Part shown: positions 1 through 64,000 of the stretch, in pieces
How the letters are laid out: each line of letters begins with the position of its first letter
How positions within the stretch are numbered: the first letter of the stretch is position 1
IMG/VR virus record: IMGVR_UViG_3300015374_000001
Span: 30,197-94,196 of that record
Length of the DNA: 64,000 nt
Origin: a virus
Reading direction: 5' to 3' (one strand)
Made by a program: the position numbers and the translations under genes
The notes under the pieces: generated by a model
The model's input: the letters and a program-made list of their open reading frames with translations, nothing else
The model's database searches: none
Told to the model about the DNA's origin: nothing

Positions 1-1
1 T

Positions 2-1660
2 AAAGCTGGCTCGTGTAGTTTTTCTGTGCCGGTTGATCATGAAGACTGGATAGGCATAGAAGAAGGTAAGCACGCGATAATTTGTTATCGCAAGGGTGTA
101 CCGATTTGGTCAGGCATCATCTGGAATATGAAAGAAGGTCTGCCTGAGAATCAAATGTCGGTCAGTGCAGTTGGTTGGTACGACACACTTAATAACCGCC
201 AATTGCGTCGTGACTTAGTGATCGGCTCAGAGGCTTCTAAAGTCATTCCTGGCGAAATAGTATTGAGGATTCTGGATGAGGTTAATTTAAAGCAGCGGCG
301 GCATTGGTCAGCGACAAACAGCAGACCAGGCTCTAATCCAGTTTTTTCTGTAGCTCTTCAACAAGAAGCTGGTTCTGTTGCTCAGGGAGTTACAGATATC
401 ACTAATGCTCCCGGCAATACTGCTGGCGGAACCCCGAATAGCTTATTTGGCATTCCAGATGGAATGGCTCTTCATGCCTTTTTCACATTGCCTAGCTTTA
501 CGGTTGGCTTAGAGGGCAACATCATTAGTGCATTAGGAATCAAGAATGATTCTGCGCCGCCTTCTGGTGCCAATGTTTATGCACAGAGAAACTTTTATGT
601 AACTGTTCAATACGTAAAAGCTATCCCGCCCGCTATACCTAATGACGCAACTCAAATAACTTTTTGGGCTAATTATACTCCTGGCTCGACACCTAGCGGA
701 GCAGCAGCACCCGCTGGAAATGTCCAAGGCACCACAGGAGTAATAACAGGTGTTTTCCCGGCTTATGTTCGTATCCTTAGGCAGGGAACTAATTTAATAG
801 GCCAATGGTCTAAGGACAATATTGACTGGACGACCATCGCTACCTTTGCTGCGCCGTGGGATATGCTCGATGGCGTGTCGGCTGGTGGCCAGCTTTTCAC
901 TAGGGCTTGGGGTAGCCTTTACAACCCGCCGACCAATAACAATCGTCAATTCTTCAATATTAACTTTATTAGGATTGGCGAACCTGAGCCGCTGCAACCG
1001 AGCTACGTATCACGCGGAACCCAAGGTGATAACTCCGCTACTCGTTGGACTAAATATTCTAAAGATGATGTTATTCAGAACTTGATTAATAACGCTGTGG
1101 ATATCGAAAATGGTATTGATTTTACTATCGATCCCATAACGCGGCAGATGAACACTAAGCCAGGTTCTTTGCAAACAGTAGATTCGCGTAAGAAGCCCGG
1201 AGTGGTATTTGGTTACAACTGGGGGCCACGTAATATTCAAAAGTTTGACCGCGAGAATGACTTCTCTGTGGTCAGGAATAGATTTACTGCTAAGGGCAAG
1301 TATGGAACGGGGCTCCAAGAAAGCGCGGCATCAGAAGATGCGTACAACATCGTGATGGAAGAGACTGCTCAGCTTTCTGAAGTCGTTGACAATAATGTGT
1401 TAGTCACTTTCGCGGCGGGAGAAGTGGCGCTTCGAGATACGCCACGTAAAATTTATTCATTCATACCATTCGCGTGGACACAGGATAGTTCTGTTCCTGA
1501 ACCATTTGTTGATTACACAGTCGGCGATCAGATCAGTCTCTTTGCCAAGCATGGCGAGCGCATCAAAATAGAAGGACTGCCGGTGAGGATCTTCGGCATC
1601 AATATCGATATCAGTGATGACGGGACTGAGCGTGTGAGTTCACTACAGGTGTCGCCATGA
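2..1660 (+). CDS. Minor tail protein, ReqiPepy6 Gp37-like (5' end outside window)
   Basis: Resembles the Gp37-like tail proteins of actinobacterial siphoviruses, which sit at the tail tip. The first GTG is at 26, but the frame is open back to base 2, and residues before that GTG read naturally (AGSCSFSVPVDHEDW), so the true start is probably left of the window. The N-terminal part (GVPIWSGIIW) and the C-terminal part (FDRENDFSVVRNRF, then VDYTVGDQISLF) look like the tail framework. Between them, about residues 110-310 form a beta-rich segment with LIGQWSKDNIDWTTI, reminiscent of ConA-like lectin folds, so a carbohydrate-binding domain may be inserted here. The gene overlaps the next by ATGA. 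Confidence 0.7.
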   Translation, partial: KAGSCSFSVPVDHEDWIGIEEGKHAIICYRKGVPIWSGIIWNMKEGLPENQMSVSAVGWYDTLNNRQLRRDLVIGSEASKVIPGEIVLRILDEVNLKQRRHWSATNSRPGSNPVFSVALQQEAGSVAQGVTDITNAPGNTAGGTPNSLFGIPDGMALHAFFTLPSFTVGLEGNIISALGIKNDSAPPSGANVYAQRNFYVTVQYVKAIPPAIPNDATQITFWANYTPGSTPSGAAAPAGNVQGTTGVITGVFPAYVRILRQGTNLIGQWSKDNIDWTTIATFAAPWDMLDGVSAGGQLFTRAWGSLYNPPTNNNRQFFNINFIRIGEPEPLQPSYVSRGTQGDNSATRWTKYSKDDVIQNLINNAVDIENGIDFTIDPITRQMNTKPGSLQTVDSRKKPGVVFGYNWGPRNIQKFDRENDFSVVRNRFTAKGKYGTGLQESAASEDAYNIVMEETAQLSEVVDNNVLVTFAAGEVALRDTPRKIYSFIPFAWTQDSSVPEPFVDYTVGDQISLFAKHGERIKIEGLPVRIFGINIDISDDGTERVSSLQVSP

Positions 1661-2364
1661 GTACAGTAATTCTCACAGACACGCTCGAACGCATGCTGCG
1701 TGAAATGCAGAAGGAAATCGATGAGCTTAAACGTGGTGCTGCCATACCTGTTGGCGCAGAGATGCGTTGGCCGCGTTTAATCGATCAAAGCGGAAACATA
1801 AATGAAAACACAGCTAATCGTCCGCCTGATGGATGGTTAGAGAGAAATGGCGACACCCTCTCACGCACCACCTTTAATAGCTTATTTGCTGAGATTGGGA
1901 CAAGCCATGGCGCGGGTGATGGATCTACTACATTTGCTTTGCCTGGCGGGTGGAAAGATCTAACGCTAGGCACTAACTGGCGCAGGTTAAGTAATGATCC
2001 TATTTATCAGCCTCAATGCCTGAAGCTAGCTGACGGTTTAGTTTTATTGCGTGGGATTGTCGAGCGCACAAATTCTGTTTATACGCTGCCATCGACAATT
2101 TATACTTTACCAGCCGGATATCTGCCAGAGAAAAACTTCTTTATCTGGCGTGGTCACCAAGATACTGGCGCTAACTTTGCTCAGCTTCGTATGTTTATAA
2201 ATGCGACTACAGGGGTGGCGGTTATTGATCAAGAGCAAGGAACGAATAACAAGCAGTTCTTAGGATCAGGAGGTGCCGCAAATGGTTGCTTCTATTACTT
2301 GGATGGAACCATTTTCAAGGCATCAAATGCAGGGGCTCCTGAGACTACAATAATTAAAACCTAA
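1657..2364 (+). CDS. Tail collar domain protein
   Basis: 235 residues starting at ATG 1657, overlapping the previous stop by 4 bases. The N-terminus (LERMLREMQKEIDELKRG) is a short coiled coil. Residues about 35-100 carry a tail-collar signature: an entry motif PPDGWLERNGDTLSRTTF and the closing GDGSTTFALP. In this family the domain lies at the fibre or tail-tip base. The C-terminal half is beta-rich and unassigned, possibly a receptor-binding head. Co-transcribed with the Gp37-like gene, so a tail-tip component is the best reading. Confidence 0.75.
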   Translation: MSTVILTDTLERMLREMQKEIDELKRGAAIPVGAEMRWPRLIDQSGNINENTANRPPDGWLERNGDTLSRTTFNSLFAEIGTSHGAGDGSTTFALPGGWKDLTLGTNWRRLSNDPIYQPQCLKLADGLVLLRGIVERTNSVYTLPSTIYTLPAGYLPEKNFFIWRGHQDTGANFAQLRMFINATTGVAVIDQEQGTNNKQFLGSGGAANGCFYYLDGTIFKASNAGAPETTIIKT

Positions 2365-2639
2365 TGCCCGATCAGCCTTCGAGAAGAAGAAGCAAGAGCG
2401 CGCGGCGAAGTGATGCTGTTGTTGGATTTATTATCCCATTCTTCTTTATCACCATCGCTAGCTATCAGCAGGTGACTCAAGGCAAGATCGATAAATACGT
2501 ATTAGGCGCGCTGCTCGTGTTCGGATTAGGCGCATTGGGTTGGCGAATAGATGTTCTGTTTGAAAAATATCTAGAGGCGAAGGCTGCTTCTGTTCGGCCG
2601 CTTGAGAGGCGGGACGAGGAAGTGGAAGATGGAGCTTAG
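2364..2639 (+). CDS. Small membrane protein, two predicted membrane segments
   Basis: 91 residues. Its ATG shares the A of the preceding TAA, so it is translationally coupled. A basic N-terminus (RRRSKSARR) is followed by two hydrophobic stretches around residues 20-38 and 47-62, then an acidic tail. Size and topology fit a holin-like protein, but no family is recognised. It opens a run of consecutive membrane-protein genes reaching 4528. Confidence 0.6.
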   Translation: MPDQPSRRRSKSARRSDAVVGFIIPFFFITIASYQQVTQGKIDKYVLGALLVFGLGALGWRIDVLFEKYLEAKAASVRPLERRDEEVEDGA

Positions 2640-2742
2640 GCGAACATATCCATGGCTAATAAATTGGCTAAAAGATCATCCTTTCACGTGGGCCGGGTGG
2701 ATGCTGGGACTCCTGATCTACCTGTTGGTGATTCTGCCATGA
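2629..2742 (+). CDS. 37-residue membrane peptide gene
   Basis: ATG at 2629 follows a purine-rich ribosome site (gaggaagtgg) and overlaps the preceding gene by 11 bases. The peptide begins MELRRTYPWLINWLKDHP and ends in one hydrophobic helix (GLLIYLLVILP). Its TGA overlaps the ATG at 2739 as ATGA, the coupling used throughout this operon. This explains why the next gene should start at 2739 and not at the in-frame ATG 2652. Function unknown; a holin-like or accessory membrane peptide is possible. Confidence 0.6.
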   Translation: MELRRTYPWLINWLKDHPFTWAGWMLGLLIYLLVILP

Positions 2743-3056
2743 AAAGTAGTTGGATAGACAAAGGAGCAGAGTGGTGGGACAAACTGGGCAATATTCTTAA
2801 TAGGCGCCCAATTCAATTTATTCTGACTACTGTTGGAGTGATCGCAGTAGTCATTGCATTCACTATTTTGTTTACCAGAAGTATCGAGAACACAGCAACC
2901 CTGCATGAGATTCGTGAACAATTTTGTGCTGGCCCCAGGCCGATGACTGATATAGAAAATGAGAAGCGTTGTAATGAATTGTTTGACAAGCTTCTTGAAA
3001 CTCCGACCCATTCACAGCGGCAAAAGTTGAAGGAGCTAATAAAGTCAGGAGAATAA
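2739..3056 (+). CDS. Single-pass membrane protein with two outside cysteines
   Basis: 105 residues from ATG 2739, chosen because it overlaps the stop of the 37-residue gene (ATGA). One membrane helix lies near residues 25-45, followed by a helical domain with two cysteines (EQFCAGP and EKRCNELF) and a charged C-terminus. Topology suggests the C-terminal domain lies outside the membrane. It shares this plan with the next three genes. Family not recognised. Confidence 0.65.
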   Translation: MKSSWIDKGAEWWDKLGNILNRRPIQFILTTVGVIAVVIAFTILFTRSIENTATLHEIREQFCAGPRPMTDIENEKRCNELFDKLLETPTHSQRQKLKELIKSGE

Positions 3057-3458
3057 ATGATTTGGCCGTTAAAGCGTAGACACCGAGAAGACGATGTAAT
3101 AGATGATGTTGAATACGCGCTGCAAGAGGCGTGGTTATCTCGGCACGGTCTAACGCGCTTTGTCAGATTCATCCTGACGATATTGATTGCCTTTGTTTCG
3201 GTTACAGGATTTATTCAGACCAAAGAGCGCGACCGGTGTGAGCAGAGCAAAGCGTTCGTCGGTCTTTATGCCCAATTCCTTGAGCAGCAAGTCGAGTTCA
3301 GGAAGGAAGCCAATAAGAAGCTAGGGCCAAATGATCCTTTGCGTCCGACTGCTGAGGCTGCATTAAAGAATTACCAGACGCAACTTAAATTGCTTCATGA
3401 TTCTGGTGATATCAATTGTAATGATGAGTACCCGATTCTGCCGCTCATAGGTATTTAA
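3057..3458 (+). CDS. Single-pass membrane protein
   Basis: 133 residues; ATG directly follows the previous stop, with GGAG eight bases upstream. A charged N-terminal tail of about 35 residues precedes a helix (FVRFILTILIAFVSVTGFI). A helical outside domain follows, with cysteines in DRCEQSKAF and DINCNDEYP, ending PILPLIGI. It looks related to the next protein in the spacing of these cysteines and in the closing motif. Unknown function; a lysis or envelope role is inferred from position only. Confidence 0.65.
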   Translation: MIWPLKRRHREDDVIDDVEYALQEAWLSRHGLTRFVRFILTILIAFVSVTGFIQTKERDRCEQSKAFVGLYAQFLEQQVEFRKEANKKLGPNDPLRPTAEAALKNYQTQLKLLHDSGDINCNDEYPILPLIGI

Positions 3459-3820
3459 TGACTATTTCTACTCAACGCTTCATCTGGTGGGCCTCCGCAG
3501 TAATTCTGTCTGTGGTGATTGCTCTGATCATAGGTTCAGAAACGAACCGTGACAATCTAATCAACGGTTGTAAACGCAATGGTGATTTCAAAGCAACAGA
3601 AGCTCGCGCCTGGGAAGAGGCTGCGCGGGCTCGTACTAGGGAAGGTGAACTAGGCACAGCAGCAACTTATACGGCTACAGCTAGGCAAATTAGGTTAACA
3701 ATTCCAATGCCAAGTGACTGGACCGAAGAGAAAGACGGAAGGAGAGGTGAAGATCTAAATGTGGTAGACGAAGGGTGTCATGAAGCATTCCCTTCTGTTC
3801 TGCCTGGGATTTTAGATTAA
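3458..3820 (+). CDS. Single-pass membrane protein, likely paralogue of the preceding gene
   Basis: 120 residues, overlapping the previous stop (TAATG). An N-terminal helix (WWASAVILSVVIALIIGS) is followed by NRDNLINGCKRNGDF, an Ala/Arg/Glu-rich helix, and VVDEGCHEAFPSVLP. Two cysteines bracket a helical region and the tail ends with FPSVLP, echoing the preceding protein. No catalytic motif is visible. Confidence 0.65.
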   Translation: MTISTQRFIWWASAVILSVVIALIIGSETNRDNLINGCKRNGDFKATEARAWEEAARARTREGELGTAATYTATARQIRLTIPMPSDWTEEKDGRRGEDLNVVDEGCHEAFPSVLPGILD

Positions 3821-3823
3821 ATA

Positions 3824-4528
3824 ATGATGGATCGGGCCTCACATTTTTGGGTAACCGTTAAGGATCGCCCACTGGCCCTAATTGGCGCAATAATAGGACT
3901 TGCGATTTTCGTATTTGCAGTTGTAAATGTGGTGCAAATCAGAACCAAAGTGATCAAGGTAGAGCAATCATCGCCATGTCTCGGGCTAACCACCCGGCAA
4001 TGCGCGTTTAAGTTATTGGCTGCTCTGCCAGTCAAGGAGCGCCACCAGATAGAGCGCCAGTATCAGCAGGATATAAATAAAGAACTAGCTAAGCGACTGG
4101 TAGAGGATCGTCGTCAGCAATTAGCTAATCAGGATGGAGGCACCGGAGGGACAGGAGGAACCGGTGGTGGAACCGGAGGATCAGGCGGGCAAATTAATCC
4201 GCGAGGCGGTGATGGAGGGGGAGGAAACCTCACGCCGGGAACGCCGGGACAACCAAATCAACAAACGCCTAGCAATCCTAGTAACCCTACTGTTCCTCCT
4301 AACAGCAGGAACCCTAGTAATCCTAATAATCCTCCTAGCGTAGACGTTCCACCGGTAGACGTTCCTCCAATTAATTTACCACCGGTAGATGTTCCTCCGA
4401 TTCATGTTCCTCCAATCCAAGTGCCACGGCTAGTCCCACAAGTCCCCGACCAGAATTTACTCCCAAAAGTAGAAACTCCAAAGGTGTGCGTTGATATTGA
4501 TTTAGTTCAGCCAGGTCTACAATGTTAA
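3824..4528 (+). CDS. Membrane-anchored protein with Gly-rich and Pro-rich stalk
   Basis: 234 residues. A membrane helix lies at about residues 17-38 (LALIGAIIGLAIFVFAVV), then a cysteine pair (SPCLGLTTRQC), a charged helix, a Gly/Thr-rich repeat (about 105-135) and a long Pro-rich stalk built on VDVPPV/INLPPV/IHVPPI units (about 170-210). A C-terminal cysteine pair (VCVDIDL, GLQC) closes it. The design is that of a surface protein held away from the membrane. The DNA of both repeats is itself repetitive. Role unknown. Confidence 0.65.
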   Translation: MMDRASHFWVTVKDRPLALIGAIIGLAIFVFAVVNVVQIRTKVIKVEQSSPCLGLTTRQCAFKLLAALPVKERHQIERQYQQDINKELAKRLVEDRRQQLANQDGGTGGTGGTGGGTGGSGGQINPRGGDGGGGNLTPGTPGQPNQQTPSNPSNPTVPPNSRNPSNPNNPPSVDVPPVDVPPINLPPVDVPPIHVPPIQVPRLVPQVPDQNLLPKVETPKVCVDIDLVQPGLQC

Positions 4529-4648
4529 GTCTTGTTCCGGTGGTCCGCGCATCGGGACAGGTGCCGCTCCCCCGGAGGTTGCTCCCCATGGTTTCTTCGC
4601 CGCGCCGTGGGTCGATGCGCCTCCGGGGTTGAGCGCAAAAGGAGAGAG
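4529..4648 (+). other. Structured non-coding gap with a 9-bp inverted repeat
   Basis: About 120 bases between two genes. CCCCGGAGG at 4570-4578 pairs perfectly with CCTCCGGGG at 4620-4628, enclosing a GC-rich interior. An open frame starting at 4532 crosses it, but its low-complexity product and the good ribosome site at 4641 argue against coding. Confidence 0.4.
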
Positions 4649-4870
4649 ATGACACTTATTCCCACAAAAATTACGCCAAGCCGAGAGGCCAGGCATCTAT
4701 TTATGTCCATGGTAAATTATTCTGATGGTGGCTTAATTAACTTAACGAATACCTTGGCGTTAGCCACTGCCAGAAAATGCGCGGGCATGGACGATCACGA
4801 GGCCGTAGAAGAGCTATGCAGAGCCGGTTGGATAGAAGCTGGCGAAGACGGCGGCTGGCTGCTACACTGA
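4649..4870 (+). CDS. Small protein of unknown function
   Basis: 73 residues, starting at ATG 4649 behind GGAGAG (4641-4646). An in-frame ATG at 4532 exists, but its extra 39 residues are Arg/Cys-rich and overlie the inverted repeat. The protein is helical, with SREARHLFMSMVNYSDGG, and ends in a winged-helix-like stretch (EAVEELCRAGWIEAGEDGGWLL). DNA binding is a weak guess. Confidence 0.5.
   Translation: MTLIPTKITPSREARHLFMSMVNYSDGGLINLTNTLALATARKCAGMDDHEAVEELCRAGWIEAGEDGGWLLH
4863..4868 (+). promoter_or_regulatory. Extended -10 element (TGC TACACT)
   Basis: TGCTACACT overlaps the last codons of the preceding gene and is identical to the element at 8154-8162. A start site about 7 bases downstream would fall at the first base of the folded RNA at 4875. 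The -35 region is poor (TGGCGA at 17 bases). Confidence 0.45.
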
Positions 4871-4874
4871 CGCT

Positions 4875-5019
4875 GCGCTCAAGGTTCAAGCGATCAAACT
4901 ACCGGGGCGGTAGCGAGTCAAAGGGGATCTGAGCGCGTTCACATATCCGGCAGCTAATGACCATGACGCTGTTCGGAGGGTGACAAGGGGCGGTCCCAAA
5001 AAGGGCCGTCCTTTGTCTT
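4875..5019 (+). ncRNA. Predicted small RNA of about 145 nt
   Basis: The stretch has the parts of a self-contained RNA gene. An extended -10 lies just upstream. A closing stem pairs GCGCTCA (4875-4881) with TGAGCGC (4930-4936). An inner hairpin pairs CTACCG (4899-4904) with CGGTAG (4908-4913) around a GGG loop. An intrinsic terminator ends at 5019. No sensible reading frame is present. It could be an antisense regulator, a packaging or phage RNA, or a decoy. No known family was recognised. Confidence 0.45.
4987..5019 (+). terminator. Rho-independent terminator
   Basis: GGGCGG (4988-4993) and CCC (4995-4997) pair with GGG (5003-5005) and CCGTCC (5006-5011), with one bulged T, one G-U pair and an AAAAA loop. 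TTTGTCTT follows. It separates the membrane-protein operon from the helicase gene. Confidence 0.65.
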
Positions 5020-5021
5020 GG

Positions 5022-5050
5022 TGGACTAGTCACTGCCTATGAGCTATGAT
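5022..5050 (+). promoter_or_regulatory. Promoter for helicase gene (leaderless)
   Basis: TGGACT (5022-5027), a 17-base spacer and TATGAT (5045-5050). The predicted transcript start coincides with GTG 5057, so the message would have no leader. The competing ATG at 5039 would lie inside the promoter. Confidence 0.5.
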
Positions 5051-5056
5051 AGCGGC

Positions 5057-6544
5057 GTGAAGCGTGCGCGTGTGGTCGTGGACAGTCATCTTCGCTTGGG
5101 CGAAGACTTTTCTGTGCCATTTCATGAATTGTGCATGGAAGTGATGACGCTTGACAACGAGAAGCACTACAAAGCACGAGCGGCGAACCGCTGGGATTGG
5201 CAGAATATCCCTAAGACCATTTCTCTCTACAGTATTGAGGATGATCATTTAGTTATTCCTCGGGGCTTTGCGCTAAAGCTAAAGCAATGGCTGCGCGAGG
5301 ATTGGGATACACGGGTGCGCTGGATAGATCGCACAGTATGGGAAGAGGGTCCGCACTTTGGCGCAGAAGAGTTTGAATTCCGTAATCACCAGTTGGATGC
5401 TGCTGAAGCGTTTTGGAAGCACCGCCAGGGAATTTACAAATCACCTACTGGAAGCGGCAAGAGCGGTGCTGTTGCTGGATTCCTTTGGCTTCATCATCCT
5501 AAGCGTGCGATTGTTATGGTTGACCGTATTAATCTCGTAGATCAGTGGATTGCGGACTTTAAAAAATTATGTGGAGACAAACTAAACATTGGGGCAATTG
5601 GTTCCGGGCAGTGGTCCGAAGGCCAGGTGACTATAGCTACCGTGCAAACGCTGCACAAGCGGCGCGAGCACTTAAAGAAGGAAGGCTGGTTCAATCAATT
5701 CAGCGCGATGTTCTTGGACGAGAGCCATCACGCAACAGCACAGATGTATCGAGAGCTAGTGAGTCTGTTCCCGGCGAGGATCAGAATCGGCATGAGCGCC
5801 ACTCCTGACCAAACAGGGGATTTCGCCATAGCCCTAAACGTCCTTGGGCCGGTCTTCCATGAAGATACATACGACGAAATTAGAGAGGCCGGATTTATTC
5901 TCACCCCTAAGGTGAAAGTGATCCATACTCCATACCGCTTTAATTATTGGGGCGATCACACTGTTAAGGCAAATGAGGAATGTGATATCCCCAACTGCCC
6001 AAAGATCGGCACGCCTCACTCACACAAGAATAATTACGGGAAGCTTCGGGCAGATATCGTCCAAGATCTTGAGCGTAATAGGCTGATTGCCAGCACGATC
6101 ATGGAATGGCATGGCAAGCATCAACTTGTGGTCAGTTCAGAAACCAAGCATTTAGATGAAATGATTTCTGCGACGGTTGACCAGGGGCTTGCGATGGAAG
6201 ATTGCTTCAAGCTCACTGGCAATGATGCGCGCGGACGTAGAGCAGAGATTCGCAAAATGTTTGTGGAAGCGCCACAAGGCGTGTTGTTTTCTACGGTAGC
6301 TGGCGAGGCATTAAATATTCCTGAGATTGATTGTGCTCATCTGGCCTTCCCAACCAAGAATGCCAAGGCGACAGAGCAGAAATTAGGGCGTGCTGTGCGT
6401 ATTCATGAGGGTAAGCCTGGTGCAACTATCATCGATTATGCGGATACTCTTGTTCGAGTTTTAGCAAAACAGTTCAAATCGCGGAGGTGGAAATGTTATG
6501 AGCCACTAGGGTTAGAAGTAGAGATACTTGATTTCAGTAATTGA
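5057..6544 (+). CDS. Superfamily 2 DNA helicase (UvsW-like)
   Basis: 495 residues from GTG 5057 (501 if ATG 5039 is used). Motifs in order, in 501-residue numbering: FRNHQLDAAEAF (115-126), Walker A SPTGSGKS (135-142), DESH (227-230), SATP (253-256), and in the second RecA-like lobe LVVSSETKHL, GVLFSTVAGEALNIP and QKLGRAVR. This is the DEAD/DEAH branch-migration type that remodels forks and D-loops, as T4 UvsW does. The ATG choice would place the start within the -10 promoter element, so GTG is preferred. It stands alone between a terminator and the next promoter-less leader. Confidence 0.85.
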   Translation: MKRARVVVDSHLRLGEDFSVPFHELCMEVMTLDNEKHYKARAANRWDWQNIPKTISLYSIEDDHLVIPRGFALKLKQWLREDWDTRVRWIDRTVWEEGPHFGAEEFEFRNHQLDAAEAFWKHRQGIYKSPTGSGKSGAVAGFLWLHHPKRAIVMVDRINLVDQWIADFKKLCGDKLNIGAIGSGQWSEGQVTIATVQTLHKRREHLKKEGWFNQFSAMFLDESHHATAQMYRELVSLFPARIRIGMSATPDQTGDFAIALNVLGPVFHEDTYDEIREAGFILTPKVKVIHTPYRFNYWGDHTVKANEECDIPNCPKIGTPHSHKNNYGKLRADIVQDLERNRLIASTIMEWHGKHQLVVSSETKHLDEMISATVDQGLAMEDCFKLTGNDARGRRAEIRKMFVEAPQGVLFSTVAGEALNIPEIDCAHLAFPTKNAKATEQKLGRAVRIHEGKPGATIIDYADTLVRVLAKQFKSRRWKCYEPLGLEVEILDFSN

Positions 6545-6657
6545 GTCACAGTGGCGAAATACGCGGAAGTGTGTTAGGCTGCCCTCAGCGGTGCTCAGAC
6601 CCGCTGGACTCGCAGCCTCGGGCAAAGGGCTTGAGGTGCAAAAGTACGGAGGTAGTT
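6545..6657 (+). promoter_or_regulatory. Leader region with hairpins before the collagen-like gene
   Basis: Contains a hairpin CCTCGGGC (6616-6623) / GCTTGAGG (6629-6636) and a smaller AGCGG/CCGCT stem upstream of the ribosome site GGAGG (6648-6652). A weak extended -10 (TGTGTTAGGCT, ending 6580) could start the message. The strong ribosome site supports TTG 6658 as the start and this stretch as untranslated. Confidence 0.4.
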
Positions 6658-7233
6658 TTGTTTCAACGAAGGATTCTTTGGATAGTCGGACTTGCCTTAG
6701 TGGCAGCCGCTATCGCTGTGCCTGCCGGTGCGGCTAATTTAATCACCGGCAAGTCGGTCAAGAATAGTTCTCTGACCGGCAAGGACATTAAGAATAAATC
6801 CCTCACGAAGAAAGATTTCAAGGGATCTATTACTGGTCCGCGTGGTCCGCAGGGACCGGCTGGCCCGCAGGGTGTGCCTGGCAGCAAGGGTGAACTCGGT
6901 AATACTGGCCCTCAGGGTCCGGGTACCGATCAGCCCGCACTGCCTGGTTTAACTTATCATGTGGGTGAGTCTGAGGAAGTTGGAGTTAACGGAGCTAACG
7001 GCTCGAATATCGTTCAGGTGTCGGCATCTTGCGATCCTGGCGAAATTGCTGTTGGTGGCTGGACTTCATTCGAGCAGGCCGGGGATAACGAGCCCAACTC
7101 TTTCGTCGTGTTTGCGACGTTAGTGCTTGACTCGCCCGACGCTCAGTCGTATTTCGCAATCGTCTTTAATCCAGACGGTTTCGATGAAGATGTGGCTACC
7201 CCGCATATCGCGTGCGTGCCGCAGACTGCCTAA
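6658..7233 (+). CDS. Secreted collagen-like protein
   Basis: 191 residues from TTG 6658, five bases after GGAGG; the longer frame from 6541 lacks a ribosome site. A signal peptide (RRILWIVGLALVAAAIAVPAGA) is followed by a short repeat (TGKSVKNSSL, TGKDIKNKSL, TKKDFKGSI), about ten Gly-X-Y triplets (GPRGPQGPAGPQG), and a beta-rich C-terminal domain with two cysteines. The NLITGK.VKN repeat before collagen triplets is common in secreted actinobacterial proteins (family knowledge). In phages, collagen repeats usually form trimeric fibres, but the signal peptide suggests export from the infected or lysogenic cell. Confidence 0.75.
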   Translation: MFQRRILWIVGLALVAAAIAVPAGAANLITGKSVKNSSLTGKDIKNKSLTKKDFKGSITGPRGPQGPAGPQGVPGSKGELGNTGPQGPGTDQPALPGLTYHVGESEEVGVNGANGSNIVQVSASCDPGEIAVGGWTSFEQAGDNEPNSFVVFATLVLDSPDAQSYFAIVFNPDGFDEDVATPHIACVPQTA

Positions 7234-7247
7234 TTAGGTAGACTAAT

Positions 7248-7324
7248 AGAGCCGGGGTTGTATCTGTGGCTGGGATTCTTCACCTAGCCTTAGAAGAGCA
7301 GATACAGCCTCGGCTCTTCTTTTG
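7248..7324 (+). terminator. Long hairpin terminator
   Basis: A 20-bp stem (7248-7267 with 7298-7317, G-U pairs allowed) has an inner stem GGCTGGG/CCTAGCC in its loop and is followed by TCTTTT. Placed right after the collagen-like gene. The stem is much longer than a usual terminator and may also protect the 3' end. Confidence 0.65.
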
Positions 7325-7334
7325 ATACAATCGT

Positions 7335-7475
7335 AAGGCCCTAACAATACCCAACAAAATAGGGTGTTCAGGGTCTTATCAGGTGACCAGGGGGAATCGC
7401 GTCGGAGGGCGGGTTAAATTCATGTGCAGCCTAACCCTCGTTACTAGATACGGTCGCGCCCCCTGGTTCACCCAT
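7335..7475 (+). ncRNA. Structured RNA region, multi-stem
   Basis: The gap 7234-7547 holds almost no coding sequence. After the terminator come a hairpin (7335-7352 with 7361-7377) and a larger element closed by GGTGACCAGGGGG (7382-7394) pairing with 7459-7472 with one bulged base. Inside is GGGTTA/TAACCC (about 7411-7436). A U-rich stretch (tttattttcttta) follows, so this could be a second terminator, a leader controlling the tiny gene at 7474, or a free RNA. Confidence 0.4.
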
Positions 7476-7548
7476 GTTTATTTTCTTTATTTCCCTGCTA
7501 GCCTTCGCACTATTGATAGTGGTCATAGTGCTTAAACAATTCATCTAA
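7474..7548 (+). CDS. 24-residue membrane peptide gene
   Basis: ATG 7474 encodes a peptide that is almost entirely one hydrophobic helix (FISLLAFALLIVVIVL, then KQFI). Its TAA shares a base with the ATG of the RNase H gene (TAATG), the coupling used in this phage. The start lies at the edge of a strong stem, so translation may depend on RNA folding. Too short to classify. Confidence 0.45.
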   Translation: MFIFFISLLAFALLIVVIVLKQFI

Positions 7549-8036
7549 TGCGCGGAAAACTGTTTTTTGATGGCGGCTGCCGACCTTCTAACCCCGGTCC
7601 TGCGGGATTTGCATGCGTCATTCAAATGGAGAATGGCGACGAGTACACCCTAGCTCGACACATCGGTTTCAAAACCAATAACGAAGCCGAATATTATGGC
7701 CTCATTGTAGGAGTTAAATATGCTGCTGAGTGTGGAGCTACAGAACTTGAGATTTTTACTGATTCAAAACTGGTTGAAGGGCAAATCAATCAGGGTTGGA
7801 AGAGAAAAGATTTCAAGATGAAATGTCTTGCAGCAGAAGCAGAAGATGTTTTACGTAAACATTTCGAAGATAGCTGGGAATTAAACTGGCACAGAAGAGA
7901 GAATAATTCTCTGGCAGATGAACTCTGTACCAAAGCTATCTTAGCTGGGCAGCTAGCGAATCCATTTGTTAGAAAAACTGCGGTCACAGCCGCAGATATT
8001 AGGTCTATGGACCCCTTTAGCCGCCCTTCAACTTAA
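7548..8036 (+). CDS. rnhA: Ribonuclease HI-like protein
   Basis: 162 residues. The RNase H fold is clear: FFDGG with D8, NNEAEY with E46, FTDSKL with D72 and NNSLADEL with D124, in the right order and spacing for a four-acid, two-metal active site. It would remove RNA primers or R-loops during phage replication. The last 30 residues are extra. Coupled to the upstream membrane peptide. Confidence 0.85.
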   Translation: MRGKLFFDGGCRPSNPGPAGFACVIQMENGDEYTLARHIGFKTNNEAEYYGLIVGVKYAAECGATELEIFTDSKLVEGQINQGWKRKDFKMKCLAAEAEDVLRKHFEDSWELNWHRRENNSLADELCTKAILAGQLANPFVRKTAVTAADIRSMDPFSRPST

Positions 8037-8053
8037 TAATTAGTTGAACCCAT

Positions 8054-8098
8054 GCCCATCGTGTTTCACCACGGGCTAATATCCCCTCTAACGGGATA
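8054..8098 (+). other. Two small hairpins after RNase H gene
   Basis: GCC/GGC plus CGTG/CACG (8054-8076) and TATCCC/GGGATA (8080-8098). No U-run follows, so termination would be weak. They may mark the 3' end of the RNase H message. Confidence 0.3.
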
Positions 8099-8132
8099 AG
8101 CGACGAGTCCTTGGCGACAAATTCGGTCAACC

Positions 8133-8162
8133 TTGAGGTATCGCCCGCGAGAGTGCTACACT
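8133..8162 (+). promoter_or_regulatory. Promoter (TTGAGG-18-TGCTACACT)
   Basis: TTGAGG (8133-8138), an 18-base spacer and TACACT (8157-8162) with an extended TGC. CGAGAG and CTCTCG bracket the -10, an operator-like inverted repeat. It would transcribe the folded stretch downstream. Confidence 0.5.
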
Positions 8163-8168
8163 GCGGCA

Positions 8169-8284
8169 GTCGCTCTCGACACAGGCGACACCCTAGCACA
8201 CCCCCGTTACCCCTCACTGCCTTTGTACCCTCACTCCGAAGGCAGACCCCTGAAGCGCGGTAGCGGGGGTGTGCTGCTTCATGC
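8169..8284 (+). ncRNA. Folded leader or small RNA
   Basis: A near-perfect 17-bp stem pairs 8195-8211 (agcacacccccgttacc) with 8259-8275, one G-U. Inside it CTGCCTT (8217-8223) pairs with AAGGCAG (8239-8245). No U-run follows. Either a structured 5' leader for the gene at 8299 when transcribed from the upstream promoter, or a separate RNA. Confidence 0.4.
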
Positions 8285-8290
8285 TATGAT
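8285..8290 (+). promoter_or_regulatory. Extended -10 (TGCTATGAT), leaderless start
   Basis: TATGAT ends eight bases before ATG 8299, so the predicted transcript starts at or next to the start codon. The same TGCTATGAT occurs at 12891 and 22342. No good -35 is seen. Confidence 0.5.
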
Positions 8291-8298
8291 CCCGCGTC

Positions 8299-8901
8299 AT
8301 GGCGTCACGGCAATGGACCCCTCCCAAAGAGGATGGATTTATTTATATAGACGAGCTATGCGAAATAATCCATCGCAGAAACTCGACTGTCCGTAAATGG
8401 GAACGCGAAGGTCGGCTACCTAAACGGCTAATGCCTCAGCGTCGAATCAGGAATTGGCGAGCTTGGACACACAAGCAAGTCCATGGCAAGAACGGAATTG
8501 TTGAATGGATGAAGAAAAACAATCTTCATCCCGGTTCTGCTTTATCTCGATACCAACCTGATGAGGATGATATTAAAAAGCATGTAAGCCACATGCGTAA
8601 GCCTCGTTATTTGCAGCCTGTTCATATGGACATGGCAAGACAATGGGCAAATCGTGGCTGGTATATCGAGCAGATTGCAGAAGAGCTTTTACCGATCACT
8701 CGCTATCAGTCGATTGAAGGTTTGATTCGCGCTCTTACCCAAGCATTTAAGTTAGAGGGATTTGAGATTCCGCCAAGTGCTTTAAGAGAAGAGCGACAGA
8801 AGCAGAAGAAAAAGAATTATTCTCAGACTTCTGGTGCTAAGGCACAGCGTCGTTTGCGGGCGCAACGTAAAGCAGAAGCCGCTAAACAAAACGCGGCATA
8901 G
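8299..8901 (+). CDS. MerR/excisionase-type helix-turn-helix protein
   Basis: 200 residues. Residues 14-45 (FIYIDELCEIIHRRNSTVRKWEREGRLPK) form a MerR-like winged helix of the type in small phage regulators. A second helical region (about 110-160) has WANRGWYIEQIAEELLPITRYQSIEGLI, another possible HTH. The C-terminus is strongly basic (KQKKKNYSQ, RRLRAQRKAEAAK). It begins the replication operon, so it may regulate it or bind the origin. No ribosome site is present, in keeping with a leaderless message. Confidence 0.65.
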   Translation: MASRQWTPPKEDGFIYIDELCEIIHRRNSTVRKWEREGRLPKRLMPQRRIRNWRAWTHKQVHGKNGIVEWMKKNNLHPGSALSRYQPDEDDIKKHVSHMRKPRYLQPVHMDMARQWANRGWYIEQIAEELLPITRYQSIEGLIRALTQAFKLEGFEIPPSALREERQKQKKKNYSQTSGAKAQRRLRAQRKAEAAKQNAA

Positions 8902-8914
8902 AGAAAGGATCGTT

Positions 8915-9376
8915 TTGGCGCAAACAGTTAAGCGCAGGCGTCGTACTGCTCCGGCTAAAGGAAAGGCCAAGGTCAGCAGGACGAAGCCACGAGTAGAAGA
9001 CACGGAATCTAGCCGGAATAAAGTTGTTAAATCAGTGGAGCATCGCGGCGTTAAAATAGAAGAGGGCCATGTTATCGGCGAGAACGGTCTTCCGGCGATT
9101 AAAATTACCAATCAGGGCTCGGAGCTTGTCCCTGTTGCACAGTACGCGAATGTTACGATTGGGCCTGTTGCTGTCACCCGTTGGGTTGAAGATCCTGGTC
9201 TTCATAAAATTACCGGTGTCGATCCTGACGACTTTGATGATGAGCAGGAATCGATTGCCGCTGCCCACAAAAACAACATCGCGGTCGGGCAAGCTCTACT
9301 TGAGGAAGTAATCGCGGAAGATCGGGAAGCTGTCGAGGAATCTGTGCGGAAGCAGAACCAGAAGGATAAGAAGTAA
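8915..9376 (+). CDS. Conserved replication-operon protein, unknown
   Basis: 153 residues from TTG 8915, five bases after GAAAGGA; a longer frame from 8834 would overlap the preceding gene and lacks a site. The N-terminus is basic (KRRRRTAPAKGKAKV). The core is beta-rich (GVKIEEGHVIGENGLPAIKI, VPVAQYANVTIGPVAVTRWV) and the C-terminus is acidic and helical. Family not recognised. Its place before the DnaB-like gene suggests a replication accessory protein such as a loader or binding factor, an inference only. Confidence 0.5.
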   Translation: MAQTVKRRRRTAPAKGKAKVSRTKPRVEDTESSRNKVVKSVEHRGVKIEEGHVIGENGLPAIKITNQGSELVPVAQYANVTIGPVAVTRWVEDPGLHKITGVDPDDFDDEQESIAAAHKNNIAVGQALLEEVIAEDREAVEESVRKQNQKDKK

Positions 9377-9377
9377 A

Positions 9378-10781
9378 TTGGATGCTGAGCGGGGGCTAAT
9401 CAGCAAAATAATTCAATCTGGCGATCTTGATACAGCGATTGCACGAGGAATTGAGTTAGATCATTTCGCTGATGAGGAATGCGAAGAGATATATGATTTC
9501 CTGCTAGACCATTGGCGGAAGTACAAATCTACCGCAACAGCCAAGGTTGTCCGCAAAGAATTCCCTGATTTCAAGGTAGCGGTAGATCGCAACACCCTCC
9601 CCTATTTCATTGATCAATTCGTAACGACTGTCAAGGAGCGCGAGGCAATTGATCTTGTCCGCGACTTCCACGAAGCTCTAGAAGATCCAGAGCAGATTAA
9701 TGAAATAGAGCTAGTTGCGCTTGAGATGGCTCGCAAGCTGGTAGATGTAGTGCCAGCACCCCGCGTCAAGAAATTTTCTGAGGGGCTTGAGCGGATAAAG
9801 GAATACGATAAGCGTAAGAAGGAAGGGATGCCGCCAGGTGTGATGATGGGTATTCCCTCTTTTGACCGGGAAACGCTTGGAGCACAGCCGCATGAATTGG
9901 TTACTGTAGTCGCCTATCTAGGCGTGGGAAAATCAAAGCTTCTACAGCATGTCGCGTATTCAGCTTATTTGCAGAAAAAGACGGCTGTATATATCTCCCT
10001 TGAGATGGAAGCCGAAGCAATCCTACGTTCGCTTGACACTATGGCCACTAATTTTAAATACCATTCGCTCAAAGCCCTCGAACTTGATATTGGGGATCGT
10101 GAGCAATGGGAAAAGCTGGCCGAACAGGCTCACGAGGATCGACACGAGCGCGATATCTACATCATTGACGATATCCGAAACTGCACTGTCGATAATGTGG
10201 CAGCAAAACTCTTGCGGTACAAGCCAGATGTAGTAATTACGGACTACATGGAATTAATGCGGACGCCGAAAGGAATTGGGGGAGCGCATTGGGAACAGGT
10301 CCAATACACGACGCAGGGTCTTAAGCAAAATGCGAGACTCTTTCGCGTCCCTCATATCTCGGCTGCTCAGCTTAACCGCGAGGGCGGCAAGGGTGAGGCT
10401 AGCCTTGCGAACGTTTCCTATCAATCTGTTGGCAAGGACTCCGATTTACTTATTGGACTCAATCAGGACGAGGAAGACGAAGCGCAGCAGGAAATGAAGG
10501 CTATGCTGCTCAAGAACAGGGACGGTCGCAAGACCAGTACGAAACTGCGCTGGCAGTTAGAGCGCCATGTCATCCAAGAAAAAGGCGTGGCCGAACGCTT
10601 CCCTGAAAGAAATGATGATGGTAAGCTGAAGAATCCCAAGTTCAAGGGACGTAAGACTAGGCGAGAGCAAGATAAATTGCAGGTCGCGGATGAACTCAAA
10701 GGCGAAGATAATCCATGGAAGCCAAGAAAGCGTATGCGGGGATCGGCTCGCGCAAAACCCCGCAGTCGATCCTTAACTTAA
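9378..10781 (+). CDS. dnaB: DnaB-like replicative helicase
   Basis: 467 residues from TTG 9378. The N-terminal domain (residues 1-125) is DnaB-N-like. The RecA-type motor has Walker A AYLGVGKSK (179-187), ISLEME (206-211), Walker B VVITDYMEL (285-293), a SAAQLNR loop and SVGKDSDLLIGL. This ring helicase unwinds DNA 5' to 3' ahead of the phage polymerase and pairs with the primase at 11771. The C-terminal 60 residues are basic and extra, and their DNA doubles as the start of the next gene. Confidence 0.9.
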   Translation: MDAERGLISKIIQSGDLDTAIARGIELDHFADEECEEIYDFLLDHWRKYKSTATAKVVRKEFPDFKVAVDRNTLPYFIDQFVTTVKEREAIDLVRDFHEALEDPEQINEIELVALEMARKLVDVVPAPRVKKFSEGLERIKEYDKRKKEGMPPGVMMGIPSFDRETLGAQPHELVTVVAYLGVGKSKLLQHVAYSAYLQKKTAVYISLEMEAEAILRSLDTMATNFKYHSLKALELDIGDREQWEKLAEQAHEDRHERDIYIIDDIRNCTVDNVAAKLLRYKPDVVITDYMELMRTPKGIGGAHWEQVQYTTQGLKQNARLFRVPHISAAQLNREGGKGEASLANVSYQSVGKDSDLLIGLNQDEEDEAQQEMKAMLLKNRDGRKTSTKLRWQLERHVIQEKGVAERFPERNDDGKLKNPKFKGRKTRREQDKLQVADELKGEDNPWKPRKRMRGSARAKPRSRSLT

Positions 10782-11302
10782 TGTGTCTACTCGGCAAGTC
10801 ATTTGCCGATCATGACTGGATACTCAGAACAGGCGGTGCTGATGGCGCTGATCATGCATTTGCCATGGGCTGTGAGTCTGATTTAATTGATTACTCCGGT
10901 CGCGGCGGTGTGTTGGAGCTATACCTGCCGTGGGATGGATTTAATGGATTGCACTCCAAGTGGTGTCCGCCCAAGCGCGAGGCATATGAGCTTGCCGCAG
11001 AAATCCATCCGGCTTGGCTAAAGTGCAGTGAGGCAGCGCAAAAGCTACATGCCCGCAACATGCATCAGGTACTCGGATGGGATTTAGACGATCCGGTGAA
11101 GATGGTTATTTGCTGGACGCCTGATGGAGCTACAGACGAAACTGGCACTAGTACAGGCGGCACAGGTCAAGCGATTCGGCTGGCCAATATGTACGAGATA
11201 CCAGTCTTTAATTTATATTGGGTGCAACATAAAATGCGTGCTATGCGGCAGATCATCAATGAAGACGATGATCCTTGGGGCGTGGTGGCGAATAATCTAT
11301 GA
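10715..11302 (+). CDS. SLOG-fold (DprA/LOG-like) nucleotide-binding protein
   Basis: 195 residues from ATG 10715, overlapping the helicase gene by 67 bases. A Rossmann-like SLOG signature is visible: AYAGIGSRKTP at the N-terminus, then WILRTGGADGADHAFAMGC, and later STGGTGQAIRLANMYEIPVFNL. SLOG proteins bind nucleotides, NAD or ADP-ribose derivatives, and DprA members bind single-stranded DNA. It overlaps the following NADAR gene by ATGA. A DNA-processing role is an alternative. Confidence 0.65.
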   Translation: MEAKKAYAGIGSRKTPQSILNLMCLLGKSFADHDWILRTGGADGADHAFAMGCESDLIDYSGRGGVLELYLPWDGFNGLHSKWCPPKREAYELAAEIHPAWLKCSEAAQKLHARNMHQVLGWDLDDPVKMVICWTPDGATDETGTSTGGTGQAIRLANMYEIPVFNLYWVQHKMRAMRQIINEDDDPWGVVANNL

Positions 11303-11781
11303 AAGCCTATGATCCCCCGCCAGAAGACGCTAAAGAGATTAATGAATTCACCTGGCGCGATGGACAACGCTGGATACATGGCGTTCCTAGCAACTTTTAT
11401 ATTGAGCCTGATGGTACGTCTGTTGAGATGGAGTTTCAGGCTGCTAAGACAAAGAACCCATTTGAAAAGAAATACATTTTTTCTTCGCCTACGCCGGGAG
11501 TCGCCAAGCAGCGCGGCAAAGAAGTCACGTTACTGAAGAATTGGGATGGTATTAAAGTAAAGGTGATGGAGGGCCTGGTCCGTCAGAAGTTCAATGACCA
11601 TCCTGAGCTTGCCGCCTGGCTACTGGCTACCGGCGAGGCGATTCTACGGGAAGACAATACGTGGCACGATCAGTATTGGGGCAACTGCACGTGCTACGAG
11701 CGTAAGCATTTCTATAGGATCGGCGAGAATCATTTGGGCAAGATCCTGATGAAGATCCGCAAAGAATTAAATGCCGCGTAG
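11299..11781 (+). CDS. NADAR-family N-glycosidase (YbiA/DUF1768-like)
   Basis: 160 residues. The C-terminal half carries the NADAR signature: LLATGEAILREDNTWHDQYWG, then GENHLGKILMKIRKEL. The N-terminus has SNFYIEPDGTSVEMEFQAAK in place of the usual S.F...P. NADAR proteins cleave N-glycosidic bonds of ribosylated compounds, and members including phage ones are known to remove ADP-ribose from DarT-modified DNA. Coupled to the SLOG gene by ATGA, and overlapping the primase gene by 11 bases. Confidence 0.75.
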   Translation: MKAYDPPPEDAKEINEFTWRDGQRWIHGVPSNFYIEPDGTSVEMEFQAAKTKNPFEKKYIFSSPTPGVAKQRGKEVTLLKNWDGIKVKVMEGLVRQKFNDHPELAAWLLATGEAILREDNTWHDQYWGNCTCYERKHFYRIGENHLGKILMKIRKELNAA

Positions 11782-12898
11782 ACGTAGACTCAAAGCAAGC
11801 GAATGGCTGCACAAGGTCGATGTGCAGGACTTCCTTGAAACGCTTGACATAATGAATATATCTCAGGCGCGTACCGATGAGCTTAAATTCTCTTGCCCCT
11901 TCTCAGGCCATTCGCACGGCGACGAGAACCCATCGGCCTACATGAACACGGGTGTAGTCGAGCCAGAGCGAGCTACTAAATGGAAGTGCCACGGCTGCAA
12001 TCGCTCAGGCAATGCCATCTCGTTCCTCTCAGAGCACGAGGATATAAGTAAATTTGAAGCTGCTACCTGGCTGCGGCGAGAGTATGCCAGCGATTTCCGT
12101 TCTCCAAAGGGCGGCACTATCTCGGCAGAGTTTGAACAGCGGCGTAGGAAGTTCGAGGAAATGCGACAGCGCTCCTACGAAGCTGATCCATACCTAGACG
12201 AAGCTTGTCTATATCCTTTTGCGGTGAATTGGGATAAGGTACAGCAGGATGATTCTGATGCCGCTCAGTATTTAATTGGTCGTGGATTCGAGATAGATAC
12301 TCTCAAGGAATGGGAAATCGGCTATGACGCAACCTCCGAAAGATGGGTTATCCCCGTGCGGGATAAGGATGGATTACTTGTGGGGTTCAAGGCACGTGCC
12401 TGGCGAGAAGGTCATAAACCTAAGTACCTCGTCCTGGGCGGACGTAGCTATGATTTTTCAACTTTTGACAAGTCTCACCATGTCTTCGGGCTCCACAGAG
12501 CAGCAGGAAGCTTTTCAGCGATTATTTGCGAAGGAGAATTAAATGTCATAGCAATGAATCAGATGGGTTTACATAACGCCATTTCGATCAGCGGTTCTAG
12601 CATGAGCGATAGGCAAGCTAAACTGATCCGCGATCATTTTACTTTGGCGTATTTATTTCTGGATCACGACAATGCAGGACACGCCGCGACCTGGGGATGG
12701 ACAAGCAAGGACGGCACAGAGCATCGTGGAATTGTGGACCTTTTAGAACCGTTCATGAAGGTCTATATCGTCGGTCCGCATGAAGGCGATCCGGCAGATA
12801 TGATGCGGGATGGCAAGGACGATGAAGCTCAGCAGCTAATCGATAATGCCGAGGCCAGTACAAACTACGTTGCAATCCCCGATAGTCCCGTGCTATGA
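11771..12898 (+). CDS. dnaG: DnaG-type primase
   Basis: 375 residues. A CHC2-like zinc site is formed by C42, H47 or H49, C73 and C76 (SCPFSGHSH, WKCHGC). The TOPRIM catalytic core follows: IICEGELNVIA with E254/E256 and YLFLDHDNAGH with D298 and D300. Shorter than bacterial DnaG and without a helicase-binding C-terminal bundle. It makes primers with the DnaB-like helicase at 9378. The promoter of the following gene lies in its last codons. Confidence 0.85.
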   Translation: MPRRRRLKASEWLHKVDVQDFLETLDIMNISQARTDELKFSCPFSGHSHGDENPSAYMNTGVVEPERATKWKCHGCNRSGNAISFLSEHEDISKFEAATWLRREYASDFRSPKGGTISAEFEQRRRKFEEMRQRSYEADPYLDEACLYPFAVNWDKVQQDDSDAAQYLIGRGFEIDTLKEWEIGYDATSERWVIPVRDKDGLLVGFKARAWREGHKPKYLVLGGRSYDFSTFDKSHHVFGLHRAAGSFSAIICEGELNVIAMNQMGLHNAISISGSSMSDRQAKLIRDHFTLAYLFLDHDNAGHAATWGWTSKDGTEHRGIVDLLEPFMKVYIVGPHEGDPADMMRDGKDDEAQQLIDNAEASTNYVAIPDSPVL

Positions 12899-12899
12899 T
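12870..12899 (+). promoter_or_regulatory. Promoter TTGCAA-18-TATGAT
   Basis: TTGCAA (12870-12875), an 18-base spacer ending in TGC, and TATGAT (12894-12899). The best sigma70-type match in this operon. It drives the SSB-like and AT-hook genes with a leader of about 50 bases. Confidence 0.7.
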
Positions 12900-12954
12900 C
12901 CCGTCAAGTACGAAACGTCTTCGGACAGCTTATTAAAGCTTAGGAGTAAATAAA

Positions 12955-13773
12955 TTGGCAAGAACAAGATCCCGCACAGAAAAGCCAGGCCGCACTTTAG
13001 GAAAAGTTGCACGTGCCAAAAAGCGCGTCGATAGCAAAATGAGCGGCGGCAAGAAATTTTTGACGATTGAAGACGGCGAAACTGTTGTCATGCGTTTTCT
13101 TGAAGAGGGCGAAGACTTCAAGGATGCATATGTGCATAACACGCCTTTCGAGCGCGACGATGGAAGTACGTATTATCTCGACGTTCCCTGTCTCGATCAG
13201 GATGAAAAAGGTGTGCCTTGCCCTGGCTGCCGCGACGAGCTAGATATTAGATATAAATTCTATGTCTGCGCTATCGTCCGTGATTATCCTGAAGTCGATG
13301 ACAACGGCAAGGTTCTTGATGAAAAAGATCAGGTTGTTGTCTGGACTGGTGGCGTCAAGGTTGGAGATAAATTAGCTAAGAAGCATTCTCGATATGGTCT
13401 TATGTCGCGGGATTGGGAAATCACCCGTGATGGCGTTAAGCTCAAGACCGAATATGAAATTGAGCCTGCCGGTGATGGCGCTGAGCCAATGTCGAAGGAA
13501 GACAAGCAACTGGCAGAAACAAAGCCTGATTTAACCTTCTATGTGAAGCCGCCAGAGTTCGAAGAGTTTTATGTCTCTCCGAAGGATCGCGGAGATGCCA
13601 AAGCAGTAGAGGAAGGCAAGAAAGCAAATCCATGGGGAGAGCGTAAAAAGTCTGGTGGGAAGACAAAAGCAAAATTCCGTAGTAGCCGTAGTAGCGGCGA
13701 GGATGGAGAAACAAAGGTGCGCTCCGGGCGAAAGCGCTCTAAAGGCACCACTAAAGTTCGTCGCCGCCGGTAG
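12955..13773 (+). CDS. Single-stranded DNA-binding protein-like (gp32-type)
   Basis: 272 residues from TTG 12955, eight bases after AGGAG. The core (about 30-190) resembles phage gp32-like SSBs: KKFLTIEDGETVVMRFLEEG, then a cysteine cluster CLDQDEKGVPCPGC (probable zinc) and KFYVCAIVRDY. Unlike usual SSBs, whose tails are acidic and recruit partners, this one ends in a long basic tail rich in Lys, Arg and Ser (GRKRSKGTTKVRRRR). It has its own strong promoter, fitting the large amounts such a protein needs. Confidence 0.65.
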   Translation: MARTRSRTEKPGRTLGKVARAKKRVDSKMSGGKKFLTIEDGETVVMRFLEEGEDFKDAYVHNTPFERDDGSTYYLDVPCLDQDEKGVPCPGCRDELDIRYKFYVCAIVRDYPEVDDNGKVLDEKDQVVVWTGGVKVGDKLAKKHSRYGLMSRDWEITRDGVKLKTEYEIEPAGDGAEPMSKEDKQLAETKPDLTFYVKPPEFEEFYVSPKDRGDAKAVEEGKKANPWGERKKSGGKTKAKFRSSRSSGEDGETKVRSGRKRSKGTTKVRRRR

Positions 13774-13808
13774 GCGACAGGGCATTTAACCAGCAAAGGA
13801 GGTACATA

Positions 13809-14318
13809 ATGCCTATTTATAAAATCTATGTCGCCGATGACGACGAAAACCTTGAGTCTTTAGGTGAGGTTGACGCGGCGGATAGCGCTGAGGCCCTTGA
13901 AGGGTTTCTTGATGCAGCGACAGAGCAAGGTGTGGAAGTTGACTACGAAGCTGGATTTGAAGTAATTGAGGAATCCAGCATCGAGCATGTTGATGTTGAG
14001 GAAGAGCCACAGCCGCCCAAGCTGATTGTTAGCGTGGGTAGCGCGGCTGCTAAGCCGAAGCGTGGCCGTCCGAAGGGTTCTGGCCGTAAGCCTGGTCGGC
14101 CTAAGAAGGAAACGGCTGAGGAAGCTCCGAAGCGGCGTGGTCGCCCACCGGGTAGCGGTAAGAAGCGCGGTCCCGGTCGCCCCAAGGGTTCGACTAATAA
14201 AAAGACCACCACAAAGTCAGCGCCTAAAAAGAGCGGGCGTGGGCCGGGTCGCCCGAAGGGGAGCAAGAACAAAACCCGTAAGTCTCCGTTCAAGGGCGGC
14301 GGCTCGGACGACGAGTAA
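13809..14318 (+). CDS. AT-hook DNA-binding protein
   Basis: 169 residues, with an ideal ribosome site AAAGGAGGT (13796-13804). The first 75 residues are acidic and possibly a small alpha/beta fold. The rest holds about five AT-hook cores: KRGRPKGSG, KPGRPKK, RRGRPPGSG, GPGRPKGST and GPGRPKGSK. AT-hooks insert Arg-Pro into the minor groove of AT-rich DNA. Next to the SSB-like gene, so origin binding or genome compaction is likely. Confidence 0.8.
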   Translation: MPIYKIYVADDDENLESLGEVDAADSAEALEGFLDAATEQGVEVDYEAGFEVIEESSIEHVDVEEEPQPPKLIVSVGSAAAKPKRGRPKGSGRKPGRPKKETAEEAPKRRGRPPGSGKKRGPGRPKGSTNKKTTTKSAPKKSGRGPGRPKGSKNKTRKSPFKGGGSDDE

Positions 14319-14345
14319 TAAATAAACTCGTGCCCGAGGAAGGAT

Positions 14346-14380
14346 GGGGATCGGTTTCGGCCGGTCCCCGTTCTACTTTC
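14346..14380 (+). terminator. Hairpin, possible partial terminator
   Basis: GGGGATCGG (14346-14354) pairs with CCGGTCCCC (14361-14369) with one G-U around TTTCGG, followed by GTTCTACTTTC. The U-tract is weak, so it may attenuate rather than stop transcription. The next gene has a perfect ribosome site right after it. Confidence 0.5.
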
Positions 14381-14393
14381 AAAGGAGGTTTTT

Positions 14394-14780
14394 ATGGATC
14401 GTAACGAGTTTGAAGATTTTGTTGAAGGCCACTATCAGGATATTATGGGCCTGAATAAAACTAAAGGCCATGAATATGCCGGTGATGAAGACGCTCTTGC
14501 TAACTTCAAAGAAGTGGCTAAGGAACATGGTATTACCCCCGAACAGGCTTGGGGCGTTTATACATCAAAACACTGGAAGGCGATCCAGAGTTTTATCCGT
14601 GAAGGCCAGGTTCACAGTGAGCCGATTGAGGGACGAATCCAAGATGTGATTCTTTATTGTTTCCTTCTGCTTGGTTTAATTGAAGATGGCACCATTGAAG
14701 TTGAAGAAGAACGCATCACAGGAGCAGAAGAGGTGACCCGCGAGTTTACTCCATTGACACCACTCTCTGAGAACAACTAA
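14394..14780 (+). CDS. Nucleotide-modification-associated (DUF1599-like) helical protein
   Basis: 128 residues behind AAAGGAGG. The sequence pattern KTKGHEYAGDEDALANFKEVA, then KHWKAIQSFI and IEGRIQDVILYCFLLLGLI, is that of small all-helical phage proteins grouped with the nucleotide modification associated and MazG-like families. Acidic residues on the helices could bind a metal and an NTP. Hydrolysis of a nucleotide is inferred. Confidence 0.55.
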   Translation: MDRNEFEDFVEGHYQDIMGLNKTKGHEYAGDEDALANFKEVAKEHGITPEQAWGVYTSKHWKAIQSFIREGQVHSEPIEGRIQDVILYCFLLLGLIEDGTIEVEEERITGAEEVTREFTPLTPLSENN

Positions 14781-15052
14781 TGCCCAAGCAAGAAGAATTA
14801 GTTAGCAATGCGCCTTTGCGCGAGGCATTCGAGAACAGCGGTATGAGAGCTTATGATTTAGCTATTGCGATTGACTGGCGCAAAGGACCAAAGAGGAAGC
14901 CAGATACTCAGCGCGTACAGAGAGTTCTAGGCTTAGCTCCGTATTACAATTCCTACAACAGCAGGAAGGCATTTGCTAAATCACTTACGATTGACAATGC
15001 CATTAAAATAGGGTCTGTTCTGAATCTCGATCCAGTGGATATCGGAGTATGA
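14780..15052 (+). CDS. Small helix-turn-helix-like protein
   Basis: 90 residues, coupled by TAATG. The pattern LREAFENSGMRAYDLAIAIDW...DTQRVQRVLG and ending TIDNAIKIGSVLNLDPVDIGV resembles an XRE/Cro-type DNA-binding domain with an insertion between helices. Probably a small regulator. Confidence 0.55.
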   Translation: MPKQEELVSNAPLREAFENSGMRAYDLAIAIDWRKGPKRKPDTQRVQRVLGLAPYYNSYNSRKAFAKSLTIDNAIKIGSVLNLDPVDIGV

Positions 15053-15270
15053 GCGACGAGAAAGCATATGAAGAAAAATTGCCGACGCCTGGTACCTGGC
15101 CAGAGTGCGAGGTAGGTCAGTGGTACAGGGTTCTCCATGAATGGGATAAAGGAAAAGTAGGTAATTGCATCAGCACTAGCGAGACACTCTTTGGCCATCG
15201 CCATGCTCGCTTGAGGTTCAAGGATGGCCACGAGCGAGGTTTCCGCACACATGATTTGCAGTTAGTTTAA
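15049..15270 (+). CDS. Small protein, unknown
   Basis: 73 residues, ATGA coupling with the gene before and TAATG with the polymerase after. Compact beta-rich look (GQWYRVLHEWDKGKVGNCIS, HARLRFKDGHERGFRTHDLQ), like a small barrel domain. Function not recognised. Confidence 0.5.
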   Translation: MSDEKAYEEKLPTPGTWPECEVGQWYRVLHEWDKGKVGNCISTSETLFGHRHARLRFKDGHERGFRTHDLQLV

Positions 15271-18200
15271 TGGGTCTAGCTCACCTTCATAAACACTCGG
15301 AATTTTCATCCATTGATGGGACCGGCAACGCTAATCAATATACCAAGCAAGGCTATAAATTCGAGCAAGAATTTATGGCTATTACCGACCATGGTAGATT
15401 GGGCGGCGTATTGGATCATGTCTACGTTTGTCAGAATCCTGATAAGTTTGACGATCCAGACGACCCGACTAAGAAGCGCGGTAAAGACGAAAAGTTAATA
15501 CCGCTGCTCGGGATGGAAGCGTACTGGCGCGATAACCGCTTTCAGGAACAGAAGAGTTACAGCAGTGCAAATCATTTAACTCTGATCGCTGGCAGTCTCC
15601 GTGGTTGGCGGACATTGATGCGTCTATCGAGCAAGGCGTGGATTCCTATCGACCGCAAGGGCGGCTTCAAGGGCAAACCCTGCATCGATTGGGAAATGCT
15701 AGAGGCAGACCACGAGGATTTAATTGTTTGTTCTGGCTGTTTCGCTAGTCCACTTTCTCAATTAATCCTGGCCGGTGATCAATCAGGCGCAGATGAGTAT
15801 TGCTCACGCATGCAGAACCTTCTAGGTGATCGCTTTTGGGGCGAGATAATGCCTCACGATCTAGATGAGCAGCGTTCAATCAATGAAGGCGTAATAAACT
15901 TATCTCAGGAGCATGGCTTTGGCGTCGTCGCAACAGGTGATGTGCATATTCCGTATCAAGAGTGGGAAGATACGGCGCTTGTGCTCAAGATGGTCAGCAC
16001 AAAACAGACGCTCTCCAAGCGCGCCAAAAAGCAAGAGGCTGGCGAAGACGTATACGGAGAGCGGATCGACACCATTTACTTAAGCCCGGAAGACGAGTTC
16101 CGCGAGCAGTTTGCTGAGTACCACGAGGATATCGATGAGGATATTGTCGATGAGGCGATAGCAAATACTGAAGTGTTGGCTCGCTCAGTCAAGCATTTTG
16201 TTATCAGTAATGCCACTAAGCTGCCCAAGGTAGCTAAGACTTCACTAGATGCAGAGCGTATCGTCAAGCGTTGGTGCAAAGAGAGTCAATACCCAACGGG
16301 CAAGCCAAAGAATTGGCAGGAATATCGTGACCGATACAACTATGAATTCAAAGTGCTCCGAGACAAAGGTGTGTTGGACTATTTCATCTTGGTCGGAGAT
16401 ATGGTCCGCTGGGCAAAGAGCAGAGATGCGTTACCCGGTTCTGACAAGCGTAAGCGGCCTATCCGGGTGGGTCTTGGAAGAGGTTCTGCGGCAGGGTGTC
16501 TTATCTCGTATCTCATCGGCATCACCGCAATTGATCCAATTGCCTGGGGTCTGTTGTTTGAGAGGTTTCTGAATCCTGATCGTGTCGGGATGCCGGATAT
16601 TGATCTTGACTTCGAGACTGACTTAAATGATTTCGAAACTCTCGACGGCAAAATGGTGGACGGCCGCGAGATGGTCAAGGAATATCTCAAGGCCAAGTAT
16701 GGTGACGATCACGTAGCGGATATCATTGCCTATCAGACCTTCGCTCCGCGCGTGACAATCAAAGAGGTTGCAGCTACACAGGATCTTCCTTATGGATTCA
16801 TCAAAAAAGTCACAGATTCAATCGGAGATACAGAGCGCGATCTTGAAAAGATTGCAGCAGAAAATGGATTGGTTCGTAAACTCAAGACAGAACACCCCTA
16901 CGTATGGGAACAGTGCTTACGGCTCGAAGATCAAATACTCCGAGATACCCGACATGCAGGCGGCGTGCTCATTACCCCCCGGCCAACAAATGAGTATATG
17001 CCTACTCAGATCGGAAATGATGAGATTACAACAGTCACAGCATGGGCGGATCGTGCCGATTTCCAAATTATCAGTGATTACGGATTTGTAAAGATTGACG
17101 TACTCGGTGTCAAGGGATTAGCGAAGCAGCAACTATGCGTAGATTTAATTGCTGATCACTATGGCGACATAGTTGAACCGAATGATCTACCGGCTCTGCG
17201 CGATCCATACAACGCAGATCAAAAAGCGCTAGACGCATTTACTCAAGGATTGACTCTAGGTGTCTTCCAGTTCTCCGGGCGAGGGATCACAAATCTCCTG
17301 CGCCACATCAAACCAGACAGCACCATCGACATTGCCGTTGCTAATGCCCTTTATCGGCCTGGCCCTATTAAAATTGCATTTGAATATGGGGATCGAAAGA
17401 ACGGGAAGATACCCGAGGCCGATTGGTATTGGCACGATGCCGTCGAGCCCATCTTAAAAGAAACCTGTGGCCTGATTGCCTTCCAAGAGCAGGTTATGGA
17501 AATTACTAAGGTCATCGGTAATTTCACGGGTGGGCAAGCAGACTCAATGCGTAAGGCAATCTCGAAGCTCTACCGGCTCCCTGGTGACCAGGCACGAGCA
17601 TTCATGCAGGGCTTCAAGGATCAATGGTTAGAGGGGTGTGAATCAAATGGCTTGGACGAAACCGCTGCCGGGGTTATCTGGGATGCCATCCTTGAATTCG
17701 CCGGATACGGATTCAACAAATCCCACAGCGCCAGCTACGCCTTGCAGGCATATCAGGATATGTGGCTCAAAGTTAATTATCCCCTTGCGTTTTATGCGGC
17801 CACTCTTACCATCGAACGAAAAGCAAAAGCCGAAGAGGATGCCGAATGGAAGCGAGGGATCTTCCGCGAAGCAGAATTATTCGACGTAAAGATTGATCCG
17901 CCCGATGTAAATGCCAGCGAGCGCGGATTCATTATCGATGGCGACCGGCTGCGTTATGGACTAGTCAGCGTCAAGGGCTTAGGAGGATTGACAGTTGATC
18001 AAGTCAAAGAGGTACGTCCAGTCTCTTCATTTGATGATTTTGCTAGGCGTACCCCAAGCAACTTCGGAGCCGATAATGCCGCCGCACTTGTTAAAGCTGG
18101 CGCATTCGATTCCCTTGGAGAAGATCGGGAAGCGTTACTAGCCAAGACTCGGCGCTGGGCAAAGAACAAATACAACGTGGTGATGGCGTGCGGGTGTAAG

Positions 18201-18893
18201 AAGATGCGGACGGGCGAGCCAGAGGAATGGAAGAAACCTGCCATTTGTGAGAAGCACGATTCGACTGAGATTAAGGAAATGATTGAAGTCGATCCGTACT
18301 ACACCTATGCGGAGCACATTAAGTTCCACTACATGAAGGACAAGGAACCGCCTGAGCAGGAATTGATCGAGCCTTCTCAGAACGAAATCCTTGAGATGGA
18401 AAAAGAAGTGCTCGGTAATGTTGTGTCGCGTGAGACTGTGGTGCATCGCTATCAGGAATTCATTGAAGATCGTATTTTCTCTACAGCAGAGATAGAGGAT
18501 CTGCCGCACAAGCCTGAGGATCACAAACCCTGGTGCGACTGTGATGAATGCGAGGCAGCAAATATCGTGGTGGGCGGCGAGATATTGGCGGTCAAGCCTA
18601 TTGTCACTAAGAAGCAAAAGAAGGAAATGGCTTTTGTTGATCTTGCCTTCGGAGCAGATCAATATGCGATCACGATATTCCCGAAGGCATGGGCCGAGAA
18701 CAAGCACAAGATTAAAGACGCATCAGTGATCTTGGTGGCAGGCTTTAAGGACAATCGCAATCAGATTGTAGCTCAGCACATAGATGATGTTGAGACAATT
18801 GCAGTGGGCGAACAGCGGCGGAAGACGAAGGCAAGTCTTAAGAAAACAACGCGGAAGAAGGCGGGGACTAACCCATGGCTGAAGGCAGCTTAG
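15270..18893 (+). CDS. dnaE: DNA polymerase III alpha subunit (DnaE-type)
   Basis: 1207 residues, full length for DnaE. The PHP domain opens with LAHLHKHSEFSSIDG. The polymerase core has GLGRGSAAGCLISYLIGIT and the catalytic triad in MPDIDLDFE (D443, D445 and a later Asp). Near the C-terminus are helix-hairpin-helix-like sequence and an OB-like segment (VVGGEILAVKP...FVDLAFGADQYAITIFP). Between them lies a cysteine-rich insert with CGCKKM, CEKH and CDCDEC that probably binds metal and is not usual for the family. This is the phage's own replicase; no beta clamp was recognised nearby, so it may use the host clamp. Confidence 0.92.
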   Translation: MGLAHLHKHSEFSSIDGTGNANQYTKQGYKFEQEFMAITDHGRLGGVLDHVYVCQNPDKFDDPDDPTKKRGKDEKLIPLLGMEAYWRDNRFQEQKSYSSANHLTLIAGSLRGWRTLMRLSSKAWIPIDRKGGFKGKPCIDWEMLEADHEDLIVCSGCFASPLSQLILAGDQSGADEYCSRMQNLLGDRFWGEIMPHDLDEQRSINEGVINLSQEHGFGVVATGDVHIPYQEWEDTALVLKMVSTKQTLSKRAKKQEAGEDVYGERIDTIYLSPEDEFREQFAEYHEDIDEDIVDEAIANTEVLARSVKHFVISNATKLPKVAKTSLDAERIVKRWCKESQYPTGKPKNWQEYRDRYNYEFKVLRDKGVLDYFILVGDMVRWAKSRDALPGSDKRKRPIRVGLGRGSAAGCLISYLIGITAIDPIAWGLLFERFLNPDRVGMPDIDLDFETDLNDFETLDGKMVDGREMVKEYLKAKYGDDHVADIIAYQTFAPRVTIKEVAATQDLPYGFIKKVTDSIGDTERDLEKIAAENGLVRKLKTEHPYVWEQCLRLEDQILRDTRHAGGVLITPRPTNEYMPTQIGNDEITTVTAWADRADFQIISDYGFVKIDVLGVKGLAKQQLCVDLIADHYGDIVEPNDLPALRDPYNADQKALDAFTQGLTLGVFQFSGRGITNLLRHIKPDSTIDIAVANALYRPGPIKIAFEYGDRKNGKIPEADWYWHDAVEPILKETCGLIAFQEQVMEITKVIGNFTGGQADSMRKAISKLYRLPGDQARAFMQGFKDQWLEGCESNGLDETAAGVIWDAILEFAGYGFNKSHSASYALQAYQDMWLKVNYPLAFYAATLTIERKAKAEEDAEWKRGIFREAELFDVKIDPPDVNASERGFIIDGDRLRYGLVSVKGLGGLTVDQVKEVRPVSSFDDFARRTPSNFGADNAAALVKAGAFDSLGEDREALLAKTRRWAKNKYNVVMACGCKKMRTGEPEEWKKPAICEKHDSTEIKEMIEVDPYYTYAEHIKFHYMKDKEPPEQELIEPSQNEILEMEKEVLGNVVSRETVVHRYQEFIEDRIFSTAEIEDLPHKPEDHKPWCDCDECEAANIVVGGEILAVKPIVTKKQKKEMAFVDLAFGADQYAITIFPKAWAENKHKIKDASVILVAGFKDNRNQIVAQHIDDVETIAVGEQRRKTKASLKKTTRKKAGTNPWLKAA

Positions 18894-19588
18894 AAACTAT
18901 GCACGCGCGCCGTAAAGTTAAACAGGCGCTAGGTAATTTCTTTAGAGAGATGGAGCTTGAAGTTGAGCCGCTAGCTAAGAATGCGACCAAGCAGGATATA
19001 CGTCATCGCATCAAGAAAGCTCATTTTTATTTAGGTGATATCGAGAAGGATCAGACTGGCGATTTCGATAGTCATTTCCTACGCCGACTAGATCATCCTA
19101 ATGCGGCTCATCTAAATACTCGTGGGCAATTGATCCGTGGCAGAGTCAGGCGTAGGCGGCGACGCAACAATACGGCTCGTGGTATAGCGATGAAGTTATT
19201 CCGTGTCTGTAGCAAAATTTCTGATGCGCGGCCACGTTATGTATACGGCGGTGGACATGGGCCACTGCTTAGATTAATGCGGTCCAATGCCAATATGGAT
19301 TGCTCATCATCTACCTCACTCGCGCTCAAGCGTGCAGGCATGTTCAGTTTTCCTATCGCTTGGGTATCCGGCATGTTCGGTGGCTGGGGCCAAGAGGGCA
19401 AGGGTGATTGGTTCACTGTTTGTTGGCACAGCGGGCATGTATTTATTGAATTCTATAACTTGCCTAACAAGGGCGACTATTATCGCTTTGACACATCGCC
19501 GTGGGGTGATGGCGAAAGTGGTGCTCGTTTGAGAGATGGTGAGCGCGGATACGCACAATTTAAGTTCCGCCATCTCCCTGGACTTTAG
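18875..19588 (+). CDS. NlpC/P60-like cysteine peptidase
   Basis: 237 residues, overlapping the polymerase gene by 19 bases. The C-terminal domain (about 120-237) has an NlpC/P60 or CHAP arrangement: YVYGGGHG, catalytic C143 in MDCSSSTSLAL and H188 in WHSGHVFIEF. The N-terminal 100 residues are helical and basic with a poly-Arg run (VRRRRRRNN). The catalytic part fits a peptidoglycan hydrolase. Its place among replication genes is odd, and a protein-directed protease is an alternative. Confidence 0.65.
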   Translation: MAEGSLETMHARRKVKQALGNFFREMELEVEPLAKNATKQDIRHRIKKAHFYLGDIEKDQTGDFDSHFLRRLDHPNAAHLNTRGQLIRGRVRRRRRRNNTARGIAMKLFRVCSKISDARPRYVYGGGHGPLLRLMRSNANMDCSSSTSLALKRAGMFSFPIAWVSGMFGGWGQEGKGDWFTVCWHSGHVFIEFYNLPNKGDYYRFDTSPWGDGESGARLRDGERGYAQFKFRHLPGL

Positions 19589-19599
19589 AAAGGAATAAG

Positions 19600-20817
19600 T
19601 TGCCGGTAGATCCTAGCCGCAAGGATGATTTCCTTGCCAAAATGCAAAGGTCGCTTGGGCCAGAGAGCGTCATCCGTGGCGCTGAATTAATTGCTCTGCC
19701 GCCGATCAAGCTGCCGTTTATGTCCCCGATGCTCACTTGGGCGACTACAGGAGGAATCCCGTGGGGGCATGTCTGCCGCTGGTATGGGCCAGAGCACTCA
19801 GGCAAGAGCCTCACAAACCTTGGATTAATTTGGGTAGCTCAGCATTACCACGAGGTACTTGAAGAGCAGTACGAATATCAGATCAAAGCAGTTGAAGGAA
19901 ATAATAAGTTCAAGGCGAAGAATAAGAAGGCCGAACTTAAGAAGCTGCTCGATAGATACCCCGAACAGCTTTCAGTAATGATGTGGGATACCGAGGGCAG
20001 ATTCGATCCCCATTTTGCTGAAGCGATCGGTATCGATGCTAAGCAGATCGAGCTATCGAATCACACGATCATTGAGGAAATTTGTGCGGGCATTCACGAT
20101 GGCTGGAATTCATTCCATATCCAGATAGTCGATAGTGCCTCAGCTACGCAAGCGGTGATGGAAGCTGGCATCAAACCTGGCGAATATACTCAAGGCGCTG
20201 GCCCACAAGCTTGGACTAAATGGCTCAAGCAGGCGCTCAAGGACCGCGACCGTAACGAGAACGTATTAATTATGGTAGATCAGCTTCGGAGCCAGCTTGG
20301 TCAAGCTCGAAACAAGGGACCGGCGACAGCGCCTCCGGGCATCCGCGCTCTGCGCCATCAGGCGTCCGTAGCAATTGAGTATGAAGCTGCCAAGCGCCTG
20401 TATCGGGATAAGAACGGAAACCTCACAGACGATTGGGAAAAAGCCGATCCTGATATCCGCTCATTAGGTACCGACGGCAAAGAGCCACACGGAGTACAGA
20501 TGAGTTGCAAGATCGTAAAAAATTCAACCGGGCGACCGTGGCGCAATGCCAAGATGCGTTTCGCATTTCCAGTGATGGATCACAGGACCGGTGAGGTTAG
20601 ATTCCCAATTGGTTTTGATCATGTCTGGGAATTACTTGAAATAGGTCTTCACTTTGACATAATCGAGAAGGGCGGTGGTGGAATGCATTACGTCCTTGAT
20701 GAAGATTTTGATCAGACCGGCGAGAAGTACAAAGGCGAATCAGCTATGCGTGTAGCACTGGCAGAAGATGAAGATTTGCAGGATCGAATCCTCACGCGCA
20801 TGTATCGAGATATGTGA
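19600..20817 (+). CDS. RecA-like recombinase (UvsX type)
   Basis: 405 residues from TTG 19600 behind AAAGGAA. Walker A is WYGPEHSGKSL (61-71). MMWDTEGRFD and VLIMVDQLRS fit the following beta strands, and a basic loop (RRQ-type, ALRHQASVAIEY) may contact DNA. Fits RecA/UvsX strand-exchange proteins; longer than RecA (about 350). Works with the helicase, nuclease and RuvC in this window in recombination-dependent replication or repair. Confidence 0.8.
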   Translation: MPVDPSRKDDFLAKMQRSLGPESVIRGAELIALPPIKLPFMSPMLTWATTGGIPWGHVCRWYGPEHSGKSLTNLGLIWVAQHYHEVLEEQYEYQIKAVEGNNKFKAKNKKAELKKLLDRYPEQLSVMMWDTEGRFDPHFAEAIGIDAKQIELSNHTIIEEICAGIHDGWNSFHIQIVDSASATQAVMEAGIKPGEYTQGAGPQAWTKWLKQALKDRDRNENVLIMVDQLRSQLGQARNKGPATAPPGIRALRHQASVAIEYEAAKRLYRDKNGNLTDDWEKADPDIRSLGTDGKEPHGVQMSCKIVKNSTGRPWRNAKMRFAFPVMDHRTGEVRFPIGFDHVWELLEIGLHFDIIEKGGGGMHYVLDEDFDQTGEKYKGESAMRVALAEDEDLQDRILTRMYRDM

Positions 20818-21038
20818 TGCTTAGATTGCTAGTCCCAATAGTAGGTTTATTAGCTGTTCTAGTTATTCTTACAGCTACTAATTTACCGTTGAAGAATTTT
20901 GATGGCAATCTCTTTGAACCCGGTTGTGATTGGGGCAACCCTCATTGTGAGCGCGAAGACTATAGGGATATGTGTACTAAACATATTTCAATTACAGACG
21001 GTGAATATGTACGTTGGTGCAAAGGTAGGCATTGGTGA
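20817..21038 (+). CDS. Small secreted or membrane-anchored Cys-rich protein
   Basis: 73 residues from ATG 20817 (TGATG coupling to the RecA-like gene; an in-frame GTG lies one codon earlier). A hydrophobic N-terminal helix (LLVPIVGLLAVLVILTA) is followed by a short domain with four cysteines (PGCDWGNPHC, DMCTKH, RWCKG). It resembles the cysteine-bearing membrane proteins at 2.7-4.5 kb in design. Confidence 0.55.
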   Translation: MLRLLVPIVGLLAVLVILTATNLPLKNFDGNLFEPGCDWGNPHCEREDYRDMCTKHISITDGEYVRWCKGRHW

Positions 21039-21241
21039 CCAATCCATTCCTTGAGAAAGCCAACAACCCCTTCTTTAAGAAAAAGAAGCGCGTGCGAGTT
21101 ACATGGCAGCACTCCTATGGCGAGAGCGAGCACGTAGGCAAGGTCGTATTTGAAGACAAGAAACACCTGCACGTGCGTAATGCTCAAGGCGTGATGCTTT
21201 ATTTCTTCAAGAAGATCCCTCACAAGTTAGAAGTTCTGTAA
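21035..21241 (+). CDS. Small basic protein, unknown
   Basis: 68 residues from GTG 21035 (GTGA coupling; TTG 21032 is also possible). FFKKKKRVRVTWQHSYGESEHVGKVVFEDKKHLHV suggests a small beta-barrel that could bind nucleic acid. Coupled to the nuclease gene downstream. Confidence 0.5.
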   Translation: MTNPFLEKANNPFFKKKKRVRVTWQHSYGESEHVGKVVFEDKKHLHVRNAQGVMLYFFKKIPHKLEVL

Positions 21242-22335
21242 TGGGAATCACGAGAAGCGAAATGTTTGCACGCTTTGGCGTGATGCAGCAGGTAGATGAG
21301 GTAACCGAAGCTGCCTATAAAATGCTTGAGCAGCAGTTATGGGAAGCTGGCGGCGATGATCCTCACGGCGAGCCTTGGCATGTGTCCTTTCATGCGTCGA
21401 GCTTCCCTGGTGGCGAGAATACCGCTTGTGGCCGCGCAGCTATTTATTCATTGATGGACGTTCCTAAACAATTCCAGTTCAGCCGTCGCTCACGGCAATT
21501 CATGGACATGGGCAAAGACATGGAGGATCAAATTGTTCGCCGCTGGCATCGGGCTGGCTTTCTACTCACACCTCCCCCTGAAGCGCCAACGCAATATCGT
21601 TTCGAAGACTCCGACTCCTGGCTTACCGGTTCGCCGGATGGAGTCATCATCAAACCGCGAGAAACCTCGCCGCACGTAGTAGATGTTAAATGTGTCCGCG
21701 ATAATACAGTTGATGAAATGCGGAATCTGATTCGTCAAGCCACTCCACGGCATGTAGCTCAGTTAAAAGTTTATATTGCTTTTGCCCATGAAGAGCATCC
21801 TTGGCGGAAGGTCAAGCGTTGCTTCAATAGCAGGCGACTCATCTTTGAATTGATAAATGGTGATGAGCGGATTGAAGTTTGCCCGCAGCATGGACAGAAT
21901 CCAGAATGCGTGGTCGAGGAAGAGCTAGAGCGTCCCTATTCTGGCTCGCTGTACTACGTCAGTTTCGATGATCCCAAGAAAACCTTTGAGTGGTACTACG
22001 AATATGACGAGGCTTTTATTCAAGAGGGGCGGGAAATCCTTCAAGGCTGGAAGGAACACTTCCTCAACAGCACCCTTCCGCAGACCAATTTCCAAAAGAA
22101 ACGCTGGTCCCACCCATTTAATTGGCAGTGGTCTAAGCCGGAATTCCCTTGCCAGTATTGCGACATGAAAAAGGTCTGCCAAGAAGACCATAACGATGCT
22201 CTAGAAAGCGGTAAATTAATTAATCTAGAGGATAGTCACGCAATTTTTCACGGTCAAAAGGTTCGAAAGGACTACAGCTACGAACAGGCCCGCGAGCGCG
22301 TTCTACGGCGCTGGGGGCTACTAGACGCGGCCTGA
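21241..22335 (+). CDS. Cas4/RecB-like PD-(D/E)XK nuclease with Fe-S site
   Basis: 364 residues. The nuclease motif is SPDGVIIK (D133) and VVDVKCV (D148, K150), with E95 in GKDMEDQIVRRW before it. C63 in TACGR plus a C-terminal cluster PCQYCDMKKVC (C304, C307, C313) give the four cysteines of a Cas4/AddB-type iron-sulfur cluster. Such phage exonucleases resect ends for recombination. It sits directly after the RecA-like operon segment. Confidence 0.8.
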   Translation: MGITRSEMFARFGVMQQVDEVTEAAYKMLEQQLWEAGGDDPHGEPWHVSFHASSFPGGENTACGRAAIYSLMDVPKQFQFSRRSRQFMDMGKDMEDQIVRRWHRAGFLLTPPPEAPTQYRFEDSDSWLTGSPDGVIIKPRETSPHVVDVKCVRDNTVDEMRNLIRQATPRHVAQLKVYIAFAHEEHPWRKVKRCFNSRRLIFELINGDERIEVCPQHGQNPECVVEEELERPYSGSLYYVSFDDPKKTFEWYYEYDEAFIQEGREILQGWKEHFLNSTLPQTNFQKKRWSHPFNWQWSKPEFPCQYCDMKKVCQEDHNDALESGKLINLEDSHAIFHGQKVRKDYSYEQARERVLRRWGLLDAA

Positions 22336-22350
22336 GAACCGTGCTATGAT
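22322..22350 (+). promoter_or_regulatory. Promoter TAGACG-17-TATGAT
   Basis: TAGACG (22322-22327), a 17-base spacer with TGC extension, and TATGAT (22345-22350), overlapping the end of the nuclease gene. It drives the hyper-acidic protein gene with a leader of about 30 bases. Confidence 0.55.
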
Positions 22351-22388
22351 CGCGCTCAGGCTAAACCCGGTACGAATGGAGGTACCTC

Positions 22389-23879
22389 TTGCTTGACAGT
22401 CTCAAGATTTCCGATGTAAATGCCCAGGCAATTCTGGCACTCGGAATCGCATTTGATGTATTTGATGATGACATTCCTGAGTCTCCGAAGGATCGGATGG
22501 AAGAGGCTCATAAATTAGTCGCCTTTGGAATTGAGGGTTTGCAAGGCGGCACAGATGATGAGGAAGTCGTTGAACAAATTAATGCCATCCTCGCGGCTGG
22601 TGGCGTTGAAGTAGACGGCGACGACGCGGAATTAGTTACTTTCGGCGAAGCTCCTGATCAGGATGAGCTTGAAGAACTTCTCTCGGAGCATGAAGTTGAG
22701 TTCGAATTTGAAGAAAGTGACGAGGAAGAAGAGGGCGACGAGGAAGAGGAAGTCGCCTTTGATGTTGACGACATAATTGAAGATTGGTCGTCAATGAAGT
22801 TGAAGGATGCCAAGGAAACTCTGACTGAGCTTCTGGCAGAGGAAGACGAAGAAGAGCAGCTTTCGTTTGAGGAAATTACCGCGCTGCTCGAATATGAGAA
22901 CGAGCAGGACAAGCCTCGCAAGTCCATCGTCACTCTGCTTGAGGGAGCCCTTGAGGAATTCGAGGGTGAGGAAGAGGAAGAACCTGAAGGCGAGGAAGAG
23001 GGCGAAGAGTCTGAAGAGGAAGGCGAAGAGGAAGAGCCCGAAGGCGAATTTGATGAAGAGCCGTATGAGGGCTACGACGAAGCCAAGGTTGGGGATCTGA
23101 AGGAAGTCATTGATGACGAAGATCGCACGGCCGAAGAGCTTGAGTACATCGCCGGATACGAAGAGGCTCACAAAAATCGCTCTACCATTCTCAAGCGTGT
23201 CAATGACCGCATTGAGGAATTAAGTGAAGAGCCAGAGGCCGAGGGCGAGGAAGAGCCTGAGGAAGAGCCGGAAGAGAAGCCCGCTAAGAAGCGTGGCGGT
23301 AAGAAGGCTAAGAAGGTTGATGCAGAGGAAATTGATGGCGACGAGCTTGAGGAAAATCTCCCGCCGCACTTCGCTGAATTAATCTCCGAGGATCACGCTA
23401 TCGGCGTGGCCGAGGAACTTGGCCTGAAGCCTGCTGATGACGAATATGAGCAGGAAGAGCTTCCGGCTATGCCTGACGATATCGCCGCAGAGGATCGCGG
23501 GGAATTGTCTAATCTCATGGCTCAGTACACAGCAGCGCATGGAACGGCTGCTTGGCTTGGGGCTCAGCAGTACACGCTTTCGAGCGGGTATGAGGAAGTG
23601 GCAGACTATTATGAAAATGCCGCATTCCTTGAGGCCGATGGTAGCGAGGCCACTAAGAAGGCGTCGGCCAAGACTGACGGCCGGGTGGTCTACTTCCGCA
23701 GCCAGCAGAAAAAGGCATACAACCAGTACGTTGTCATGCGCGATGTGAAGGACACGCTCAAGCGGCGTATAGAGACAATTAGCCGTGTGGGCGGATTCAA
23801 GGTCGATGCGGATGACGCTGAGGCTCAGTCGGCACCGGCAAAGCCCAAGGGACGCAGGACTCGCAGCCGTTCTAAGTAA
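22389..23879 (+). CDS. Hyper-acidic repeat protein
   Basis: 496 residues from TTG 22389, six bases after GGAGG. Glu dominates the composition, with many EEE and EGEE runs (about 95-125, 190-235, 275-300). Between them are short helical modules, for example MKLKDAKETLTELLAEEDEE and YDEAKVGDLKEVIDDEDRTA with AGYEEAHKNRSTILKRVNDR. The latter resembles the helical linker repeat (YDE.TV.E.....YE..HKNR..L) seen in actinobacterial proteins. A Lys-rich patch (KPAKKRGGKKAKK) and a basic C-terminus (KGRRTRSRSK) stand out. Possibly a DNA mimic, scaffold or chaperone for the basic DNA-binding proteins; no function can be assigned. Confidence 0.6.
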   Translation: MLDSLKISDVNAQAILALGIAFDVFDDDIPESPKDRMEEAHKLVAFGIEGLQGGTDDEEVVEQINAILAAGGVEVDGDDAELVTFGEAPDQDELEELLSEHEVEFEFEESDEEEEGDEEEEVAFDVDDIIEDWSSMKLKDAKETLTELLAEEDEEEQLSFEEITALLEYENEQDKPRKSIVTLLEGALEEFEGEEEEEPEGEEEGEESEEEGEEEEPEGEFDEEPYEGYDEAKVGDLKEVIDDEDRTAEELEYIAGYEEAHKNRSTILKRVNDRIEELSEEPEAEGEEEPEEEPEEKPAKKRGGKKAKKVDAEEIDGDELEENLPPHFAELISEDHAIGVAEELGLKPADDEYEQEELPAMPDDIAAEDRGELSNLMAQYTAAHGTAAWLGAQQYTLSSGYEEVADYYENAAFLEADGSEATKKASAKTDGRVVYFRSQQKKAYNQYVVMRDVKDTLKRRIETISRVGGFKVDADDAEAQSAPAKPKGRRTRSRSK

Positions 23880-24092
23880 ATGAACGGCACACCGAAGAAA
23901 GACGAGATGGAGAGGGAGGCGGGCACTTCGCTCGCCTCCCGCATTGTGGGCACGACCATCACGGTATTTGTTTTAATGCTGTTCGCATTGGTCGTGTTCA
24001 CGCTCGCCGCATTCGTCTACGGCATGGGCGAGGAAATACTGCCAGCGGTCAGACAGGCTGGCACTGACACAATTGAATGGGTTTTCTCATGA
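23880..24092 (+). CDS. Small single-pass membrane protein
   Basis: 70 residues, ATG directly after the previous TAA. One strong helix (TTITVFVLMLFALVVFTLAAFVYG) near residues 25-48, with an acidic-basic N-terminus and a short outside tail. Coupled by ATGA to the zinc-ribbon peptide that follows. Confidence 0.6.
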   Translation: MNGTPKKDEMEREAGTSLASRIVGTTITVFVLMLFALVVFTLAAFVYGMGEEILPAVRQAGTDTIEWVFS

Positions 24093-24211
24093 ATTGGTTC
24101 AGGAGTTTGATCTTGAACTATTGGACTAAATGTCCATTGCACGGATGGGTATTTGTAGGTCGCCATGACTACTGCCCACTGTGTAAGGCCTATGGGTATT
24201 GGGATGGATGA
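24089..24211 (+). CDS. 40-residue zinc-ribbon peptide gene
   Basis: ATG 24089 overlaps the previous TGA (ATGA). The peptide has two CPLx half-sites: TKCPLHGWVF (Cys and His) and DYCPLCKAYG (two Cys), spaced for one zinc ion. Its stop at 24211 overlaps the next gene. Conserved ligand spacing plus coupling on both sides make it a real gene. Role unknown. Confidence 0.65.
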   Translation: MNWFRSLILNYWTKCPLHGWVFVGRHDYCPLCKAYGYWDG

Positions 24212-24386
24212 AGAGCCAGACACAGTTAGCCCAATTCCTCCTGACCGCCTGGTGATGATCCACTGCCAAGACATTGGTGATTTAGTACGGCATTACTGCG
24301 GAGTCGGCTCAAGCAATGTTCGAGCTTGCGATTTGCCTCATGGTTGCCCGAAGGTTGTATATATCCGTGAAGGCGAGAAGGCGTAA
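24204..24386 (+). CDS. Small Cys/His-rich protein
   Basis: 60 residues from ATG 24204, overlapping the zinc-ribbon gene by 8 bases; the longer frame from 24165 is less likely. Holds HCQD, HYCG and CDLPHGCPK, which could bind one metal ion. Linked by TAATG to the next gene. Confidence 0.5.
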   Translation: MDEEPDTVSPIPPDRLVMIHCQDIGDLVRHYCGVGSSNVRACDLPHGCPKVVYIREGEKA

Positions 24387-24739
24387 TGGCTCTCTATGAG
24401 TTGCGTATACGCGCAGGCCAATTTAGTTTATCGATAGACGATAAGCCTTTTGTAGTAGACCCCACGATTGATCATACATTTAAATTTTATATGTCTGATG
24501 ATCCTGCGAAGAGGTTGAGAGAAGCCGCCAGTGAACTTTTACGGCTTAAGGATGGGCCACGCGACGATGCTTACCAGACGGCTAAGGAACCGGCATGGCA
24601 GGCGCTTCGTGAGGCTTTGGCTTCTTCTCCTATGCCTGTGAAGCCAGAGGACAAGCCACCGTTCCCTTGCCTGGAACGCGACAAGCCAACGCGGCACGGT
24701 CCGTATGGCCCTGAGGGGGAAGAGAGAAAAGGAGAGTGA
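24386..24739 (+). CDS. Hypothetical protein
   Basis: 117 residues. A beta-rich N-terminal half (LYELRIRAGQFSLSIDDKPF) and a helical, Pro/Lys/Glu-rich C-terminal half. No motif recognised. TAATG coupling upstream and GTGA downstream. Confidence 0.5.
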   Translation: MALYELRIRAGQFSLSIDDKPFVVDPTIDHTFKFYMSDDPAKRLREAASELLRLKDGPRDDAYQTAKEPAWQALREALASSPMPVKPEDKPPFPCLERDKPTRHGPYGPEGEERKGE

Positions 24740-24957
24740 GGCTTTTAGTAATAACATTAATGGTCTTTTCTAGTGGTGGCCATATAAATAATCATCATCC
24801 AAAAGCGTGTGCGGCGCTTTCACCTAATGCGTTGCAACGTTTACACCCCAATACTAGATGTGCAAGAAAAGCGCGGAGGAATGTGTCATGGAAGATTCGA
24901 GCAGTCAGTTTTCCGCTAGTCAATGGTGGCAGCGAATTCCTGTTTTTGCGAAGGTAG
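24736..24957 (+). CDS. Possible small secreted peptide
   Basis: 73 residues from GTG 24736 (GTGA overlap). The N-terminus (RLLVITLMVFSSGG) looks like a short signal peptide and the rest is basic with two cysteines. Its last third overlaps the following gene by 70 bases, so the real product may be doubtful. Confidence 0.35.
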   Translation: MRLLVITLMVFSSGGHINNHHPKACAALSPNALQRLHPNTRCARKARRNVSWKIRAVSFPLVNGGSEFLFLRR

Positions 24958-25568
24958 TAATTGTTTTAATCGTCGCGTTCCTGTTATTTTGGATCGGTTC
25001 CTTTTTCATCGGAACTAACGCGAATGCAGCAGGGCCGACGCAGCAACAAATAGATCAGGTAAATTATTGTATGGCAGTGCCCGGAGGCTGCCCTTCTTTA
25101 GGGATTGTCACTTGGCCTGAGGAAAACACACCATCGGCCGGAGCGATTGCCTCGGGACCGAACGCAGGTGCAGCCTGTAAGTACGGCCTTAAGAATAAGT
25201 GGAGTTTGACTGCTTATTTTAAAACGATGGCTGTGGGTCAGAGTGTTCATGATTGGTGCTTTAAGAATGGCCGAATTGTCAAGCGAAATTCAACTAAATC
25301 AGTGAGCGTAAATGACTGGGGCCATTTCCTGCTCCGGTTCGTCGCTGTAGATCAGTGGGGGCACAATTATTGTGTCTACGCTCATCCAAGTGACACTTAT
25401 CCGACTAGCTGCGTGTATCGAGCACTTGGGATAATTGGTTGTTGTGCTGGAAAAGCATGGATTCAATCAACTAGCAGGTGTGCGGCGACAAGGATTTGTG
25501 CTTATGTTTGCGGGCCGAAGGGTGCCTATCACTCTCGGCAAATCGTCATGGGCAATTGCCCTAGTTAG
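24888..25568 (+). CDS. Secreted or membrane-anchored Cys-rich protein
   Basis: 226 residues from ATG 24888, eight bases after GGAGG. A membrane or signal helix (VVIVLIVAFLLFWIGSFFIG) at about 25-44 ends in NANAA, a possible signal peptidase site. The exported domain has a dozen cysteines and aromatic-rich beta sequence (HFLLRFVAVDQWGHNYCVYAHP). Function unknown; an envelope-acting phage protein. Confidence 0.6.
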   Translation: MEDSSSQFSASQWWQRIPVFAKVVIVLIVAFLLFWIGSFFIGTNANAAGPTQQQIDQVNYCMAVPGGCPSLGIVTWPEENTPSAGAIASGPNAGAACKYGLKNKWSLTAYFKTMAVGQSVHDWCFKNGRIVKRNSTKSVSVNDWGHFLLRFVAVDQWGHNYCVYAHPSDTYPTSCVYRALGIIGCCAGKAWIQSTSRCAATRICAYVCGPKGAYHSRQIVMGNCPS

Positions 25569-25591
25569 TTAATAGGCTAGAGGCTAAACCA

Positions 25592-26071
25592 ATGCGGGTG
25601 TTAGGTATTGATCCATCTAGCTCTTGCGTTGGTTTAGCCCTAGTCGTAGATGGGGAATTGGCTTATACACGGATCTGGAAACCAAGCAAGCCCAAGGATA
25701 CTCACGCAAACAAATTAAAAGAGTACGAGGGCTGGCTAAAATTTCAGGTCAAGTTAGCTAATCCAGATATTGCAGCAGTAGAGCAATTAAATTATGCAAC
25801 ACGCAGGATAGATGTAGTACGAGTAATTTCGTATTATGAGGGCGTCAGTCTCCTTGTTTGTGCAAAACGAGTAGCAATCGTAAAGTCAATCATGGTTTCG
25901 ACTGCACGCGCTCATACGCTTGGCAAGGGCAATCTATCAAAGGAAGATTCGTTCAAGCAGGTCAAGCGTCTATTTCCGAAGCATAAATTTAGACACTTTG
26001 ACCAAGGGGGAGGGGACGAATCAGATGCCGCGATCCTCGCAATCGCAGCGCCTTCTGTCGCTGAGCAATAA
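25592..26071 (+). CDS. ruvC: RuvC-like Holliday junction resolvase
   Basis: 159 residues, the usual RuvC length. Active-site acids are seen in VLGIDPSSSCVG (D7), AAVEQL (E64) and the C-terminal GGGDESDAAILA (D142/D145). It cuts four-way junctions before packaging, so its position next to the terminase genes makes sense. Confidence 0.85.
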   Translation: MRVLGIDPSSSCVGLALVVDGELAYTRIWKPSKPKDTHANKLKEYEGWLKFQVKLANPDIAAVEQLNYATRRIDVVRVISYYEGVSLLVCAKRVAIVKSIMVSTARAHTLGKGNLSKEDSFKQVKRLFPKHKFRHFDQGGGDESDAAILAIAAPSVAEQ

Positions 26072-26288
26072 TGAATATGCCTTTGGCTTCACTTTATACA
26101 ATTTGCATAAAAACTTAGGCGCAATTTGTAGAGAAAGTGAAGCTTCTGAGGCTAGAGTTACCCTTCATACTGGCGACGGAAGCCCGTATGATGTAATATT
26201 TAGGGAAGGCTCTATATTTGTTGAATCAGATAGGGGCTTCTCTGAGATGAATAACGCAATTCAGCCTTTTATTGACCAGTTTGGTTAA
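26025..26288 (+). CDS. Small hypothetical protein
   Basis: 87 residues from ATG 26025, behind GGGGAGGGG and overlapping RuvC by 47 bases. The frame from 25920 is probably too long. The core (AICRESEASEARVTLHTGDGSPY, then IFREGSIFVESDRG) is beta-rich. The terminase promoter overlaps its end. Confidence 0.45.
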   Translation: MPRSSQSQRLLSLSNNEYAFGFTLYNLHKNLGAICRESEASEARVTLHTGDGSPYDVIFREGSIFVESDRGFSEMNNAIQPFIDQFG

Positions 26289-26299
26289 GCTGCTATACT
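26272..26299 (+). promoter_or_regulatory. Strong leaderless promoter for packaging genes
   Basis: TTGACC (26272-26277), a 16-base spacer with TGC and TATACT (26294-26299). Predicted start is at or within a few bases of ATG 26309, so TerS would be made from a leaderless message. Closest to consensus of all promoters in the window. Confidence 0.75.
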
Positions 26300-26308
26300 G
26301 CCGCGCAA

Positions 26309-27016
26309 ATGGCTACAGAGCAGGCATTAGAGCCAATTGGGGGCGAGGATGATCTGGACGTTGGAATAACTGTCCAGCAGGTTCAGGCTCTCGACAAATT
26401 GGCTGAGCTAGGAGCCGAACCATATGGGGGCAAAGGCCCATACCACTCGGACCCTAAGATACGCGCGCTACAGCTTGTAGCTGAAGGTCGGCTTGGAGGA
26501 AATCAACGCGCCGGTCGCACGGGAGTTAGGAAAAAGCGCGCTTCACAAATTGTCTCGGATTGGGCAAGAGACAAGAAGATTGAGCAAATCAAGGCCGCTT
26601 ATAACCAAGCGCTTGACAGTGACAATGAACGCACTGCCATGGATGCAGCTAATCGCCTGCTCGATCTAGAGACAAAGAATGTCGAGATTGAACTTAAGGA
26701 GCATCAGTCTGATATCGACCAGATGGATAGAGAGGATTTGATAGTTGCCTTCCTTGAAGTCCTCAACCGAGAAGACACCCAAGAAACAATTAAAGACTTC
26801 ATCCCCGGCACCGCGCAAGAAATTAAAACGGAAGCGCTCACAACCGGAAACGGAAACCCCTCAGCCGAAGCAAATGGAGATTCCTCCGATGCTGGCAGCA
26901 ATGGGGTACACAATGGAGCGGCTTCAGCAGATGCCGGTGGAGGATCTGAGGGAGTTAGTAAAGCGCGCCCGAAGTCTCTCAAAAAAGTTAAAAGACGACG
27001 GCCCGCAAAACGATGA
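26309..27016 (+). CDS. terS: Terminase small subunit
   Basis: 235 residues. An N-terminal region with a likely HTH (PKIRALQLVAEGRLGGNQRAGRTG), a coiled-coil oligomerisation region (about 95-140), and a low-complexity Ser/Gly/Ala/Asn tail that becomes Lys/Arg-rich (KSLKKVKRRRPAKR). Recognises phage DNA and hands it to TerL. Assignment rests on size, domain plan and position before TerL. The tail overlaps TerL in another frame. Confidence 0.65.
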   Translation: MATEQALEPIGGEDDLDVGITVQQVQALDKLAELGAEPYGGKGPYHSDPKIRALQLVAEGRLGGNQRAGRTGVRKKRASQIVSDWARDKKIEQIKAAYNQALDSDNERTAMDAANRLLDLETKNVEIELKEHQSDIDQMDREDLIVAFLEVLNREDTQETIKDFIPGTAQEIKTEALTTGNGNPSAEANGDSSDAGSNGVHNGAASADAGGGSEGVSKARPKSLKKVKRRRPAKR

Positions 27017-28832
27017 AGAGCTACATACTTGGTTAAAGAAAAACCTGCGGCTGGATATCCCACGGCACTCTGTCTGTGAGGATCACCAGTCGCCTTTTGA
27101 TTTCTTTGCAGACCTGTATTTCGAGCGCCTGCATGTAGAAATTGATGGGGAAACCTATCCTGTTAACGGTGCGCTCGCGCTGGCGAATCGCGGCGGTTTC
27201 AAGACAACTTCTGTAGCGGCTCTCCATTTTACTAATTGTACCTTCAAGCCAGGTTGCGGCTGCCTGAGCTTCGGCGCTACCCAACCACAGGGTATGCGTA
27301 CTTACACAAATGTAGAAGAGTGGGGCTACGAGCATGACCCGGACACCGGACGGCGAACCGATAAAGTTCAGGATTTCCTTAGGGACGCTCCGAAGAAGTC
27401 ACATACAGAATGGAAGACTGGTTCGGAAATTGAGGTTGTGTCTGGTACTGAAGAATCAGTCTCCGGTCCTCACCCGCAGAAAGCCCACGCGGATGAAATT
27501 GATCAAATGACTCATGGCCAGTGGAACCAGTCGCGCGGCATGGCGGTATCTCGTGCAGCGACAGGTCCACTACCCGCCTTTATGGAGCATATGCATGGCG
27601 TCATTCCTCCGCAGAACATCGCCACCTCCACGCGCAACAGCCTCAAGGGCTTGATGCAGGAGCTATTAGATGAAATAGATGAAGATATTGCGTCTGGCAA
27701 TATCCCTCGATACATCGTCTACATCTGGTGCATTTGGGAAACCATCGCTGAAGTGCCTAATTGTCGGCAGGCACCAGCTAAGGAACGTGAAGCTCGCCTT
27801 AAAGAACTTGGCCGTGACCCCAAAGAGCTTTGCATGTGCAATAAAGTTAATAAGGGGCGCATCAAGGTTAAGGGTGAAGATGGTGATGAGACTTTTGTAA
27901 CGCGCACTCTTGAAGGTGTTTGTGAAGGCAAAGCATTTAGGGCTCGCGGCGTTAAGCCCTATCAGGATTTAGTCACAGCATTTAAGGAAAACCCACCTGG
28001 CAACTGGGTTCTACAGCATGAATGTAGAGAAGGCCGAGATGAAAATGTTTACATTGATGAGTGGGACCTAAGTACGTATGGAATCAGAAATTACGAGCCT
28101 CGTCCAGAGTACGGACCGATCTACATGGGGATCGACTGGGGCGGTACCAACCCTTATGCTGTTTTGTGGATTCAATATCTCAGAGTTGATGTGCCAGCGT
28201 GGGACTTTAATTATGACCCCATTTGGATCAGTAAAGATACCTATGTTGGATTTAGAGAAATTTATGCTGCCTCCACAATGGACACAGGCTTACTCGCTTC
28301 ACAGGTAGTCCGTATCGAGAACGCCTATCGTGAAGAATTTCCTGGCTTTAATGTAAAGAACCGCTTCGCTGATATGCAGGGTCGAGGCGACAGGCTTTTA
28401 TTCCAGCGCAAGGGGCTCAAGACAACCTGGCCGATCAAGACTCGCCAAAAGGATCGATTCATCAGTGCAGTACAAAATCTTGTTATTGATGATCGATGGG
28501 TTGTCGATGCCAGTTGCGAGATGTTTTGTGAAGAGATAGAAGTTTGGCAGCAGAACCCCAACACAAAACTTGAAGTCGATCAGATGAACCACCTCATGTC
28601 AGCCTGGCGGTATGCCATCGCCAATGCTGAATTACTAGAAAATCCAGAGCGCGATAAGGAAGTCAAGGAACGCAAGGCTCGTGAGGCTGAGATGCGCCGT
28701 GTGAGTGGTGTAAAGCGCCTCACACCGGCCGAGATGGACGAGAAGAACATGCCGGTCACAGAGCGTGTAGGAGCGGTTACAATAGACCGCCATATGACTG
28801 ATTGGGAGCGCCAAAATGGGAGCCTTAGGTAA
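26889..28832 (+). CDS. terL: Terminase large subunit
   Basis: 647 residues from ATG 26889 (GGAG nine bases upstream; the frame is open back to TTG 26745, which would give 695). The ATPase has a Walker A-like NRGGFKTTS (100-108) and Walker B KAHADEID (D202, E203). The RNase H-like nuclease has YMGIDWGG (D416), RFADMQG (D495) and VDQMNHLMSAWRYA (D564). Between them is a Cys-rich insertion (NCRQA, LCMCNK, GVCEGK) as in many Gram-positive phage terminases. It pumps DNA into proheads and cuts it. It overlaps TerS by at least 128 bases. Confidence 0.9.
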   Translation: MLAAMGYTMERLQQMPVEDLRELVKRARSLSKKLKDDGPQNDEELHTWLKKNLRLDIPRHSVCEDHQSPFDFFADLYFERLHVEIDGETYPVNGALALANRGGFKTTSVAALHFTNCTFKPGCGCLSFGATQPQGMRTYTNVEEWGYEHDPDTGRRTDKVQDFLRDAPKKSHTEWKTGSEIEVVSGTEESVSGPHPQKAHADEIDQMTHGQWNQSRGMAVSRAATGPLPAFMEHMHGVIPPQNIATSTRNSLKGLMQELLDEIDEDIASGNIPRYIVYIWCIWETIAEVPNCRQAPAKEREARLKELGRDPKELCMCNKVNKGRIKVKGEDGDETFVTRTLEGVCEGKAFRARGVKPYQDLVTAFKENPPGNWVLQHECREGRDENVYIDEWDLSTYGIRNYEPRPEYGPIYMGIDWGGTNPYAVLWIQYLRVDVPAWDFNYDPIWISKDTYVGFREIYAASTMDTGLLASQVVRIENAYREEFPGFNVKNRFADMQGRGDRLLFQRKGLKTTWPIKTRQKDRFISAVQNLVIDDRWVVDASCEMFCEEIEVWQQNPNTKLEVDQMNHLMSAWRYAIANAELLENPERDKEVKERKAREAEMRRVSGVKRLTPAEMDEKNMPVTERVGAVTIDRHMTDWERQNGSLR

Positions 28833-31510
28833 TGCCTGACGAACAGATTAAGTCTTCCCTAGAGAGCGGGGAAATTGGGCCTGAAGAGAAGGCCACAATT
28901 GAGAAGTCTATTAAGCAAAAAGAGCAAGCGCCTCGGATGGAGGAACAGTCCGAGAGCATTGTCGATTGGCGCAGGGTAAGGGATCAACTTGGTGACCCGT
29001 TCAACCGAGAACGCATCCCTTTTACTAAATTAAGGCAGATGCGGATCGATACCATGATTGCCTTTGCGCTTCACTACATCATGGTCCCGCTCATTCGAGC
29101 GCCGTATCACTTCGAAGCTTTCAATAATCAAGGCCCTAATGCTCAGGTCGCCGCGTTCATGCACGAGGCGTACAAAATGATTCACGGGCCTTATATGGAT
29201 CAGCGTCAGGGCGCACTTGAGTTCGGCTTTCAGGCAATGTCGAAGCGCTTCCAGCATAAAAACCCTGGCGGTCTTTTCGTAGATACTGCTGAAGAAAATG
29301 ATGAAAATAAAATCAAGCCCACGTGGAGTGAAGGAACGATTGAGCCGATTATCTGGAAGCCGTTCATCGGATTAATTCCAGAGAAGGTTGATCCGGTATG
29401 GGATAAGGACGGCAACTTTGATGGGATGCTTTATGAATTACCCCAAAGGTCTGCTCAAGCTGGACAGGGTTTCCAGGGCGCTAGCTCTCGCGGCGGGGGC
29501 AAGACTAAGCAGACTCTTGAAATTGATGTTTATCACTCGCTCTGGATTACCAACGAGAAACATAAATTCTGGGGTTCCATCTACGGGTTTCCTCGAATTT
29601 CCTACTCATATCCCTACTGGTGGAGCTACTGGTTCCGTTGGGCGATGGCAGATCGTGCCTTCGAGCGAATGGCCATCCCGCCCATGGTTGCGTATCATCC
29701 CGTCGGCTCATACAGCGATCCCGAAGAGCCTGGATCTGAATCAATTCCAAACTGGACCATCGCACTGGAAGCTGCACGTGCCTTGCGTTCTAATTCAATC
29801 GCCGCAGTACCATCCACACTGGCCTCCACTGGTTTAGACGAGCGTGGTACTCAGCTTCGTGAGTGGGAATTTTCTTTTATTGAGCCATCTGGTCGTAACT
29901 TCGAACTATTAGATAAATCGTTCGGGTATCTCGACAAGATGAAGTTGATCAGCATGTTCATCCCTGAGCAAGCACTGATGGAGGGTGAAGGTGGAACTTC
30001 ATCTAGAAATGTCGCTGAGCAATTCGCCGACATATTCATTCAATCTGAAGGAACACTTCAGCAACAGGTTGATCAAGAACAGAATCAATACGTATTTCCA
30101 CAGATCGCCGCAGTCAACTTCCCTGAATTTATGGCTGATGGAGGCATCGTTAGGAAGGTGTCTCATGGTATGTCTGCCGCCGATCAGGAATTCGTCAAGC
30201 AGTTAATTCAATTAATAGGCCAGAATGATCCTGAGAAGCTTGGCGTAGATATCAAGGCAATTCTGGAAGAACTACGCACGCCGGTCTTAGATCCTGTCGC
30301 ACAACAGCAGGAACGTTTACGGGCAATTGCTGATGCTGCCGCAGCACAACCTCCGACCGGCCCGACCGCTGTTCCTGGTCTGTCGATTGCTCAAGCGGGA
30401 ACCAATAACGTGCCGCTTCCCTCTACCGGTGCATCAAATGGCGGCAGCGTGCCTAACGCTACGAATGGCGCAGGCAACCTTGGCTTCAGTGAGCCGCCTA
30501 ATTTATATATTCAGCACGAGCCGCCAATATTCTTGGATGACAACAGTGACTTTATCTCAGGTCTTCCGCCGACCAAGCATTACGCCGATGAAGCAATTAA
30601 GGCGCTGGCTATACAAATGCGCCTTGCTTGGAAGAATCATCTGGCTAGTCTTTACACATCGTTCGCAACTTATATGGCTACTCAGCCAGATTTGGAGTTT
30701 GCTGATAAAACAAAGATCGGTATCTCGCTTACGCGCGCAAAAGATATCGCAACAGAACTTCTCAAGCATTGGGAATTCGCAACAAGTAAACTTGAATCTA
30801 TCACCACAGCCAGTCGAAACGCTCTGGATCGAATTGTTAAACGCCAGGTACGACAGGAAGCGCTAAGACTGAATACCGAAGTCGAGCTTCCTGAGGATGC
30901 ATTTAATAATTGGATTGAGTCTCAGACTGGAAGGCTCATTAAGTCAGTTCATGGCACTGTTCGTGATCAGCTTCACGATTACCTCGTTGGTGCTATTCGT
31001 GATGGTAAAACGATGGGCGAGATGAGCCAGGGGATACGCGAGCATTTTGATGAATTTCCTGACTGGAAGACAACGCAGATAGCTCGTTCGGAAACTCGGG
31101 ATGCAGTAAATGCTGCCACGCTGCTGACGGCGCAAGCTGTTGGGGCTCGTTATGTAGCCGCGCGTGATGCTCAGCTTCCTGGGCCGACCGATAAGGAATG
31201 CGAGGATCGGGACGGCAAGCTCTACACCGTGCGCGAGGCATGGGCACAGATCGGCCCGAAGCATACGCATCCGAATGACACGCTCGAATTAGAAATTGTG
31301 CCGCGTGCCAATCTGGTCTTCGAAGATGTTGAGATAATGCCAGAGGATGCACCCGAGGGAGCACTGGCTTTCTTCGATTCAGATAATAGTCGGATCGTAT
31401 TCCTCAGCGATGGGGTTGACGATGATCAGCGAGCACAGTACGCCATTGAAGTGGTCCGCCAATTAATTGCTACGGAATCCATGGAGCGCGTCAATGGCCA
31501 TGCCGGTTGA
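28832..31510 (+). CDS. Portal protein fused to MuF-like head morphogenesis domain
   Basis: 892 residues. The first 480 form the portal (DUF935-like): VPLIRAPYHFEAFN, then IPPMVAYHPVGSYSDPEE and SMFIPEQALM. A Pro/Gly/Ala-rich linker (about 490-560) leads to a helical region and a MuF-like domain (about 700-830) with TQIARSETRDAVNAA, ARDAQL and ECEDRDGK. Portals and MuF proteins are normally separate genes; here one chain carries both. TAATG coupling to TerL. Confidence 0.8.
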   Translation: MPDEQIKSSLESGEIGPEEKATIEKSIKQKEQAPRMEEQSESIVDWRRVRDQLGDPFNRERIPFTKLRQMRIDTMIAFALHYIMVPLIRAPYHFEAFNNQGPNAQVAAFMHEAYKMIHGPYMDQRQGALEFGFQAMSKRFQHKNPGGLFVDTAEENDENKIKPTWSEGTIEPIIWKPFIGLIPEKVDPVWDKDGNFDGMLYELPQRSAQAGQGFQGASSRGGGKTKQTLEIDVYHSLWITNEKHKFWGSIYGFPRISYSYPYWWSYWFRWAMADRAFERMAIPPMVAYHPVGSYSDPEEPGSESIPNWTIALEAARALRSNSIAAVPSTLASTGLDERGTQLREWEFSFIEPSGRNFELLDKSFGYLDKMKLISMFIPEQALMEGEGGTSSRNVAEQFADIFIQSEGTLQQQVDQEQNQYVFPQIAAVNFPEFMADGGIVRKVSHGMSAADQEFVKQLIQLIGQNDPEKLGVDIKAILEELRTPVLDPVAQQQERLRAIADAAAAQPPTGPTAVPGLSIAQAGTNNVPLPSTGASNGGSVPNATNGAGNLGFSEPPNLYIQHEPPIFLDDNSDFISGLPPTKHYADEAIKALAIQMRLAWKNHLASLYTSFATYMATQPDLEFADKTKIGISLTRAKDIATELLKHWEFATSKLESITTASRNALDRIVKRQVRQEALRLNTEVELPEDAFNNWIESQTGRLIKSVHGTVRDQLHDYLVGAIRDGKTMGEMSQGIREHFDEFPDWKTTQIARSETRDAVNAATLLTAQAVGARYVAARDAQLPGPTDKECEDRDGKLYTVREAWAQIGPKHTHPNDTLELEIVPRANLVFEDVEIMPEDAPEGALAFFDSDNSRIVFLSDGVDDDQRAQYAIEVVRQLIATESMERVNGHAG

Positions 31511-32606
31511 TAAAAACGGCTTTCCGATTCTGCTGGCCCAAGCTCCGGGCCAGGTAGCCGATCAAGGTGTGCCGTCTGGTGCATCAGTACAGCGCGACAC
31601 TCAGCACGGTAACCCTTGGTTCGATCCTAAGACAGGGCGCTTCAGCAACGGGCCTGCCAATATGAAAATAGTTGCGGGTGGTCAGTTATTTGAGAAGCTG
31701 ATCAATGTTTCTCGTCAACTAATTCAGCGCAATATCGAGATGACCAAGGCTGATCAGATCGCGCTCTATCAAGTCGGCAACAGCATCAAGGTTGTATTGC
31801 TTGTGAACGGCTCGCCACGAGCTTCCTTCCAAGTACCGTCAGAAGATACGCCGGAAGATGAATTTAATGTCGCGGAACTAGAAGGGCAGGCTGGCCTCGG
31901 TGATCCTACTGGACCTAAGAATAGATCTGACTTACCCGATGGAATTGATGAACTCCAATGGGAACGCCGCCTTGACGCAGTTAGAGACTTGGCCCGAACC
32001 TCCGACACCCTGGAACCAGAAGATGTTAAACAATGGCTTGAAGATCGAGCCAAGGAAATCAGTAGTATCGATATTGATCAATTTATTCGAGATGTAAGAG
32101 CCCATCGGCTTGACGATCTAGCTGATGCGATAAACACGAACCAGATGACTGCGCAAGAGAAGCGTGGACAAGTCCGTGTAGCTGCTCCGCAGAAATGGAT
32201 CAATGACAACATGCAGGGGCTAGAGGATCATGAAATCCTCAAGCTTGCCAATCGTCTTCAGGCTCGTGGATGGTCTGACGAGGATCTTAAATCAAAGGTA
32301 TTGGCGAAGATCAAGGATGAGTCGCGGCGGACTGATCTTGAACAAAAGCTTGGCGAAGAGCCGCAGATACCAGAGCCAGCGCCAGTGCAGCTTGAGGATC
32401 TTCAGATAGCTGAGACTACTGAAGAAAGCCAATGGCAAAAAGACGTACAACAATTCTTTATGGATGCAATGAAGAGTATGCCACCGCCTCAGGTGAATGT
32501 AGAAGTGCCCGTGACTGTTGAGCGTGGCACGACCAATCGTAAAGTCATCCGTGATGAGCGCGGATATATTTCAGAAATAGTGGAGTCAAATGACAGTAGC
32601 GATTGA
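31494..32606 (+). CDS. Head-assembly-associated protein, unknown
   Basis: 370 residues from ATG 31494, seven bases after GGAG; overlaps the portal by 17 bases. NPWFDPKTGRFSNGP resembles the DP.TG.F motif in proteins linked to phage head genes. The middle is helical and charged and the end (VTVERGTTNRKVIRDERGYI) recalls a phage-protein C-terminal motif. A scaffold or head-maturation role fits the position but is not shown. Confidence 0.5.
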   Translation: MAMPVDKNGFPILLAQAPGQVADQGVPSGASVQRDTQHGNPWFDPKTGRFSNGPANMKIVAGGQLFEKLINVSRQLIQRNIEMTKADQIALYQVGNSIKVVLLVNGSPRASFQVPSEDTPEDEFNVAELEGQAGLGDPTGPKNRSDLPDGIDELQWERRLDAVRDLARTSDTLEPEDVKQWLEDRAKEISSIDIDQFIRDVRAHRLDDLADAINTNQMTAQEKRGQVRVAAPQKWINDNMQGLEDHEILKLANRLQARGWSDEDLKSKVLAKIKDESRRTDLEQKLGEEPQIPEPAPVQLEDLQIAETTEESQWQKDVQQFFMDAMKSMPPPQVNVEVPVTVERGTTNRKVIRDERGYISEIVESNDSSD

Positions 32607-32952
32607 ATTCGAGCCAGTCGATAGCGATACGCTCAATCTGTCTGAAGAGCTAGAGACAGGCGAAGCCGGTACAGGTCAACTCAAGCAGCTTGAGATAACT
32701 AATACTGGCGATGAACAAATAGCTGAGATAACCGTGGGCCTTGGTGGCCCTGGTGCTGGCTTTGTGCAGCTTGCAGTTGATAAAAAGAATCAGCCAGGTG
32801 TATTTGCAGCACGCGGCGAAGAGATAGTAATGAAAAACTTGAATCTCCGCAAAGGATCTAAGGTCCGTTTTTGGAGTCGAGCGGCATTCTCTGAAGATGA
32901 CGCGCATTTGAATCTGCCATTTGATTACGGCTTTGAGGTGAAGACTCCCTAA
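32590..32952 (+). CDS. Small beta-rich virion protein
   Basis: 120 residues, overlapping the gene before by 17 bases and the next by TAATG. A beta-sandwich look (KQLEITNTGDEQIAEITVGL, KVRFWSRAAFSEDD) suggests an Ig-like decoration or adaptor protein. Not recognised more closely. Confidence 0.5.
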   Translation: MTVAIEFEPVDSDTLNLSEELETGEAGTGQLKQLEITNTGDEQIAEITVGLGGPGAGFVQLAVDKKNQPGVFAARGEEIVMKNLNLRKGSKVRFWSRAAFSEDDAHLNLPFDYGFEVKTP

Positions 32953-34127
32953 TGGCCGACGCACTTGCTAATTTCGCTGATTCATTAGTAGCTACTGCGC
33001 CGTCCCCGGCTAGTTCGGGAACTTCGCTTGTAATGTCTACGGGCGATGGGGCTAATTTCCCCACGCCTCCATTTAATGCAGTTGTATGTCCAGCGAATGT
33101 AGCTCGCCCCAGCTTAGCTAATTCAGAAATCATTCGCTGTACGGCGAAAAGCAGCGATACGCTGAGCACAATCGTAAGAGCACAAGAGGGAACATCGGCT
33201 AGATCAATTGCTGTAGGGGATCGTATCTATATCCCATTCAGCAAAAAGTATTATGACGATATAAATACTTCAATAGCAGCAAAGCAAGATGCTGATTCTG
33301 ATCTAACAGACTTTGCTGCTTTGAGCGGCAATAACAAAATGATCTACCGCGATGGGTCAGGTATTTATCAGGTATCCGACCTAACCGCAGCCGGTAGAGC
33401 AATTTTAGATGACGCTGATGCTACGGCTCAACGCGCGACGTTGGACGTATATTCGACATCGCAGATTACTTTTATTACTTCGACTTATGTGGATCGTACA
33501 ATTGCTACTGGAAAGGGTGACATTTTTGCGGCTAGCGCGAATGATAGCCCCGCCATTTTGGCAGCAGGTGCTAATGAATTAGTACCTATTTACGATTCCA
33601 CTCAGACGCCTGGATTAAAAACTGGAATACCATTAGCAGCAGTCCGTCATAAAACTCTTGTCGCTAACACTGTAGGTCTGATTCCAGCGAGCACGGCAGC
33701 AGGTAACTACGGATTCAATATGAGCGGTGCCGCTGGTACCACTGTTGGTTCAAACGCCAACGGAGTTTTTATCGTAGATGCAGCAAATGACTGGACTCTT
33801 TCTGGTAGAACGCCCAAATTTGTAACTAGATTGCTGGTAGGAACAAACGGCACAGCGCCAGCTATTACATTTACTGCTGGATTATCTTCTTTGAACTCGG
33901 CTTCTGGTGGCGCTAACGCATTCACTTATGGATGGGCGTCACAAACAGCAGGAACTACAGCCGCCGTTGCATCTCCATCGGCTAATAGTTGGACTCAAAA
34001 TACTTCTTCGCCTTTCTCTCTTCCTTCTGACGGTCCATATATTTTAACTGTTCTTACTTCAGGAGCAATGGCAGCGACCAACCCTAAAGCTGTTGTTCAT
34101 GCCTATGTCTATGCGGTTTACACCTGA
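32952..34127 (+). CDS. Tail fibre protein
   Basis: 391 residues. The N-terminal 90 residues (SPASSGTSLVMSTGDGANFPTPPFNAVVC..EIIRCTAK...IVRAQEGTSARSI) are an attachment domain widespread in phage fibre proteins. KQDADSDLTDFAALS marks the shaft, and the rest is a beta-rich head with Ala, Gly, Ser and Thr. Probably receptor binding. Confidence 0.7.
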   Translation: MADALANFADSLVATAPSPASSGTSLVMSTGDGANFPTPPFNAVVCPANVARPSLANSEIIRCTAKSSDTLSTIVRAQEGTSARSIAVGDRIYIPFSKKYYDDINTSIAAKQDADSDLTDFAALSGNNKMIYRDGSGIYQVSDLTAAGRAILDDADATAQRATLDVYSTSQITFITSTYVDRTIATGKGDIFAASANDSPAILAAGANELVPIYDSTQTPGLKTGIPLAAVRHKTLVANTVGLIPASTAAGNYGFNMSGAAGTTVGSNANGVFIVDAANDWTLSGRTPKFVTRLLVGTNGTAPAITFTAGLSSLNSASGGANAFTYGWASQTAGTTAAVASPSANSWTQNTSSPFSLPSDGPYILTVLTSGAMAATNPKAVVHAYVYAVYT

Positions 34128-34495
34128 TGGTTTCTGGCGTTTACATAGGACAAGCTGCTGTAGCTCAACAGATCAGCTTTGATATAACCCCACCAGGGGT
34201 TACTGTAGATGTTAGTTCAACGCCAGGTAAAATCAGTGCGCAGACCGGCAAAGACTCAGCCGACTTTTATTTAACTTCAGATGAAGACTTCCAGGCGTAT
34301 CAAATACGCAAAGTCCCGGCTGATGACAGCACGGTGACAGAAGGAACATTGATTGAATCAGGCGGCGGTGGAACCGCTAGTAGCCCGATCCCTCTCAACG
34401 TTACGGCCGCAGAGCTTGCAGCCGCTAGCCTGGGCGAAGGGCAGCATAGAATAAAAGTATTCGTCCAAGACATAGCTGGCAATTGGAGTGTATAA
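34127..34495 (+). CDS. Ig-like domain protein
   Basis: 122 residues, coupled to the fibre gene. One domain: ITPPGVTVDVSSTPGKISAQTGKDSADFYL...GEGQHRIKVFVQDIAGNWSV. Nearly the same plan recurs at the C-terminus of the next protein, so the two genes arose by duplication. Fibre-associated. Confidence 0.65.
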   Translation: MVSGVYIGQAAVAQQISFDITPPGVTVDVSSTPGKISAQTGKDSADFYLTSDEDFQAYQIRKVPADDSTVTEGTLIESGGGGTASSPIPLNVTAAELAAASLGEGQHRIKVFVQDIAGNWSV

Positions 34496-35188
34496 ATGGC
34501 AAGCTCATTTCTCTTAGAGCTAGATACCACTGCCCCTGGTAGTCCCGCTGTATCAATTAACAGCGGTGCTACCTTCACAATTGATGACGACGTAACTTTA
34601 GGAATATCGACTAGCGACGGTGATACCACCGGCTATTCGATGAAGATCTACGGTGACGTTGATGATTCATTTGCTACTTCTGAGTATCGAGCGTCCGAAG
34701 CGAATGCGCCTTGGATTACATTTAACGGCACCAAGTCTGTCCGGCTTTCGGCTACAGACGGTTCGAAAACAGTTCGCGTCAAGATCCGTGATGATGTTAA
34801 TAACGTATCTTCTGAAGCGACAGATTCGATCACGCTCGATACGACTGCGCCTCAAGTTACGGTCACTTCCGGCCCGACGCCCAACACTATTTCTAAGCAG
34901 ACTGGTAAACGTACATCGACATTTGATTGGCAGGCTGATGCAGCGTTCGAAGCTTACAAAATCAAAGTCGTCACGAATGCCTCGGATGCTCATACTGCCG
35001 GAACCCAAATACCCACTACTGCTGGATCTACAAATATGTCGGGCTCGGCTGGCGGCTATCCGGCAACAACACCGATCACATCTACAATAGATGGTGCGGA
35101 CCTAGAAACTGCATCAGCCGGTGACGGCAATAAACGAGTTAAAGTATTCGTGCAGGATGCAGCAGGCAACTGGTCAATTAATTCCTAG
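34496..35188 (+). CDS. Two-domain Ig-like protein
   Basis: 230 residues. Domain 1 (about 8-115) ends SITLDTTAPQVTV, and domain 2 repeats the preceding gene's plan (ISKQTGKRTSTFDWQADAAF, then VKVFVQDAAGNWSINS). The Ig-like modules suggest weak sugar or cell-surface binding on the virion. Confidence 0.65.
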   Translation: MASSFLLELDTTAPGSPAVSINSGATFTIDDDVTLGISTSDGDTTGYSMKIYGDVDDSFATSEYRASEANAPWITFNGTKSVRLSATDGSKTVRVKIRDDVNNVSSEATDSITLDTTAPQVTVTSGPTPNTISKQTGKRTSTFDWQADAAFEAYKIKVVTNASDAHTAGTQIPTTAGSTNMSGSAGGYPATTPITSTIDGADLETASAGDGNKRVKVFVQDAAGNWSINS

Positions 35189-35823
35189 TGTCTAGCTCAT
35201 TTATCATCCGGTATGGGGAGTTTCCGAACTCCTTTACGATCAACCTTGATACTCATGCGCCTACGCTTGAGTGGTTGTCTACGCCGGATGCAGCACCAGG
35301 GCTCTATACGGCTCAAGTTAAGTTAATTGATCCACACGAGCCTCAGATAGTTGAAGCATTCTTAGTCCTGTCGGATGACGATGAGGTTGAACTTCTCGCC
35401 AGTCCGTTGGGCGATGATACGTACTCGCTTGGTGCGTCGGTGCCGAACGTCACCATCAATGATGCATTTATTGAAATAACAGTCATTGATTCGGTTGGCA
35501 ATGAGGCGACGTACACACGCGATCTTGGTGAACCGCCTCCGGTCGTGCATCTCCCTCCCTATGCGGCCCGGATACCGGCACCAAGGAAGCGTCGGCGCAC
35601 TAAGCGATTTACTTTCAAGGCGCGGGTCAAGCTCACTCGCACACTCCATGTCAGATATCCGGCATGGGTCGAGCTTAAGCGAGTGCAGCACGTGGAAATT
35701 CCTTCGCGTATTAGATTGCGCAGGGATGGTCAGTTCGTATTCTCAGCGGAACGTGAGCCTGCTAGTTGGCTCGTTCAATTAATGCAAGAAGACGAAGAAC
35801 TTCTGCTTCTGTTGGAGGATTGA
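35188..35823 (+). CDS. Ig-like virion protein with basic tail
   Basis: 211 residues from GTG 35188 (TAGTG coupling). One Ig-like domain (INLDTHAPTLEW to FIEITVIDSVGNEATYTRD) is followed by a Pro/Arg-rich stretch (APRKRRRTKRF) and repeated beta strands (FKARVKLTRTLHVRYPAWVELKR). Related at its start to the two genes before it. Confidence 0.6.
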   Translation: MSSSFIIRYGEFPNSFTINLDTHAPTLEWLSTPDAAPGLYTAQVKLIDPHEPQIVEAFLVLSDDDEVELLASPLGDDTYSLGASVPNVTINDAFIEITVIDSVGNEATYTRDLGEPPPVVHLPPYAARIPAPRKRRRTKRFTFKARVKLTRTLHVRYPAWVELKRVQHVEIPSRIRLRRDGQFVFSAEREPASWLVQLMQEDEELLLLLED

Positions 35824-36590
35824 TGAGCCAAGAAGATATTCACAATCTTGAGGCGCAGCTAGGTAATTACATCGATGCTCGCCGGATCGTCGCACTACGC
35901 GATGATATGGAAGCTCTCTGGCCGGAAATGCCAGTTATTGCTGAGCTTACGGCCTACTCCAATGGCCGATTGCCTGGGGGAGCGCTTACAGCAATTCCTT
36001 ACGGTCGGCTCGAACATGGAGCCGCAGCCGCATGGAATGACATGCGGGAATTTATTGGCCGTAGGCATGGCGTTTGGATCAGACCACTTGGACCGAACTC
36101 TTCTTATCGCACCTACTCGGCGCAGCAGTATTTTTGGAATTTATATAAGTCAGGTCGCGGAAACCTGGCGGCGTATCCGGGCTCAAGTAATCACGGGTGG
36201 GGTAAAGCTGTCGATGTTCAAACGCCCACGATGGTTTACTACATTCGTAAATACGGCGCTCGCTTCGGTTGGCGCAAGGTTGAGGCATTTAACGAGTGGT
36301 GGCATTACAACTACGTGGGCGGGTACAAGCCGAAGCCACGTATTAAATTGCCTAAGGTTCTCAGCGACAACGAAACCAAGTGGGCCAAGCTTCTCATTTT
36401 CCATCGGCATGAAAGGGAGGAAGAAGGACGCTCAGGTAAAGGGCCTAAATGGCGTGCCCATAATCATTGGGCCAAGCATTATGATGAAGTCCTGCGCCGT
36501 CAAGCCGCGAAGCTAAGCGGGAAGCGTGAACATCGCCGGAAGCGCAGGCATGTTCTGATTGATGTAATTGCAGGTAAATACAATATCTAG
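35823..36590 (+). CDS. M15-family D-Ala-D-Ala carboxypeptidase
   Basis: 255 residues from ATG 35823 (TGATG coupling); the longer frame from 35766 is less likely. Zinc ligands and catalytic acid are in SNHGWGKAVDV (H124, D131) and EAFNEWWHYNY (E158, H161), with SSYRTYSAQQ as substrate loop. Cleaves peptidoglycan cross-links, either in lysis or from the virion. The C-terminal 80 residues are Arg/Lys-rich. Confidence 0.8.
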   Translation: MSQEDIHNLEAQLGNYIDARRIVALRDDMEALWPEMPVIAELTAYSNGRLPGGALTAIPYGRLEHGAAAAWNDMREFIGRRHGVWIRPLGPNSSYRTYSAQQYFWNLYKSGRGNLAAYPGSSNHGWGKAVDVQTPTMVYYIRKYGARFGWRKVEAFNEWWHYNYVGGYKPKPRIKLPKVLSDNETKWAKLLIFHRHEREEEGRSGKGPKWRAHNHWAKHYDEVLRRQAAKLSGKREHRRKRRHVLIDVIAGKYNI

Positions 36591-36599
36591 GAGGTGAGT

Positions 36600-37124
36600 A
36601 TGTCGCCGATCAAAAGCTTTCTCAATCAAGGGCCAGCCGCAACTGTTTTAATTGTGCTGCTTGTTCTTGCAGCCGGTGTGGTTTCGCTGGTTGACCCGGA
36701 TGAGATTGACTTCAAGCAGTGGTGGACTATTTCTACCGCTGTCGGCGCTGCCCTCGCGGTCGGTCGTGGTTTTGCCGCGAAGGGTGATGTTTCTACTAGC
36801 ACCAATGGGTTTGAGGATCTTTTCAATAAAGTTCCTTGGGCTACGGTCATCGTTTATACCCAAGCGATCTTCGGATTTGTTGTGGTCGTTACGACTGACT
36901 CGCTTACGTATGACGAGTATTTCATGCTGATCCTTCCTGCGGGTGCAGTCACGGCGCTTGGCCGTGGCATCGGTACCTACAAGATTGATCGTGATCCTGT
37001 CCTGCGTGGCAACAATGACCCGAATTTCCAAAATGCTATTGCTGCCGAACAGGGTGCAATCGCTGCTGGGCTCGGGGATGAGCCACCAGAAGGCGCTGTT
37101 GAAGGTAAGCCCGGTCTACAGTAA
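36600..37124 (+). CDS. Membrane protein, possible holin
   Basis: 174 residues from ATG 36600 behind AGGAGGTGA (GTG 36594 is also possible). Hydrophobic segments at about 12-30, 45-58, 80-98 and 105-122. Lies between the M15 peptidase and the endolysin, the classical place for a holin. No family match seen. Confidence 0.55.
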   Translation: MSPIKSFLNQGPAATVLIVLLVLAAGVVSLVDPDEIDFKQWWTISTAVGAALAVGRGFAAKGDVSTSTNGFEDLFNKVPWATVIVYTQAIFGFVVVVTTDSLTYDEYFMLILPAGAVTALGRGIGTYKIDRDPVLRGNNDPNFQNAIAAEQGAIAAGLGDEPPEGAVEGKPGLQ

Positions 37125-37134
37125 GGGATAAATT

Positions 37135-38001
37135 GTGAGTTGGACACGGCCACCCCGCGCTACCGAACCCTATATAGCCAGACCTGAAGTCTTAAAGGAA
37201 TTAGAAGCCGTCACGCTGCCTGATAAGCAACCTTATTCGGTCAGCGATGTAATCAACGTTTGGGCGATCCAGAAAATACTAAATCAAGTCGCCAAAACTG
37301 AATTGGTTCTAGATGGCATCTTCGGAGAAAAGACTGAGAGTCAGGTAAAGAATTACCAGAAGAATAGGAACCTCGGTGCCGATGGGGTGGCCGGTCCAAA
37401 GACGCAGCAGAGAATGATCGACGGTTGGCTCAATCAGGTTCATGGGCTGCCGTTGAATCTATTAGATGGCCAGGTGCTCGGTGAGTCGGGAGGTATGTTC
37501 ACCGCAGTCAATTGGTCTAAGCCGCCTGGATGCGATTGCTTCGTAATTCAGCAGCGGCTCTATCCGATTGAAGGCACCAACGTATTTGGTACTCAGCAAT
37601 TGATGACAGCAGCTAGCGTCAGGGAACAGCTAGTTAATTCATCGATTAATCTACGTAATCGGTACGAGATTTATCTTCGTAGGGATGGAACCCAAAATAG
37701 CAATGTATTAGATTACATACCAACCGCTGAAGAGCGCGCGTGGCGGCTGGCAATGCTTTTCCATAACTACCAGACGGGGGCGGATAATTATTCCAAGGAG
37801 CGCGATCATCATTCAAGTTACTGGACTACTCCACAGGATTGGGTAACCGAAGTCAATAATGGAAAAGGTTACAAGTTTAGTGATGGCGCTCCGGTGAGAA
37901 CACCGTTTGAATGGTGCCAGAACTATGCACTCGGAAGTCCAGAGCATAATCATAAAGGAAATGTCTGTGCTTTAGTTGAAGATTGGAAGCCGCGCGCATG
38001 A
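37135..38001 (+). CDS. Endolysin with peptidoglycan-binding domain
   Basis: 288 residues from GTG 37135. Residues about 35-100 form a PG_binding_1 domain (VWAIQKILNQ...DGIFGEKTESQVKNYQKNRNL...DGVAGPKTQQRM). The following region (LLDGQVLGESGGMFTAVNW, PGCDCFVIQQRLY, MLFHNYQTGADNYS) looks like a lysozyme- or transglycosylase-type core with E in GQVLGESGG as candidate catalytic acid. Placed after the holin-like gene. Confidence 0.65.
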   Translation: MSWTRPPRATEPYIARPEVLKELEAVTLPDKQPYSVSDVINVWAIQKILNQVAKTELVLDGIFGEKTESQVKNYQKNRNLGADGVAGPKTQQRMIDGWLNQVHGLPLNLLDGQVLGESGGMFTAVNWSKPPGCDCFVIQQRLYPIEGTNVFGTQQLMTAASVREQLVNSSINLRNRYEIYLRRDGTQNSNVLDYIPTAEERAWRLAMLFHNYQTGADNYSKERDHHSSYWTTPQDWVTEVNNGKGYKFSDGAPVRTPFEWCQNYALGSPEHNHKGNVCALVEDWKPRA

Positions 38002-38264
38002 ATGGGAATGGAAGGCGTGATTTGAGAACTTATCCAGTCGTCGGGCCAGATGGAAAACCTGAAGAGGTTTACATCGACAAAGGCACGCCAGGGCATCCTG
38101 ATATCAAAAAGGTGCGGCTTGTCTTTGATGGACGTTTTTTCAAAGGCGAATTGATCGAACAAAAAGACGAGCACTTTGTTCCTGATCAACTTCAACAAGA
38201 GCAAAACCAAGATGCTGCTCGTGCCCATCGCGCTAGAATGGCAGCGATGGTAGATCAAGCGTAA
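37998..38264 (+). CDS. Small hypothetical protein
   Basis: 88 residues from ATG 37998 (ATGA overlap with the endolysin stop; five residues shorter than the frame from 37983). LRTYPVVGPDGKPEEVYIDKG is beta-rich, with a charged helical tail. Unassigned. Confidence 0.5.
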   Translation: MNGNGRRDLRTYPVVGPDGKPEEVYIDKGTPGHPDIKKVRLVFDGRFFKGELIEQKDEHFVPDQLQQEQNQDAARAHRARMAAMVDQA

Positions 38265-38272
38265 GGAATTTA

Positions 38273-38557
38273 ATGACCGACGGAGTTTTTGTTATCGAGA
38301 ACAGCGGCATCAAGTGCAAAGGCTGTGGTGGCATTCATAAATTCATCACGGGCCTGTCTGACAAAGGTTGCACTGTCCCGTTAGGATTTTCGCAGGAGAA
38401 GGCACAGGAAGTAGCGAAGGGCTACGGTTTACCTGAAAGCAATGTCGTCCTTTCTCCTGACACCCTGGTAATGCTGGATGATTCAGCACGTAAATTGCCA
38501 CGGCCCTCAGGCGTACAGAGGATCACCTTGGCTCAGGAGGTGGTACGCTCCGCTTGA
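38273..38557 (+). CDS. Small CxxC protein
   Basis: 94 residues. GIKCKGCGGIHKF with a later DKGC could bind zinc. Helical C-terminal half. No family recognised. Confidence 0.5.
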   Translation: MTDGVFVIENSGIKCKGCGGIHKFITGLSDKGCTVPLGFSQEKAQEVAKGYGLPESNVVLSPDTLVMLDDSARKLPRPSGVQRITLAQEVVRSA

Positions 38558-38582
38558 ATGGACTAGTCCCCGGCTTGGTGGT

Positions 38583-38732
38583 ATGATGACAGTTACAGTC
38601 AGACCGTACATGCCAGAGCATATTGATAAATACGTCAAGATGCTAGAAAAGCGACTCGGTGTCGAGCTAGAGAATAAGGTGACCAACAAAGGCACCATTG
38701 TTATGGCTCGTTTACCAGATAAAGTAAAATGA
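38583..38732 (+). CDS. Small hypothetical protein
   Basis: 49 residues from ATG 38583. The longer frame from 38478 would overlap the previous gene and lacks support. MPEHIDKYVKMLEKRLGVEL suggests a helix-strand unit. ATGA coupling to the next gene. Confidence 0.45.
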   Translation: MMTVTVRPYMPEHIDKYVKMLEKRLGVELENKVTNKGTIVMARLPDKVK

Positions 38733-38923
38733 AATACTGTTTCAATTGTAAAGAGGCGAATAGCTGGCCCGGTGGATTTATGACTTTTCCTGTTGGTCCA
38801 TGCGAGGCACCGGGGCATGTCGGCGATAGAAACGTGCCTTGTTATGACTATGATTCTCGGCTGCTGCCGGGGATGCCACAGGAAATGAATGCAATCGCGG
38901 ATCGTGAAGAGGAAGGTGTCTGA
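38729..38923 (+). CDS. Small zinc-binding-type protein
   Basis: 64 residues. YCFNCKEA plus GPCEAPGH and VPCYDYD offer four cysteines and a histidine for one zinc. Coupled at both ends (ATGA, TGATG). Confidence 0.5.
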   Translation: MKYCFNCKEANSWPGGFMTFPVGPCEAPGHVGDRNVPCYDYDSRLLPGMPQEMNAIADREEEGV

Positions 38924-39174
38924 TGCCGAAGAAAAAGCAAGCTGAGGTTGAGGTTATAGTGTCGGCTCATGCGGCTATGATTAATGAATTAGCGGATGCG
39001 GCGATTGAAGTTCCAGAAGCTTTATCCATTGATCGTAGTGCTCGCCATCCTGATGAGATGTTCTCGTTAAATATCATCAGGCTTTTGGTTATGGCTCGCA
39101 AGCAGAGGGTCAACATAGGTGACCAATTAGTGAAGTCGCTTCAGGATCTTCGTTCTGAAGCTGGGCTGGACTGA
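38923..39174 (+). CDS. Small helical protein
   Basis: 83 residues, coupled by TGATG to both neighbours. Mostly helical (SAHAAMINELADAAIEV, FSLNIIRLLVMARKQRVN). Unassigned. Confidence 0.5.
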   Translation: MPKKKQAEVEVIVSAHAAMINELADAAIEVPEALSIDRSARHPDEMFSLNIIRLLVMARKQRVNIGDQLVKSLQDLRSEAGLD

Positions 39175-39485
39175 TGGTTGATCACGTTCATGAAATAGTT
39201 ACACAGCGCTCTGATCGCAAAGCGCCTCCTGGCCTACCTAACATAACTAGTCATTATTTTACTTGCACTTGTGGATATAACGGCCCACCGCGCAGGTTAC
39301 ATAGATACGCTATTGATGATAGGGAAGCTCATTTAAAAGCTATTAAGGAGGCTGGTGGTGGAAGCGTCGCAGCATCGGATTCACTTAACTCCGACGGAAT
39401 TGGGCCGGGAAACCGGCCTGCATCGGAGGGAAGTAATAGCCAAGTGCTTGGAGTACAGGGTGCCGATCTTTCAAGGTCGCATTGA
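39174..39485 (+). CDS. Small zinc-ribbon-like protein
   Basis: 103 residues. HYFTCTCGYNG is the zinc-ribbon half, with several histidines (HVHEIV, RLHRY) nearby. The C-terminal 40 residues are low-complexity and overlap the next gene in another frame, so a shorter product or the overlap itself may be real. Confidence 0.45.
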   Translation: MVDHVHEIVTQRSDRKAPPGLPNITSHYFTCTCGYNGPPRRLHRYAIDDREAHLKAIKEAGGGSVAASDSLNSDGIGPGNRPASEGSNSQVLGVQGADLSRSH

Positions 39486-39546
39486 CCGCGATTTATTTGC
39501 GGAAGCGGTAAAGCTCCATGAAAAAGCTGCTCCTGACTCTGGTTGA
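39358..39546 (+). CDS. Small winged-helix DNA-binding protein
   Basis: 62 residues from GTG 39358, six bases after AAGGAGG (GTG 39355 is adjacent). HLTPTELGRETGLHRREVIAKCLEYRVPIFQGRIDRDLF matches an excisionase-like HTH. Overlaps the zinc-ribbon gene by 128 bases and the glycosyltransferase gene by 29. Confidence 0.6.
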   Translation: MEASQHRIHLTPTELGRETGLHRREVIAKCLEYRVPIFQGRIDRDLFAEAVKLHEKAAPDSG

Positions 39547-40135
39547 CGGCGAAGAGCATGAGAAATTACACCTGCTCAGCGGACCTACCCACAAACATTT
39601 TGCTGACCGGCAGGGTTACGACTATACGGTTGGTCGTGTCGATCCCACGGTAGACAGGCCAGCTTCCTGGCATAAAATCAAACTGATGCGGAGCGCGCTC
39701 GGTATCTACGACCGCGTTTTCTTCATCGATAATGATGCGTTGTTTCTTCGGTTCGATATAGATCCGATGGATTTATTAGATCAAACCACAGCTTTCTGCA
39801 TGCTGGCCGAGGAAGACAAGGAAGTGGTCAATTGTGGAATCTGGTGGATCAAGAACACAGGACGGGCTCTCAGATTTCTAGATGAAGTGTGGGAGCAGGA
39901 GGATTTAATAAACCATATGATTTGGGAGCAGGCAGCAGTACATCGTATGCTCGGGTCAGATGGGAATCCTCGCTTTGAGTACATGCGCTTCATGGTTTTC
40001 TGTACGCAATTCTTTAATGATTGTTACGGCCGTGAAGATCATCCTGTTGTGAGACATTACTGCGGAATCAAGAACAGGATCAGAGCTATAGCTATGGAAC
40101 AAGATTTACGAAATTACTTAGGTTGGCAAGTGTGA
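39518..40135 (+). CDS. Glycosyltransferase, GT34-like
   Basis: 205 residues. PASWHKIKLMRSALGIYDRVFFIDNDALF carries the DxD metal-binding motif (D71, D73) of galactosyl/mannosyl transferases such as GMA12/MNN10. WHKI and NCGIWWIKN support it. Uses a nucleotide sugar to glycosylate an acceptor; possible acceptors are phage DNA, virion protein or host surface polymer. Uncommon in phages. Confidence 0.65.
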   Translation: MKKLLLTLVDGEEHEKLHLLSGPTHKHFADRQGYDYTVGRVDPTVDRPASWHKIKLMRSALGIYDRVFFIDNDALFLRFDIDPMDLLDQTTAFCMLAEEDKEVVNCGIWWIKNTGRALRFLDEVWEQEDLINHMIWEQAAVHRMLGSDGNPRFEYMRFMVFCTQFFNDCYGREDHPVVRHYCGIKNRIRAIAMEQDLRNYLGWQV

Positions 40136-40524
40136 GGCGAACACCAAAGGAAATCGGAGATGCGTTCGAAGCAGAAATTGCCCAGGAGTTCGATGGCGAA
40201 CAGGTACCCGGATCGGGTTCAGGAAAATTTCTCAAGCTTGATGTTAAAGGCGGTCGCGTATTCATTATCTCGTGCAAAGCAACTGATAATGACACGATAA
40301 CTATTAAGCGCACGTGGTTTCAGGAAGTAAAACGAGTAGCAAAAAGCGTGATGGCTGGCGGCGGAAATGTCGAGCCTGCATTGGCTCTTGACATTCACGG
40401 AGAAAAAGGTATATGGTTTCCGCTCGATGTTGCCAAGCAGCTTTTGACAACTGATGAGCTTAATTATATAGAGCCTGACAAAGCTTCTAAGCGAATAGCC
40501 AGATCAAGGGAGTCTTTACTTTAA
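40132..40524 (+). CDS. PD-(D/E)XK resolvase-like nuclease
   Basis: 130 residues from GTG 40132 (GTGA coupling; TTG 40123 also in frame). EIGDAFEAEIAQEF, then KLDVKGGRVFIISCKAT gives the E...D...xK arrangement of Hjc/archaeal-type resolvases and related endonucleases. A small DNA enzyme next to the glycosyltransferase gene. Confidence 0.55.
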   Translation: MRRTPKEIGDAFEAEIAQEFDGEQVPGSGSGKFLKLDVKGGRVFIISCKATDNDTITIKRTWFQEVKRVAKSVMAGGGNVEPALALDIHGEKGIWFPLDVAKQLLTTDELNYIEPDKASKRIARSRESLL

Positions 40525-40718
40525 TGAGCCCTACTCTTGTGACAGACTATTACCGTCATAATACTACAAATGAGCAATGGGAATCAGCACAGCACCTACT
40601 GGCTGAACCAATTAAGCAAGTAAGCTGGCCCACAGAGATAGGTATGCCCTTAAGTATCTCTATTCGTGGCCAGCAATGGGTTATCGACGCCGATGGAGGT
40701 ATTACCAAGATGACGTAA
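40524..40718 (+). CDS. Small hypothetical protein
   Basis: 64 residues, TAATG coupling. SISIRGQQWVIDADGGITKM suggests a beta-hairpin. Unassigned. Confidence 0.45.
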   Translation: MSPTLVTDYYRHNTTNEQWESAQHLLAEPIKQVSWPTEIGMPLSISIRGQQWVIDADGGITKMT

Positions 40719-40727
40719 AAGCTGTGA

Positions 40728-40733
40728 TATGCT
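40728..40733 (+). promoter_or_regulatory. Possible -10 element TATGCT
   Basis: TGTGATATGCT lies ten bases before ATG 40744. No good -35 is visible. It may transcribe the fibre operon with the tiny leader frames below. Confidence 0.3.
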
Positions 40734-40743
40734 TCCGCCCGTC

Positions 40744-40833
40744 ATGATTATGATCCATGGCGGGGGAACTTAAATGGCTTGGGGGAAGCCAGGTACTCCT
40801 GTGCCCTGTCTGCGGTTGAGGTTCCGCCGCTGA
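40744..40833 (+). CDS. Two tandem leader peptides (9 and 19 residues)
   Basis: ATG 40744 encodes MIMIHGGGT and stops at 40773. ATG 40774 follows immediately and encodes a 19-residue peptide MAWGKPGTPVPCLRLRFRR ending at 40833, its TGA overlapping the next ATG. They look like a chain of coupled leader frames feeding translation into the fibre gene. Confidence 0.35.
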
Positions 40834-40952
40834 TGCCGGGGCGCGGTCGCTCTAAACGATGGTGGCGCATCTATCACGCGCTGAGGAATCGTCGGCATAT
40901 GTCGAAATCGAGCGCTGCCAGAATAGCGAGCACCAAGAGTAAAAGGAATTAA
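40833..40952 (+). CDS. 39-residue basic peptide gene
   Basis: ATG 40833 overlaps the previous TGA (TGATG). The product begins MPGRGRSKRWWRIYHALRN and stays strongly basic (KSSAARIASTKSKRN). The fibre gene starts at TTG 40954 one base after its stop, with AAAAGGAA upstream. Basic nucleic-acid-binding peptide is a guess. Confidence 0.4.
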   Translation: MPGRGRSKRWWRIYHALRNRRHMSKSSAARIASTKSKRN

Positions 40953-40953
40953 T

Positions 40954-42264
40954 TTGCTTCAATCAATTGCTCAGCCTGCGCTTTCGCTACGGCCTAGAAC
41001 TGCAACACAAAATCGTATCCAACCTTCCGGGGCTAATGGGGCTCCACTTACGTTGCGTGCGTTTACTGGATCATCGGCCGATATTTTTAGGGTTGAAGAT
41101 CCAAATGGCGTATCTATATTTAGAGTAAATAAGCTTGGAATCCTTGAGCATAGAACGATTGCAGCGGGTCAGCCTGCGATCCGTTTTTTCATAGATTCTG
41201 ATGATACTCAGCCATCGATCCTCATTGATTCAAGTGTTCCTGAGATTCGCTTAGGCCCAGGTGGTGCCACCGCACCTCCATTACGCTGGTATCGAGATAC
41301 ATCTGGTCGTATGCATTGGGCTCCGTCCAGTGCTGGTTCTATTTTAGACATTAATACGGCAACTGCTCGTGCAGATCATTTATTCCAAGTATGGTCTACT
41401 GATCGTGCTAATCCAGGTGGTAGCCGTAATACGATGGCTGTCACTAAGGTTGAGAATCAAATAAATGCTAGTGCTGGCACCTTTCTCGGCCATGCTCTTG
41501 GAGTAACTAGCATTGTTGGTTCAGATGGAACGAATGTAGTAGGAACTGGCCATGGATTTACTTCACTTCAGCAAATATACACTGTAGGAAATTCAGCTAA
41601 TGAATTTACTCCGCAAGCTAATTACCAAGCCGATTTCACTACAGTAAATTCACCGCGCATCTGGTTAACAGACTGGATTCAAGTTGGGCCAGCCGTACAG
41701 CCTAACTTGATGACCGGTTTTACTATTTGCATGAATAACCACTACAACGGCCGTCCAAGCTCAGCAGGTATTTTTGCGGCGGTTGAGGTAACTACGCAGA
41801 CATGGGCACCATCATGGGCTAATCCAAATCAGGATGGCTCAGATGACGGTCGTCCAACTTATCCAATTGATGCAGGCGTCCATATCACCGGCAACTCGGG
41901 CAACGGTCTTGCCGACAACCTCCGCGACGGATTTTCTGTAGCTCTGCGGATCGGTGGACAAGGCCACGCTTGGCCCAATACCGGCCAGCGCTTCGGTAAG
42001 GGCATCGAGATATCAGCCTGGCGCACGCACGGAATTCATATATCGGGTAGGTTCTCTGGATCGACAGGACCGGCGATCCAAGTGGCCTCGGGCATAGGAG
42101 AAATTCTTTCGCCCAACGGGATCAGCACTAGGACCAAGGCAGGTACTATTTCTGATTCTGATTTCAATAATCCGGCGACCGGTCTGATGGCGATAGACGA
42201 AACCAACGGGCGGCTTTATTGCCGGTACTCGAACGGGCAATGGCATTTCGCCACCCTGACTTAG
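40954..42264 (+). CDS. Tail fibre protein, copy 1 of duplicated cassette
   Basis: 436 residues from TTG 40954. A short basic N-terminus with LRPRTATQNRI and an N-terminal shaft (LTLRAFTGSSADIFRVEDPNG) lead to a head region with PRIWLTDWIQVGPAVQPNLM and NNHYNGRPS, closely matched in the protein at 53158. The C-terminus (GLMAIDETNGRLYCRYSNGQW) resembles a trimer-capping tip. Receptor-binding fibre. Confidence 0.7.
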   Translation: MLQSIAQPALSLRPRTATQNRIQPSGANGAPLTLRAFTGSSADIFRVEDPNGVSIFRVNKLGILEHRTIAAGQPAIRFFIDSDDTQPSILIDSSVPEIRLGPGGATAPPLRWYRDTSGRMHWAPSSAGSILDINTATARADHLFQVWSTDRANPGGSRNTMAVTKVENQINASAGTFLGHALGVTSIVGSDGTNVVGTGHGFTSLQQIYTVGNSANEFTPQANYQADFTTVNSPRIWLTDWIQVGPAVQPNLMTGFTICMNNHYNGRPSSAGIFAAVEVTTQTWAPSWANPNQDGSDDGRPTYPIDAGVHITGNSGNGLADNLRDGFSVALRIGGQGHAWPNTGQRFGKGIEISAWRTHGIHISGRFSGSTGPAIQVASGIGEILSPNGISTRTKAGTISDSDFNNPATGLMAIDETNGRLYCRYSNGQWHFATLT

Positions 42265-42271
42265 GAGAAAC

Positions 42272-42514
42272 ATGCAGGGAATTAGTCCAGAAGAAGCAGT
42301 GGCGATTCTTAAGCTTCAGGCGACTTTGTATAGCGAGCTTTCTACTGTCTCTGAAATTAATCAATCTCTAACTGCGAGGCTCCAAGAATATGAGCCACAG
42401 GAAGACCAAGGCCCACAAACAACTCCAACCAAGGAGGGCTTAAATGGCTCGGGGAGCCAAAGCAGCCATCAAGCAAAACCAGAGGAAGTCCAAGGGCGTC
42501 CCGAAGGGGAGTAA
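42272..42514 (+). CDS. Short coiled-coil protein, cassette copy 1
   Basis: 80 residues directly after the fibre gene. EEAVAILKLQATLYSELSTVSEINQSLTARL is a coiled coil, and the tail is Pro/Gln/Gly-rich. A protein of the same kind follows the second fibre copy (54627). Possibly a fibre-assembly chaperone or linker. Confidence 0.55.
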   Translation: MQGISPEEAVAILKLQATLYSELSTVSEINQSLTARLQEYEPQEDQGPQTTPTKEGLNGSGSQSSHQAKPEEVQGRPEGE

Positions 42515-42593
42515 AAAGATTCGCTATCAGCGGGTCAGCAATGAAACCGTCCCGACTGCACGCTGGAACGGACCTAACGTCCATCGGACATGA
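42444..42593 (+). CDS. 49-residue basic protein gene, out-of-frame overlap
   Basis: ATG 42444 has an ideal site AAGGAGGG (42431-42438) and overlaps the coiled-coil gene by 71 bases in another frame. The product is basic (MARGAKAAIKQNQRKSKGV, GSKKIRYQRV) and its TGA overlaps the next ATG (ATGA 42590). Good site plus coupling make it a real gene. Unassigned. Confidence 0.6.
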   Translation: MARGAKAAIKQNQRKSKGVPKGSKKIRYQRVSNETVPTARWNGPNVHRT

Positions 42594-42988
42594 ATGATCA
42601 ACTCAGATTCGAGGTTCGTCCTTCCAAGGATGGCCAATTTTATTTTGTTCAACTAGCCAAGAACAACAGGGTTCTCTCTACGTCTGAGACTTATAAGCGT
42701 AAGAAGACTGCTGTTGATGCAGCTTGGTCGGCAGGAGCTACAGAGGTATTTGAAGTGGTTGATGGAGAGAAGGAATATTTCGAAATGGATGATCAGGAAG
42801 CTAAGCCTTCTGAAGAAGAAAAAGAAGCAATTAAGCCACAGACCGAACCTGCTAATGCGGGTGTAGTTGAAAATAAACGTGGCACAGGTGACATGCCCCC
42901 TGAGGGCGATGAAGTTGCCCCTGAGCACCCTGATCAGCCTGGGGAAACCCCCATCGGCTCTCATGGTGGAACGCCTTCGGGCAATTAA
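42590..42988 (+). CDS. YegP-like (DUF1508) domain protein
   Basis: 132 residues. The N-terminal half (RFEVRPSKDGQFYFVQLAKN then SETYKRKKTAVDAAW) is the YegP fold repeat, a small sandwich of unknown role. The C-terminal half is acidic and low-complexity. Coupled to the basic peptide. Confidence 0.6.
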   Translation: MNDQLRFEVRPSKDGQFYFVQLAKNNRVLSTSETYKRKKTAVDAAWSAGATEVFEVVDGEKEYFEMDDQEAKPSEEEKEAIKPQTEPANAGVVENKRGTGDMPPEGDEVAPEHPDQPGETPIGSHGGTPSGN

Positions 42989-43006
42989 TTAAAGAAAGGA
43001 TAAACC

Positions 43007-43432
43007 ATGGCGGCTGACGCCAGTGAAAAGGGAAGGATCATCCACAGGGTAATTCGCCTGAAAGAAGGTGGGCTGTCTAACCTGACTCTTCATGATATTG
43101 AGGCTACTGCTGGTTCTCTTGCCCCTCAGGCTGAGATTGCAGAAGCTATGCCTCAATTAATTGGAGGCCAAGATGCTCATCCGCTTACGGGTGTGATTCG
43201 TACCCTTTCTCAAGTGGAAGATAAAAGTGCGCTCAAGCGATACCTTCAGATGGATGAAGAACAATTGCTTGAGGAATGGCGCGAGGTAACCGCTGAGCAT
43301 AATCGAGAAGTGAATAAAACAGGATTCACTAAAGCCGTCAAATCGCAGAACAAGGATTTGGCTGCTTACAACGATGCCGCTGCCGCCAGAGAAGAAGAAG
43401 GCGAGTGGGTCAGGAGTGGCCTGAATGTCTAA
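43007..43432 (+). CDS. Helical hypothetical protein
   Basis: 141 residues behind AAAGGATAA. Highly helical and charged (EEQLLEEWREVTAEHNREVN). Overlaps the next gene by 8 bases. Unassigned; virion-associated by position. Confidence 0.5.
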   Translation: MAADASEKGRIIHRVIRLKEGGLSNLTLHDIEATAGSLAPQAEIAEAMPQLIGGQDAHPLTGVIRTLSQVEDKSALKRYLQMDEEQLLEEWREVTAEHNREVNKTGFTKAVKSQNKDLAAYNDAAAAREEEGEWVRSGLNV

Positions 43433-43850
43433 TCAATTATTCAACCCAGGGCGGGAAGGATTTCTCGCCGGGGAAATTGATGCGGACACGGCTGTAATTA
43501 AAGTCGTGGGCGTTGACACAGGCGCTTACACTTTCTCTGCCGCGCACAAATTCCTCTCATCCATCCCAGGCGCAGCACGTATTTTCACGAGTGCTGCTTT
43601 ATCGAGCAAGACAGTCACAGACGGTGTATTTGATGCCGCCGACCCGACGATGACCAATGTGTCTGGCGCGTCGGTTGAAGCTCTGTGTATTTATCAATCG
43701 TCGGCCGTCACTGGTGGCGCTGATGTTGCTGATACTTTGCAGAGATTAATTGCATGGATCGATACCAGTACGGGTCTGCCTATGACGCCCAACGGGGGAG
43801 ATATTTCGATCCAGTGGGATAACACTGCAAACCGAATCTTCAAGCTCTGA
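43425..43850 (+). CDS. Conserved virion protein (FLAGEID family-like)
   Basis: 141 residues. GREGFLAGEIDADTAVIKVVGVDTGAYTF, then SKTVTDGVFDAADPTM, TGLPMTPNGGDISIQWDN and NRIFKL form a pattern common in virion-gene regions of actinobacterial phages. Probably a small beta-sandwich decoration or tail protein. Confidence 0.6.
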   Translation: MSNQLFNPGREGFLAGEIDADTAVIKVVGVDTGAYTFSAAHKFLSSIPGAARIFTSAALSSKTVTDGVFDAADPTMTNVSGASVEALCIYQSSAVTGGADVADTLQRLIAWIDTSTGLPMTPNGGDISIQWDNTANRIFKL

Positions 43851-43856
43851 TTCGCT

Positions 43857-45746
43857 ATGCCAGATTTTCCCGCATTCCCTGACACAATATTCCGTAATGA
43901 AACCGATGCTGGTCTACGGACTGAATTAAGCAAGCAGAAGCTTGAGTCATGGGCTGCCAACATAAAAAGCTACATCGATTCTGCTGTAGCTGCTGTTGGT
44001 GGAGGTGGCGGCGGGGGATTCTGGTTACCTGCCTCGGTACTAGGAGTCTCTGCCGCTGCCGATTCACTCACTAACCGCAACTCCTTACAAAATGCGGTTA
44101 ACGTTCTGCCTCCTAAGGGCGGGACCATCGTTCTGGAAGCTGCTGATTTTGAATTTGATATCAGCCAGCCAATCCAGATCGGTGCCAAGCACGTAAAAAT
44201 TATCGGTGCCGGATTTGATGCAACTAATCTAATAACCGATAACGAGAATAGCTCGGCCAGCAATAAGTTCTTCCAGTTATCAAGTACGGGCTCGCTTGAG
44301 CTTCATGCTTTGACCATAACTGGACCATCGATCATCGCAGCGGGTGGTCGATTTGATGCAGTTCATGCTGATGGCTCAAGCGGGTACATGAAGGCATTTC
44401 AGTGTGGTTTTGATAATTTCACTTCTGCTCTTCGTGTATCGTCCAACGTAAATTGGCTTGGCAGCGTCGAAGCTTATCAATGCTGGTTTGATGGTTATGG
44501 AGGAAGTGGAGTAAATGCATCAACTCCAATTCTGACCAACTCACAAGGCTCTGGCTCGCGTGGCAGGTTTGTTCGTGTATCTCACTGTGATTTTTATAAT
44601 TTCGGTGATGCTGCCAGTGGCTTACATCATGGCCTTTACATCTCGTCGGACTTTGATGTTGAGGTTCTTTTCTGTAAATTCGATACTGCTGTTGGCACCG
44701 GCTATTGCTTACAGATGTTTGATGGCAATGTGGCTGATGCTAATGCGAGCTACGACCAGAAATTCATCGGCAACCACATTAGTTGGGGCTTGCCTTGCCG
44801 TGGTGTTGTTTCCGGCGCACGTTCTCGTATATTAATTGCTGATAACTTCTTCGGTAATAACCATAACTGGATCGTGCTTGGTGGTGGCCAGGCTGATATC
44901 GAGCGTAATAAATTTGCTGGTGGGATTACCGGCAATACTCAATTTGGTATCACTACTTCTATTGATCAGCCGCTTGGCCCGATCAACTTCTCTAGGAATA
45001 AGTTCACAGGCATCTGCTCGCGTTACGTAGATATCTCTACGATTGGGGAATACAATTTCTCCAACAACTATTGGGCTGCGCCTACAAATGCGATGGCCTA
45101 CGATGTTTCTGTTCAGACTTCATCGAATTCAATAGTCAGGTTTGATGGAGATATATTCCGAGGCAATGCAGGGCTTGGACATATCCGTGCCACTAATGGA
45201 ATAATCACTGTTTTCGGATGCTACTTCCGTAGTTTAAGTGGTGCTTGCATTGTTTCTGATGGAACGAGCCTTACTTATAGAATTGTTGCTACTGAGTTTT
45301 CTCAGGTAAGTGGTAGCTCGTTCCAACAGAACTCTATTCCGTCGCTTGAGGCAAGAGCTAATTACGGAATTTCTCCTATTTCTGATAATCCGCCTGTCGG
45401 GGGTGGAGGAAGTTCTGCCCCGACGCTGGTGGACCTTGGAACAATTACTGCCAATCAAGCTGTCACGATGGCTGATAAGCAAGATGCTTTTGTGATAGTC
45501 ACTCTTGGAGCTAATGGGCTCAAGGTCAGTTTTACCAATTGGTCGGCTGGCAAATCAGCAACGCTCATGGTTCGGCAAGATGCAACAGGAGGCAGGACTG
45601 GATATAGCTTGTCGCCAGCTAAATGGCCACGAGCTTCAGGTATACCGACGCTTCCAACTACGCCCAACGCAGAAAGCATCATTGGGTATATAGCTAAGAG
45701 CGCCACTGATATCTATGGCTTCGAGGGCGGATTGGACTTCGTGTAA
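43857..45746 (+). CDS. Beta-helix tailspike-like protein
   Basis: 629 residues. After a coiled-coil head and a Gly run, residues about 65-500 have pectate-lyase-type right-handed beta-helix rungs (GGTIVLEAADFEFD, HVKIIGAGFDATNLI, LHALTITGPSI, GRFVRVSHCDFYNFG). A small C-terminal domain (about 530-629) ends it. Such spikes bind and often cut surface polysaccharides. Confidence 0.75.
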   Translation: MPDFPAFPDTIFRNETDAGLRTELSKQKLESWAANIKSYIDSAVAAVGGGGGGGFWLPASVLGVSAAADSLTNRNSLQNAVNVLPPKGGTIVLEAADFEFDISQPIQIGAKHVKIIGAGFDATNLITDNENSSASNKFFQLSSTGSLELHALTITGPSIIAAGGRFDAVHADGSSGYMKAFQCGFDNFTSALRVSSNVNWLGSVEAYQCWFDGYGGSGVNASTPILTNSQGSGSRGRFVRVSHCDFYNFGDAASGLHHGLYISSDFDVEVLFCKFDTAVGTGYCLQMFDGNVADANASYDQKFIGNHISWGLPCRGVVSGARSRILIADNFFGNNHNWIVLGGGQADIERNKFAGGITGNTQFGITTSIDQPLGPINFSRNKFTGICSRYVDISTIGEYNFSNNYWAAPTNAMAYDVSVQTSSNSIVRFDGDIFRGNAGLGHIRATNGIITVFGCYFRSLSGACIVSDGTSLTYRIVATEFSQVSGSSFQQNSIPSLEARANYGISPISDNPPVGGGGSSAPTLVDLGTITANQAVTMADKQDAFVIVTLGANGLKVSFTNWSAGKSATLMVRQDATGGRTGYSLSPAKWPRASGIPTLPTTPNAESIIGYIAKSATDIYGFEGGLDFV

Positions 45747-46120
45747 TGAATATCGAATATGTTAAAAATGGTTTAGCTGTTGATGGCATGGAAGTCTCTG
45801 TGCAGGCTTGGGAGCAAGAAGGATTAGTGATCCATTGGTTTCGTGATGAAACAGAAATCGCAATGGCTACCATTTTACAAAATGGTGAGGATTGGGAATG
45901 GACTCGCTTTCAAGTTAACGAAGAGGGCCAAGGCATTTTCACAGCAGCACAGAGATTTGCTATTCAAGCTCTTTCAAATGGCTACTCGCTAACCATTAAG
46001 AGCGATGTGTTTCAGAATCAGTTTTATAAAGAGGTTGGCTACGAGGATCGTGGCGACGGCTATCTTGAATTCAAAAATGTAAAAGTTGCTGAAGACTGGA
46101 TCAAGAAACACGGTAGGTAA
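45746..46120 (+). CDS. Small protein, GNAT-like fragment
   Basis: 124 residues, TAATG coupling. The C-terminal part (FAIQALSNGYSLTIKSDVFQNQFYKEVGYED) resembles the last strands of a GNAT acetyltransferase, but the acetyl-CoA loop is not evident. Could be a degenerate or diverged domain. Confidence 0.45.
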   Translation: MNIEYVKNGLAVDGMEVSVQAWEQEGLVIHWFRDETEIAMATILQNGEDWEWTRFQVNEEGQGIFTAAQRFAIQALSNGYSLTIKSDVFQNQFYKEVGYEDRGDGYLEFKNVKVAEDWIKKHGR

Positions 46121-49100
46121 ATGCTCGCTGCTCAGACCATCCGTAGGCGCAAAACCAGGCCGGGGGTTATTGGCCCTGGTGGTCTTGCTATGCCTCGTGG
46201 GCCAACTGGCTCGCGCCACGGATTAGATGCACTTGGATCTGATGGCGGTATCCCCGCCATGGTCACGCCTACGTATGGATCGACGGCAGCGACTAGTTTT
46301 ACTCCCTGCGCAGAAGCAGCAGATTTCCTAGATTCTTTAGGAATTAATGTCCATCCTACGTACACGGGTCTGTCTTCAGAAACACAGCAGCAGACCGCGA
46401 TTGACAGAATCAAAGAGCTTGGATTCCGTCACGTTAGAGGATTAGGTTTATTTAATCCATCTTGGAAGGCTGATGAATTTGAGCACCAGTGGTCGCAATT
46501 TTGGTTGATCAATTGCATCAATGCCACTAAGACAAGACAGAAATTTACTGGTGGCCCTGCCGGTGTAGGCGAACAACCAATCTTCAATCTCATCGGGTTG
46601 GACGAGCGTGAGTATTTCACTAATGCAAATGCTTGGGCTGCACCTCAAGCAGCGTATGAAATATTCGATGCTGATGGTGGTGAGCCCTTCTACCGCGCAC
46701 TCGATGGCCCGCCTGCTCGGGTAGCATCCTCGGGAACCAACTACACTGGAAACTTCTATTCAATAAATAAAGGGGTTGTACCGACCGATCCTCCGATTGG
46801 TTGGAGCGGGGTTAGTTCTCTATCTGGTCCAAATGAACCAGAAGGAAGAAATACTCGTTTAGGGGCAGGGGCGCTTAGCTCGGGCGATGTTTTCTATGGC
46901 GATACGCTTGAGAGTCTTACGCCTTCTACAGATAGAAAAACTGGTGGTCGAGGGATTCGTTGGCTGCATCGCCAGCATCAATTAAAGCGTCAGTCTCAAG
47001 CTGACACGGTTATATTAAATGGCGAAGAGTACATAGACTTCAACACAGGCCGCATCAATCGTGAGCCCGCTACGATGCGCCAGCTTCCAATTCAGCCATT
47101 TGGTCATTTTGTTGGTGGCGGTCCTCCAAACAGCGGTTGGCAAAAAGGTGGCGACTACACCGATGCCGATTATGTTTCGTTCCATACCTATTGGTCGGGT
47201 ACCTGCCCGATGTGGGATTTCAATTGGGGCAATCCTACTGATCAGCAATGGCCCAACCCAAGTGCATCGGCCAGCTTTGGTTGGATGCACAATGCCGATG
47301 TGATCAATGGAATAAATCGTGGTGATACGATTAGATTTAAATTCCATTCGACACCGATATGGCAGACCGAAGCAGGTTGGTATCAATATCCATCTGCACC
47401 CGCGATCAGTGCAGGCCAGTATTGCCCACCGCATATCTCAGGCGAATACCTGATTCAGAATGTGGTGATGAATTACTTGCAGGGTTGCAAGCGCACCTTC
47501 GTCTATAAATTAACTGACGAAGGTGGTGACAATGCAGCCGGTAGCGGCCCGCCTGCCATGGGGCTCTGTCGCACAGACTTCACGAAAAAAGAATCCTTCC
47601 ATGCGATGAAGAACCTCGCGGGTATCGTGCGCTGGCGACAGGGAGGCCAGGACGGCGATCCTCCGCAATTCATACAGATCCCTCACAACTTCACGCCTGG
47701 TCAGGCCGAATTCGCTGATGACTTAACCAATGGAAATCAGACGCCTGACATTTGCTACAAGCTGGTGCTGCGTACAGGCACCAACCAGTATTTAATTATT
47801 ATATGTCGGCCACGGCAGCTTTGGTCGCGCCAGAAGTGGCAGCAGAGCAAGCAAGCCGGTAATACTGATGCGGTTGCAGAAGCAGCGGGCGCTCGTGTTC
47901 CTAATAAAACCGGCGATGTAACTAATGTAACGCTGACTCTACCTGCACCGCCCACGGGATATCACTGGGAAACCGGCGTATGCGAGCCAGCCAAGAATCC
48001 GATCCGCGATCCTAGCGATGGCCAGTTTTATGCAAATGCTAACAATGGCCAAGCATTCGCACCGCCAGGCGTAACCAATAACGGATTTACTCAAAGCAAC
48101 AATATCCTGACGCTGCGTGTATGCGGACTGACGCGCGCTGTTTCTGCTCAGCTTGTTCCTGATGCGCCGACCGGCGTTACTTCTGGCATAACGGCGACTA
48201 CGGATCGCACCAAGACTTCACAAGCCGCTCAATCAATTGGCGCGGACTTGGTGAGAATCAATTATGACATTGCCACGGTGCCGACTACGATGGATGCAGA
48301 TTTCCTTGCATACACGCCGCTCGGTGTTCGTGTTTTGCCGGTGGCCACATTCACCGGTCGTACTCCGACCACGACTGAAGCTCAGAACCTTGCCAATTGG
48401 GTAAATAGATTCGGGCCAGGTGGATCATTTTGGGCTGCGCATCCTGAGCTTCAGGCATCGTTCGCAATTAAACATATTGAGTTTGGTGATGACACCTCTT
48501 ACAACTACCAATATGGAGATGTTGAAGCTACCCCAGGTGCGGGTGACTGGTGGAACTCCACCACCTATCAGACGAGGGCAGCTAATTACGCTACCCGCTT
48601 CCGTGAAGCTCACATTGCCGTTCAAGCTACCGGCCGTGCAGTCGGATTACTTTGCATAGGTGAGGATGGCGGTTCCGCTGATCCTATGTGGGTTAATAAA
48701 TTATTTGATACGGTCACCGATATAGCTAGTCGTGTTGCTGGTTGGTCTACCAAGGGATTTAGCCCACAGTGGGAAGGCAAGATCGACCGCCTCGTTACTT
48801 TTACCGGCAACCGTGGAGCGGCGGCGACTATTCCAATTGATATTACGTCACTCGGGCAAGCCACAGACAACGGCAACGTGCTCAATGACAATATTTCTTG
48901 GCCACCGGATCAGACCTACGCTCAAGCAGCTTCGGCAATTGATGGGACAATTAGCACAGCGCTGGCTAAGCCTAACCTAGCCTCGCGTCTTCGTTACTTC
49001 ATAATTCGTCAAGCTCATGACCTGACAGCACCGGGCGCGAACAATGTACGCGATAACTACTTCGGCGTATTAACTAACACTCTTGGGGAGAAGGCCGAAT

Positions 49101-51205
49101 ACTCAGCTAGAATTCGTGAGCAATTCGGTGGAACTCCCCCACCACCTCCGCCGCCCCCGCCGCCAACGACTTTGCCAATTGTGGTGCCGTCGTCTGGCTC
49201 GACTGCTGCGGCGCTACGTACTGGCTCGACTACCGGGCCACGCTTGCACCTCAGGGGAGTAAATGTTTGGGGAACGCAAGACTCGATCACCACGAGCTTC
49301 GGTGCTGCTCAGTATCAGAACCGGACCAACATTTGTGCAACTATTAAATCGTGGGGCGCAAACTGTGTTCGCTTCAGGTTTCTTGCTTCCGATTGGAATA
49401 AAGCACCGATACCTGCTACTGGCCAATTAACTAAAGCGCAGATCATCGCTCAGATCAAGGACTGGCGCGATGCAGTAACAGCGCGGGGTATGTATTTCAT
49501 CCCGTGCTCGTGGGATGCACTCGATGGTGATTTTGATGATGTGGATTGGCCAGGCAATGCCTTCCGCTATCACCAGATGTTCACGGATATCAAGAATGCC
49601 CTCGGAAATGATCCGATGGTTATGTACGAGCCGACCAACGAGCCTAACCTAGTCGGTTATCTCGGTGGCAACGGCCATGATGCAAATGCATGGAATGCCT
49701 GGGACACGAATATGCGGTCCACCATCCTGCATTTCCGTGAGACATTAAATTACAAGGGCGTTCTGATCATCGATCCGCTGTGGTGGGCCAACTCTGGTGG
49801 CGGCGGTGAAGGTTACGATGATGCTCGCTACACAGCGCTTGAGAATTATGATGCTGCTCGCGCTGGTATGAATGGCATTCATCAATTAGTATTTGCCAAA
49901 CACGACTATGCGAACGGTGCAACCAGTTTCAATCAGGCAGCTTGGATCGCTGGTGCCGGGGCAAACCAGATCAAGCATCTCATTTGGGAAAATGAATTCG
50001 GCAACTACAACGGCTCGCCTTCAACTGTCAATGCAACTTGGTCTGATCAAGCAGCCACCTTCTTTGGTGCGCGATTTAATACACAGCAGAACTTCTGCGG
50101 CGGTTGCGCGTTCTTGTGGGGACCGTGGTTCGATGCTAATGCACTCACGGCATCAAATAACGTCACGCCTACAAATCCATGGGGCGAGACTGTTAGAACA
50201 AAATTCTTTGGCGGCGCAGTTACTCCACCGTCTACAGGATTCAGGCCGGGTGTAGTCGGCAATGCAGCCGATGGAAACGATATACCGGCAGGCCAGAGCC
50301 TTAATGCTAAAGTAATTAGGCTTGAGTGGGGCATCGGTACTGCTGCTACATCAATAGATGGTTCAATAATTGCTGCTGCTCAGCGCGGGCTCAGAGTCCT
50401 GATGTTGGCTGGGTTCTCTGGATTTATTCCATCGGTTGCTCAAGCTCAGAACCTAGCTACGTGGGCTAGTCGCTTTGGTGCCGGTGGAGCTTTCTGGCAG
50501 GCGCATCCTGAATTAAATGCGAACCTCGCTGTCACTGATATCGAATTCGGTAATGAGACTTCATTTAGTTATCAGTATGGCAACCAAGCTCCTGATCCTG
50601 CCTATCGTCAGCGTGCCTCTGATTATGCCTCGCGTTGGAAGAGCGCTTACGATGCGATCCAGGCCACGGGTCGGCCGGTGAGATTACTTTGCCAGGCTGA
50701 TCATGGCGGCAGTGGCTTGCCTGATTGGGTTAATTTTATGTTCAATGCTGTTCCTAACCTCGGCCAATTAAGTCAAGGTTGGGTTGTTCATCCGTATGGA
50801 CCTAACTGGAAAAGCAAGACCGATCTTTTGGTTAGTCAAACAGCGGCTCGTGGAGCGCCGAACAATATCCCTATTGACATTACTGAATGGGGTATTGCAA
50901 GCGACAACGGTGGCAAGGTCTACCAGGGCGGGCGGGAAGATAACTATGGCTACGGAACCGCGCTCACCTACCAGCAGTGTGCTGATTTAATTTTGCCTGC
51001 TGTGAATGCGATGCGTAATGATCCCAACATAGGATTCAGGATCAGGCATTGGCTCTGGTATCGAGCACACGATACGCAGCCACCAGGGCGAAGCAATAAC
51101 CCCGGCGTGGATAGCCGAGAGATATACTTCGGAGCATTGAAGAGCGATAATACGGAAAAGGGCAATATCGGTGCTCGCATCCGTGATGTAATGGCAATGA
51201 CCTAA
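46121..51205 (+). CDS. 1694-residue multi-domain glycosidase
   Basis: A modular virion-type enzyme, four domains. Domain A (about 55-560) is a clan GH-A, GH39-like barrel with acid/base E239 (SGPNEPEG) and nucleophile E417 (WQTEAGW). Domain B1 (about 685-1000) is similar in design to B2 but has IEFGDDTSY (D791) and IDITSLGQ (S910) where B2 has IEFGNETSF (E1479) and IDITEWG (E1589), so B1 appears inactive. A poly-Pro linker (about 1006-1016) leads to domain C (about 1040-1360), a GH5-like cellulase with E1174 (YEPTNEPN) and E1292 (WENEFG). B2 (about 1374-1694) completes it. Probable function is cutting or binding a host surface glycan. Confidence 0.75.
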   Translation: MLAAQTIRRRKTRPGVIGPGGLAMPRGPTGSRHGLDALGSDGGIPAMVTPTYGSTAATSFTPCAEAADFLDSLGINVHPTYTGLSSETQQQTAIDRIKELGFRHVRGLGLFNPSWKADEFEHQWSQFWLINCINATKTRQKFTGGPAGVGEQPIFNLIGLDEREYFTNANAWAAPQAAYEIFDADGGEPFYRALDGPPARVASSGTNYTGNFYSINKGVVPTDPPIGWSGVSSLSGPNEPEGRNTRLGAGALSSGDVFYGDTLESLTPSTDRKTGGRGIRWLHRQHQLKRQSQADTVILNGEEYIDFNTGRINREPATMRQLPIQPFGHFVGGGPPNSGWQKGGDYTDADYVSFHTYWSGTCPMWDFNWGNPTDQQWPNPSASASFGWMHNADVINGINRGDTIRFKFHSTPIWQTEAGWYQYPSAPAISAGQYCPPHISGEYLIQNVVMNYLQGCKRTFVYKLTDEGGDNAAGSGPPAMGLCRTDFTKKESFHAMKNLAGIVRWRQGGQDGDPPQFIQIPHNFTPGQAEFADDLTNGNQTPDICYKLVLRTGTNQYLIIICRPRQLWSRQKWQQSKQAGNTDAVAEAAGARVPNKTGDVTNVTLTLPAPPTGYHWETGVCEPAKNPIRDPSDGQFYANANNGQAFAPPGVTNNGFTQSNNILTLRVCGLTRAVSAQLVPDAPTGVTSGITATTDRTKTSQAAQSIGADLVRINYDIATVPTTMDADFLAYTPLGVRVLPVATFTGRTPTTTEAQNLANWVNRFGPGGSFWAAHPELQASFAIKHIEFGDDTSYNYQYGDVEATPGAGDWWNSTTYQTRAANYATRFREAHIAVQATGRAVGLLCIGEDGGSADPMWVNKLFDTVTDIASRVAGWSTKGFSPQWEGKIDRLVTFTGNRGAAATIPIDITSLGQATDNGNVLNDNISWPPDQTYAQAASAIDGTISTALAKPNLASRLRYFIIRQAHDLTAPGANNVRDNYFGVLTNTLGEKAEYSARIREQFGGTPPPPPPPPPPTTLPIVVPSSGSTAAALRTGSTTGPRLHLRGVNVWGTQDSITTSFGAAQYQNRTNICATIKSWGANCVRFRFLASDWNKAPIPATGQLTKAQIIAQIKDWRDAVTARGMYFIPCSWDALDGDFDDVDWPGNAFRYHQMFTDIKNALGNDPMVMYEPTNEPNLVGYLGGNGHDANAWNAWDTNMRSTILHFRETLNYKGVLIIDPLWWANSGGGGEGYDDARYTALENYDAARAGMNGIHQLVFAKHDYANGATSFNQAAWIAGAGANQIKHLIWENEFGNYNGSPSTVNATWSDQAATFFGARFNTQQNFCGGCAFLWGPWFDANALTASNNVTPTNPWGETVRTKFFGGAVTPPSTGFRPGVVGNAADGNDIPAGQSLNAKVIRLEWGIGTAATSIDGSIIAAAQRGLRVLMLAGFSGFIPSVAQAQNLATWASRFGAGGAFWQAHPELNANLAVTDIEFGNETSFSYQYGNQAPDPAYRQRASDYASRWKSAYDAIQATGRPVRLLCQADHGGSGLPDWVNFMFNAVPNLGQLSQGWVVHPYGPNWKSKTDLLVSQTAARGAPNNIPIDITEWGIASDNGGKVYQGGREDNYGYGTALTYQQCADLILPAVNAMRNDPNIGFRIRHWLWYRAHDTQPPGRSNNPGVDSREIYFGALKSDNTEKGNIGARIRDVMAMT

Positions 51206-51215
51206 GGAAGGATGA

Positions 51216-51680
51216 ATGGCCGATACAACTCTTACAGGTGCTAATGGCGAGTTAATTAAAGCCTACACAAGCGGCGGATCTTCTCGTCACCAAAGCTCAG
51301 TGTTAGCAGTTAGTGGAGCAGATGGTGCGATTCGTGCTGATCTGCTTCGCGGTATCACTGTCGATGATGTAGCAACTCAGTGGACCGCTGGTGCTTCTGG
51401 GTTAATTCAGGTAATTGAAGACGATGCCACGCCGGAACGCCTGAACAACGGAACTTCGATTCCGTGTAAAGGTGTAGCGGTTGCTCACATTTTGGCCAAC
51501 ACAGGACGCCTTGCGTTTGGTAGCTCGAACGCTGTCCGCGCAGGCGACTCTTCATTAAATACTCCATTTTACATCGATGTTGGTGGACCGCCGATGTTGA
51601 TCCGTGTTGATGATGTAAATAAGGTTTGGGCTGCTGTTCAAACAGATGGCGATTCTGTCATTTGGGGCGTTCTTTTCTAA
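51216..51680 (+). CDS. Small virion decoration-like protein
   Basis: 154 residues. TLTGANGELIKAYTSGGSSR and SSLNTPFYIDVGGPPMLIRV give a beta-sandwich look as in head-decoration or fibre-adaptor proteins. Unassigned. Confidence 0.5.
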   Translation: MADTTLTGANGELIKAYTSGGSSRHQSSVLAVSGADGAIRADLLRGITVDDVATQWTAGASGLIQVIEDDATPERLNNGTSIPCKGVAVAHILANTGRLAFGSSNAVRAGDSSLNTPFYIDVGGPPMLIRVDDVNKVWAAVQTDGDSVIWGVLF

Positions 51681-51686
51681 AAGCTC

Positions 51687-52514
51687 ATGGGTATTCCCGC
51701 ATTTCTCTGGTTCCTGCTCCAAGGAGCACCTGGCAATATATCCGGGGCGGGAAGCATCCCGTCTGCGGAGGCATTCGGCTCCCCAACTGTTGTAAGGAAT
51801 CCCCCTGCGCTTGGTCTGCTGCCCTCGCAGACTCTTTACCCTGACCCAAATCTTCAGCCACAGGGACCGGTAGCCCTTACAACTATTCAGGCTACCGCGA
51901 TTCCAAGTGCTGAGGCATTTGGTAATGCGACAATAATTGCTGGGCCGAAGCAGATCCTTGATGCTGGTGGTATTCCATCGGCCGAGGCATTCGGTACACC
52001 GTCTGTTGGCGGGACAATTACTGGCGCTGGTGGAATTGGTTCTTCTGAAGCATTTGGTACGCCGGTCGTTTTGCGGACAGCTACCGGTGTTGGTGGAATT
52101 CCATCTGCCGAAGCATTTGGTAATCCGATTGTTGGCCGTGGTGCATTCGTAACTATTGCCGGTGCAGGCGGGATCGCATCCGCAGAAGCATTTGGCAATG
52201 CCAAGATAAACTTAATAATCAGGGTAATCGGGATTGCTTCTGCGGAAGCGTTTGGTGCATCTACTGTCCGTGGCCTGATAAGTATCCGGCGCTCGGTCTA
52301 CCCGACGCAAGCTTATGAACTCTCTGCTCGGGCATCAGGCGCTATTGCAGATGAGATACTTAAGGGAGGGTTCGATGCCTTCCATGGCACAGGCGTAGAC
52401 GCAGATGAAATACTTAAAACTGGTCTTGTCGTCGAACACAATAAGGGCGGGATTGTTGATGAGCCTATGACCGACGGCGATGCTGACTACTTTACCGGGG
52501 CTGTAGAAGTCTAA
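51687..52514 (+). CDS. Repeat protein with (P)SAEAFG units
   Basis: 275 residues. Seven copies of a unit based on GGIPSAEAFG.P.V occur from about residue 20 to 195. The end is a non-repeat domain. Similar repeats are found in phage tail and fibre proteins. A structural stalk or spacer is likely. Confidence 0.65.
   Translation: MGIPAFLWFLLQGAPGNISGAGSIPSAEAFGSPTVVRNPPALGLLPSQTLYPDPNLQPQGPVALTTIQATAIPSAEAFGNATIIAGPKQILDAGGIPSAEAFGTPSVGGTITGAGGIGSSEAFGTPVVLRTATGVGGIPSAEAFGNPIVGRGAFVTIAGAGGIASAEAFGNAKINLIIRVIGIASAEAFGASTVRGLISIRRSVYPTQAYELSARASGAIADEILKGGFDAFHGTGVDADEILKTGLVVEHNKGGIVDEPMTDGDADYFTGAVEV
51741..52272 (+). repeat. Seven-copy degenerate tandem repeat
   Basis: Coding repeat, units of roughly 60 to 110 bases centred on ggcattTggt-type codons for SAEAFG. 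The nucleotide sequence varies while the peptide is kept, so the repeats are old and under protein-level selection. Confidence 0.6.
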
Positions 52515-52529
52515 GGAGGATTTAATCCA

Positions 52530-52877
52530 GTGGCATTTGTTATCAAACAGGGCGACACCAGGCCCACCTATGTAGCTCAGTTAAAGGAGAATGTCGGCCA
52601 GACGGATGAGCGGCCGATTGATTTAACTGGTGCTCAGTCGGTCAACTTCATCATGAAGAAGACCAATGCTTCGGCTACTGCGCCATTTGATGTAAAAGGC
52701 GTAATGACGATTGAGAATGCGACCGCAGGAATTGTGGAGTACACTTGGGGAGCAGCCGACACCGCAACCATTGCTGACTATGATGTAGAATTTGAAATAA
52801 CCTGGGCACCTGGCGCTGTCGAGACTGTGCCGAACAAGGGCTACCTGTCCGTCAGTGTTGTTGCCGACCTTGGCTAG
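52530..52877 (+). CDS. BppU-like N-terminal domain protein
   Basis: 115 residues from GTG 52530. FVIKQGDTRPTYVAQL, LTGAQSVNFIMKKTNAS and VEYTWGAADTATIADYDVEFEITW match the small domain found at the start of phage baseplate upper proteins. Alone here, so it may be a baseplate adaptor. Confidence 0.65.
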   Translation: MAFVIKQGDTRPTYVAQLKENVGQTDERPIDLTGAQSVNFIMKKTNASATAPFDVKGVMTIENATAGIVEYTWGAADTATIADYDVEFEITWAPGAVETVPNKGYLSVSVVADLG

Positions 52878-52885
52878 GAGGAAGA

Positions 52886-53155
52886 ATGGCATTAACTATT
52901 CGTGAACAAAAAGCTGGTAGCCGTCCTGGGAAGGGATATCCGACTTCCCATCCAACTCGCCCTGCTCGCCCGCTCAATGCGGCTAGCCAATTCGTAGGTG
53001 TGCGTGGAGCTACGCCGACTGAAGGCAGGACCGGACGAATGGCTACAGCAGGTAGGCGCATCTCGCGCAGGCCAGACAAGATTGAGAAATACCCCACCGC
53101 TAGCAGCCGAACGATCATTGCTAAGACCGGTGGCATTATGCAAGGATTCTTTTAA
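52886..53155 (+). CDS. Basic low-complexity protein
   Basis: 89 residues. Rich in Arg, Gly, Pro and Thr (GSRPGKGYPTSHPTRPARP, GRRISRRPDKIEKY). Possibly disordered. Unassigned. Confidence 0.4.
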   Translation: MALTIREQKAGSRPGKGYPTSHPTRPARPLNAASQFVGVRGATPTEGRTGRMATAGRRISRRPDKIEKYPTASSRTIIAKTGGIMQGFF

Positions 53156-53157
53156 AA

Positions 53158-54627
53158 ATGACGCTTGTTGCAGCAGTTGGTGGCGCGACGCTGAGCAAGC
53201 GTCCCAGGCTAACTAAAACAAATACCATATCGTCTTCTGCTGTCGGCGCTACGCCGCTGTCGGTAGAAGGTATGGCTGGCCAAACTGCCGACCTACTTAG
53301 AATAAATAAGGCACCGGGCGATGTAAATCTATGGCGAATGGCTCCGGGTGGATCTTTGATCCATGCAGCCGATAGCCAATTCACTGCTGGATATGATTTC
53401 TATATAGCTGGTGAAGGAAATCCACGAGCCAATTTGTCTTGGTCTGGATTTGGTACACAGCTACAATTTGGTAGTGGTGGTGCTGCGCTTGATACTTTTA
53501 TAAAACGCAGTGGCAATAAGGCAATACAAATTGGCCCTACGCTCAATATGAGCACCACTGATGATGGTACTTTGCCTGGCTCTACTCTTTCTATTACTAC
53601 GATTGCCACTGGCACAGGTGCCCAAGCTGGTCATTTAAATAATACCAATTTAATACAAAAAGAAGAAAAGCAGGTCGCATCTGCTGCTAATGTTAATCTT
53701 GGCCATACCCTATCTCTTGCAAGCTATTACGGTGGATTCTCAAGTCCAGTAGCAGCAGTAGGAACTTCTCATGTATTAACTATTTCTCAATTGATTGAGA
53801 AGAGTGGTAATAACTCTTCTGAATTCACCCCATTAGCTGTTTATATGGCTAATAATGTCGGGACTGCTACGGGTGGCGATGGTCTTAATCCCGGCCGAAT
53901 GTGGTTGACCGATTTCATTATGCATGGTCCTGTGGGGGTTCAACCGAACCTGCTATCAGGATTCAACCTGCTGATGAACAATTATTACAACGGTTCGCCT
54001 TCGGTAACTGGGCGTTCAGCAGCGATGGCCATAACGTCTTGGCCTGGAATTACTTCAGGAAATGGTACTGATGGCCAAGCCACCTCGCCAACCTATCCTG
54101 TCGATATCGGCATTTTGGTTACTGGTGGTGCCGGTGACAGCCAGGCGTCGATCACGCGCAACGGCTACAACACCGGCATTAAAATAGGTGGCGGTGGCTC
54201 GGCTTGGATTCCTTCGATGGAAGGCAGGATCGGCCGAGGAATTGATGTAGGCGCATGGATCACAGAGGGCATGGTGATCAATAACCGCCATAGCTCAGTT
54301 GCCGCAGACACAGGTGTAGGCTTAGAAATAACAAATACATCAGCTAGTCGCGCCAATAGAGCATTTAAAATAAGCGGCTCGGGTACTTGGTTACGCTACA
54401 TGGAAGTTCTCAACAGCGCCGGTACACCGGTCTGGTTACTTGAAACATTAAGCGGAACCACTAGACAGTATGTTTCTGGATTCCAAGAGTTTGAAGAAAT
54501 AACAGATCCAGCGGCAGGCAGCGCGAATCGTGCTCGTCTTTATATTAAGGACAACGGTTCAGGTAAATCACAGCTTTGCGTCCGGTTCCCAACCGGCGCA
54601 GTACAAGTTCTATCTACGGAGCCATAA
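53158..54627 (+). CDS. Tail fibre protein, copy 2 of duplicated cassette
   Basis: 489 residues. The N-terminus is short and basic (LSKRPRLTKTN). The central part shares GRMWLTDFIMHGPVGVQPNL and MNNYYNGSPS with the protein at 40954, and the C-terminus again ends NRARLYIKDNGSGKSQLCVRF. Both genes are followed by a small coiled-coil gene. Receptor-binding fibre that diverged after duplication. Confidence 0.7.
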   Translation: MTLVAAVGGATLSKRPRLTKTNTISSSAVGATPLSVEGMAGQTADLLRINKAPGDVNLWRMAPGGSLIHAADSQFTAGYDFYIAGEGNPRANLSWSGFGTQLQFGSGGAALDTFIKRSGNKAIQIGPTLNMSTTDDGTLPGSTLSITTIATGTGAQAGHLNNTNLIQKEEKQVASAANVNLGHTLSLASYYGGFSSPVAAVGTSHVLTISQLIEKSGNNSSEFTPLAVYMANNVGTATGGDGLNPGRMWLTDFIMHGPVGVQPNLLSGFNLLMNNYYNGSPSVTGRSAAMAITSWPGITSGNGTDGQATSPTYPVDIGILVTGGAGDSQASITRNGYNTGIKIGGGGSAWIPSMEGRIGRGIDVGAWITEGMVINNRHSSVAADTGVGLEITNTSASRANRAFKISGSGTWLRYMEVLNSAGTPVWLLETLSGTTRQYVSGFQEFEEITDPAAGSANRARLYIKDNGSGKSQLCVRFPTGAVQVLSTEP

Positions 54628-54809
54628 TGATTCCTATCAATGCGGAAGTCACACTTGCATTAATTACGCAGCTTTACGGTGAAGCCCTTGGTGCATCTAA
54701 GCGTGTCGAAGAGCTTGAGCGTGAGATTAAAGAACTCAAGGCGCAATTAAATGGTCATAAGGATGAGCATCAGCCAGCACCCATGCCAGGGGTGACGCCA
54801 GTTAAATGA
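54627..54809 (+). CDS. Short coiled-coil protein, cassette copy 2
   Basis: 60 residues from ATG 54627 (TAATG overlap; the 54576 frame start is inside the fibre gene). A heptad-rich helix (GASKRVEELEREIKELKAQL) precedes a Pro-rich tail. Same place and design as the 42272 gene. Confidence 0.6.
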   Translation: MIPINAEVTLALITQLYGEALGASKRVEELEREIKELKAQLNGHKDEHQPAPMPGVTPVK

Positions 54810-55285
54810 GCACCCGTGATCGCGCACAATTTCTTGGACCAACTGCGCTTGAGAAATTACCTGATGCATTTATAAAAATACAAAGGCGTAAATTCAAGCT
54901 CACTCTCTACAAACGCGCAGGTAGAGAATTTGATATACAGCCATGGGTATGCCGGATAGCGGTAGGCGCTATTAAATTTGACACACCGGCTAAGCCCTAT
55001 CTCGTGCTCGGCAAGGAATCCCCGCCGACCTACACAGCGCCGAATTCGCAATGGGCTCTCGACGCAGGATTCAAGCCTGGTGAGAAGTTGCCACACGATC
55101 ACCCCGCAAATCCATTAAGGGGAGCTTTCCTCTGGCTAGATGACCACGGGATAGGCATCCATGGAACTCCAAATTTGCTGAGCCTCGGCACACGAGCTAG
55201 CCACGGCTGCATCAGAGTCAGCGAAGAGGATGCAATCTATCTTTACAACAACGTCCCGCTAGGCACCAACGTTTTAGTTATTTAA
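54806..55285 (+). CDS. L,D-transpeptidase (YkuD)
   Basis: 159 residues. The catalytic motif IHGTPNLLSLGTRASHGCIRV has H119, H133 and the nucleophile C135, the classic YkuD signature HXXX...SHGC. Such enzymes join or modify peptidoglycan peptides with L,D bonds. No signal peptide is seen, so it may ride on the virion or act inside. Unusual for a phage. Confidence 0.8.
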   Translation: MSTRDRAQFLGPTALEKLPDAFIKIQRRKFKLTLYKRAGREFDIQPWVCRIAVGAIKFDTPAKPYLVLGKESPPTYTAPNSQWALDAGFKPGEKLPHDHPANPLRGAFLWLDDHGIGIHGTPNLLSLGTRASHGCIRVSEEDAIYLYNNVPLGTNVLVI

Positions 55286-55286
55286 T

Positions 55287-57398
55287 ATGCTGGCAAGTAA
55301 GACTTTACAGCGGGTCAGAAAGAAACCTGCATCTACAGCTTTAGCTGTTCCTCCGCAGCCGGTTAACGGATTTACTCAAGCAGCGTATCTCTACGATTCG
55401 CTTGGAGTAAATGTCCATGTCACTGCAACCGGCACGAGCTATGACAATTGGACTAATGTTCAAGCAGCTTTGGCCGAGATGGGTATTCGCCATGTGCGCG
55501 ACGGAATGTATGGATCTTGGTATGACTTCCGTTGGCAATTTGCTAGGCCAAAAATAAGGGCAGTTAATAACCGTAATGTAAACCTGCCTGCCCCTAGTAC
55601 CAATGACCGTGGCCACCCTATATTTTTTAATGTTCTTATGCCCGGTTGGGCTCCGAACAATCAATTAAATCCTAATGCTAGGTGGTTCCACCAACAAACT
55701 ATTGATATCGTCGGGCGCACCGGTGGCACATTTGCGCTGAGGTTCCGTCAGCAAGGAACCAGCGCGACACAAACTACCGGCCAGCTTGCATTTAATGCGT
55801 CAGCCGCCACGATTCAAGCAGCACTTCGAGCCCTTACCTTCATCGGAAATAATGTAACTGTGTCAGGGCCGGATGGTGGGCCTTGGGTAGTTACTTATTC
55901 TGGCACATTATTAAATCAAGCTCAGAATAGGCTCGAATCAACCATTGAGATGGGCGATAATCTCACGGGTGGTAGTGATCCTGTTCATTCAGGTGTAAGG
56001 GTTTTGGGTCAGCCAAACGGTGATGCTACCTGGGATGCTTCTCTGCTTGTGCCTACAAATGATGGCGGTCACCAGCATTACGATGGAAATGCTGGACCCA
56101 CTGTTGCAATTAAAGGCGTCGGCAATCCTATTCCAAATGGATCTACAGTAAATCCAAATGGGGTTCCAGCTAATTGGAGTTTTGCCGATGCAGAAATGCC
56201 TTGGACAGTTATCGGCGGGTATTCCGGCCCTAATGAACCTTTAGGGAGGTATTACCACGAGGATATGCGGGGGTCTGTTAAGGCTGTTCGTGATATTCTA
56301 AAAACTAAAGAAAGCATTATTGCGAACGGGCTGCCTTACGTAACCGAAGACGGTATTCAAACTAACGTCAAGGCAAAACAATTGCCGATGTATGGCATTT
56401 GTGTTATGGATAACGGATTAATTCCTACTTATGGCAAGTGGGGCGTCGGTCAAGAGGTGGCAGATCTAGGCGACCGCCATCCTTATGACAATATGACTGA
56501 CCCGTGTAGGACTCGCTGCGATACAGCATTTGTAACACAGGCGACAATTTTTGATAATAATACTGGCCAGGCTGCTCCTGATCCGGCGACTTTATTGCCA
56601 TGGGCTGTAACCGAGATGGGTTACATATCGAGGGGCATCAGCAGTGCTCAGACCGTTACTCCAAATTTCCCGGCATCTGGCTACTGGCCTCACCCTGACG
56701 ATGTTATTGCTGAGTACCTTTGCCGTCTTTGGTTGTTGTATCATTTTGAATATAATGTCAGGCGTTTCTTCATCTATGAATTCATGGATGAACAGAATAA
56801 CTCGTTTGATGTTGAGTGGAACTTTGGCATAGTTAAATACGACTACACTCGCAAGGCCCAATTCTATTCTCTTCGCAATCTGCTTAGGATAATAGGTTTT
56901 GGTGAAGCCTCGTCTGGTGCTCGCCGCAAGCTGAACATTCTGACACCAACAGGATTTACTCCATACGGATCAGACGGCTCAGGCCAGAATAAACAAACAC
57001 AAGCATTCTCTGGTGGTAGTGTTCCTGTAGGTCAAGCTTGGCTTACGCATCCAGATTTGATGCGTTATTACCAGGCGCAACAGAATGACAATACTTGGCT
57101 TTATTTTATGGTGCGTGATGTATCGCTGTTTGATCGCTGCCCCGGAAATAGAAATCCAACCACGGGCCAGTTAGAATCGCTTGCAGGACTTGCGGCAGGG
57201 AGAAAGAATCCCCCTTCACAAAATCTTTTAGTAACACTGCCGGCCGAAATTACTTCATGCGAAATGTATACGCCGACCGCTGGCGGGACCACGACTCCTG
57301 ATGATGGCTTTGCCCCAACGGAGCTTTTGCCAGATGGAAATAACCGGGTAACAGTTCCTATTGCTGGCAACATGCGGATACTTAAATTAAGCAATTAG
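55287..57398 (+). CDS. Glycosidase with inserted beta domain
   Basis: 703 residues. A GH-A-type barrel related to domain A of the 1694-residue protein (YLYDSLGVNVHVTATGT, ALAEMGIRHVRDG), with acid/base E317 (SGPNEPLG) and candidate nucleophile E443 (VTEMGY). A small domain at about 146-228 (GGTFALRFRQQG to EMGDNLTGG) interrupts the barrel and has the pattern of GGTFxLxF modules found in actinobacterial proteins. It acts on a host surface polysaccharide, inferred. Confidence 0.7.
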   Translation: MLASKTLQRVRKKPASTALAVPPQPVNGFTQAAYLYDSLGVNVHVTATGTSYDNWTNVQAALAEMGIRHVRDGMYGSWYDFRWQFARPKIRAVNNRNVNLPAPSTNDRGHPIFFNVLMPGWAPNNQLNPNARWFHQQTIDIVGRTGGTFALRFRQQGTSATQTTGQLAFNASAATIQAALRALTFIGNNVTVSGPDGGPWVVTYSGTLLNQAQNRLESTIEMGDNLTGGSDPVHSGVRVLGQPNGDATWDASLLVPTNDGGHQHYDGNAGPTVAIKGVGNPIPNGSTVNPNGVPANWSFADAEMPWTVIGGYSGPNEPLGRYYHEDMRGSVKAVRDILKTKESIIANGLPYVTEDGIQTNVKAKQLPMYGICVMDNGLIPTYGKWGVGQEVADLGDRHPYDNMTDPCRTRCDTAFVTQATIFDNNTGQAAPDPATLLPWAVTEMGYISRGISSAQTVTPNFPASGYWPHPDDVIAEYLCRLWLLYHFEYNVRRFFIYEFMDEQNNSFDVEWNFGIVKYDYTRKAQFYSLRNLLRIIGFGEASSGARRKLNILTPTGFTPYGSDGSGQNKQTQAFSGGSVPVGQAWLTHPDLMRYYQAQQNDNTWLYFMVRDVSLFDRCPGNRNPTTGQLESLAGLAAGRKNPPSQNLLVTLPAEITSCEMYTPTAGGTTTPDDGFAPTELLPDGNNRVTVPIAGNMRILKLSN

Positions 57399-57435
57399 TA
57401 GGCTGCAACTGCTAGCTGTTCTAATGGACTAGAAT

Positions 57436-57810
57436 ATGAGAAAAACAGATTTAGCTTGGGCGGCAGGATTTATTGATGGTGAGGGCTGCTTGTCTTTTTG
57501 TCCTAATCCACAGCTTTCTGCTAGCCAGTTCAACTTAGAACCTTTAGAAGAATTGCAGCTTTTGTTTGGCGGCAACATCACGCCTCCCAAATCTAATGGT
57601 GTGTCGCAATGGTATGTCGGCGCACACAAAGCTGTAAACGTTGCTAGATTGATTCTTCCGTACCTAAAGGCGAAAGATAATCAAGCTCGTTTATTTATAG
57701 AATGGGAAGAGCTACAAAAATTGAAGACTAGTTATTGGGTCACTCCCGAACTTAAAGAAGCTAGAATTAAGTTGTCTAGCTCGATGCGTGAACTCAACTC
57801 ACGCCGGTAG
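57436..57810 (+). CDS. LAGLIDADG homing endonuclease
   Basis: 124 residues. WAAGFIDGEGCLSF (residues 8-21) is the LAGLIDADG motif and only one copy is present, so it should act as a homodimer. It cuts a specific DNA site to spread itself. Free-standing at the end of the rightward operon with no intron visible. A -10-like TAGAAT just upstream gives no ribosome site. Confidence 0.8.
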   Translation: MRKTDLAWAAGFIDGEGCLSFCPNPQLSASQFNLEPLEELQLLFGGNITPPKSNGVSQWYVGAHKAVNVARLILPYLKAKDNQARLFIEWEELQKLKTSYWVTPELKEARIKLSSSMRELNSRR

Positions 57811-57833
57811 ACTAGTCCACAGAAAGAGAAAGA

Positions 57834-57862
57834 CCCCCGCCTCGGAGAACGGGGGCCTTTCC
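57834..57862. terminator. Two-way intrinsic terminator
   Basis: CCCCCG (57834-57839) pairs with CGGGGG (57850-57855). On the plus strand CCTTTCC follows. On the minus strand TCTTTCTCTTTCT follows, the better U-tract. It lies where the rightward and leftward operons meet. Confidence 0.7.
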
Positions 57863-57917
57863 ACTACACGGTACGACAGGTACGGGATACCCACTAACGG
57901 GTAGCGGGCTGACAAGC

Positions 57918-58490
57918 CTAGCGCACAGCGCGGCGACCTGTCAAGTAGTACAGGCCGAAGCCTATGCTAGCGAGTACCAAACCGGCAATTAGTAAAATAC
58001 CGGTAGGCGCTCCGGTGAAGGGAAGCGTACCCTGCTGCTCACCCGCAACCGGCGCGACTGGCTGGCCAACATCATGCGTCGGCCCATTGACTCCACCGCC
58101 ACCTTGCTCCTTACCAGCGACTTCGCTAGGAATATTAGGAGTTTCCTCGGGCGGAGTATCTTCAACCACAGGAATTTCTGGTGCCTGATAATCAGGTGCG
58201 GAGGGAGGGGTTTCAACCGGAGGTGTTACCGGTGGCGTCACGGGAGGGGTGACCGGAGGGGTTTCCTCACATTCGGTCGGCAGTCCTTCAGACTCCGACT
58301 TGGGCACTTCAACTAATTGCCCATTAATGCAGACCGTAACTTTTTCTTCAACCGGCGGAACACAATCAGGATGATCGTAGCCGTGTTGATTTTTATAGTC
58401 CACGCACTGCGGCGATCCTGGTACCCATGCCGAAGCGGTAGGAACAGCAATAAATAAACCCATCGCCGCTAGTCCAGCAGCGAGTAACAT
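57918..58490 (-). CDS. Sortase-anchored surface protein (LPFTG)
   Basis: 190 residues from ATG 58490 (the frame is open to 58586; a good site AAGGAGGG lies well upstream near 58510, so the exact start is unsure). A signal peptide (MLLAAGLAAMGLFIAVPTASA) precedes a Cys-bearing domain, then a Thr/Pro-rich wall-spanning region (TPPVTPPVTPPVETPP). The C-terminus has LPFTG, a hydrophobic stretch and a GRRAVR tail: a sortase cell-wall anchor. A phage protein displayed on the cell wall of its host, perhaps in lysogeny or to block superinfection. Confidence 0.75.
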   Translation of the reverse strand: MLLAAGLAAMGLFIAVPTASAWVPGSPQCVDYKNQHGYDHPDCVPPVEEKVTVCINGQLVEVPKSESEGLPTECEETPPVTPPVTPPVTPPVETPPSAPDYQAPEIPVVEDTPPEETPNIPSEVAGKEQGGGGVNGPTHDVGQPVAPVAGEQQGTLPFTGAPTGILLIAGLVLASIGFGLYYLTGRRAVR

Positions 58491-58582
58491 CTTCTTGATA
58501 ACGCATCCCTCCTTCAAAGGGATCGGGTCTAGTAAGACTAGTACAGGTCGCGCGAGAGCGCAAGACTGTACCGGATCTTGCA

Positions 58583-58996
58583 TCACTTAGGCCATTCAAT
58601 CAGTGGCAGATGCTTTGCAAGGGCTGAGCTAAGGCCGTCTACACTATATTCTAAATTACGTTTGAAGCTTTGGAAAAACATATGCTCTTCGCCGCCAGAC
58701 AGTACGTTTTCAAGGTCGCGCTCAGCCTGGTTTTGCAGTGCCGCTAGATGCAAATGAACTAATTCATGAACAATACAATGGCGAGTCATCGGTAGATCAT
58801 GCTCACGGATATCTTCGCATACGTAAAGATGAGCTACCTTGCGACCGTAGACAGGAAAGATCGCAGCAAAAGAATCTTCGCTCTTAGGCGGATCATGCTC
58901 TAGCTCGATAGTCCAGTCACGAAGCTCAACGACATCAGCTATCCACCTAATGTATTTGCCTAATTCTTTCCGGTCCTTCTTGGTCATCTTTCTCAA
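58583..58996 (-). CDS. HExxH zinc metallopeptidase
   Basis: 137 residues from TTG 58996. CIVHELVHLHLAAL has the zinc motif H77 E78 xx H81 with a third ligand unassigned. WTIELEHDPP and HLYVCEDIREHDLP fit SprT-like or small metallopeptidase folds. No signal peptide, so it is cytoplasmic. Next to the surface-protein gene. Confidence 0.65.
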   Translation of the reverse strand: MRKMTKKDRKELGKYIRWIADVVELRDWTIELEHDPPKSEDSFAAIFPVYGRKVAHLYVCEDIREHDLPMTRHCIVHELVHLHLAALQNQAERDLENVLSGGEEHMFFQSFKRNLEYSVDGLSSALAKHLPLIEWPK

Positions 58997-59135
58997 TTAT
59001 GTTTCCTTCCTCATCACGCTCCACGATTTGATTAGCAAACCACTTCAGCAGGGGCGAAACATCAAAGCGGTGGTAATTGGGATCATCTTTGTGGATGATT
59101 CTATCCTGACTCAATGTCTCGCCTTCCTCCCTCAA
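58947..59135 (-). CDS. Small acidic protein
   Basis: 62 residues from TTG 59135 with AAGGAAA nearby. Charged throughout (IVERDEEGNIIEKDDQEG). Overlaps both neighbours. Unassigned. Confidence 0.45.
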   Translation of the reverse strand: MREEGETLSQDRIIHKDDPNYHRFDVSPLLKWFANQIVERDEEGNIIEKDDQEGPERIRQIH

Positions 59136-59382
59136 TCGATTTTCCTTTTCTTAATTGTCCACCTTCGTTCATCGGGATATGCCGATCCATATAGTTGTAT
59201 ACCCCGGTGCGGGTCATTTCCATATCGCTGGCAATTATTTCCATATCCAGACCCTTGGCATGGCCAGCTTTGATTGCTTTGGCTAATTCTCTTTCCCTGC
59301 GCGCGAGCCTGATACGCAACTCGTTGCGCTGATTTATTAAGCCCTGGATCTTGGCTCTATGTAAATTAATGAGCGTGGCCAT
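59101..59382 (-). CDS. Helix-turn-helix protein with coiled coil
   Basis: 93 residues. A basic helical N-terminus (RNELRIRLARRERELAKAI) and an HTH-like segment (LDMEIIASDMEMTRTGVYNYM). Possible small DNA-binding regulator. Confidence 0.5.
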   Translation of the reverse strand: MATLINLHRAKIQGLINQRNELRIRLARRERELAKAIKAGHAKGLDMEIIASDMEMTRTGVYNYMDRHIPMNEGGQLRKGKSIEGGRRDIESG

Positions 59383-59476
59383 TGCCGGTGATCGCCGAGA
59401 CTATGATGAATAAAATAATTAAACGACACATCCAAACTTCAATACTAGTTAGTGGACGATACTGGTATTTCTTCAT
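59366..59476 (-). CDS. 36-residue membrane peptide gene
   Basis: ATG 59476 has a near-perfect ribosome site GGGAGGTGG. The product starts MKKYQYRPLTSIEVWMCRL and continues into a hydrophobic helix (IILFIIVSAITG). It overlaps the previous gene's stop and the next gene's start by 17 bases. Holin- or toxin-sized; function unknown. Confidence 0.6.
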   Translation of the reverse strand: MKKYQYRPLTSIEVWMCRLIILFIIVSAITGNGHAH

Positions 59477-59915
59477 GATCCACCTCCCTGTAAAGCCGCC
59501 AGAAATGACGCCACTCTGGCCCATGTGTCTCGTCATCTAGACCGATGGAATAGCCAGGTAAAAAGCGAGCAACGGCATACAGCGCCGATGCAACTGTGAT
59601 CCAACCGGCGATGCCCGCGTTAGGGAACGACTCATTAAAGTAAGTGCATTCCATCACCGGCCCACTGATATCAATGTAGGCTAGATTTGAGTTAATATCC
59701 ATAGAGTTACCCATCCAGGCACCGTAGACGTACTCCACATCTTCGGTGTCGAGGCGGTAATAACCCTTGATGGACCCTCGTTGGTCCAGCGGATCAATCC
59801 ATACTGCATCAAAATAACCTTCTTCGGTTTCAGTGTATAGGATTTTGTGGAAAGGCTGATCCGACTTCTGGAATATTTTGTATCGGAGTGTTTGGAAGTG
59901 GGGCTTGCCCTTCAC
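59445..59915 (-). CDS. Hypothetical protein
   Basis: 157 residues from GTG 59915 (the frame is open to 59981 and would then overlap the preceding gene more). FQKSDQPFHKILYTETEEGYFDAVWIDP and a C-terminal GWITVASALYAVARFLPG suggest a mixed fold. Unassigned. Confidence 0.5.
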   Translation of the reverse strand: MKGKPHFQTLRYKIFQKSDQPFHKILYTETEEGYFDAVWIDPLDQRGSIKGYYRLDTEDVEYVYGAWMGNSMDINSNLAYIDISGPVMECTYFNESFPNAGIAGWITVASALYAVARFLPGYSIGLDDETHGPEWRHFWRLYREVDHEEIPVSSTN

Positions 59916-60090
59916 TATTAGTTCCAGACTTGGGCTGAGACTTCCCACGTGCTGCTTTGGCCTTGCGTCGAGAATTTGCATTACGCCGTCGCCTCCTTTC
60001 TTCTGGTGGGTCTAGGATATCCGCGATTCGTTTACTGTTTTCCGCGTGCTTACGTAGAGAGTCAGCGATTTGTGCTGAATTCTTCGCCAT
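59830..60090 (-). CDS. Basic small protein
   Basis: 86 residues. PPEERRRRRNANSRRKAKAARGK is a strongly basic block after an N-terminal helix. Its ATG directly follows the previous stop. Nucleic-acid binding is likely. Confidence 0.5.
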   Translation of the reverse strand: MAKNSAQIADSLRKHAENSKRIADILDPPEERRRRRNANSRRKAKAARGKSQPKSGTNSEGQAPLPNTPIQNIPEVGSAFPQNPIH

Positions 60091-60237
60091 TTACTTCCTC
60101 GCATTCGAGCCGAGAGACTTATTACGATTCAGAGAACCAGGCCGCTTACGTCCGGTGTCGCTCTGGTGCTTATTATCGTAATCGTCTTGGCGTGCCTTCA
60201 GAGTTTTCTTCGCTCGCCTATGTGCTCGGGCGCTCAA
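60091..60237 (-). CDS. 48-residue basic peptide gene
   Basis: TTG 60237 directly follows the stop of the next-upstream gene, with GGAGGTAAG before it. The peptide is Arg/Lys-rich (RAHRRAKKTLKARQDDYDN, GRKRPGSLNRNKSLG). Its TAA abuts the ATG of the following gene. Good site and tight packing support it. Confidence 0.6.
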   Translation of the reverse strand: MSARAHRRAKKTLKARQDDYDNKHQSDTGRKRPGSLNRNKSLGSNARK

Positions 60238-60549
60238 TTACTTACCTCCATCTGCTTTGCTGTTGCGAATAAGTTCAAGCAGACGCTTTTCGTGAGGCGT
60301 CTTCGCTGCGCCGATGCGCTCAAGCTTGGTCATGATCCAATACCGGTCATGCTCGCTCATCTTGATCGTGTACGTGCGCTCACGCTTTTCCAAAGTCTCT
60401 TCCTTGATCGCTTGGCGGGTGGTCTTAGCCTTCTCAGGATTGGCCTTCTTTTTTACGGTGCGCTTCTTCGCCTGGCTTGGACCGCGACCCTTACCGAACG
60501 TGCTCTTTTCTTTCGCCTTGCCATTCGTCTTAGTCTTCAATACAGCCAT
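60238..60549 (-). CDS. Lys-rich helical protein
   Basis: 103 residues. The N-terminal half is Lys-rich low complexity (KKRTVKKKANPEKAK). The C-terminal half is helical (YTIKMSEHDRYWIMTKLERIG). Possible DNA- or RNA-binding protein. Confidence 0.5.
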   Translation of the reverse strand: MAVLKTKTNGKAKEKSTFGKGRGPSQAKKRTVKKKANPEKAKTTRQAIKEETLEKRERTYTIKMSEHDRYWIMTKLERIGAAKTPHEKRLLELIRNSKADGGK

Positions 60550-60554
60550 CGCCG

Positions 60555-61175
60555 CTACCTCTTCTTTCTGTTAAATGGATTAACTGTCGCTTTCTTTTTC
60601 ACAGTCGCCTTACGCTGCCCGGTCTTAGGATCGGTGGGCTCAGGCTTCTTTGGATTTTTCTTCTTTTGTTGAGCCTTCTTAAGGTCGGCGTGAGGGAAAT
60701 GATCTATCCCGTGGTGGGGAGCAGATCGTCCTTGTCGCTTAAGCTCTGAATACCAACGCTCAATGATTAATTGCTTTAACCAGGGCTTAGGCTCAGTGTA
60801 AGAATCGCCCAGGTCAAGTAACCAACCATGGCGATTATCAAAGCGATACGTAACATCACCGTTGATAACTTCAATTGTCCAAAACCCATCATGCTCGCGC
60901 ACGTGACCAATGCGTACTCCGTTATTAGTTACGTCCTGCTTGTCTGAGGCTACGTGCTGCGCCTCGCGCTTCTTTAATTGCTTCGCCTTCCACGGATCTA
61001 CGTTCTCAGGCGGCGCAGGAAGCTCTACGCCGACAATGCCGCTCGCCGGTACGTCAGTTAGTACCTTCTTCTTGCTCGCGCTCGCGCGCTTCTCTTTCGA
61101 GAACGGATTGCTTTTTCCTGCCTTGGGGCTTGGCTTCGGCTTCTTCTTCTGAAACGGGTTCTTGGTAGCTGGCAT
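60555..61175 (-). CDS. Basic protein with beta core
   Basis: 206 residues from ATG 61175 (five fewer than the longest frame). Lys-rich tails (NPFQKKKPKPSPKAGKSNPF, ATVKKKATVNPFNRKKR) flank a core (VRIGHVREHDGFWTIEVINGDVTYRFDNRHG). The first 120 bases also code for the acidic tail of the gene at 61054. Unassigned. Confidence 0.5.
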   Translation of the reverse strand: MPATKNPFQKKKPKPSPKAGKSNPFSKEKRASASKKKVLTDVPASGIVGVELPAPPENVDPWKAKQLKKREAQHVASDKQDVTNNGVRIGHVREHDGFWTIEVINGDVTYRFDNRHGWLLDLGDSYTEPKPWLKQLIIERWYSELKRQGRSAPHHGIDHFPHADLKKAQQKKKNPKKPEPTDPKTGQRKATVKKKATVNPFNRKKR

Positions 61176-61344
61176 CTTCTGGTTCCTCAATGTAGTTGGC
61201 TACGATCTGATAATGCCCCTCTGTATTTTGGTTAATTCCTAATTGATCAAGTACATCGGCGAGAGCATCACCAAGCTCATCGGCCGGTGTATTAATTGGC
61301 TCGTTTGGGACGCCTGACTCTACAACCTGAATCTGATATGGCAT
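61054..61344 (-). CDS. Acidic protein
   Basis: 96 residues behind AGGAGGG. The N-terminal part resembles a small fold with a helix (LGDALADVLDQLGINQ), and the tail is acidic (PVSEEEAEAKPQGR). Overlaps the following basic gene by 122 bases in another frame. Own promoter likely. Confidence 0.5.
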   Translation of the reverse strand: MPYQIQVVESGVPNEPINTPADELGDALADVLDQLGINQNTEGHYQIVANYIEEPEDASYQEPVSEEEAEAKPQGRKKQSVLEREAREREQEEGTN

Positions 61345-61367
61345 CGTACCCTCCTTAGAAGTGTCAC

Positions 61368-61373
61368 ATCATA
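61368..61373 (-). promoter_or_regulatory. Minus-strand -10 element TATGAT
   Basis: TATGAT on the minus strand, about 25 bases before ATG 61344, with the site AGGAGGG between. The -35 is not convincing. It separates the XRE regulator gene from the basic-protein operon. Confidence 0.4.
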
Positions 61374-61378
61374 CTACA

Positions 61379-61690
61379 CTACTTGCCGACGACGCGCAAC
61401 TTCGGCTTTGGTTCCTCGCCCTTCTCGGATGGCGAGTCTGTATGAAAGTCCCAAGTTCCTAATTTGATTAACTCCACGCCGAGAGCTTGAGCCAGCACGA
61501 TTGCTTGCCGGAAGGACAGACCACGCTCAGCAGTTTCGATGCGGCTGATGTGGGACGAGTCCATGTTGGCTTTGACAGCTAGATCAGCTTGGGATAGCTC
61601 TCTGTTGGTACGCAGGGCTTTGATGTTTTTGCCTACAAATAAGTTAAACTGAAGATCAGCTTTTTCATATGCGGGGTTCCTGGGTGGCAA
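61379..61690 (-). CDS. XRE-family transcriptional regulator
   Basis: 103 residues. A Cro/CI-type HTH: NIKALRTNRELSQADLAVKANMDSSHISRIETAERGLSFRQAIVLAQALGVEL (read in pieces, motif residues 20-70). Probably a repressor of a phage operon. No cI-type C-terminal protease domain. Confidence 0.8.
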   Translation of the reverse strand: MPPRNPAYEKADLQFNLFVGKNIKALRTNRELSQADLAVKANMDSSHISRIETAERGLSFRQAIVLAQALGVELIKLGTWDFHTDSPSEKGEEPKPKLRVVGK

Positions 61691-61838
61691 GTAATTCCTT
61701 CACCTTTCTAAATGCTTCAGTTGATCTATTAATTGCTTCTGTCATCTTAAGTTGGTAGGCATACACACGCTTTATGCCGCGCAGGTAGCTTTTAATGTAA
61801 AATTGGAGGATGAGATTAATATAGAAAGCTTCGGCCAT
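61665..61838 (-). CDS. Small helical protein, start uncertain
   Basis: 57 residues if ATG 61838 is used. The frame is open to 62051 but the added region is Arg/Trp/Ser-rich and unlikely to be coding. FYINLILQFYIKSYLRGIKRVY is helical. Overlaps the XRE gene. Confidence 0.4.
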   Translation of the reverse strand: MAEAFYINLILQFYIKSYLRGIKRVYAYQLKMTEAINRSTEAFRKVKELLATQEPRI

Positions 61839-61881
61839 CGCCGCTTGATGTTCCCAATCCTCATCCGAATTTAATTGATAG

Positions 61882-62070
61882 TCACCGGGACGGTGCCCCC
61901 ATGCGACTGTTCCTCTCGGTGATTGAATTTTCGAACTCCACCACCTTGGCGATGCCATCGCGCGTATTGCTGTAGAGCATGATCGCTTCAGTCGATAGCC
62001 GGTGTTCCACCAAAGCCGCCTCAATAATATCGTGGGCTTTGTTAAGCGCATTAATTTCCCTTGTCGTCAA
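61882..62070 (-). CDS. Small hypothetical protein
   Basis: 62 residues from TTG 62070, overlapping the preceding gene by 20 bases. Helical (LNKAHDIIEAALVEHRLSTEAIML). Unassigned. Confidence 0.45.
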   Translation of the reverse strand: MTTREINALNKAHDIIEAALVEHRLSTEAIMLYSNTRDGIAKVVEFENSITERNSRMGAPSR

Positions 62071-62257
62071 TCAAATCAGTCCTTAAAATTTCTGTTTCTC
62101 TAGGCGTCAAGCTCCAATAGTCCGCCGCATCAGAGATGACGTAAGCCGTATCAGGATTTTCTTGCAAAAGATCACGAGCAAAAGCCACCACCGCACGCCT
62201 ACGGTTACCGCCGTTCTCTAGCAAATACTGCTGAGTCAGTGTCAGTGCTTTACCCAT
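62051..62257 (-). CDS. Small hypothetical protein
   Basis: 68 residues. RRRAVVAFARDLLQENPDTAYVI and WSLTPRETEILRTDL suggest a helical DNA-binding fold similar to LuxR-type ends. Weak. Confidence 0.45.
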   Translation of the reverse strand: MGKALTLTQQYLLENGGNRRRAVVAFARDLLQENPDTAYVISDAADYWSLTPRETEILRTDLIDDKGN

Positions 62258-62487
62258 GGATTCACCTCTTTGTACTCGCTGCTAACTATTCCTCCGCTGG
62301 ATACCTCACCGGCCCATAAGGCCCATCTAACTTCATGCATTTCTCTATTTGAATCAGGAAGCAGGATTTTATCCTTGTAAATGATGAAGGTGTATGGATG
62401 CTCGCCTTTGTTCTCGGTCCCATGAATTAGATTGGTTTCCCGATTCAAAACTATAGATTCGTGCTTAAGTAATTCATCTATATTCAT
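62242..62487 (-). CDS. Small hypothetical protein
   Basis: 81 residues from ATG 62487, seven bases after GGAGG (GTG 62493 would be too close). Beta-rich (HPYTFIIYKDKILLPDSNREMHEVRW). Unassigned. Confidence 0.45.
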   Translation of the reverse strand: MNIDELLKHESIVLNRETNLIHGTENKGEHPYTFIIYKDKILLPDSNREMHEVRWALWAGEVSSGGIVSSEYKEVNPWVKH

Positions 62488-62549
62488 ATCCACGCCTCCA
62501 AATTTCCCACAGGCAAGGGGAATCTCATTGCTAAAAATTTACGATCCAT
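62484..62549 (-). CDS. Possible 21-residue peptide gene
   Basis: ATG 62549 to TGA 62484, which overlaps the next ATG as ATGA. Product MDRKFLAMRFPLPVGNLEAW plus one residue. No ribosome site; lies directly after tRNA-Glu on the transcript. Confidence 0.25.
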   Translation of the reverse strand: MDRKFLAMRFPLPVGNLEAWI

Positions 62550-62553
62550 TCAA

Positions 62554-62627
62554 TAGGGCGGACGGGGCTCGAACCCGCAATCTGCGGCTTGAAAGGCCAC
62601 CGAGATAACCAATTACTCCACCGCCCC
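62554..62627 (-). tRNA. tRNA-Glu (UUC)
   Basis: A full cloverleaf on the minus strand: acceptor GGGGCGG/CCGCCCT, anticodon stem GTGGC/GCCGC with loop CTTTCAA (anticodon TTC), and T arm GCGGG-TTCGAGC-CCCGT. CCA is not encoded. It decodes GAA/GAG, the dominant codons of the hyper-acidic protein and other Glu-rich proteins here. Confidence 0.9.
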
Positions 62628-62633
62628 AAGCAC

Positions 62634-62846
62634 TTAATCAATAGGGTCAGGAGCACCAGAGACAGGAGCCTCATCGCTCTTAAGTTCTGTCACGCTATCG
62701 ATTGACTCGATGATTGCGTCATTGACCATCGGTCGGCCTGCAAATTCTGCGTTGCTCAGTCGAGAGCGGGCATGCTCTTCATTATCACCCGCGATTATAT
62801 AAGTTAAATGGTGTGTTTCGGTTGTCTTGACTTCAAAGTGTGGCAT
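62634..62846 (-). CDS. Small hypothetical protein
   Basis: 70 residues behind AAGGAGA. A ferredoxin-like small fold is possible (FEVKTTETHHLTYIIAGDNEE). Lies between two tRNA genes. Unassigned. Confidence 0.5.
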   Translation of the reverse strand: MPHFEVKTTETHHLTYIIAGDNEEHARSRLSNAEFAGRPMVNDAIIESIDSVTELKSDEAPVSGAPDPID

Positions 62847-63128
62847 TTATTTCTCCTTCGTGTGTTTGATTCCCAATTCAGTGGGCCGGGAAGGGCTCGA
62901 ACCTTCGGCCGACAGATTATGAGTCTGCTGCTCTACCACTGAGCTACCGGCCCCATGTTCGGCCACCTTTAATTCAAGTCTTTTCCAAGCTTTGTCTAGA
63001 GCTAGGTGTGGATCGTGATCCTCTGCCTCTGCGGTTAATCCTGTCGGCCAATGCGTAAGCGTGTACTTGGTCGGGCCAGCCGGGATAATCTTTCGATAGC
63101 AGACCGAATCCACTTCACCAATTTCCAT
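62847..63128 (-). CDS. Hypothetical protein whose frame contains tRNA-Met
   Basis: 93 residues. The first 57 look ordinary (RKIIPAGPTKYTLTHWPTGLTAE, a beta-rich start with a helix). The remainder (GAGSSVVEQQTHNLSAEGSS) is translated tRNA sequence. The frame ends just before the next ATG. Either the gene truly reads through the tRNA or its true product is shorter and its stop was lost. Confidence 0.45.
   Translation of the reverse strand: MEIGEVDSVCYRKIIPAGPTKYTLTHWPTGLTAEAEDHDPHLALDKAWKRLELKVAEHGAGSSVVEQQTHNLSAEGSSPSRPTELGIKHTKEK
62882..62953 (-). tRNA. tRNA with CAU anticodon (Met or Ile2)
   Basis: Minus strand. Acceptor GGGCCGG/CCGGCCC, D arm GCTC/GAGC, anticodon stem GCAGA/TCTGT with loop CTCATAA (CAT), T arm GAAGG-TTCGAGC-CCTTC. 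No CCA is encoded. Elongator Met or Ile2 cannot be told apart from sequence alone. Confidence 0.9.
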
Positions 63129-63361
63129 TGTTCTCTTTCTACTGTGTTAGTCCAGAATATTTCAAGATCATAATCTCCCATAGGAAATTGATGAATTTCC
63201 TTAGGTAATGTGATATGCCCTTCGCTATTCAATTTAGCAGGACCAGACCAGATTAATTCATTTGTCCGCGCATTCTTGATGACTAGAGTGATTTCATCTT
63301 TAGTCTTCAGGTGACACCACCTTGAACTCAAACGGGATTGAATCGACGATATTACCGTCAT
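63035..63361 (-). CDS. Small hypothetical protein, start uncertain
   Basis: 108 residues in the longest frame; overlaps both neighbours. The core (KTKDEITLVIKNARTNELIWSG) is beta-rich and resembles the gene upstream. The first 20 residues may not be translated. Confidence 0.4.
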   Translation of the reverse strand: MTVISSIQSRLSSRWCHLKTKDEITLVIKNARTNELIWSGPAKLNSEGHITLPKEIHQFPMGDYDLEIFWTNTVEREQWKLVKWIRSAIERLSRLARPSTRLRIGRQD

Positions 63362-63608
63362 GATGAATTTCTACAACCCCACCGACAAGACCCTCTCGCT
63401 TCCATAAAATACCGGGTAGCGTTACTTTGCTTGTCTCGACATTAAAATCAACTTGGTCGTCATAAATCTTTTCTATAACAGGAGGTGGCGACCAATGAGC
63501 AATTACCTTTACTTCTTGCACAGGCTTAAGATCTAAAGGCATGCCGCCTTGCTGATCAGCTACCGGAACAGGTAGATTGCTTTCACCTCGTCTAATAATA
63601 TAATTCAT
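63300..63608 (-). CDS. Small beta-rich protein
   Basis: 102 residues from ATG 63608 behind AAAGGAGA. YIIRRGESNLPVPVADQQ and KVTLPGILWKREGLVGGVVEI suggest a small sandwich. Related in style to the gene at 63035. Unassigned. Confidence 0.5.
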   Translation of the reverse strand: MNYIIRRGESNLPVPVADQQGGMPLDLKPVQEVKVIAHWSPPPVIEKIYDDQVDFNVETSKVTLPGILWKREGLVGGVVEIHHDGNIVDSIPFEFKVVSPED

Positions 63609-63651
63609 TTTATCTCCTTTCATGCCCCCGGAGGGAATCGCCTCACCTTAA

Positions 63652-63722
63652 TGGGCCTTGCCAGAGTCGAACTGGCATCCCTTGATTAAAAGTCAAGTCG
63701 TTTACCATTAACTTAAAGGCCC
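63652..63722 (-). tRNA. tRNA-Lys (UUU)
   Basis: Minus strand. Acceptor GGGCCTT/AAGGCCC, anticodon stem CTTGA/TCAAG with loop CTTTTAA (TTT), T arm GCCAG-TTCGACT-CTGGC, and a short D arm. No CCA is encoded. It decodes AAA/AAG, common in the Lys-rich proteins here. Confidence 0.85.
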
Positions 63723-64000
63723 GCCTTGATGCGTCTAGCTTCGCCTGATTTCTTTCCTGCGAATCTACCTACACAAGAGCGCGAGCAGAATATCCCATGC
63801 CTATTATGTCTGAGTAGCCACTTAAGCCGAGACTCAAGCATTTTGATACCTTCGCCGCATTCTGTGCAGGGCGCGACCACGCGCTCAAGGAACGGGTTAT
63901 GCACGCGAGAATGGTCAGGCTTCTCAATTAATTTAAGGTTCTCGATTCTATCATCATGTTTGATCCCGTTCTTATGATGTACGTCCATGGTTTCAGGAAC
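63713..64000 (-). CDS. HNH endonuclease (5' end outside window)
   Basis: The visible 95 residues contain an HNH core: DVHHKNGIKHDDRIENLKLI then PDHSRVHNP, followed by a zinc-finger-like tail (VVAPCTECGEG, GIFCSRSCVGRFAG). The ATG at 63988 is followed at once by the HNH histidines, while the frame stays open to the window edge, so the N-terminus (the usual DNA-binding part) is probably missing. Overlaps the 5' end of tRNA-Lys by 10 bases. Confidence 0.75.
   Translation of the reverse strand, partial: VPETMDVHHKNGIKHDDRIENLKLIEKPDHSRVHNPFLERVVAPCTECGEGIKMLESRLKWLLRHNRHGIFCSRSCVGRFAGKKSGEARRIKAGL

What the first reader, a model, noticed from the sequence alone, without database searches (positions are those of the whole stretch)
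46121..51205. Duplicated glycosidase domain with one inactive copy inside a 1694-residue phage protein
Copies B1 (about 685-1000) and B2 (about 1374-1694) align along their length (for example GVRVLPVATFTG/GLRVLMLAGFSG and IEFG..TS). B2 has E1479 and E1589 in the GH-A positions; B1 has D791 and S910. B1 has probably become a binding module, while domains A and C keep their acids. A phage enzyme with a dead twin suggests a repurposed substrate-holding domain.
Basis: partly seen in the sequence, partly recalled or inferred. Interest (0 to 1): 0.7.

Follow-up and report, generated by a model that had tools for sequence, protein, structure and literature searches.

The report
Phage four-glycosidase protein, one copy dead
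A phage genome carries one giant protein made of four sugar-cutting enzyme domains related to bacterial ones, and one of them has lost the residues needed to cut while the rest of it evolved no faster than its intact relatives, so it is probably a non-cutting helper part that has been kept.

Summary
The 1694-residue ORF (46121-51205, +) contains B1 (684-1003) and B2 (1371-1692), 43% identical over 290 residues. B2 has N1478-E1479 and E1589; B1 has D790-D791 and S910. New here: B is an uncharacterised GH-A-like family (no Pfam, NCBIfam or significant PDB sequence match) found mainly in Thermoleophilia bacteria. All 34 other B domains examined keep both glutamates; B1 is the only exception, and it also lost the near-invariant HPYG motif (KGFS). 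A confident B1 model (pLDDT 93.7) is a TIM barrel nearest to clan GH-A, with the lost positions after strands 4 and 7. Outside the catalytic face B1 is as similar to bacterial relatives as intact copies are, so it has not simply decayed. A second viral contig encodes an intact B joined to the same C (GH5) domain. B1 is very probably a pseudoglycosidase in a phage polysaccharide depolymerase.

The parts
46121..51205 (+). ORF, 1694 aa, domains A - B1 - Pro linker - C - B2
46298..47650 (+). Domain A (residues about 60-510): GH-A-like domain, distant relative of secreted Solirubrobacterales proteins; N238-E239 and T416-E417 invariant across 7 bacterial relatives
   Evidence: (E 1e-11 to 1e-14); AlphaFold model unusable
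48170..49129 (+). Domain B1 (residues 684-1003): TIM barrel without the family's catalytic residues
48488..48493 (+). D790-D791 in place of the family's Asn-Glu (acid/base) after strand 4
48752..48763 (+). K878-G879-F880-S881 in place of the family's near-invariant HPYG at strand 6
48848..48850 (+). S910 in place of the nucleophile Glu after strand 7
49133..49180 (+). Proline-rich linker (about residues 1005-1020) between B1 and C
   Evidence: sequence
49205..50230 (+). Domain C (residues 1029-1370): GH5 (Pfam PF00150, E 4.5e-10), E1174 and E1292 in the GH5 motif positions
50231..51196 (+). Domain B2 (residues 1371-1692): intact copy with N1478-E1479 (50552-50557), HPYG 1557-1560 and E1589 (50885-50887)

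Best explanation
The gene encodes a phage depolymerase-type protein, probably carried on or released with the tail, built from three GH clan-A-like families not related to each other by sequence (A; B twice; C = GH5) whose relatives are secreted proteins of Thermoleophilia bacteria. A, C and B2 have the residues for glycoside hydrolysis and probably cut a surface polysaccharide or exopolysaccharide. B1 is a pseudoglycosidase: it folds as the same barrel but cannot run the two-glutamate mechanism, because acid/base, nucleophile and most of the surrounding pocket motifs are gone. It is kept as a non-catalytic module that most likely positions the active barrels on the polymer (binding through outer cleft or surface) or holds C at the right distance. 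Shown: homology, residue loss, predicted fold, normal scaffold constraint, a viral relative with an intact B next to C. Inferred: loss of activity, virion location, polysaccharide target, binding role.
For: All 34 other B-family domains examined (33 from bacteria and one other virus, plus B2) keep E, H and E; B1 alone has D, K and S. B1's AlphaFold model is confident (pLDDT 93.7, pTM 0.92) with (beta/alpha)8 order; D790-D791 follow strand 4 and S910 follows strand 7, the clan GH-A places; nearest solved folds include GH26, GH17, GH53, GH1, GH10, GH5 and GH164. Remaining acids on B1's catalytic face (E787, E848, D849, D916, D967) match residues common in intact members; none is new at strand 7. 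Outside the face B1 is 43-46% identical to the three nearest bacterial copies, like B2 (45-47%) and L008-B (44-46%); on the face it is 38-44% against 53-66%. Viral contig L008 has lipoprotein-like signal + FN3-like part + intact B + C, C 66% identical; L008-B and B1 share an insertion after YQYG. The lone C relative found in a Thermoleophilaceae MAG is also a lipoprotein-like GH5. The gene lies among putative tail genes and related phages lack the B family (positive control); one of them has a GH26 protein in its tail-side region, as expected of exchangeable host-surface enzymes.
Against: No activity or binding data. Only one sequence of B1 exists, so conservation of the dead state across phages cannot be tested; the contig with a 100% identical portal (L045) shows no B match and seems to end before this gene. 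Pocket remodelling argues against simple substrate holding. No tail-attachment domain was identified; virion location rests on gene order. The enrichment figure (7 of 7 chosen motif positions lost, p 0.0005) is after the fact, and a broader test within B1 is not significant (p 0.17).
Confidence: 0.6

Rival explanations
1. B1 is a purely structural spacer between A and C, with no ligand.
For: The scaffold is kept while the catalytic face is no more conserved than the rest of the domain; B1 precedes C in the order also seen in L008; a proline-rich linker follows it.
Against: A 320-residue barrel is a costly spacer; lost catalytic positions carry polar or charged residues (DD, K, S), compatible with a remodelled site.
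Confidence: 0.25
2. B1 is still an enzyme with a changed mechanism, for example substrate-assisted cleavage using the adjacent D790-D791 pair, as adjacent Asp pairs do in GH84 (from memory).
For: Asn-Glu became Asp-Asp exactly where the nucleophile was lost; in substrate-assisted families an enzyme nucleophile is not needed (general knowledge).
Against: HPYG was lost too; the nearest listed folds are clan GH-A families, not GH84; no coordinates were available to check geometry.
Confidence: 0.06
3. B1 is a recently inactivated copy drifting neutrally.
For: Only one copy is known; B2 could supply the function.
Against: Off-face identity equals that of intact copies and the B1 branch (0.91) is close to B2 (0.85) and L008 (0.83); no stops in 320 codons; the model is confident.
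Confidence: 0.08
4. Assembly or sequencing artefact.
For: Single metagenomic virus record.
Against: At least seven separate residue differences at near-invariant family positions in an otherwise normal reading frame.
Confidence: 0.01

Closest known systems
Pseudoglycosidases with tandem barrels: alpha/beta-klotho (inactive GH1-like repeats that bind a ligand; PMC7828330 section 2.3)
   Same: Tandem glycosidase barrels that lost catalysis and serve as binding modules.
   Different: Animal receptor proteins of the GH1 family; here a phage protein of another, apparently unnamed family in which only one of four barrels is dead.
PgaB (tandem CE4-related domains, the C-terminal one described as inactive and polysaccharide-binding; PMC7828330 section 2.3)
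   Same: Active copy plus inactive related copy in one polysaccharide-processing protein.
   Different: Bacterial deacetylase, different enzyme class.
Lactase-phlorizin hydrolase (four domains, activities in III and IV; PMC7658089)
   Same: Four-domain glycosidase in which only some domains carry activity.
   Different: [quoted passage not shown] all four domains belong to one family (from memory).
Erwinia phage S6 gp095 (GH5) and gp094 (GH48) (PMC9544554)
   Same: Phage glycosidases in a polymorphic genome region, GH5 domain, exopolysaccharide as first receptor.
   Different: Two separate proteins with catalytic residues reported present; no dead barrel described in the passages read; hosts are gammaproteobacteria.

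Membership tests
GH5 (domain C) | Match to Pfam Cellulase above the curated cutoff | tested here: met
   PF00150, 39.9 bits versus cutoff 23.5
GH5 (domain C) | Two catalytic glutamates | tested here: met
   TNEPN E1174 and ENEFG E1292, both conserved in L008 and L033
Clan GH-A (domain B) | (beta/alpha)8 barrel | tested here: met
   B1 model and PDB matches; B2 by 43% identity, not modelled itself
Clan GH-A (domain B) | Acid/base Glu after strand 4 and nucleophile Glu after strand 7 | tested here: met
   Met in B2 (E1479, E1589) and 33 relatives; strand positions taken from the B1 model
Clan GH-A active enzyme (domain B1) | Both glutamates present | tested here: not met
   D791 and S910
Clan GH-A (domain A) | Barrel fold | tested here: inconclusive
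   Model pLDDT 39.6
Clan GH-A (domain A) | Two glutamates in NE and TE motifs | tested here: met
   E239 and E417 invariant with 7 relatives
Any named GH family (domain B) | Match to a curated family model | tested here: not met
   B1, B2: none in Pfam or NCBIfam; some bacterial relatives match PF00150 only below cutoff; no PHROG match for the whole protein; CAZy not available
Pseudoglycosidase (B1) | Related to glycosidases and without catalytic residues | tested here: met
Pseudoglycosidase (B1) | No hydrolytic activity; binds a ligand | not testable with these tools
   needs assays
Phage tail depolymerase | Part of the virion and degrades host polysaccharide | not testable with these tools
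   only gene order and domain content

The most novel reading that the evidence does not exclude
B1 has been turned into a new enzyme: the Asn-Glu pair became an adjacent Asp-Asp pair and the nucleophile was dropped, giving a substrate-assisted glycosidase inside a clan GH-A-like barrel, next to an intact relative in the same phage protein.
Probability: 0.05. Interest if true: 0.85.

Novelty: new variant of a known kind. Interest (0 to 1): 0.42.

Why it matters
Pseudoglycosidases are known from animals and a protozoan, but my limited full-text searches found none described in a phage depolymerase. Here an intact relative in the same protein, an intact relative before the same partner domain in another virus, and a bacterial family with no other dead member found give a clean system to ask how a phage turns an enzyme into a non-cutting module. 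The B family itself appears to be an unnamed glycosidase family.

Tried and rejected
Phage collection search with the whole protein: no match; with B2 only weak chance-like hits. Single-sequence scans of viral contigs with B2, A and C: none; alignment scans with B1+B2 and with A: none. Profile of B against PDB sequences: only chance hits. Thirteen records of related phages lack the B family and the upstream 629-aa protein (positive control for B; several records are fragments). Domain A structure: low confidence, not used. Tree: B1+B2, B1+L008 and B2+L008 as clades are all not rejected, so internal duplication is neither shown nor excluded. Fisher test of face versus rest within B1 alone: not significant (p 0.17). 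Host as Thermoleophilia: suggested by the source of the relatives, but the phage is 49% G+C and the relatives' loci about 70%, so left open. Literature searches for a pseudoenzyme or inactive domain in a phage depolymerase or tailspike: nothing relevant in the held library.

Full report
Observation. The ORF at 46121-51205 (+) encodes 1694 residues. B1 and B2 align over almost their full length, 43% identity over 290 residues, score 604 against a shuffle maximum of 57.

The B family. B1 and B2 match no Pfam or NCBIfam family, the whole protein matches no PHROG, and the B profile has no significant PDB sequence match. A scan of one genome per species found five relatives at 43-48% identity, four in records labelled Thermoleophilia/Solirubrobacterales or kin and one labelled Bifidobacterium breve that looks misassigned. 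A class-wide search found the family in 13 of 399 genomes, while a phylum-wide sample gave only 2 of 396, both already seen in the class search. The relatives are mostly secreted-looking proteins with IEFGNETS, HPYG and a TE motif. One (L004) lies beside an O-antigen-ligase-type protein and glycosyltransferases, which fits polysaccharide work.

What B1 lost. In an alignment with 23 other members, 37 columns are at least 95% conserved; B2 keeps 36 and B1 keeps 24. B1's losses include the Asn and Glu after strand 4 (now D790, D791), HPYG (now KGFS, 878-881) and the Glu after strand 7 (now S910). Over every B domain gathered, 34 of 34 others keep E, H and E (a few rows are partial or distant).

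Structure. The B1 model has mean pLDDT 93.7 and pTM 0.92, with eight strands in barrel order. D790-D791 sit just after strand 4 and S910 at the end of strand 7. Foldseek matches are mostly clan GH-A families at TM about 0.5-0.66, none close enough to name the family. Among viral proteins the best matches are phage GH5 proteins. The acids left on the catalytic face of B1 correspond to residues common in intact members; none stands in for the nucleophile. I had no coordinates, so distances were not measured.

Decay or constraint. Outside the catalytic face, identity to three Thermoleophilaceae copies is 43-46% for B1, 45-47% for B2 and 44-46% for L008-B. On the face it is 38-44%, 53-61% and 61-66%. 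Branch lengths are similar: 0.91, 0.85, 0.83. B1 has thus evolved like a folded, selected domain whose pocket was released from the family's constraint. This is the main reason to prefer a kept pseudoenzyme over a decaying copy. It also weakens the idea that B1 still holds the original substrate in the original pocket.

History. A viral contig (L008, 51 kb, with an integrase and a DUF5131 gene) encodes an 833-aa protein: lipoprotein-like signal, FN3-like part, intact B, then C. Its C is 66% identical to the window's C. L008-B and B1 share an insertion after YQYG that B2 lacks. A Thermoleophilaceae MAG carries separate B and C lipoprotein-like proteins with similar N-terminal parts. So B1-C looks like the older pair, with B2 and A as additions; the loss in B1 then happened in a line whose relative kept the site. 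Trees cannot settle it: clades B1+B2, B1+L008 and B2+L008 are all acceptable, and B1 and B2 are each closer to bacterial copies than to each other.

Domains A and C. C is GH5 with both glutamates conserved in L008 and the MAG copy. A is a distant relative of another secreted Solirubrobacterales family, with NE and TE invariant; its fold could not be modelled.

Setting. The gene follows a 629-aa and a 124-aa ORF and is followed closely by a minor-tail-type protein gene, in a phage with terminase, portal-like, endolysin and replication genes. Relatives by portal (28-43%) lack the B family (control), and one carries a GH26 protein in its tail-side region. Phage GH5 enzymes acting on exopolysaccharide are known, for example S6 gp095 in a polymorphic region (PMC9544554). 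By analogy this protein is a host-surface depolymerase; virion location is inferred only.

Comparison. Inactive glycosidase copies used for binding are known (klotho, chitinase-like proteins; PgaB for an esterase; PMC7828330). What is new is a phage protein with four GH-A-like barrels of three families in which one is dead, and an apparently unnamed B family. I rate it a new variant of a known kind. My estimates: B1 catalytically dead about 0.88; B1 binds a glycan about 0.45; B1 only a spacer about 0.25.

Noticed in passing
L067:6-5456 (-), L067:13545-15371 (-) (IMGVR_UViG_3300046469_000011): A related phage carries a 609-aa GH26 protein, a C1q/BclA_C fibre and, further on, a 1817-aa Ser/Asp-rich repetitive protein (repeats like SDSFSISDS).
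   Followed up: partly
L007 (CAMCUD010000001.1): A genome titled Bifidobacterium breve is 5.0 Mb and its B proteins group tightly with Solirubrobacterales copies; the label looks wrong.
   Followed up: no
window 51687-52514: 275-aa protein with repeated IPSAEAFG-type motifs, matching a phage minor tail protein family (phrog_13352).
   Followed up: no
window 54806-55285: YkuD L,D-transpeptidase domain protein (PF03734) downstream of the tail-side genes.
   Followed up: no
L045 (IMGVR_UViG_3300015373_000003): A 66.5 kb contig with a portal 100% identical to the window's and no B-family match; it seems to end before the glycosidase gene and is likely the same or a near-identical phage.
   Followed up: partly
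L069:1154-4150 (+): A phage with a distant portal relative encodes a class II ribonucleotide reductase.
   Followed up: no
L076 and L077: Two Solirubrobacterales genomes carry neighbouring genes of the B family close together, all with intact catalytic residues.
   Followed up: partly

Follow-up and report, generated by a model that had tools for sequence, protein, structure and literature searches.

The minus-strand gene and the phage that carries it

A gene of 193 codons, predicted to encode an exported protein, occupies positions 57918..58499 of the minus strand (stop codon included, ATC taken as the start) in a window of 64,000 nucleotides, which covers bases 30197-94196 of a virus record 94,196 bases long (also labelled G000). 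It is the last minus-strand gene ahead of a strong intrinsic-terminator-like hairpin at 57827..57862 (-) (z -2.84 over a 106-nt stretch), which lies 3' of the gene and on whose far side the plus-strand late genes end. Among the late genes are one whose product, 1694 aa long, has a GH5 cellulase-like domain (46121-51205, +) and one for a protein with a free-standing L,D-transpeptidase (YkuD) domain (54806-55285, +). Immediately upstream of the gene, at 58583..58996 (-), is a reading frame for a 137-aa protein that matches no family in Pfam or PHROGs and whose HELVH motif, found by eye, we take to be zincin-like; its TGA overlaps a GTG at 58586. Further along, tRNA genes for Glu, Met and Lys (62553-62628, 62881-62953 and 63652-63722, all minus strand) lie amid small minus-strand genes.

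The contig is that of a real tailed phage, and the gene is phage-coded: the same contig carries genes for the terminase large subunit, a portal protein and DNA polymerase III alpha, and the window also encodes helicases, a primase and a RecA-like protein. A second contig, IMGVR_UViG_3300015373_000003, matches the record with 99.9-100% identity over a stretch that begins at about record base 668 and ends at window base 36765, and the gene therefore lies outside its reach. Samples 3300015371 to 3300015374 are presumably Arabidopsis rhizosphere assemblies. Minus-strand genes are found at two places, the right end of the window (57.9-64 kb) and the left end of the record (about 0.5-6.5 kb), and the two groups may be a single block of a circularly permuted genome; an overlap between the record ends was sought and not found.

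The likely start of the gene is unusual. A sequence-only reading had placed the frame at 57918-58490, beginning at an ATG; the minus-strand frame is real, but the position of the Shine-Dalgarno sequence makes an ATC at 58499 the likelier start. The sequence AAGGAGG at 58508..58514 (-) ends 8 nt before this in-frame ATC, and its predicted duplex (-13.3 kcal/mol) ends 5 nt ahead of it. The ATG at 58490 lies 14 nt beyond the predicted duplex end and would leave the signal peptide without a basic head, whereas reading from the ATC restores a Lys-Lys head. The remaining in-frame starts, GTG 58586 (-3.4), ATG 58583 (-3.4) and TTG 58517 (-0.3), have no Shine-Dalgarno sequence. Among the 2604 ATC codons in the window, five have a Shine-Dalgarno sequence at least as strong as -12 kcal/mol placed 3-8 nt ahead of them; because only that at 58499 leads a frame of more than 64 codons (193 open codons, versus 1 to 64 for the other four), translation from it is likely, though not proved, and would make the gene one with a rare AUC start. 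The GTG at 58586, which overlaps the upstream stop, could serve as an alternative start by coupling and would give the protein a longer head.

Protein layout and the candidate sorting signal

Read from the ATC at 58499, the protein begins with a predicted Sec signal peptide (residues 1-24, 58428..58499, minus strand; I/M-KKMLLAAG...PTASA), in which KKM is followed by a hydrophobic run and by ASA before W25, the probable cleavage position. Residues 25-80 (58260..58427, -) make up a small region with cysteines at 32, 46, 57 and 77, for which the structure model predicts, with block mean pLDDT of 68-78 over residues 31-80, a short helix together with a hairpin of two strands (KVTVC-ING-QLVEVP). 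This region is followed by a Pro-rich, low-complexity stalk (residues 81-158, 58026..58259, -), recognised by composition and of low pLDDT, and then by the motif LPFTG (residues 159-163, 58011..58025, -), assigned from the sequence and from profile scans of the tail. The last residues, 164-193 (57921..58010, -), comprise a hydrophobic helix plus a basic tail ending in YYLTGRRAVR, and the structure model places a C-terminal helix at residues 165-192 ahead of the RRAVR end; the model as a whole is poor, having a mean pLDDT of 58 and being built on two sequences. All of the parts, from signal peptide to basic tail, are thus present on the minus strand, although the earlier reading's description of the stalk as a Pro/Thr stretch was too narrow, in that Pro and Thr (together 25% after the first 30 residues) are joined by abundant Val and Glu.

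This export and anchor layout exceeds chance. Among 19,565 stop-to-stop frames of at least 60 aa, taken from 167 overlapping and partly duplicate sequences totalling 2,574,985 bases, six passed a filter that combined a Shine-Dalgarno sequence, a signal peptide and a C-terminal helix with a basic tail. LPxTG occurs solely in the window gene among the five of these that were listed, and the sixth, by the criteria used for listing, has neither the motif nor a non-hydrophobic middle.

Profile searches place the sorting signal at the border of recognition. The full-length protein matched nothing in Pfam (E<=1) or PHROGs (E<=0.1), and in NCBIfam it matched, at E 0.018, the tail part of a model for LPXTG pilins, a second and unrelated match having E 0.23. 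When the last 50 residues were scanned alone, the tail scored 15.8 bits against TIGR01167 (curated cut-off 15.9) and 16.7 bits against PF00746 (Gram_pos_anchor; curated cut-off 20), the sole Pfam match, and all five of its NCBIfam matches at E<=10 were to families whose names refer to sorting or surface anchoring (TIGR01167, the pilin model, Firmicu-CTERM and two more sortase-substrate families). As controls, 10 tails were chosen by hand from the 18 other C-terminal hydrophobic tails in a list of 20 that included those of the window and of locus L131. None of the 10 matched an LPXTG family, and some matched unrelated families at E 0.016, at 0.025, and up to 0.1 and weaker. Since control tails reach E-values as low, those of the window tail prove little by themselves, and the evidence for a sorting signal is the coherence of the matched families. 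Searches of whole records with PF00746 and TIGR01167 returned no records, and as two of these runs also missed the gene itself, the zeros carry little weight. To call the anchoring textbook was too strong, with full-length Pfam and PHROGs searches empty and the tail under both cut-offs, but the parts of a sortase substrate are there.

Relatives, host and lifestyle

No homologue of the 193-residue protein was found in isolate phages, in plasmids, or, by close-relative search, in viral contigs or GTDB genomes; a two-sequence profile of the C-terminus likewise matched no viral contig, and the one PDB match (E 0.22) was at chance level. These empty searches agree with the earlier remark that phages seldom encode such proteins, but GBS A prophages are reported to carry an LPXTG protein (PMC6546898).

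Related viruses were gathered by their major capsid protein (MCP), beginning with 29 virus loci and reaching 74 in all with a 20-sequence MCP alignment. Of 40 related virus records, G034 alone gave a match to the protein (E 2.3e-4), the total being made up of none of 27 in a run without a positive control and one of 13 further records in a run whose positive control, G000, scored E 6.5e-129. The G034 gene (L131:524-1117) has a normal start and encodes a signal peptide, a VTICH..C region, a Pro stalk, the motif LPYTC, a helix and a basic tail. BLASTP of the two proteins as a single comparison gave E 1e-6, and a local tblastn of 166 loci recovered L131 at E 0.32 when low-complexity sequence was filtered out and gave no match when the filter was off. 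The score of the real comparison was reached by none of 2000 shuffles for the C-terminus and none of 2000 for the stalk, whereas the signal peptides (791/2000) and the N-terminal domains (1919/2000) resemble each other at chance level. The shared layout may reflect descent or convergence. The LPYTC tail matched no anchor family in NCBIfam or Pfam, and LPYTC is not a site at which cleavage by an ordinary sortase would be expected.

Core replication and packaging genes of the window phage are common to G010 and G017, and fewer to G026, while the 11 related records compared gave no match to any minus-strand gene between 57918 and 63623. The LPFTG gene is thus an accessory one. Its single match among 40 records, with the same layout but LPYTC in place of LPFTG, marks it as fast-changing.

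The head region was also compared with those of other exported proteins. A VTVC/VTICH domain common to the window protein was rejected on the shuffle result with G034; between G034 and G029 the resemblance is clear (0/2000 shuffles), and between the window and G029 it is marginal (4/2000). A short domain of the form V[AT]ICH..AV.AHL.HGDT.GPC, which matched no Pfam family, is common to the exported proteins of L116:18858-19766 and L131:863-1039 (0/2000 shuffles). The G034 domain had one weak match among plasmids (E 0.03) and none in phages. A loose export filter (Shine-Dalgarno sequence, signal peptide, P+T of at least 20%), which chance frames pass too, returned eight rows, the window included, in 8 of 25 records; exported candidates were collagen-like in G028, G029 and G030, and Pro-rich in G010. 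Two related phages encode exported collagen-like proteins with signal peptides at L129:3599-4168 and L128:4141-4941. These sequences hint that carrying exported stalk-like proteins may be a habit of the phage group.

Attempts to assign a host failed. A profile of the MCP matched genomes of Paenibacillus and Brevibacillus only, at 27-29% identity over partial length; matches to the L,D-transpeptidase were distant and fell on plasmids, mostly from Gram-negative genera, and in two Acinetobacter phage records; WhiB was found in none of 26 phage records; and GC across the phage group ranges from 0.40 to 0.67. At the end of the related record G032 (L134:1-450) is the C-terminal fragment of what we take to be a glmS-like gene, either phage-carried or host flank. 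The mention of lysogens in the earlier reading finds no support, as neither Phage_integrase (PF00589) nor Resolvase (PF00239) has a match in the 94 kb record; carriage by a temperate, integrating phage is not indicated, other routes of integration being possible, and an HTH repressor-like gene is present at 61379-61690. The lack of an integrase family in the record favours a role during infection over lysogenic conversion.

Predicted surface display and its possible role

The reading we favour, and hold to be probable, is that of a phage-coded surface protein, wall- or membrane-anchored, that is displayed during infection, plausibly for superinfection exclusion. It accounts for a complete layout in one Shine-Dalgarno-led frame with a terminator behind it. 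The Sec machinery of the infected cell would export the protein and its signal peptide would be removed; the LPFTG-helix-RR signal would keep it membrane-bound; and, if the host has a sortase, this enzyme would cut at LPFTG and join the protein to the wall, with the Pro-rich stalk taking the small Cys-rich head across the wall to the outside. There the displayed head might alter the surface seen by other phages, through receptor masking and superinfection exclusion. The gene, its Shine-Dalgarno sequence, the layout, the phage context and the same-layout protein of G034 are observed, and export, cleavage, anchoring and the presence of a sortase in the host are deduced. Display at the surface is very likely and attachment by sortase is probable. 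Given display, a role in superinfection exclusion is a guess, possible rather than probable. The importance of surface proteins for phage adsorption follows from reports of wall-anchored LPXTG proteins that can serve phages as receptors, GamR being the example (PMC3208642, PMC9863714).

Several other readings bear on this picture. The exported protein may be held by its C-terminal helix in the membrane and not in the wall, with sortase cleavage incidental or absent; the family feature would then be signal, stalk and C-terminal helix, and LPxT(G) would be decaying or optional. The G034 protein, which retains helix and basic tail beside LPYTC, is consistent with this, as is the failure to find a sortase (PF04203) in any of 26 phage records, and uncleaved sorting-signal precursors can remain membrane-held yet exposed (PMC3208642). 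However, LPFTG is intact in the window protein and its tail scores as LPXTG-like, and the G034 Cys, known from a single contig, could be a base error or a recent change, and we regard anchoring in the membrane alone as unlikely.

An improbable reading is that of a host-fitness or adhesion gene acting by lysogenic conversion, the role put forward for GBS A prophages, where the same product class is reported and adhesion is suggested (PMC6546898); against it stands the missing integrase or resolvase, in a record that has a repressor-like gene and may be incomplete. That the frame is an untranslated chance frame, or yields a different product from another start, is very improbable: no ATG, GTG or TTG is led by a Shine-Dalgarno sequence and the sole such sequence points to an ATC, but 193 codons with AAGGAGG, a full export and anchor layout and a terminator speak against chance, as do the singular length of the frame led by 58499 and the same-layout gene with a normal start in G034. 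A wider extension of the favoured reading, in which a clade of uncultured, seemingly non-integrating soil phages redecorates the host surface during infection with a fast-changing family of exported stalk proteins, LPFTG sortase-anchored or LPYTC membrane-held, the AUC start perhaps limiting dose, we consider unlikely.

If the protein is made and displayed, phages beyond the well-studied prophages of pathogens would borrow the host sorting pathway, and the gene would offer a simple system for how an infecting phage shuts the door behind itself in Gram-positive-type hosts. The LPYTC protein of G034 also raises the question of whether wall attachment is needed at all.

In its signal peptide, Pro-rich stretch, LPxTG, hydrophobic helix and basic tail the window protein resembles the LPXTG wall proteins described by TIGR01167 and PF00746; it differs in being phage-coded, in a tail just under both cut-offs and in having no known head domain. 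Phage-coded LPXTG proteins as such are already reported, in that GBS prophage A carries an LPXTG-motif protein suggested to be an adhesin (PMC6546898), while the open-licence literature, in the portions of text accessible, brought to light no LPXTG protein described from a soil phage. The likeness to prophage A is one of description: that phage is integrated in a known pathogen, whereas the window belongs to an uncultured phage in which no integrase was found. PMC9863714 mentions prophage proteins with a receptor-blocking action; for phage superinfection-exclusion proteins receptor block is the described outcome, and for the window protein the same outcome is proposed. GamR, the receptor of Bacillus gamma phage (PMC3208642, PMC9863714), is likewise a wall-anchored LPXTG protein tied to phage adsorption; GamR is a host gene product and a receptor, whereas the window protein is the product of a phage gene.
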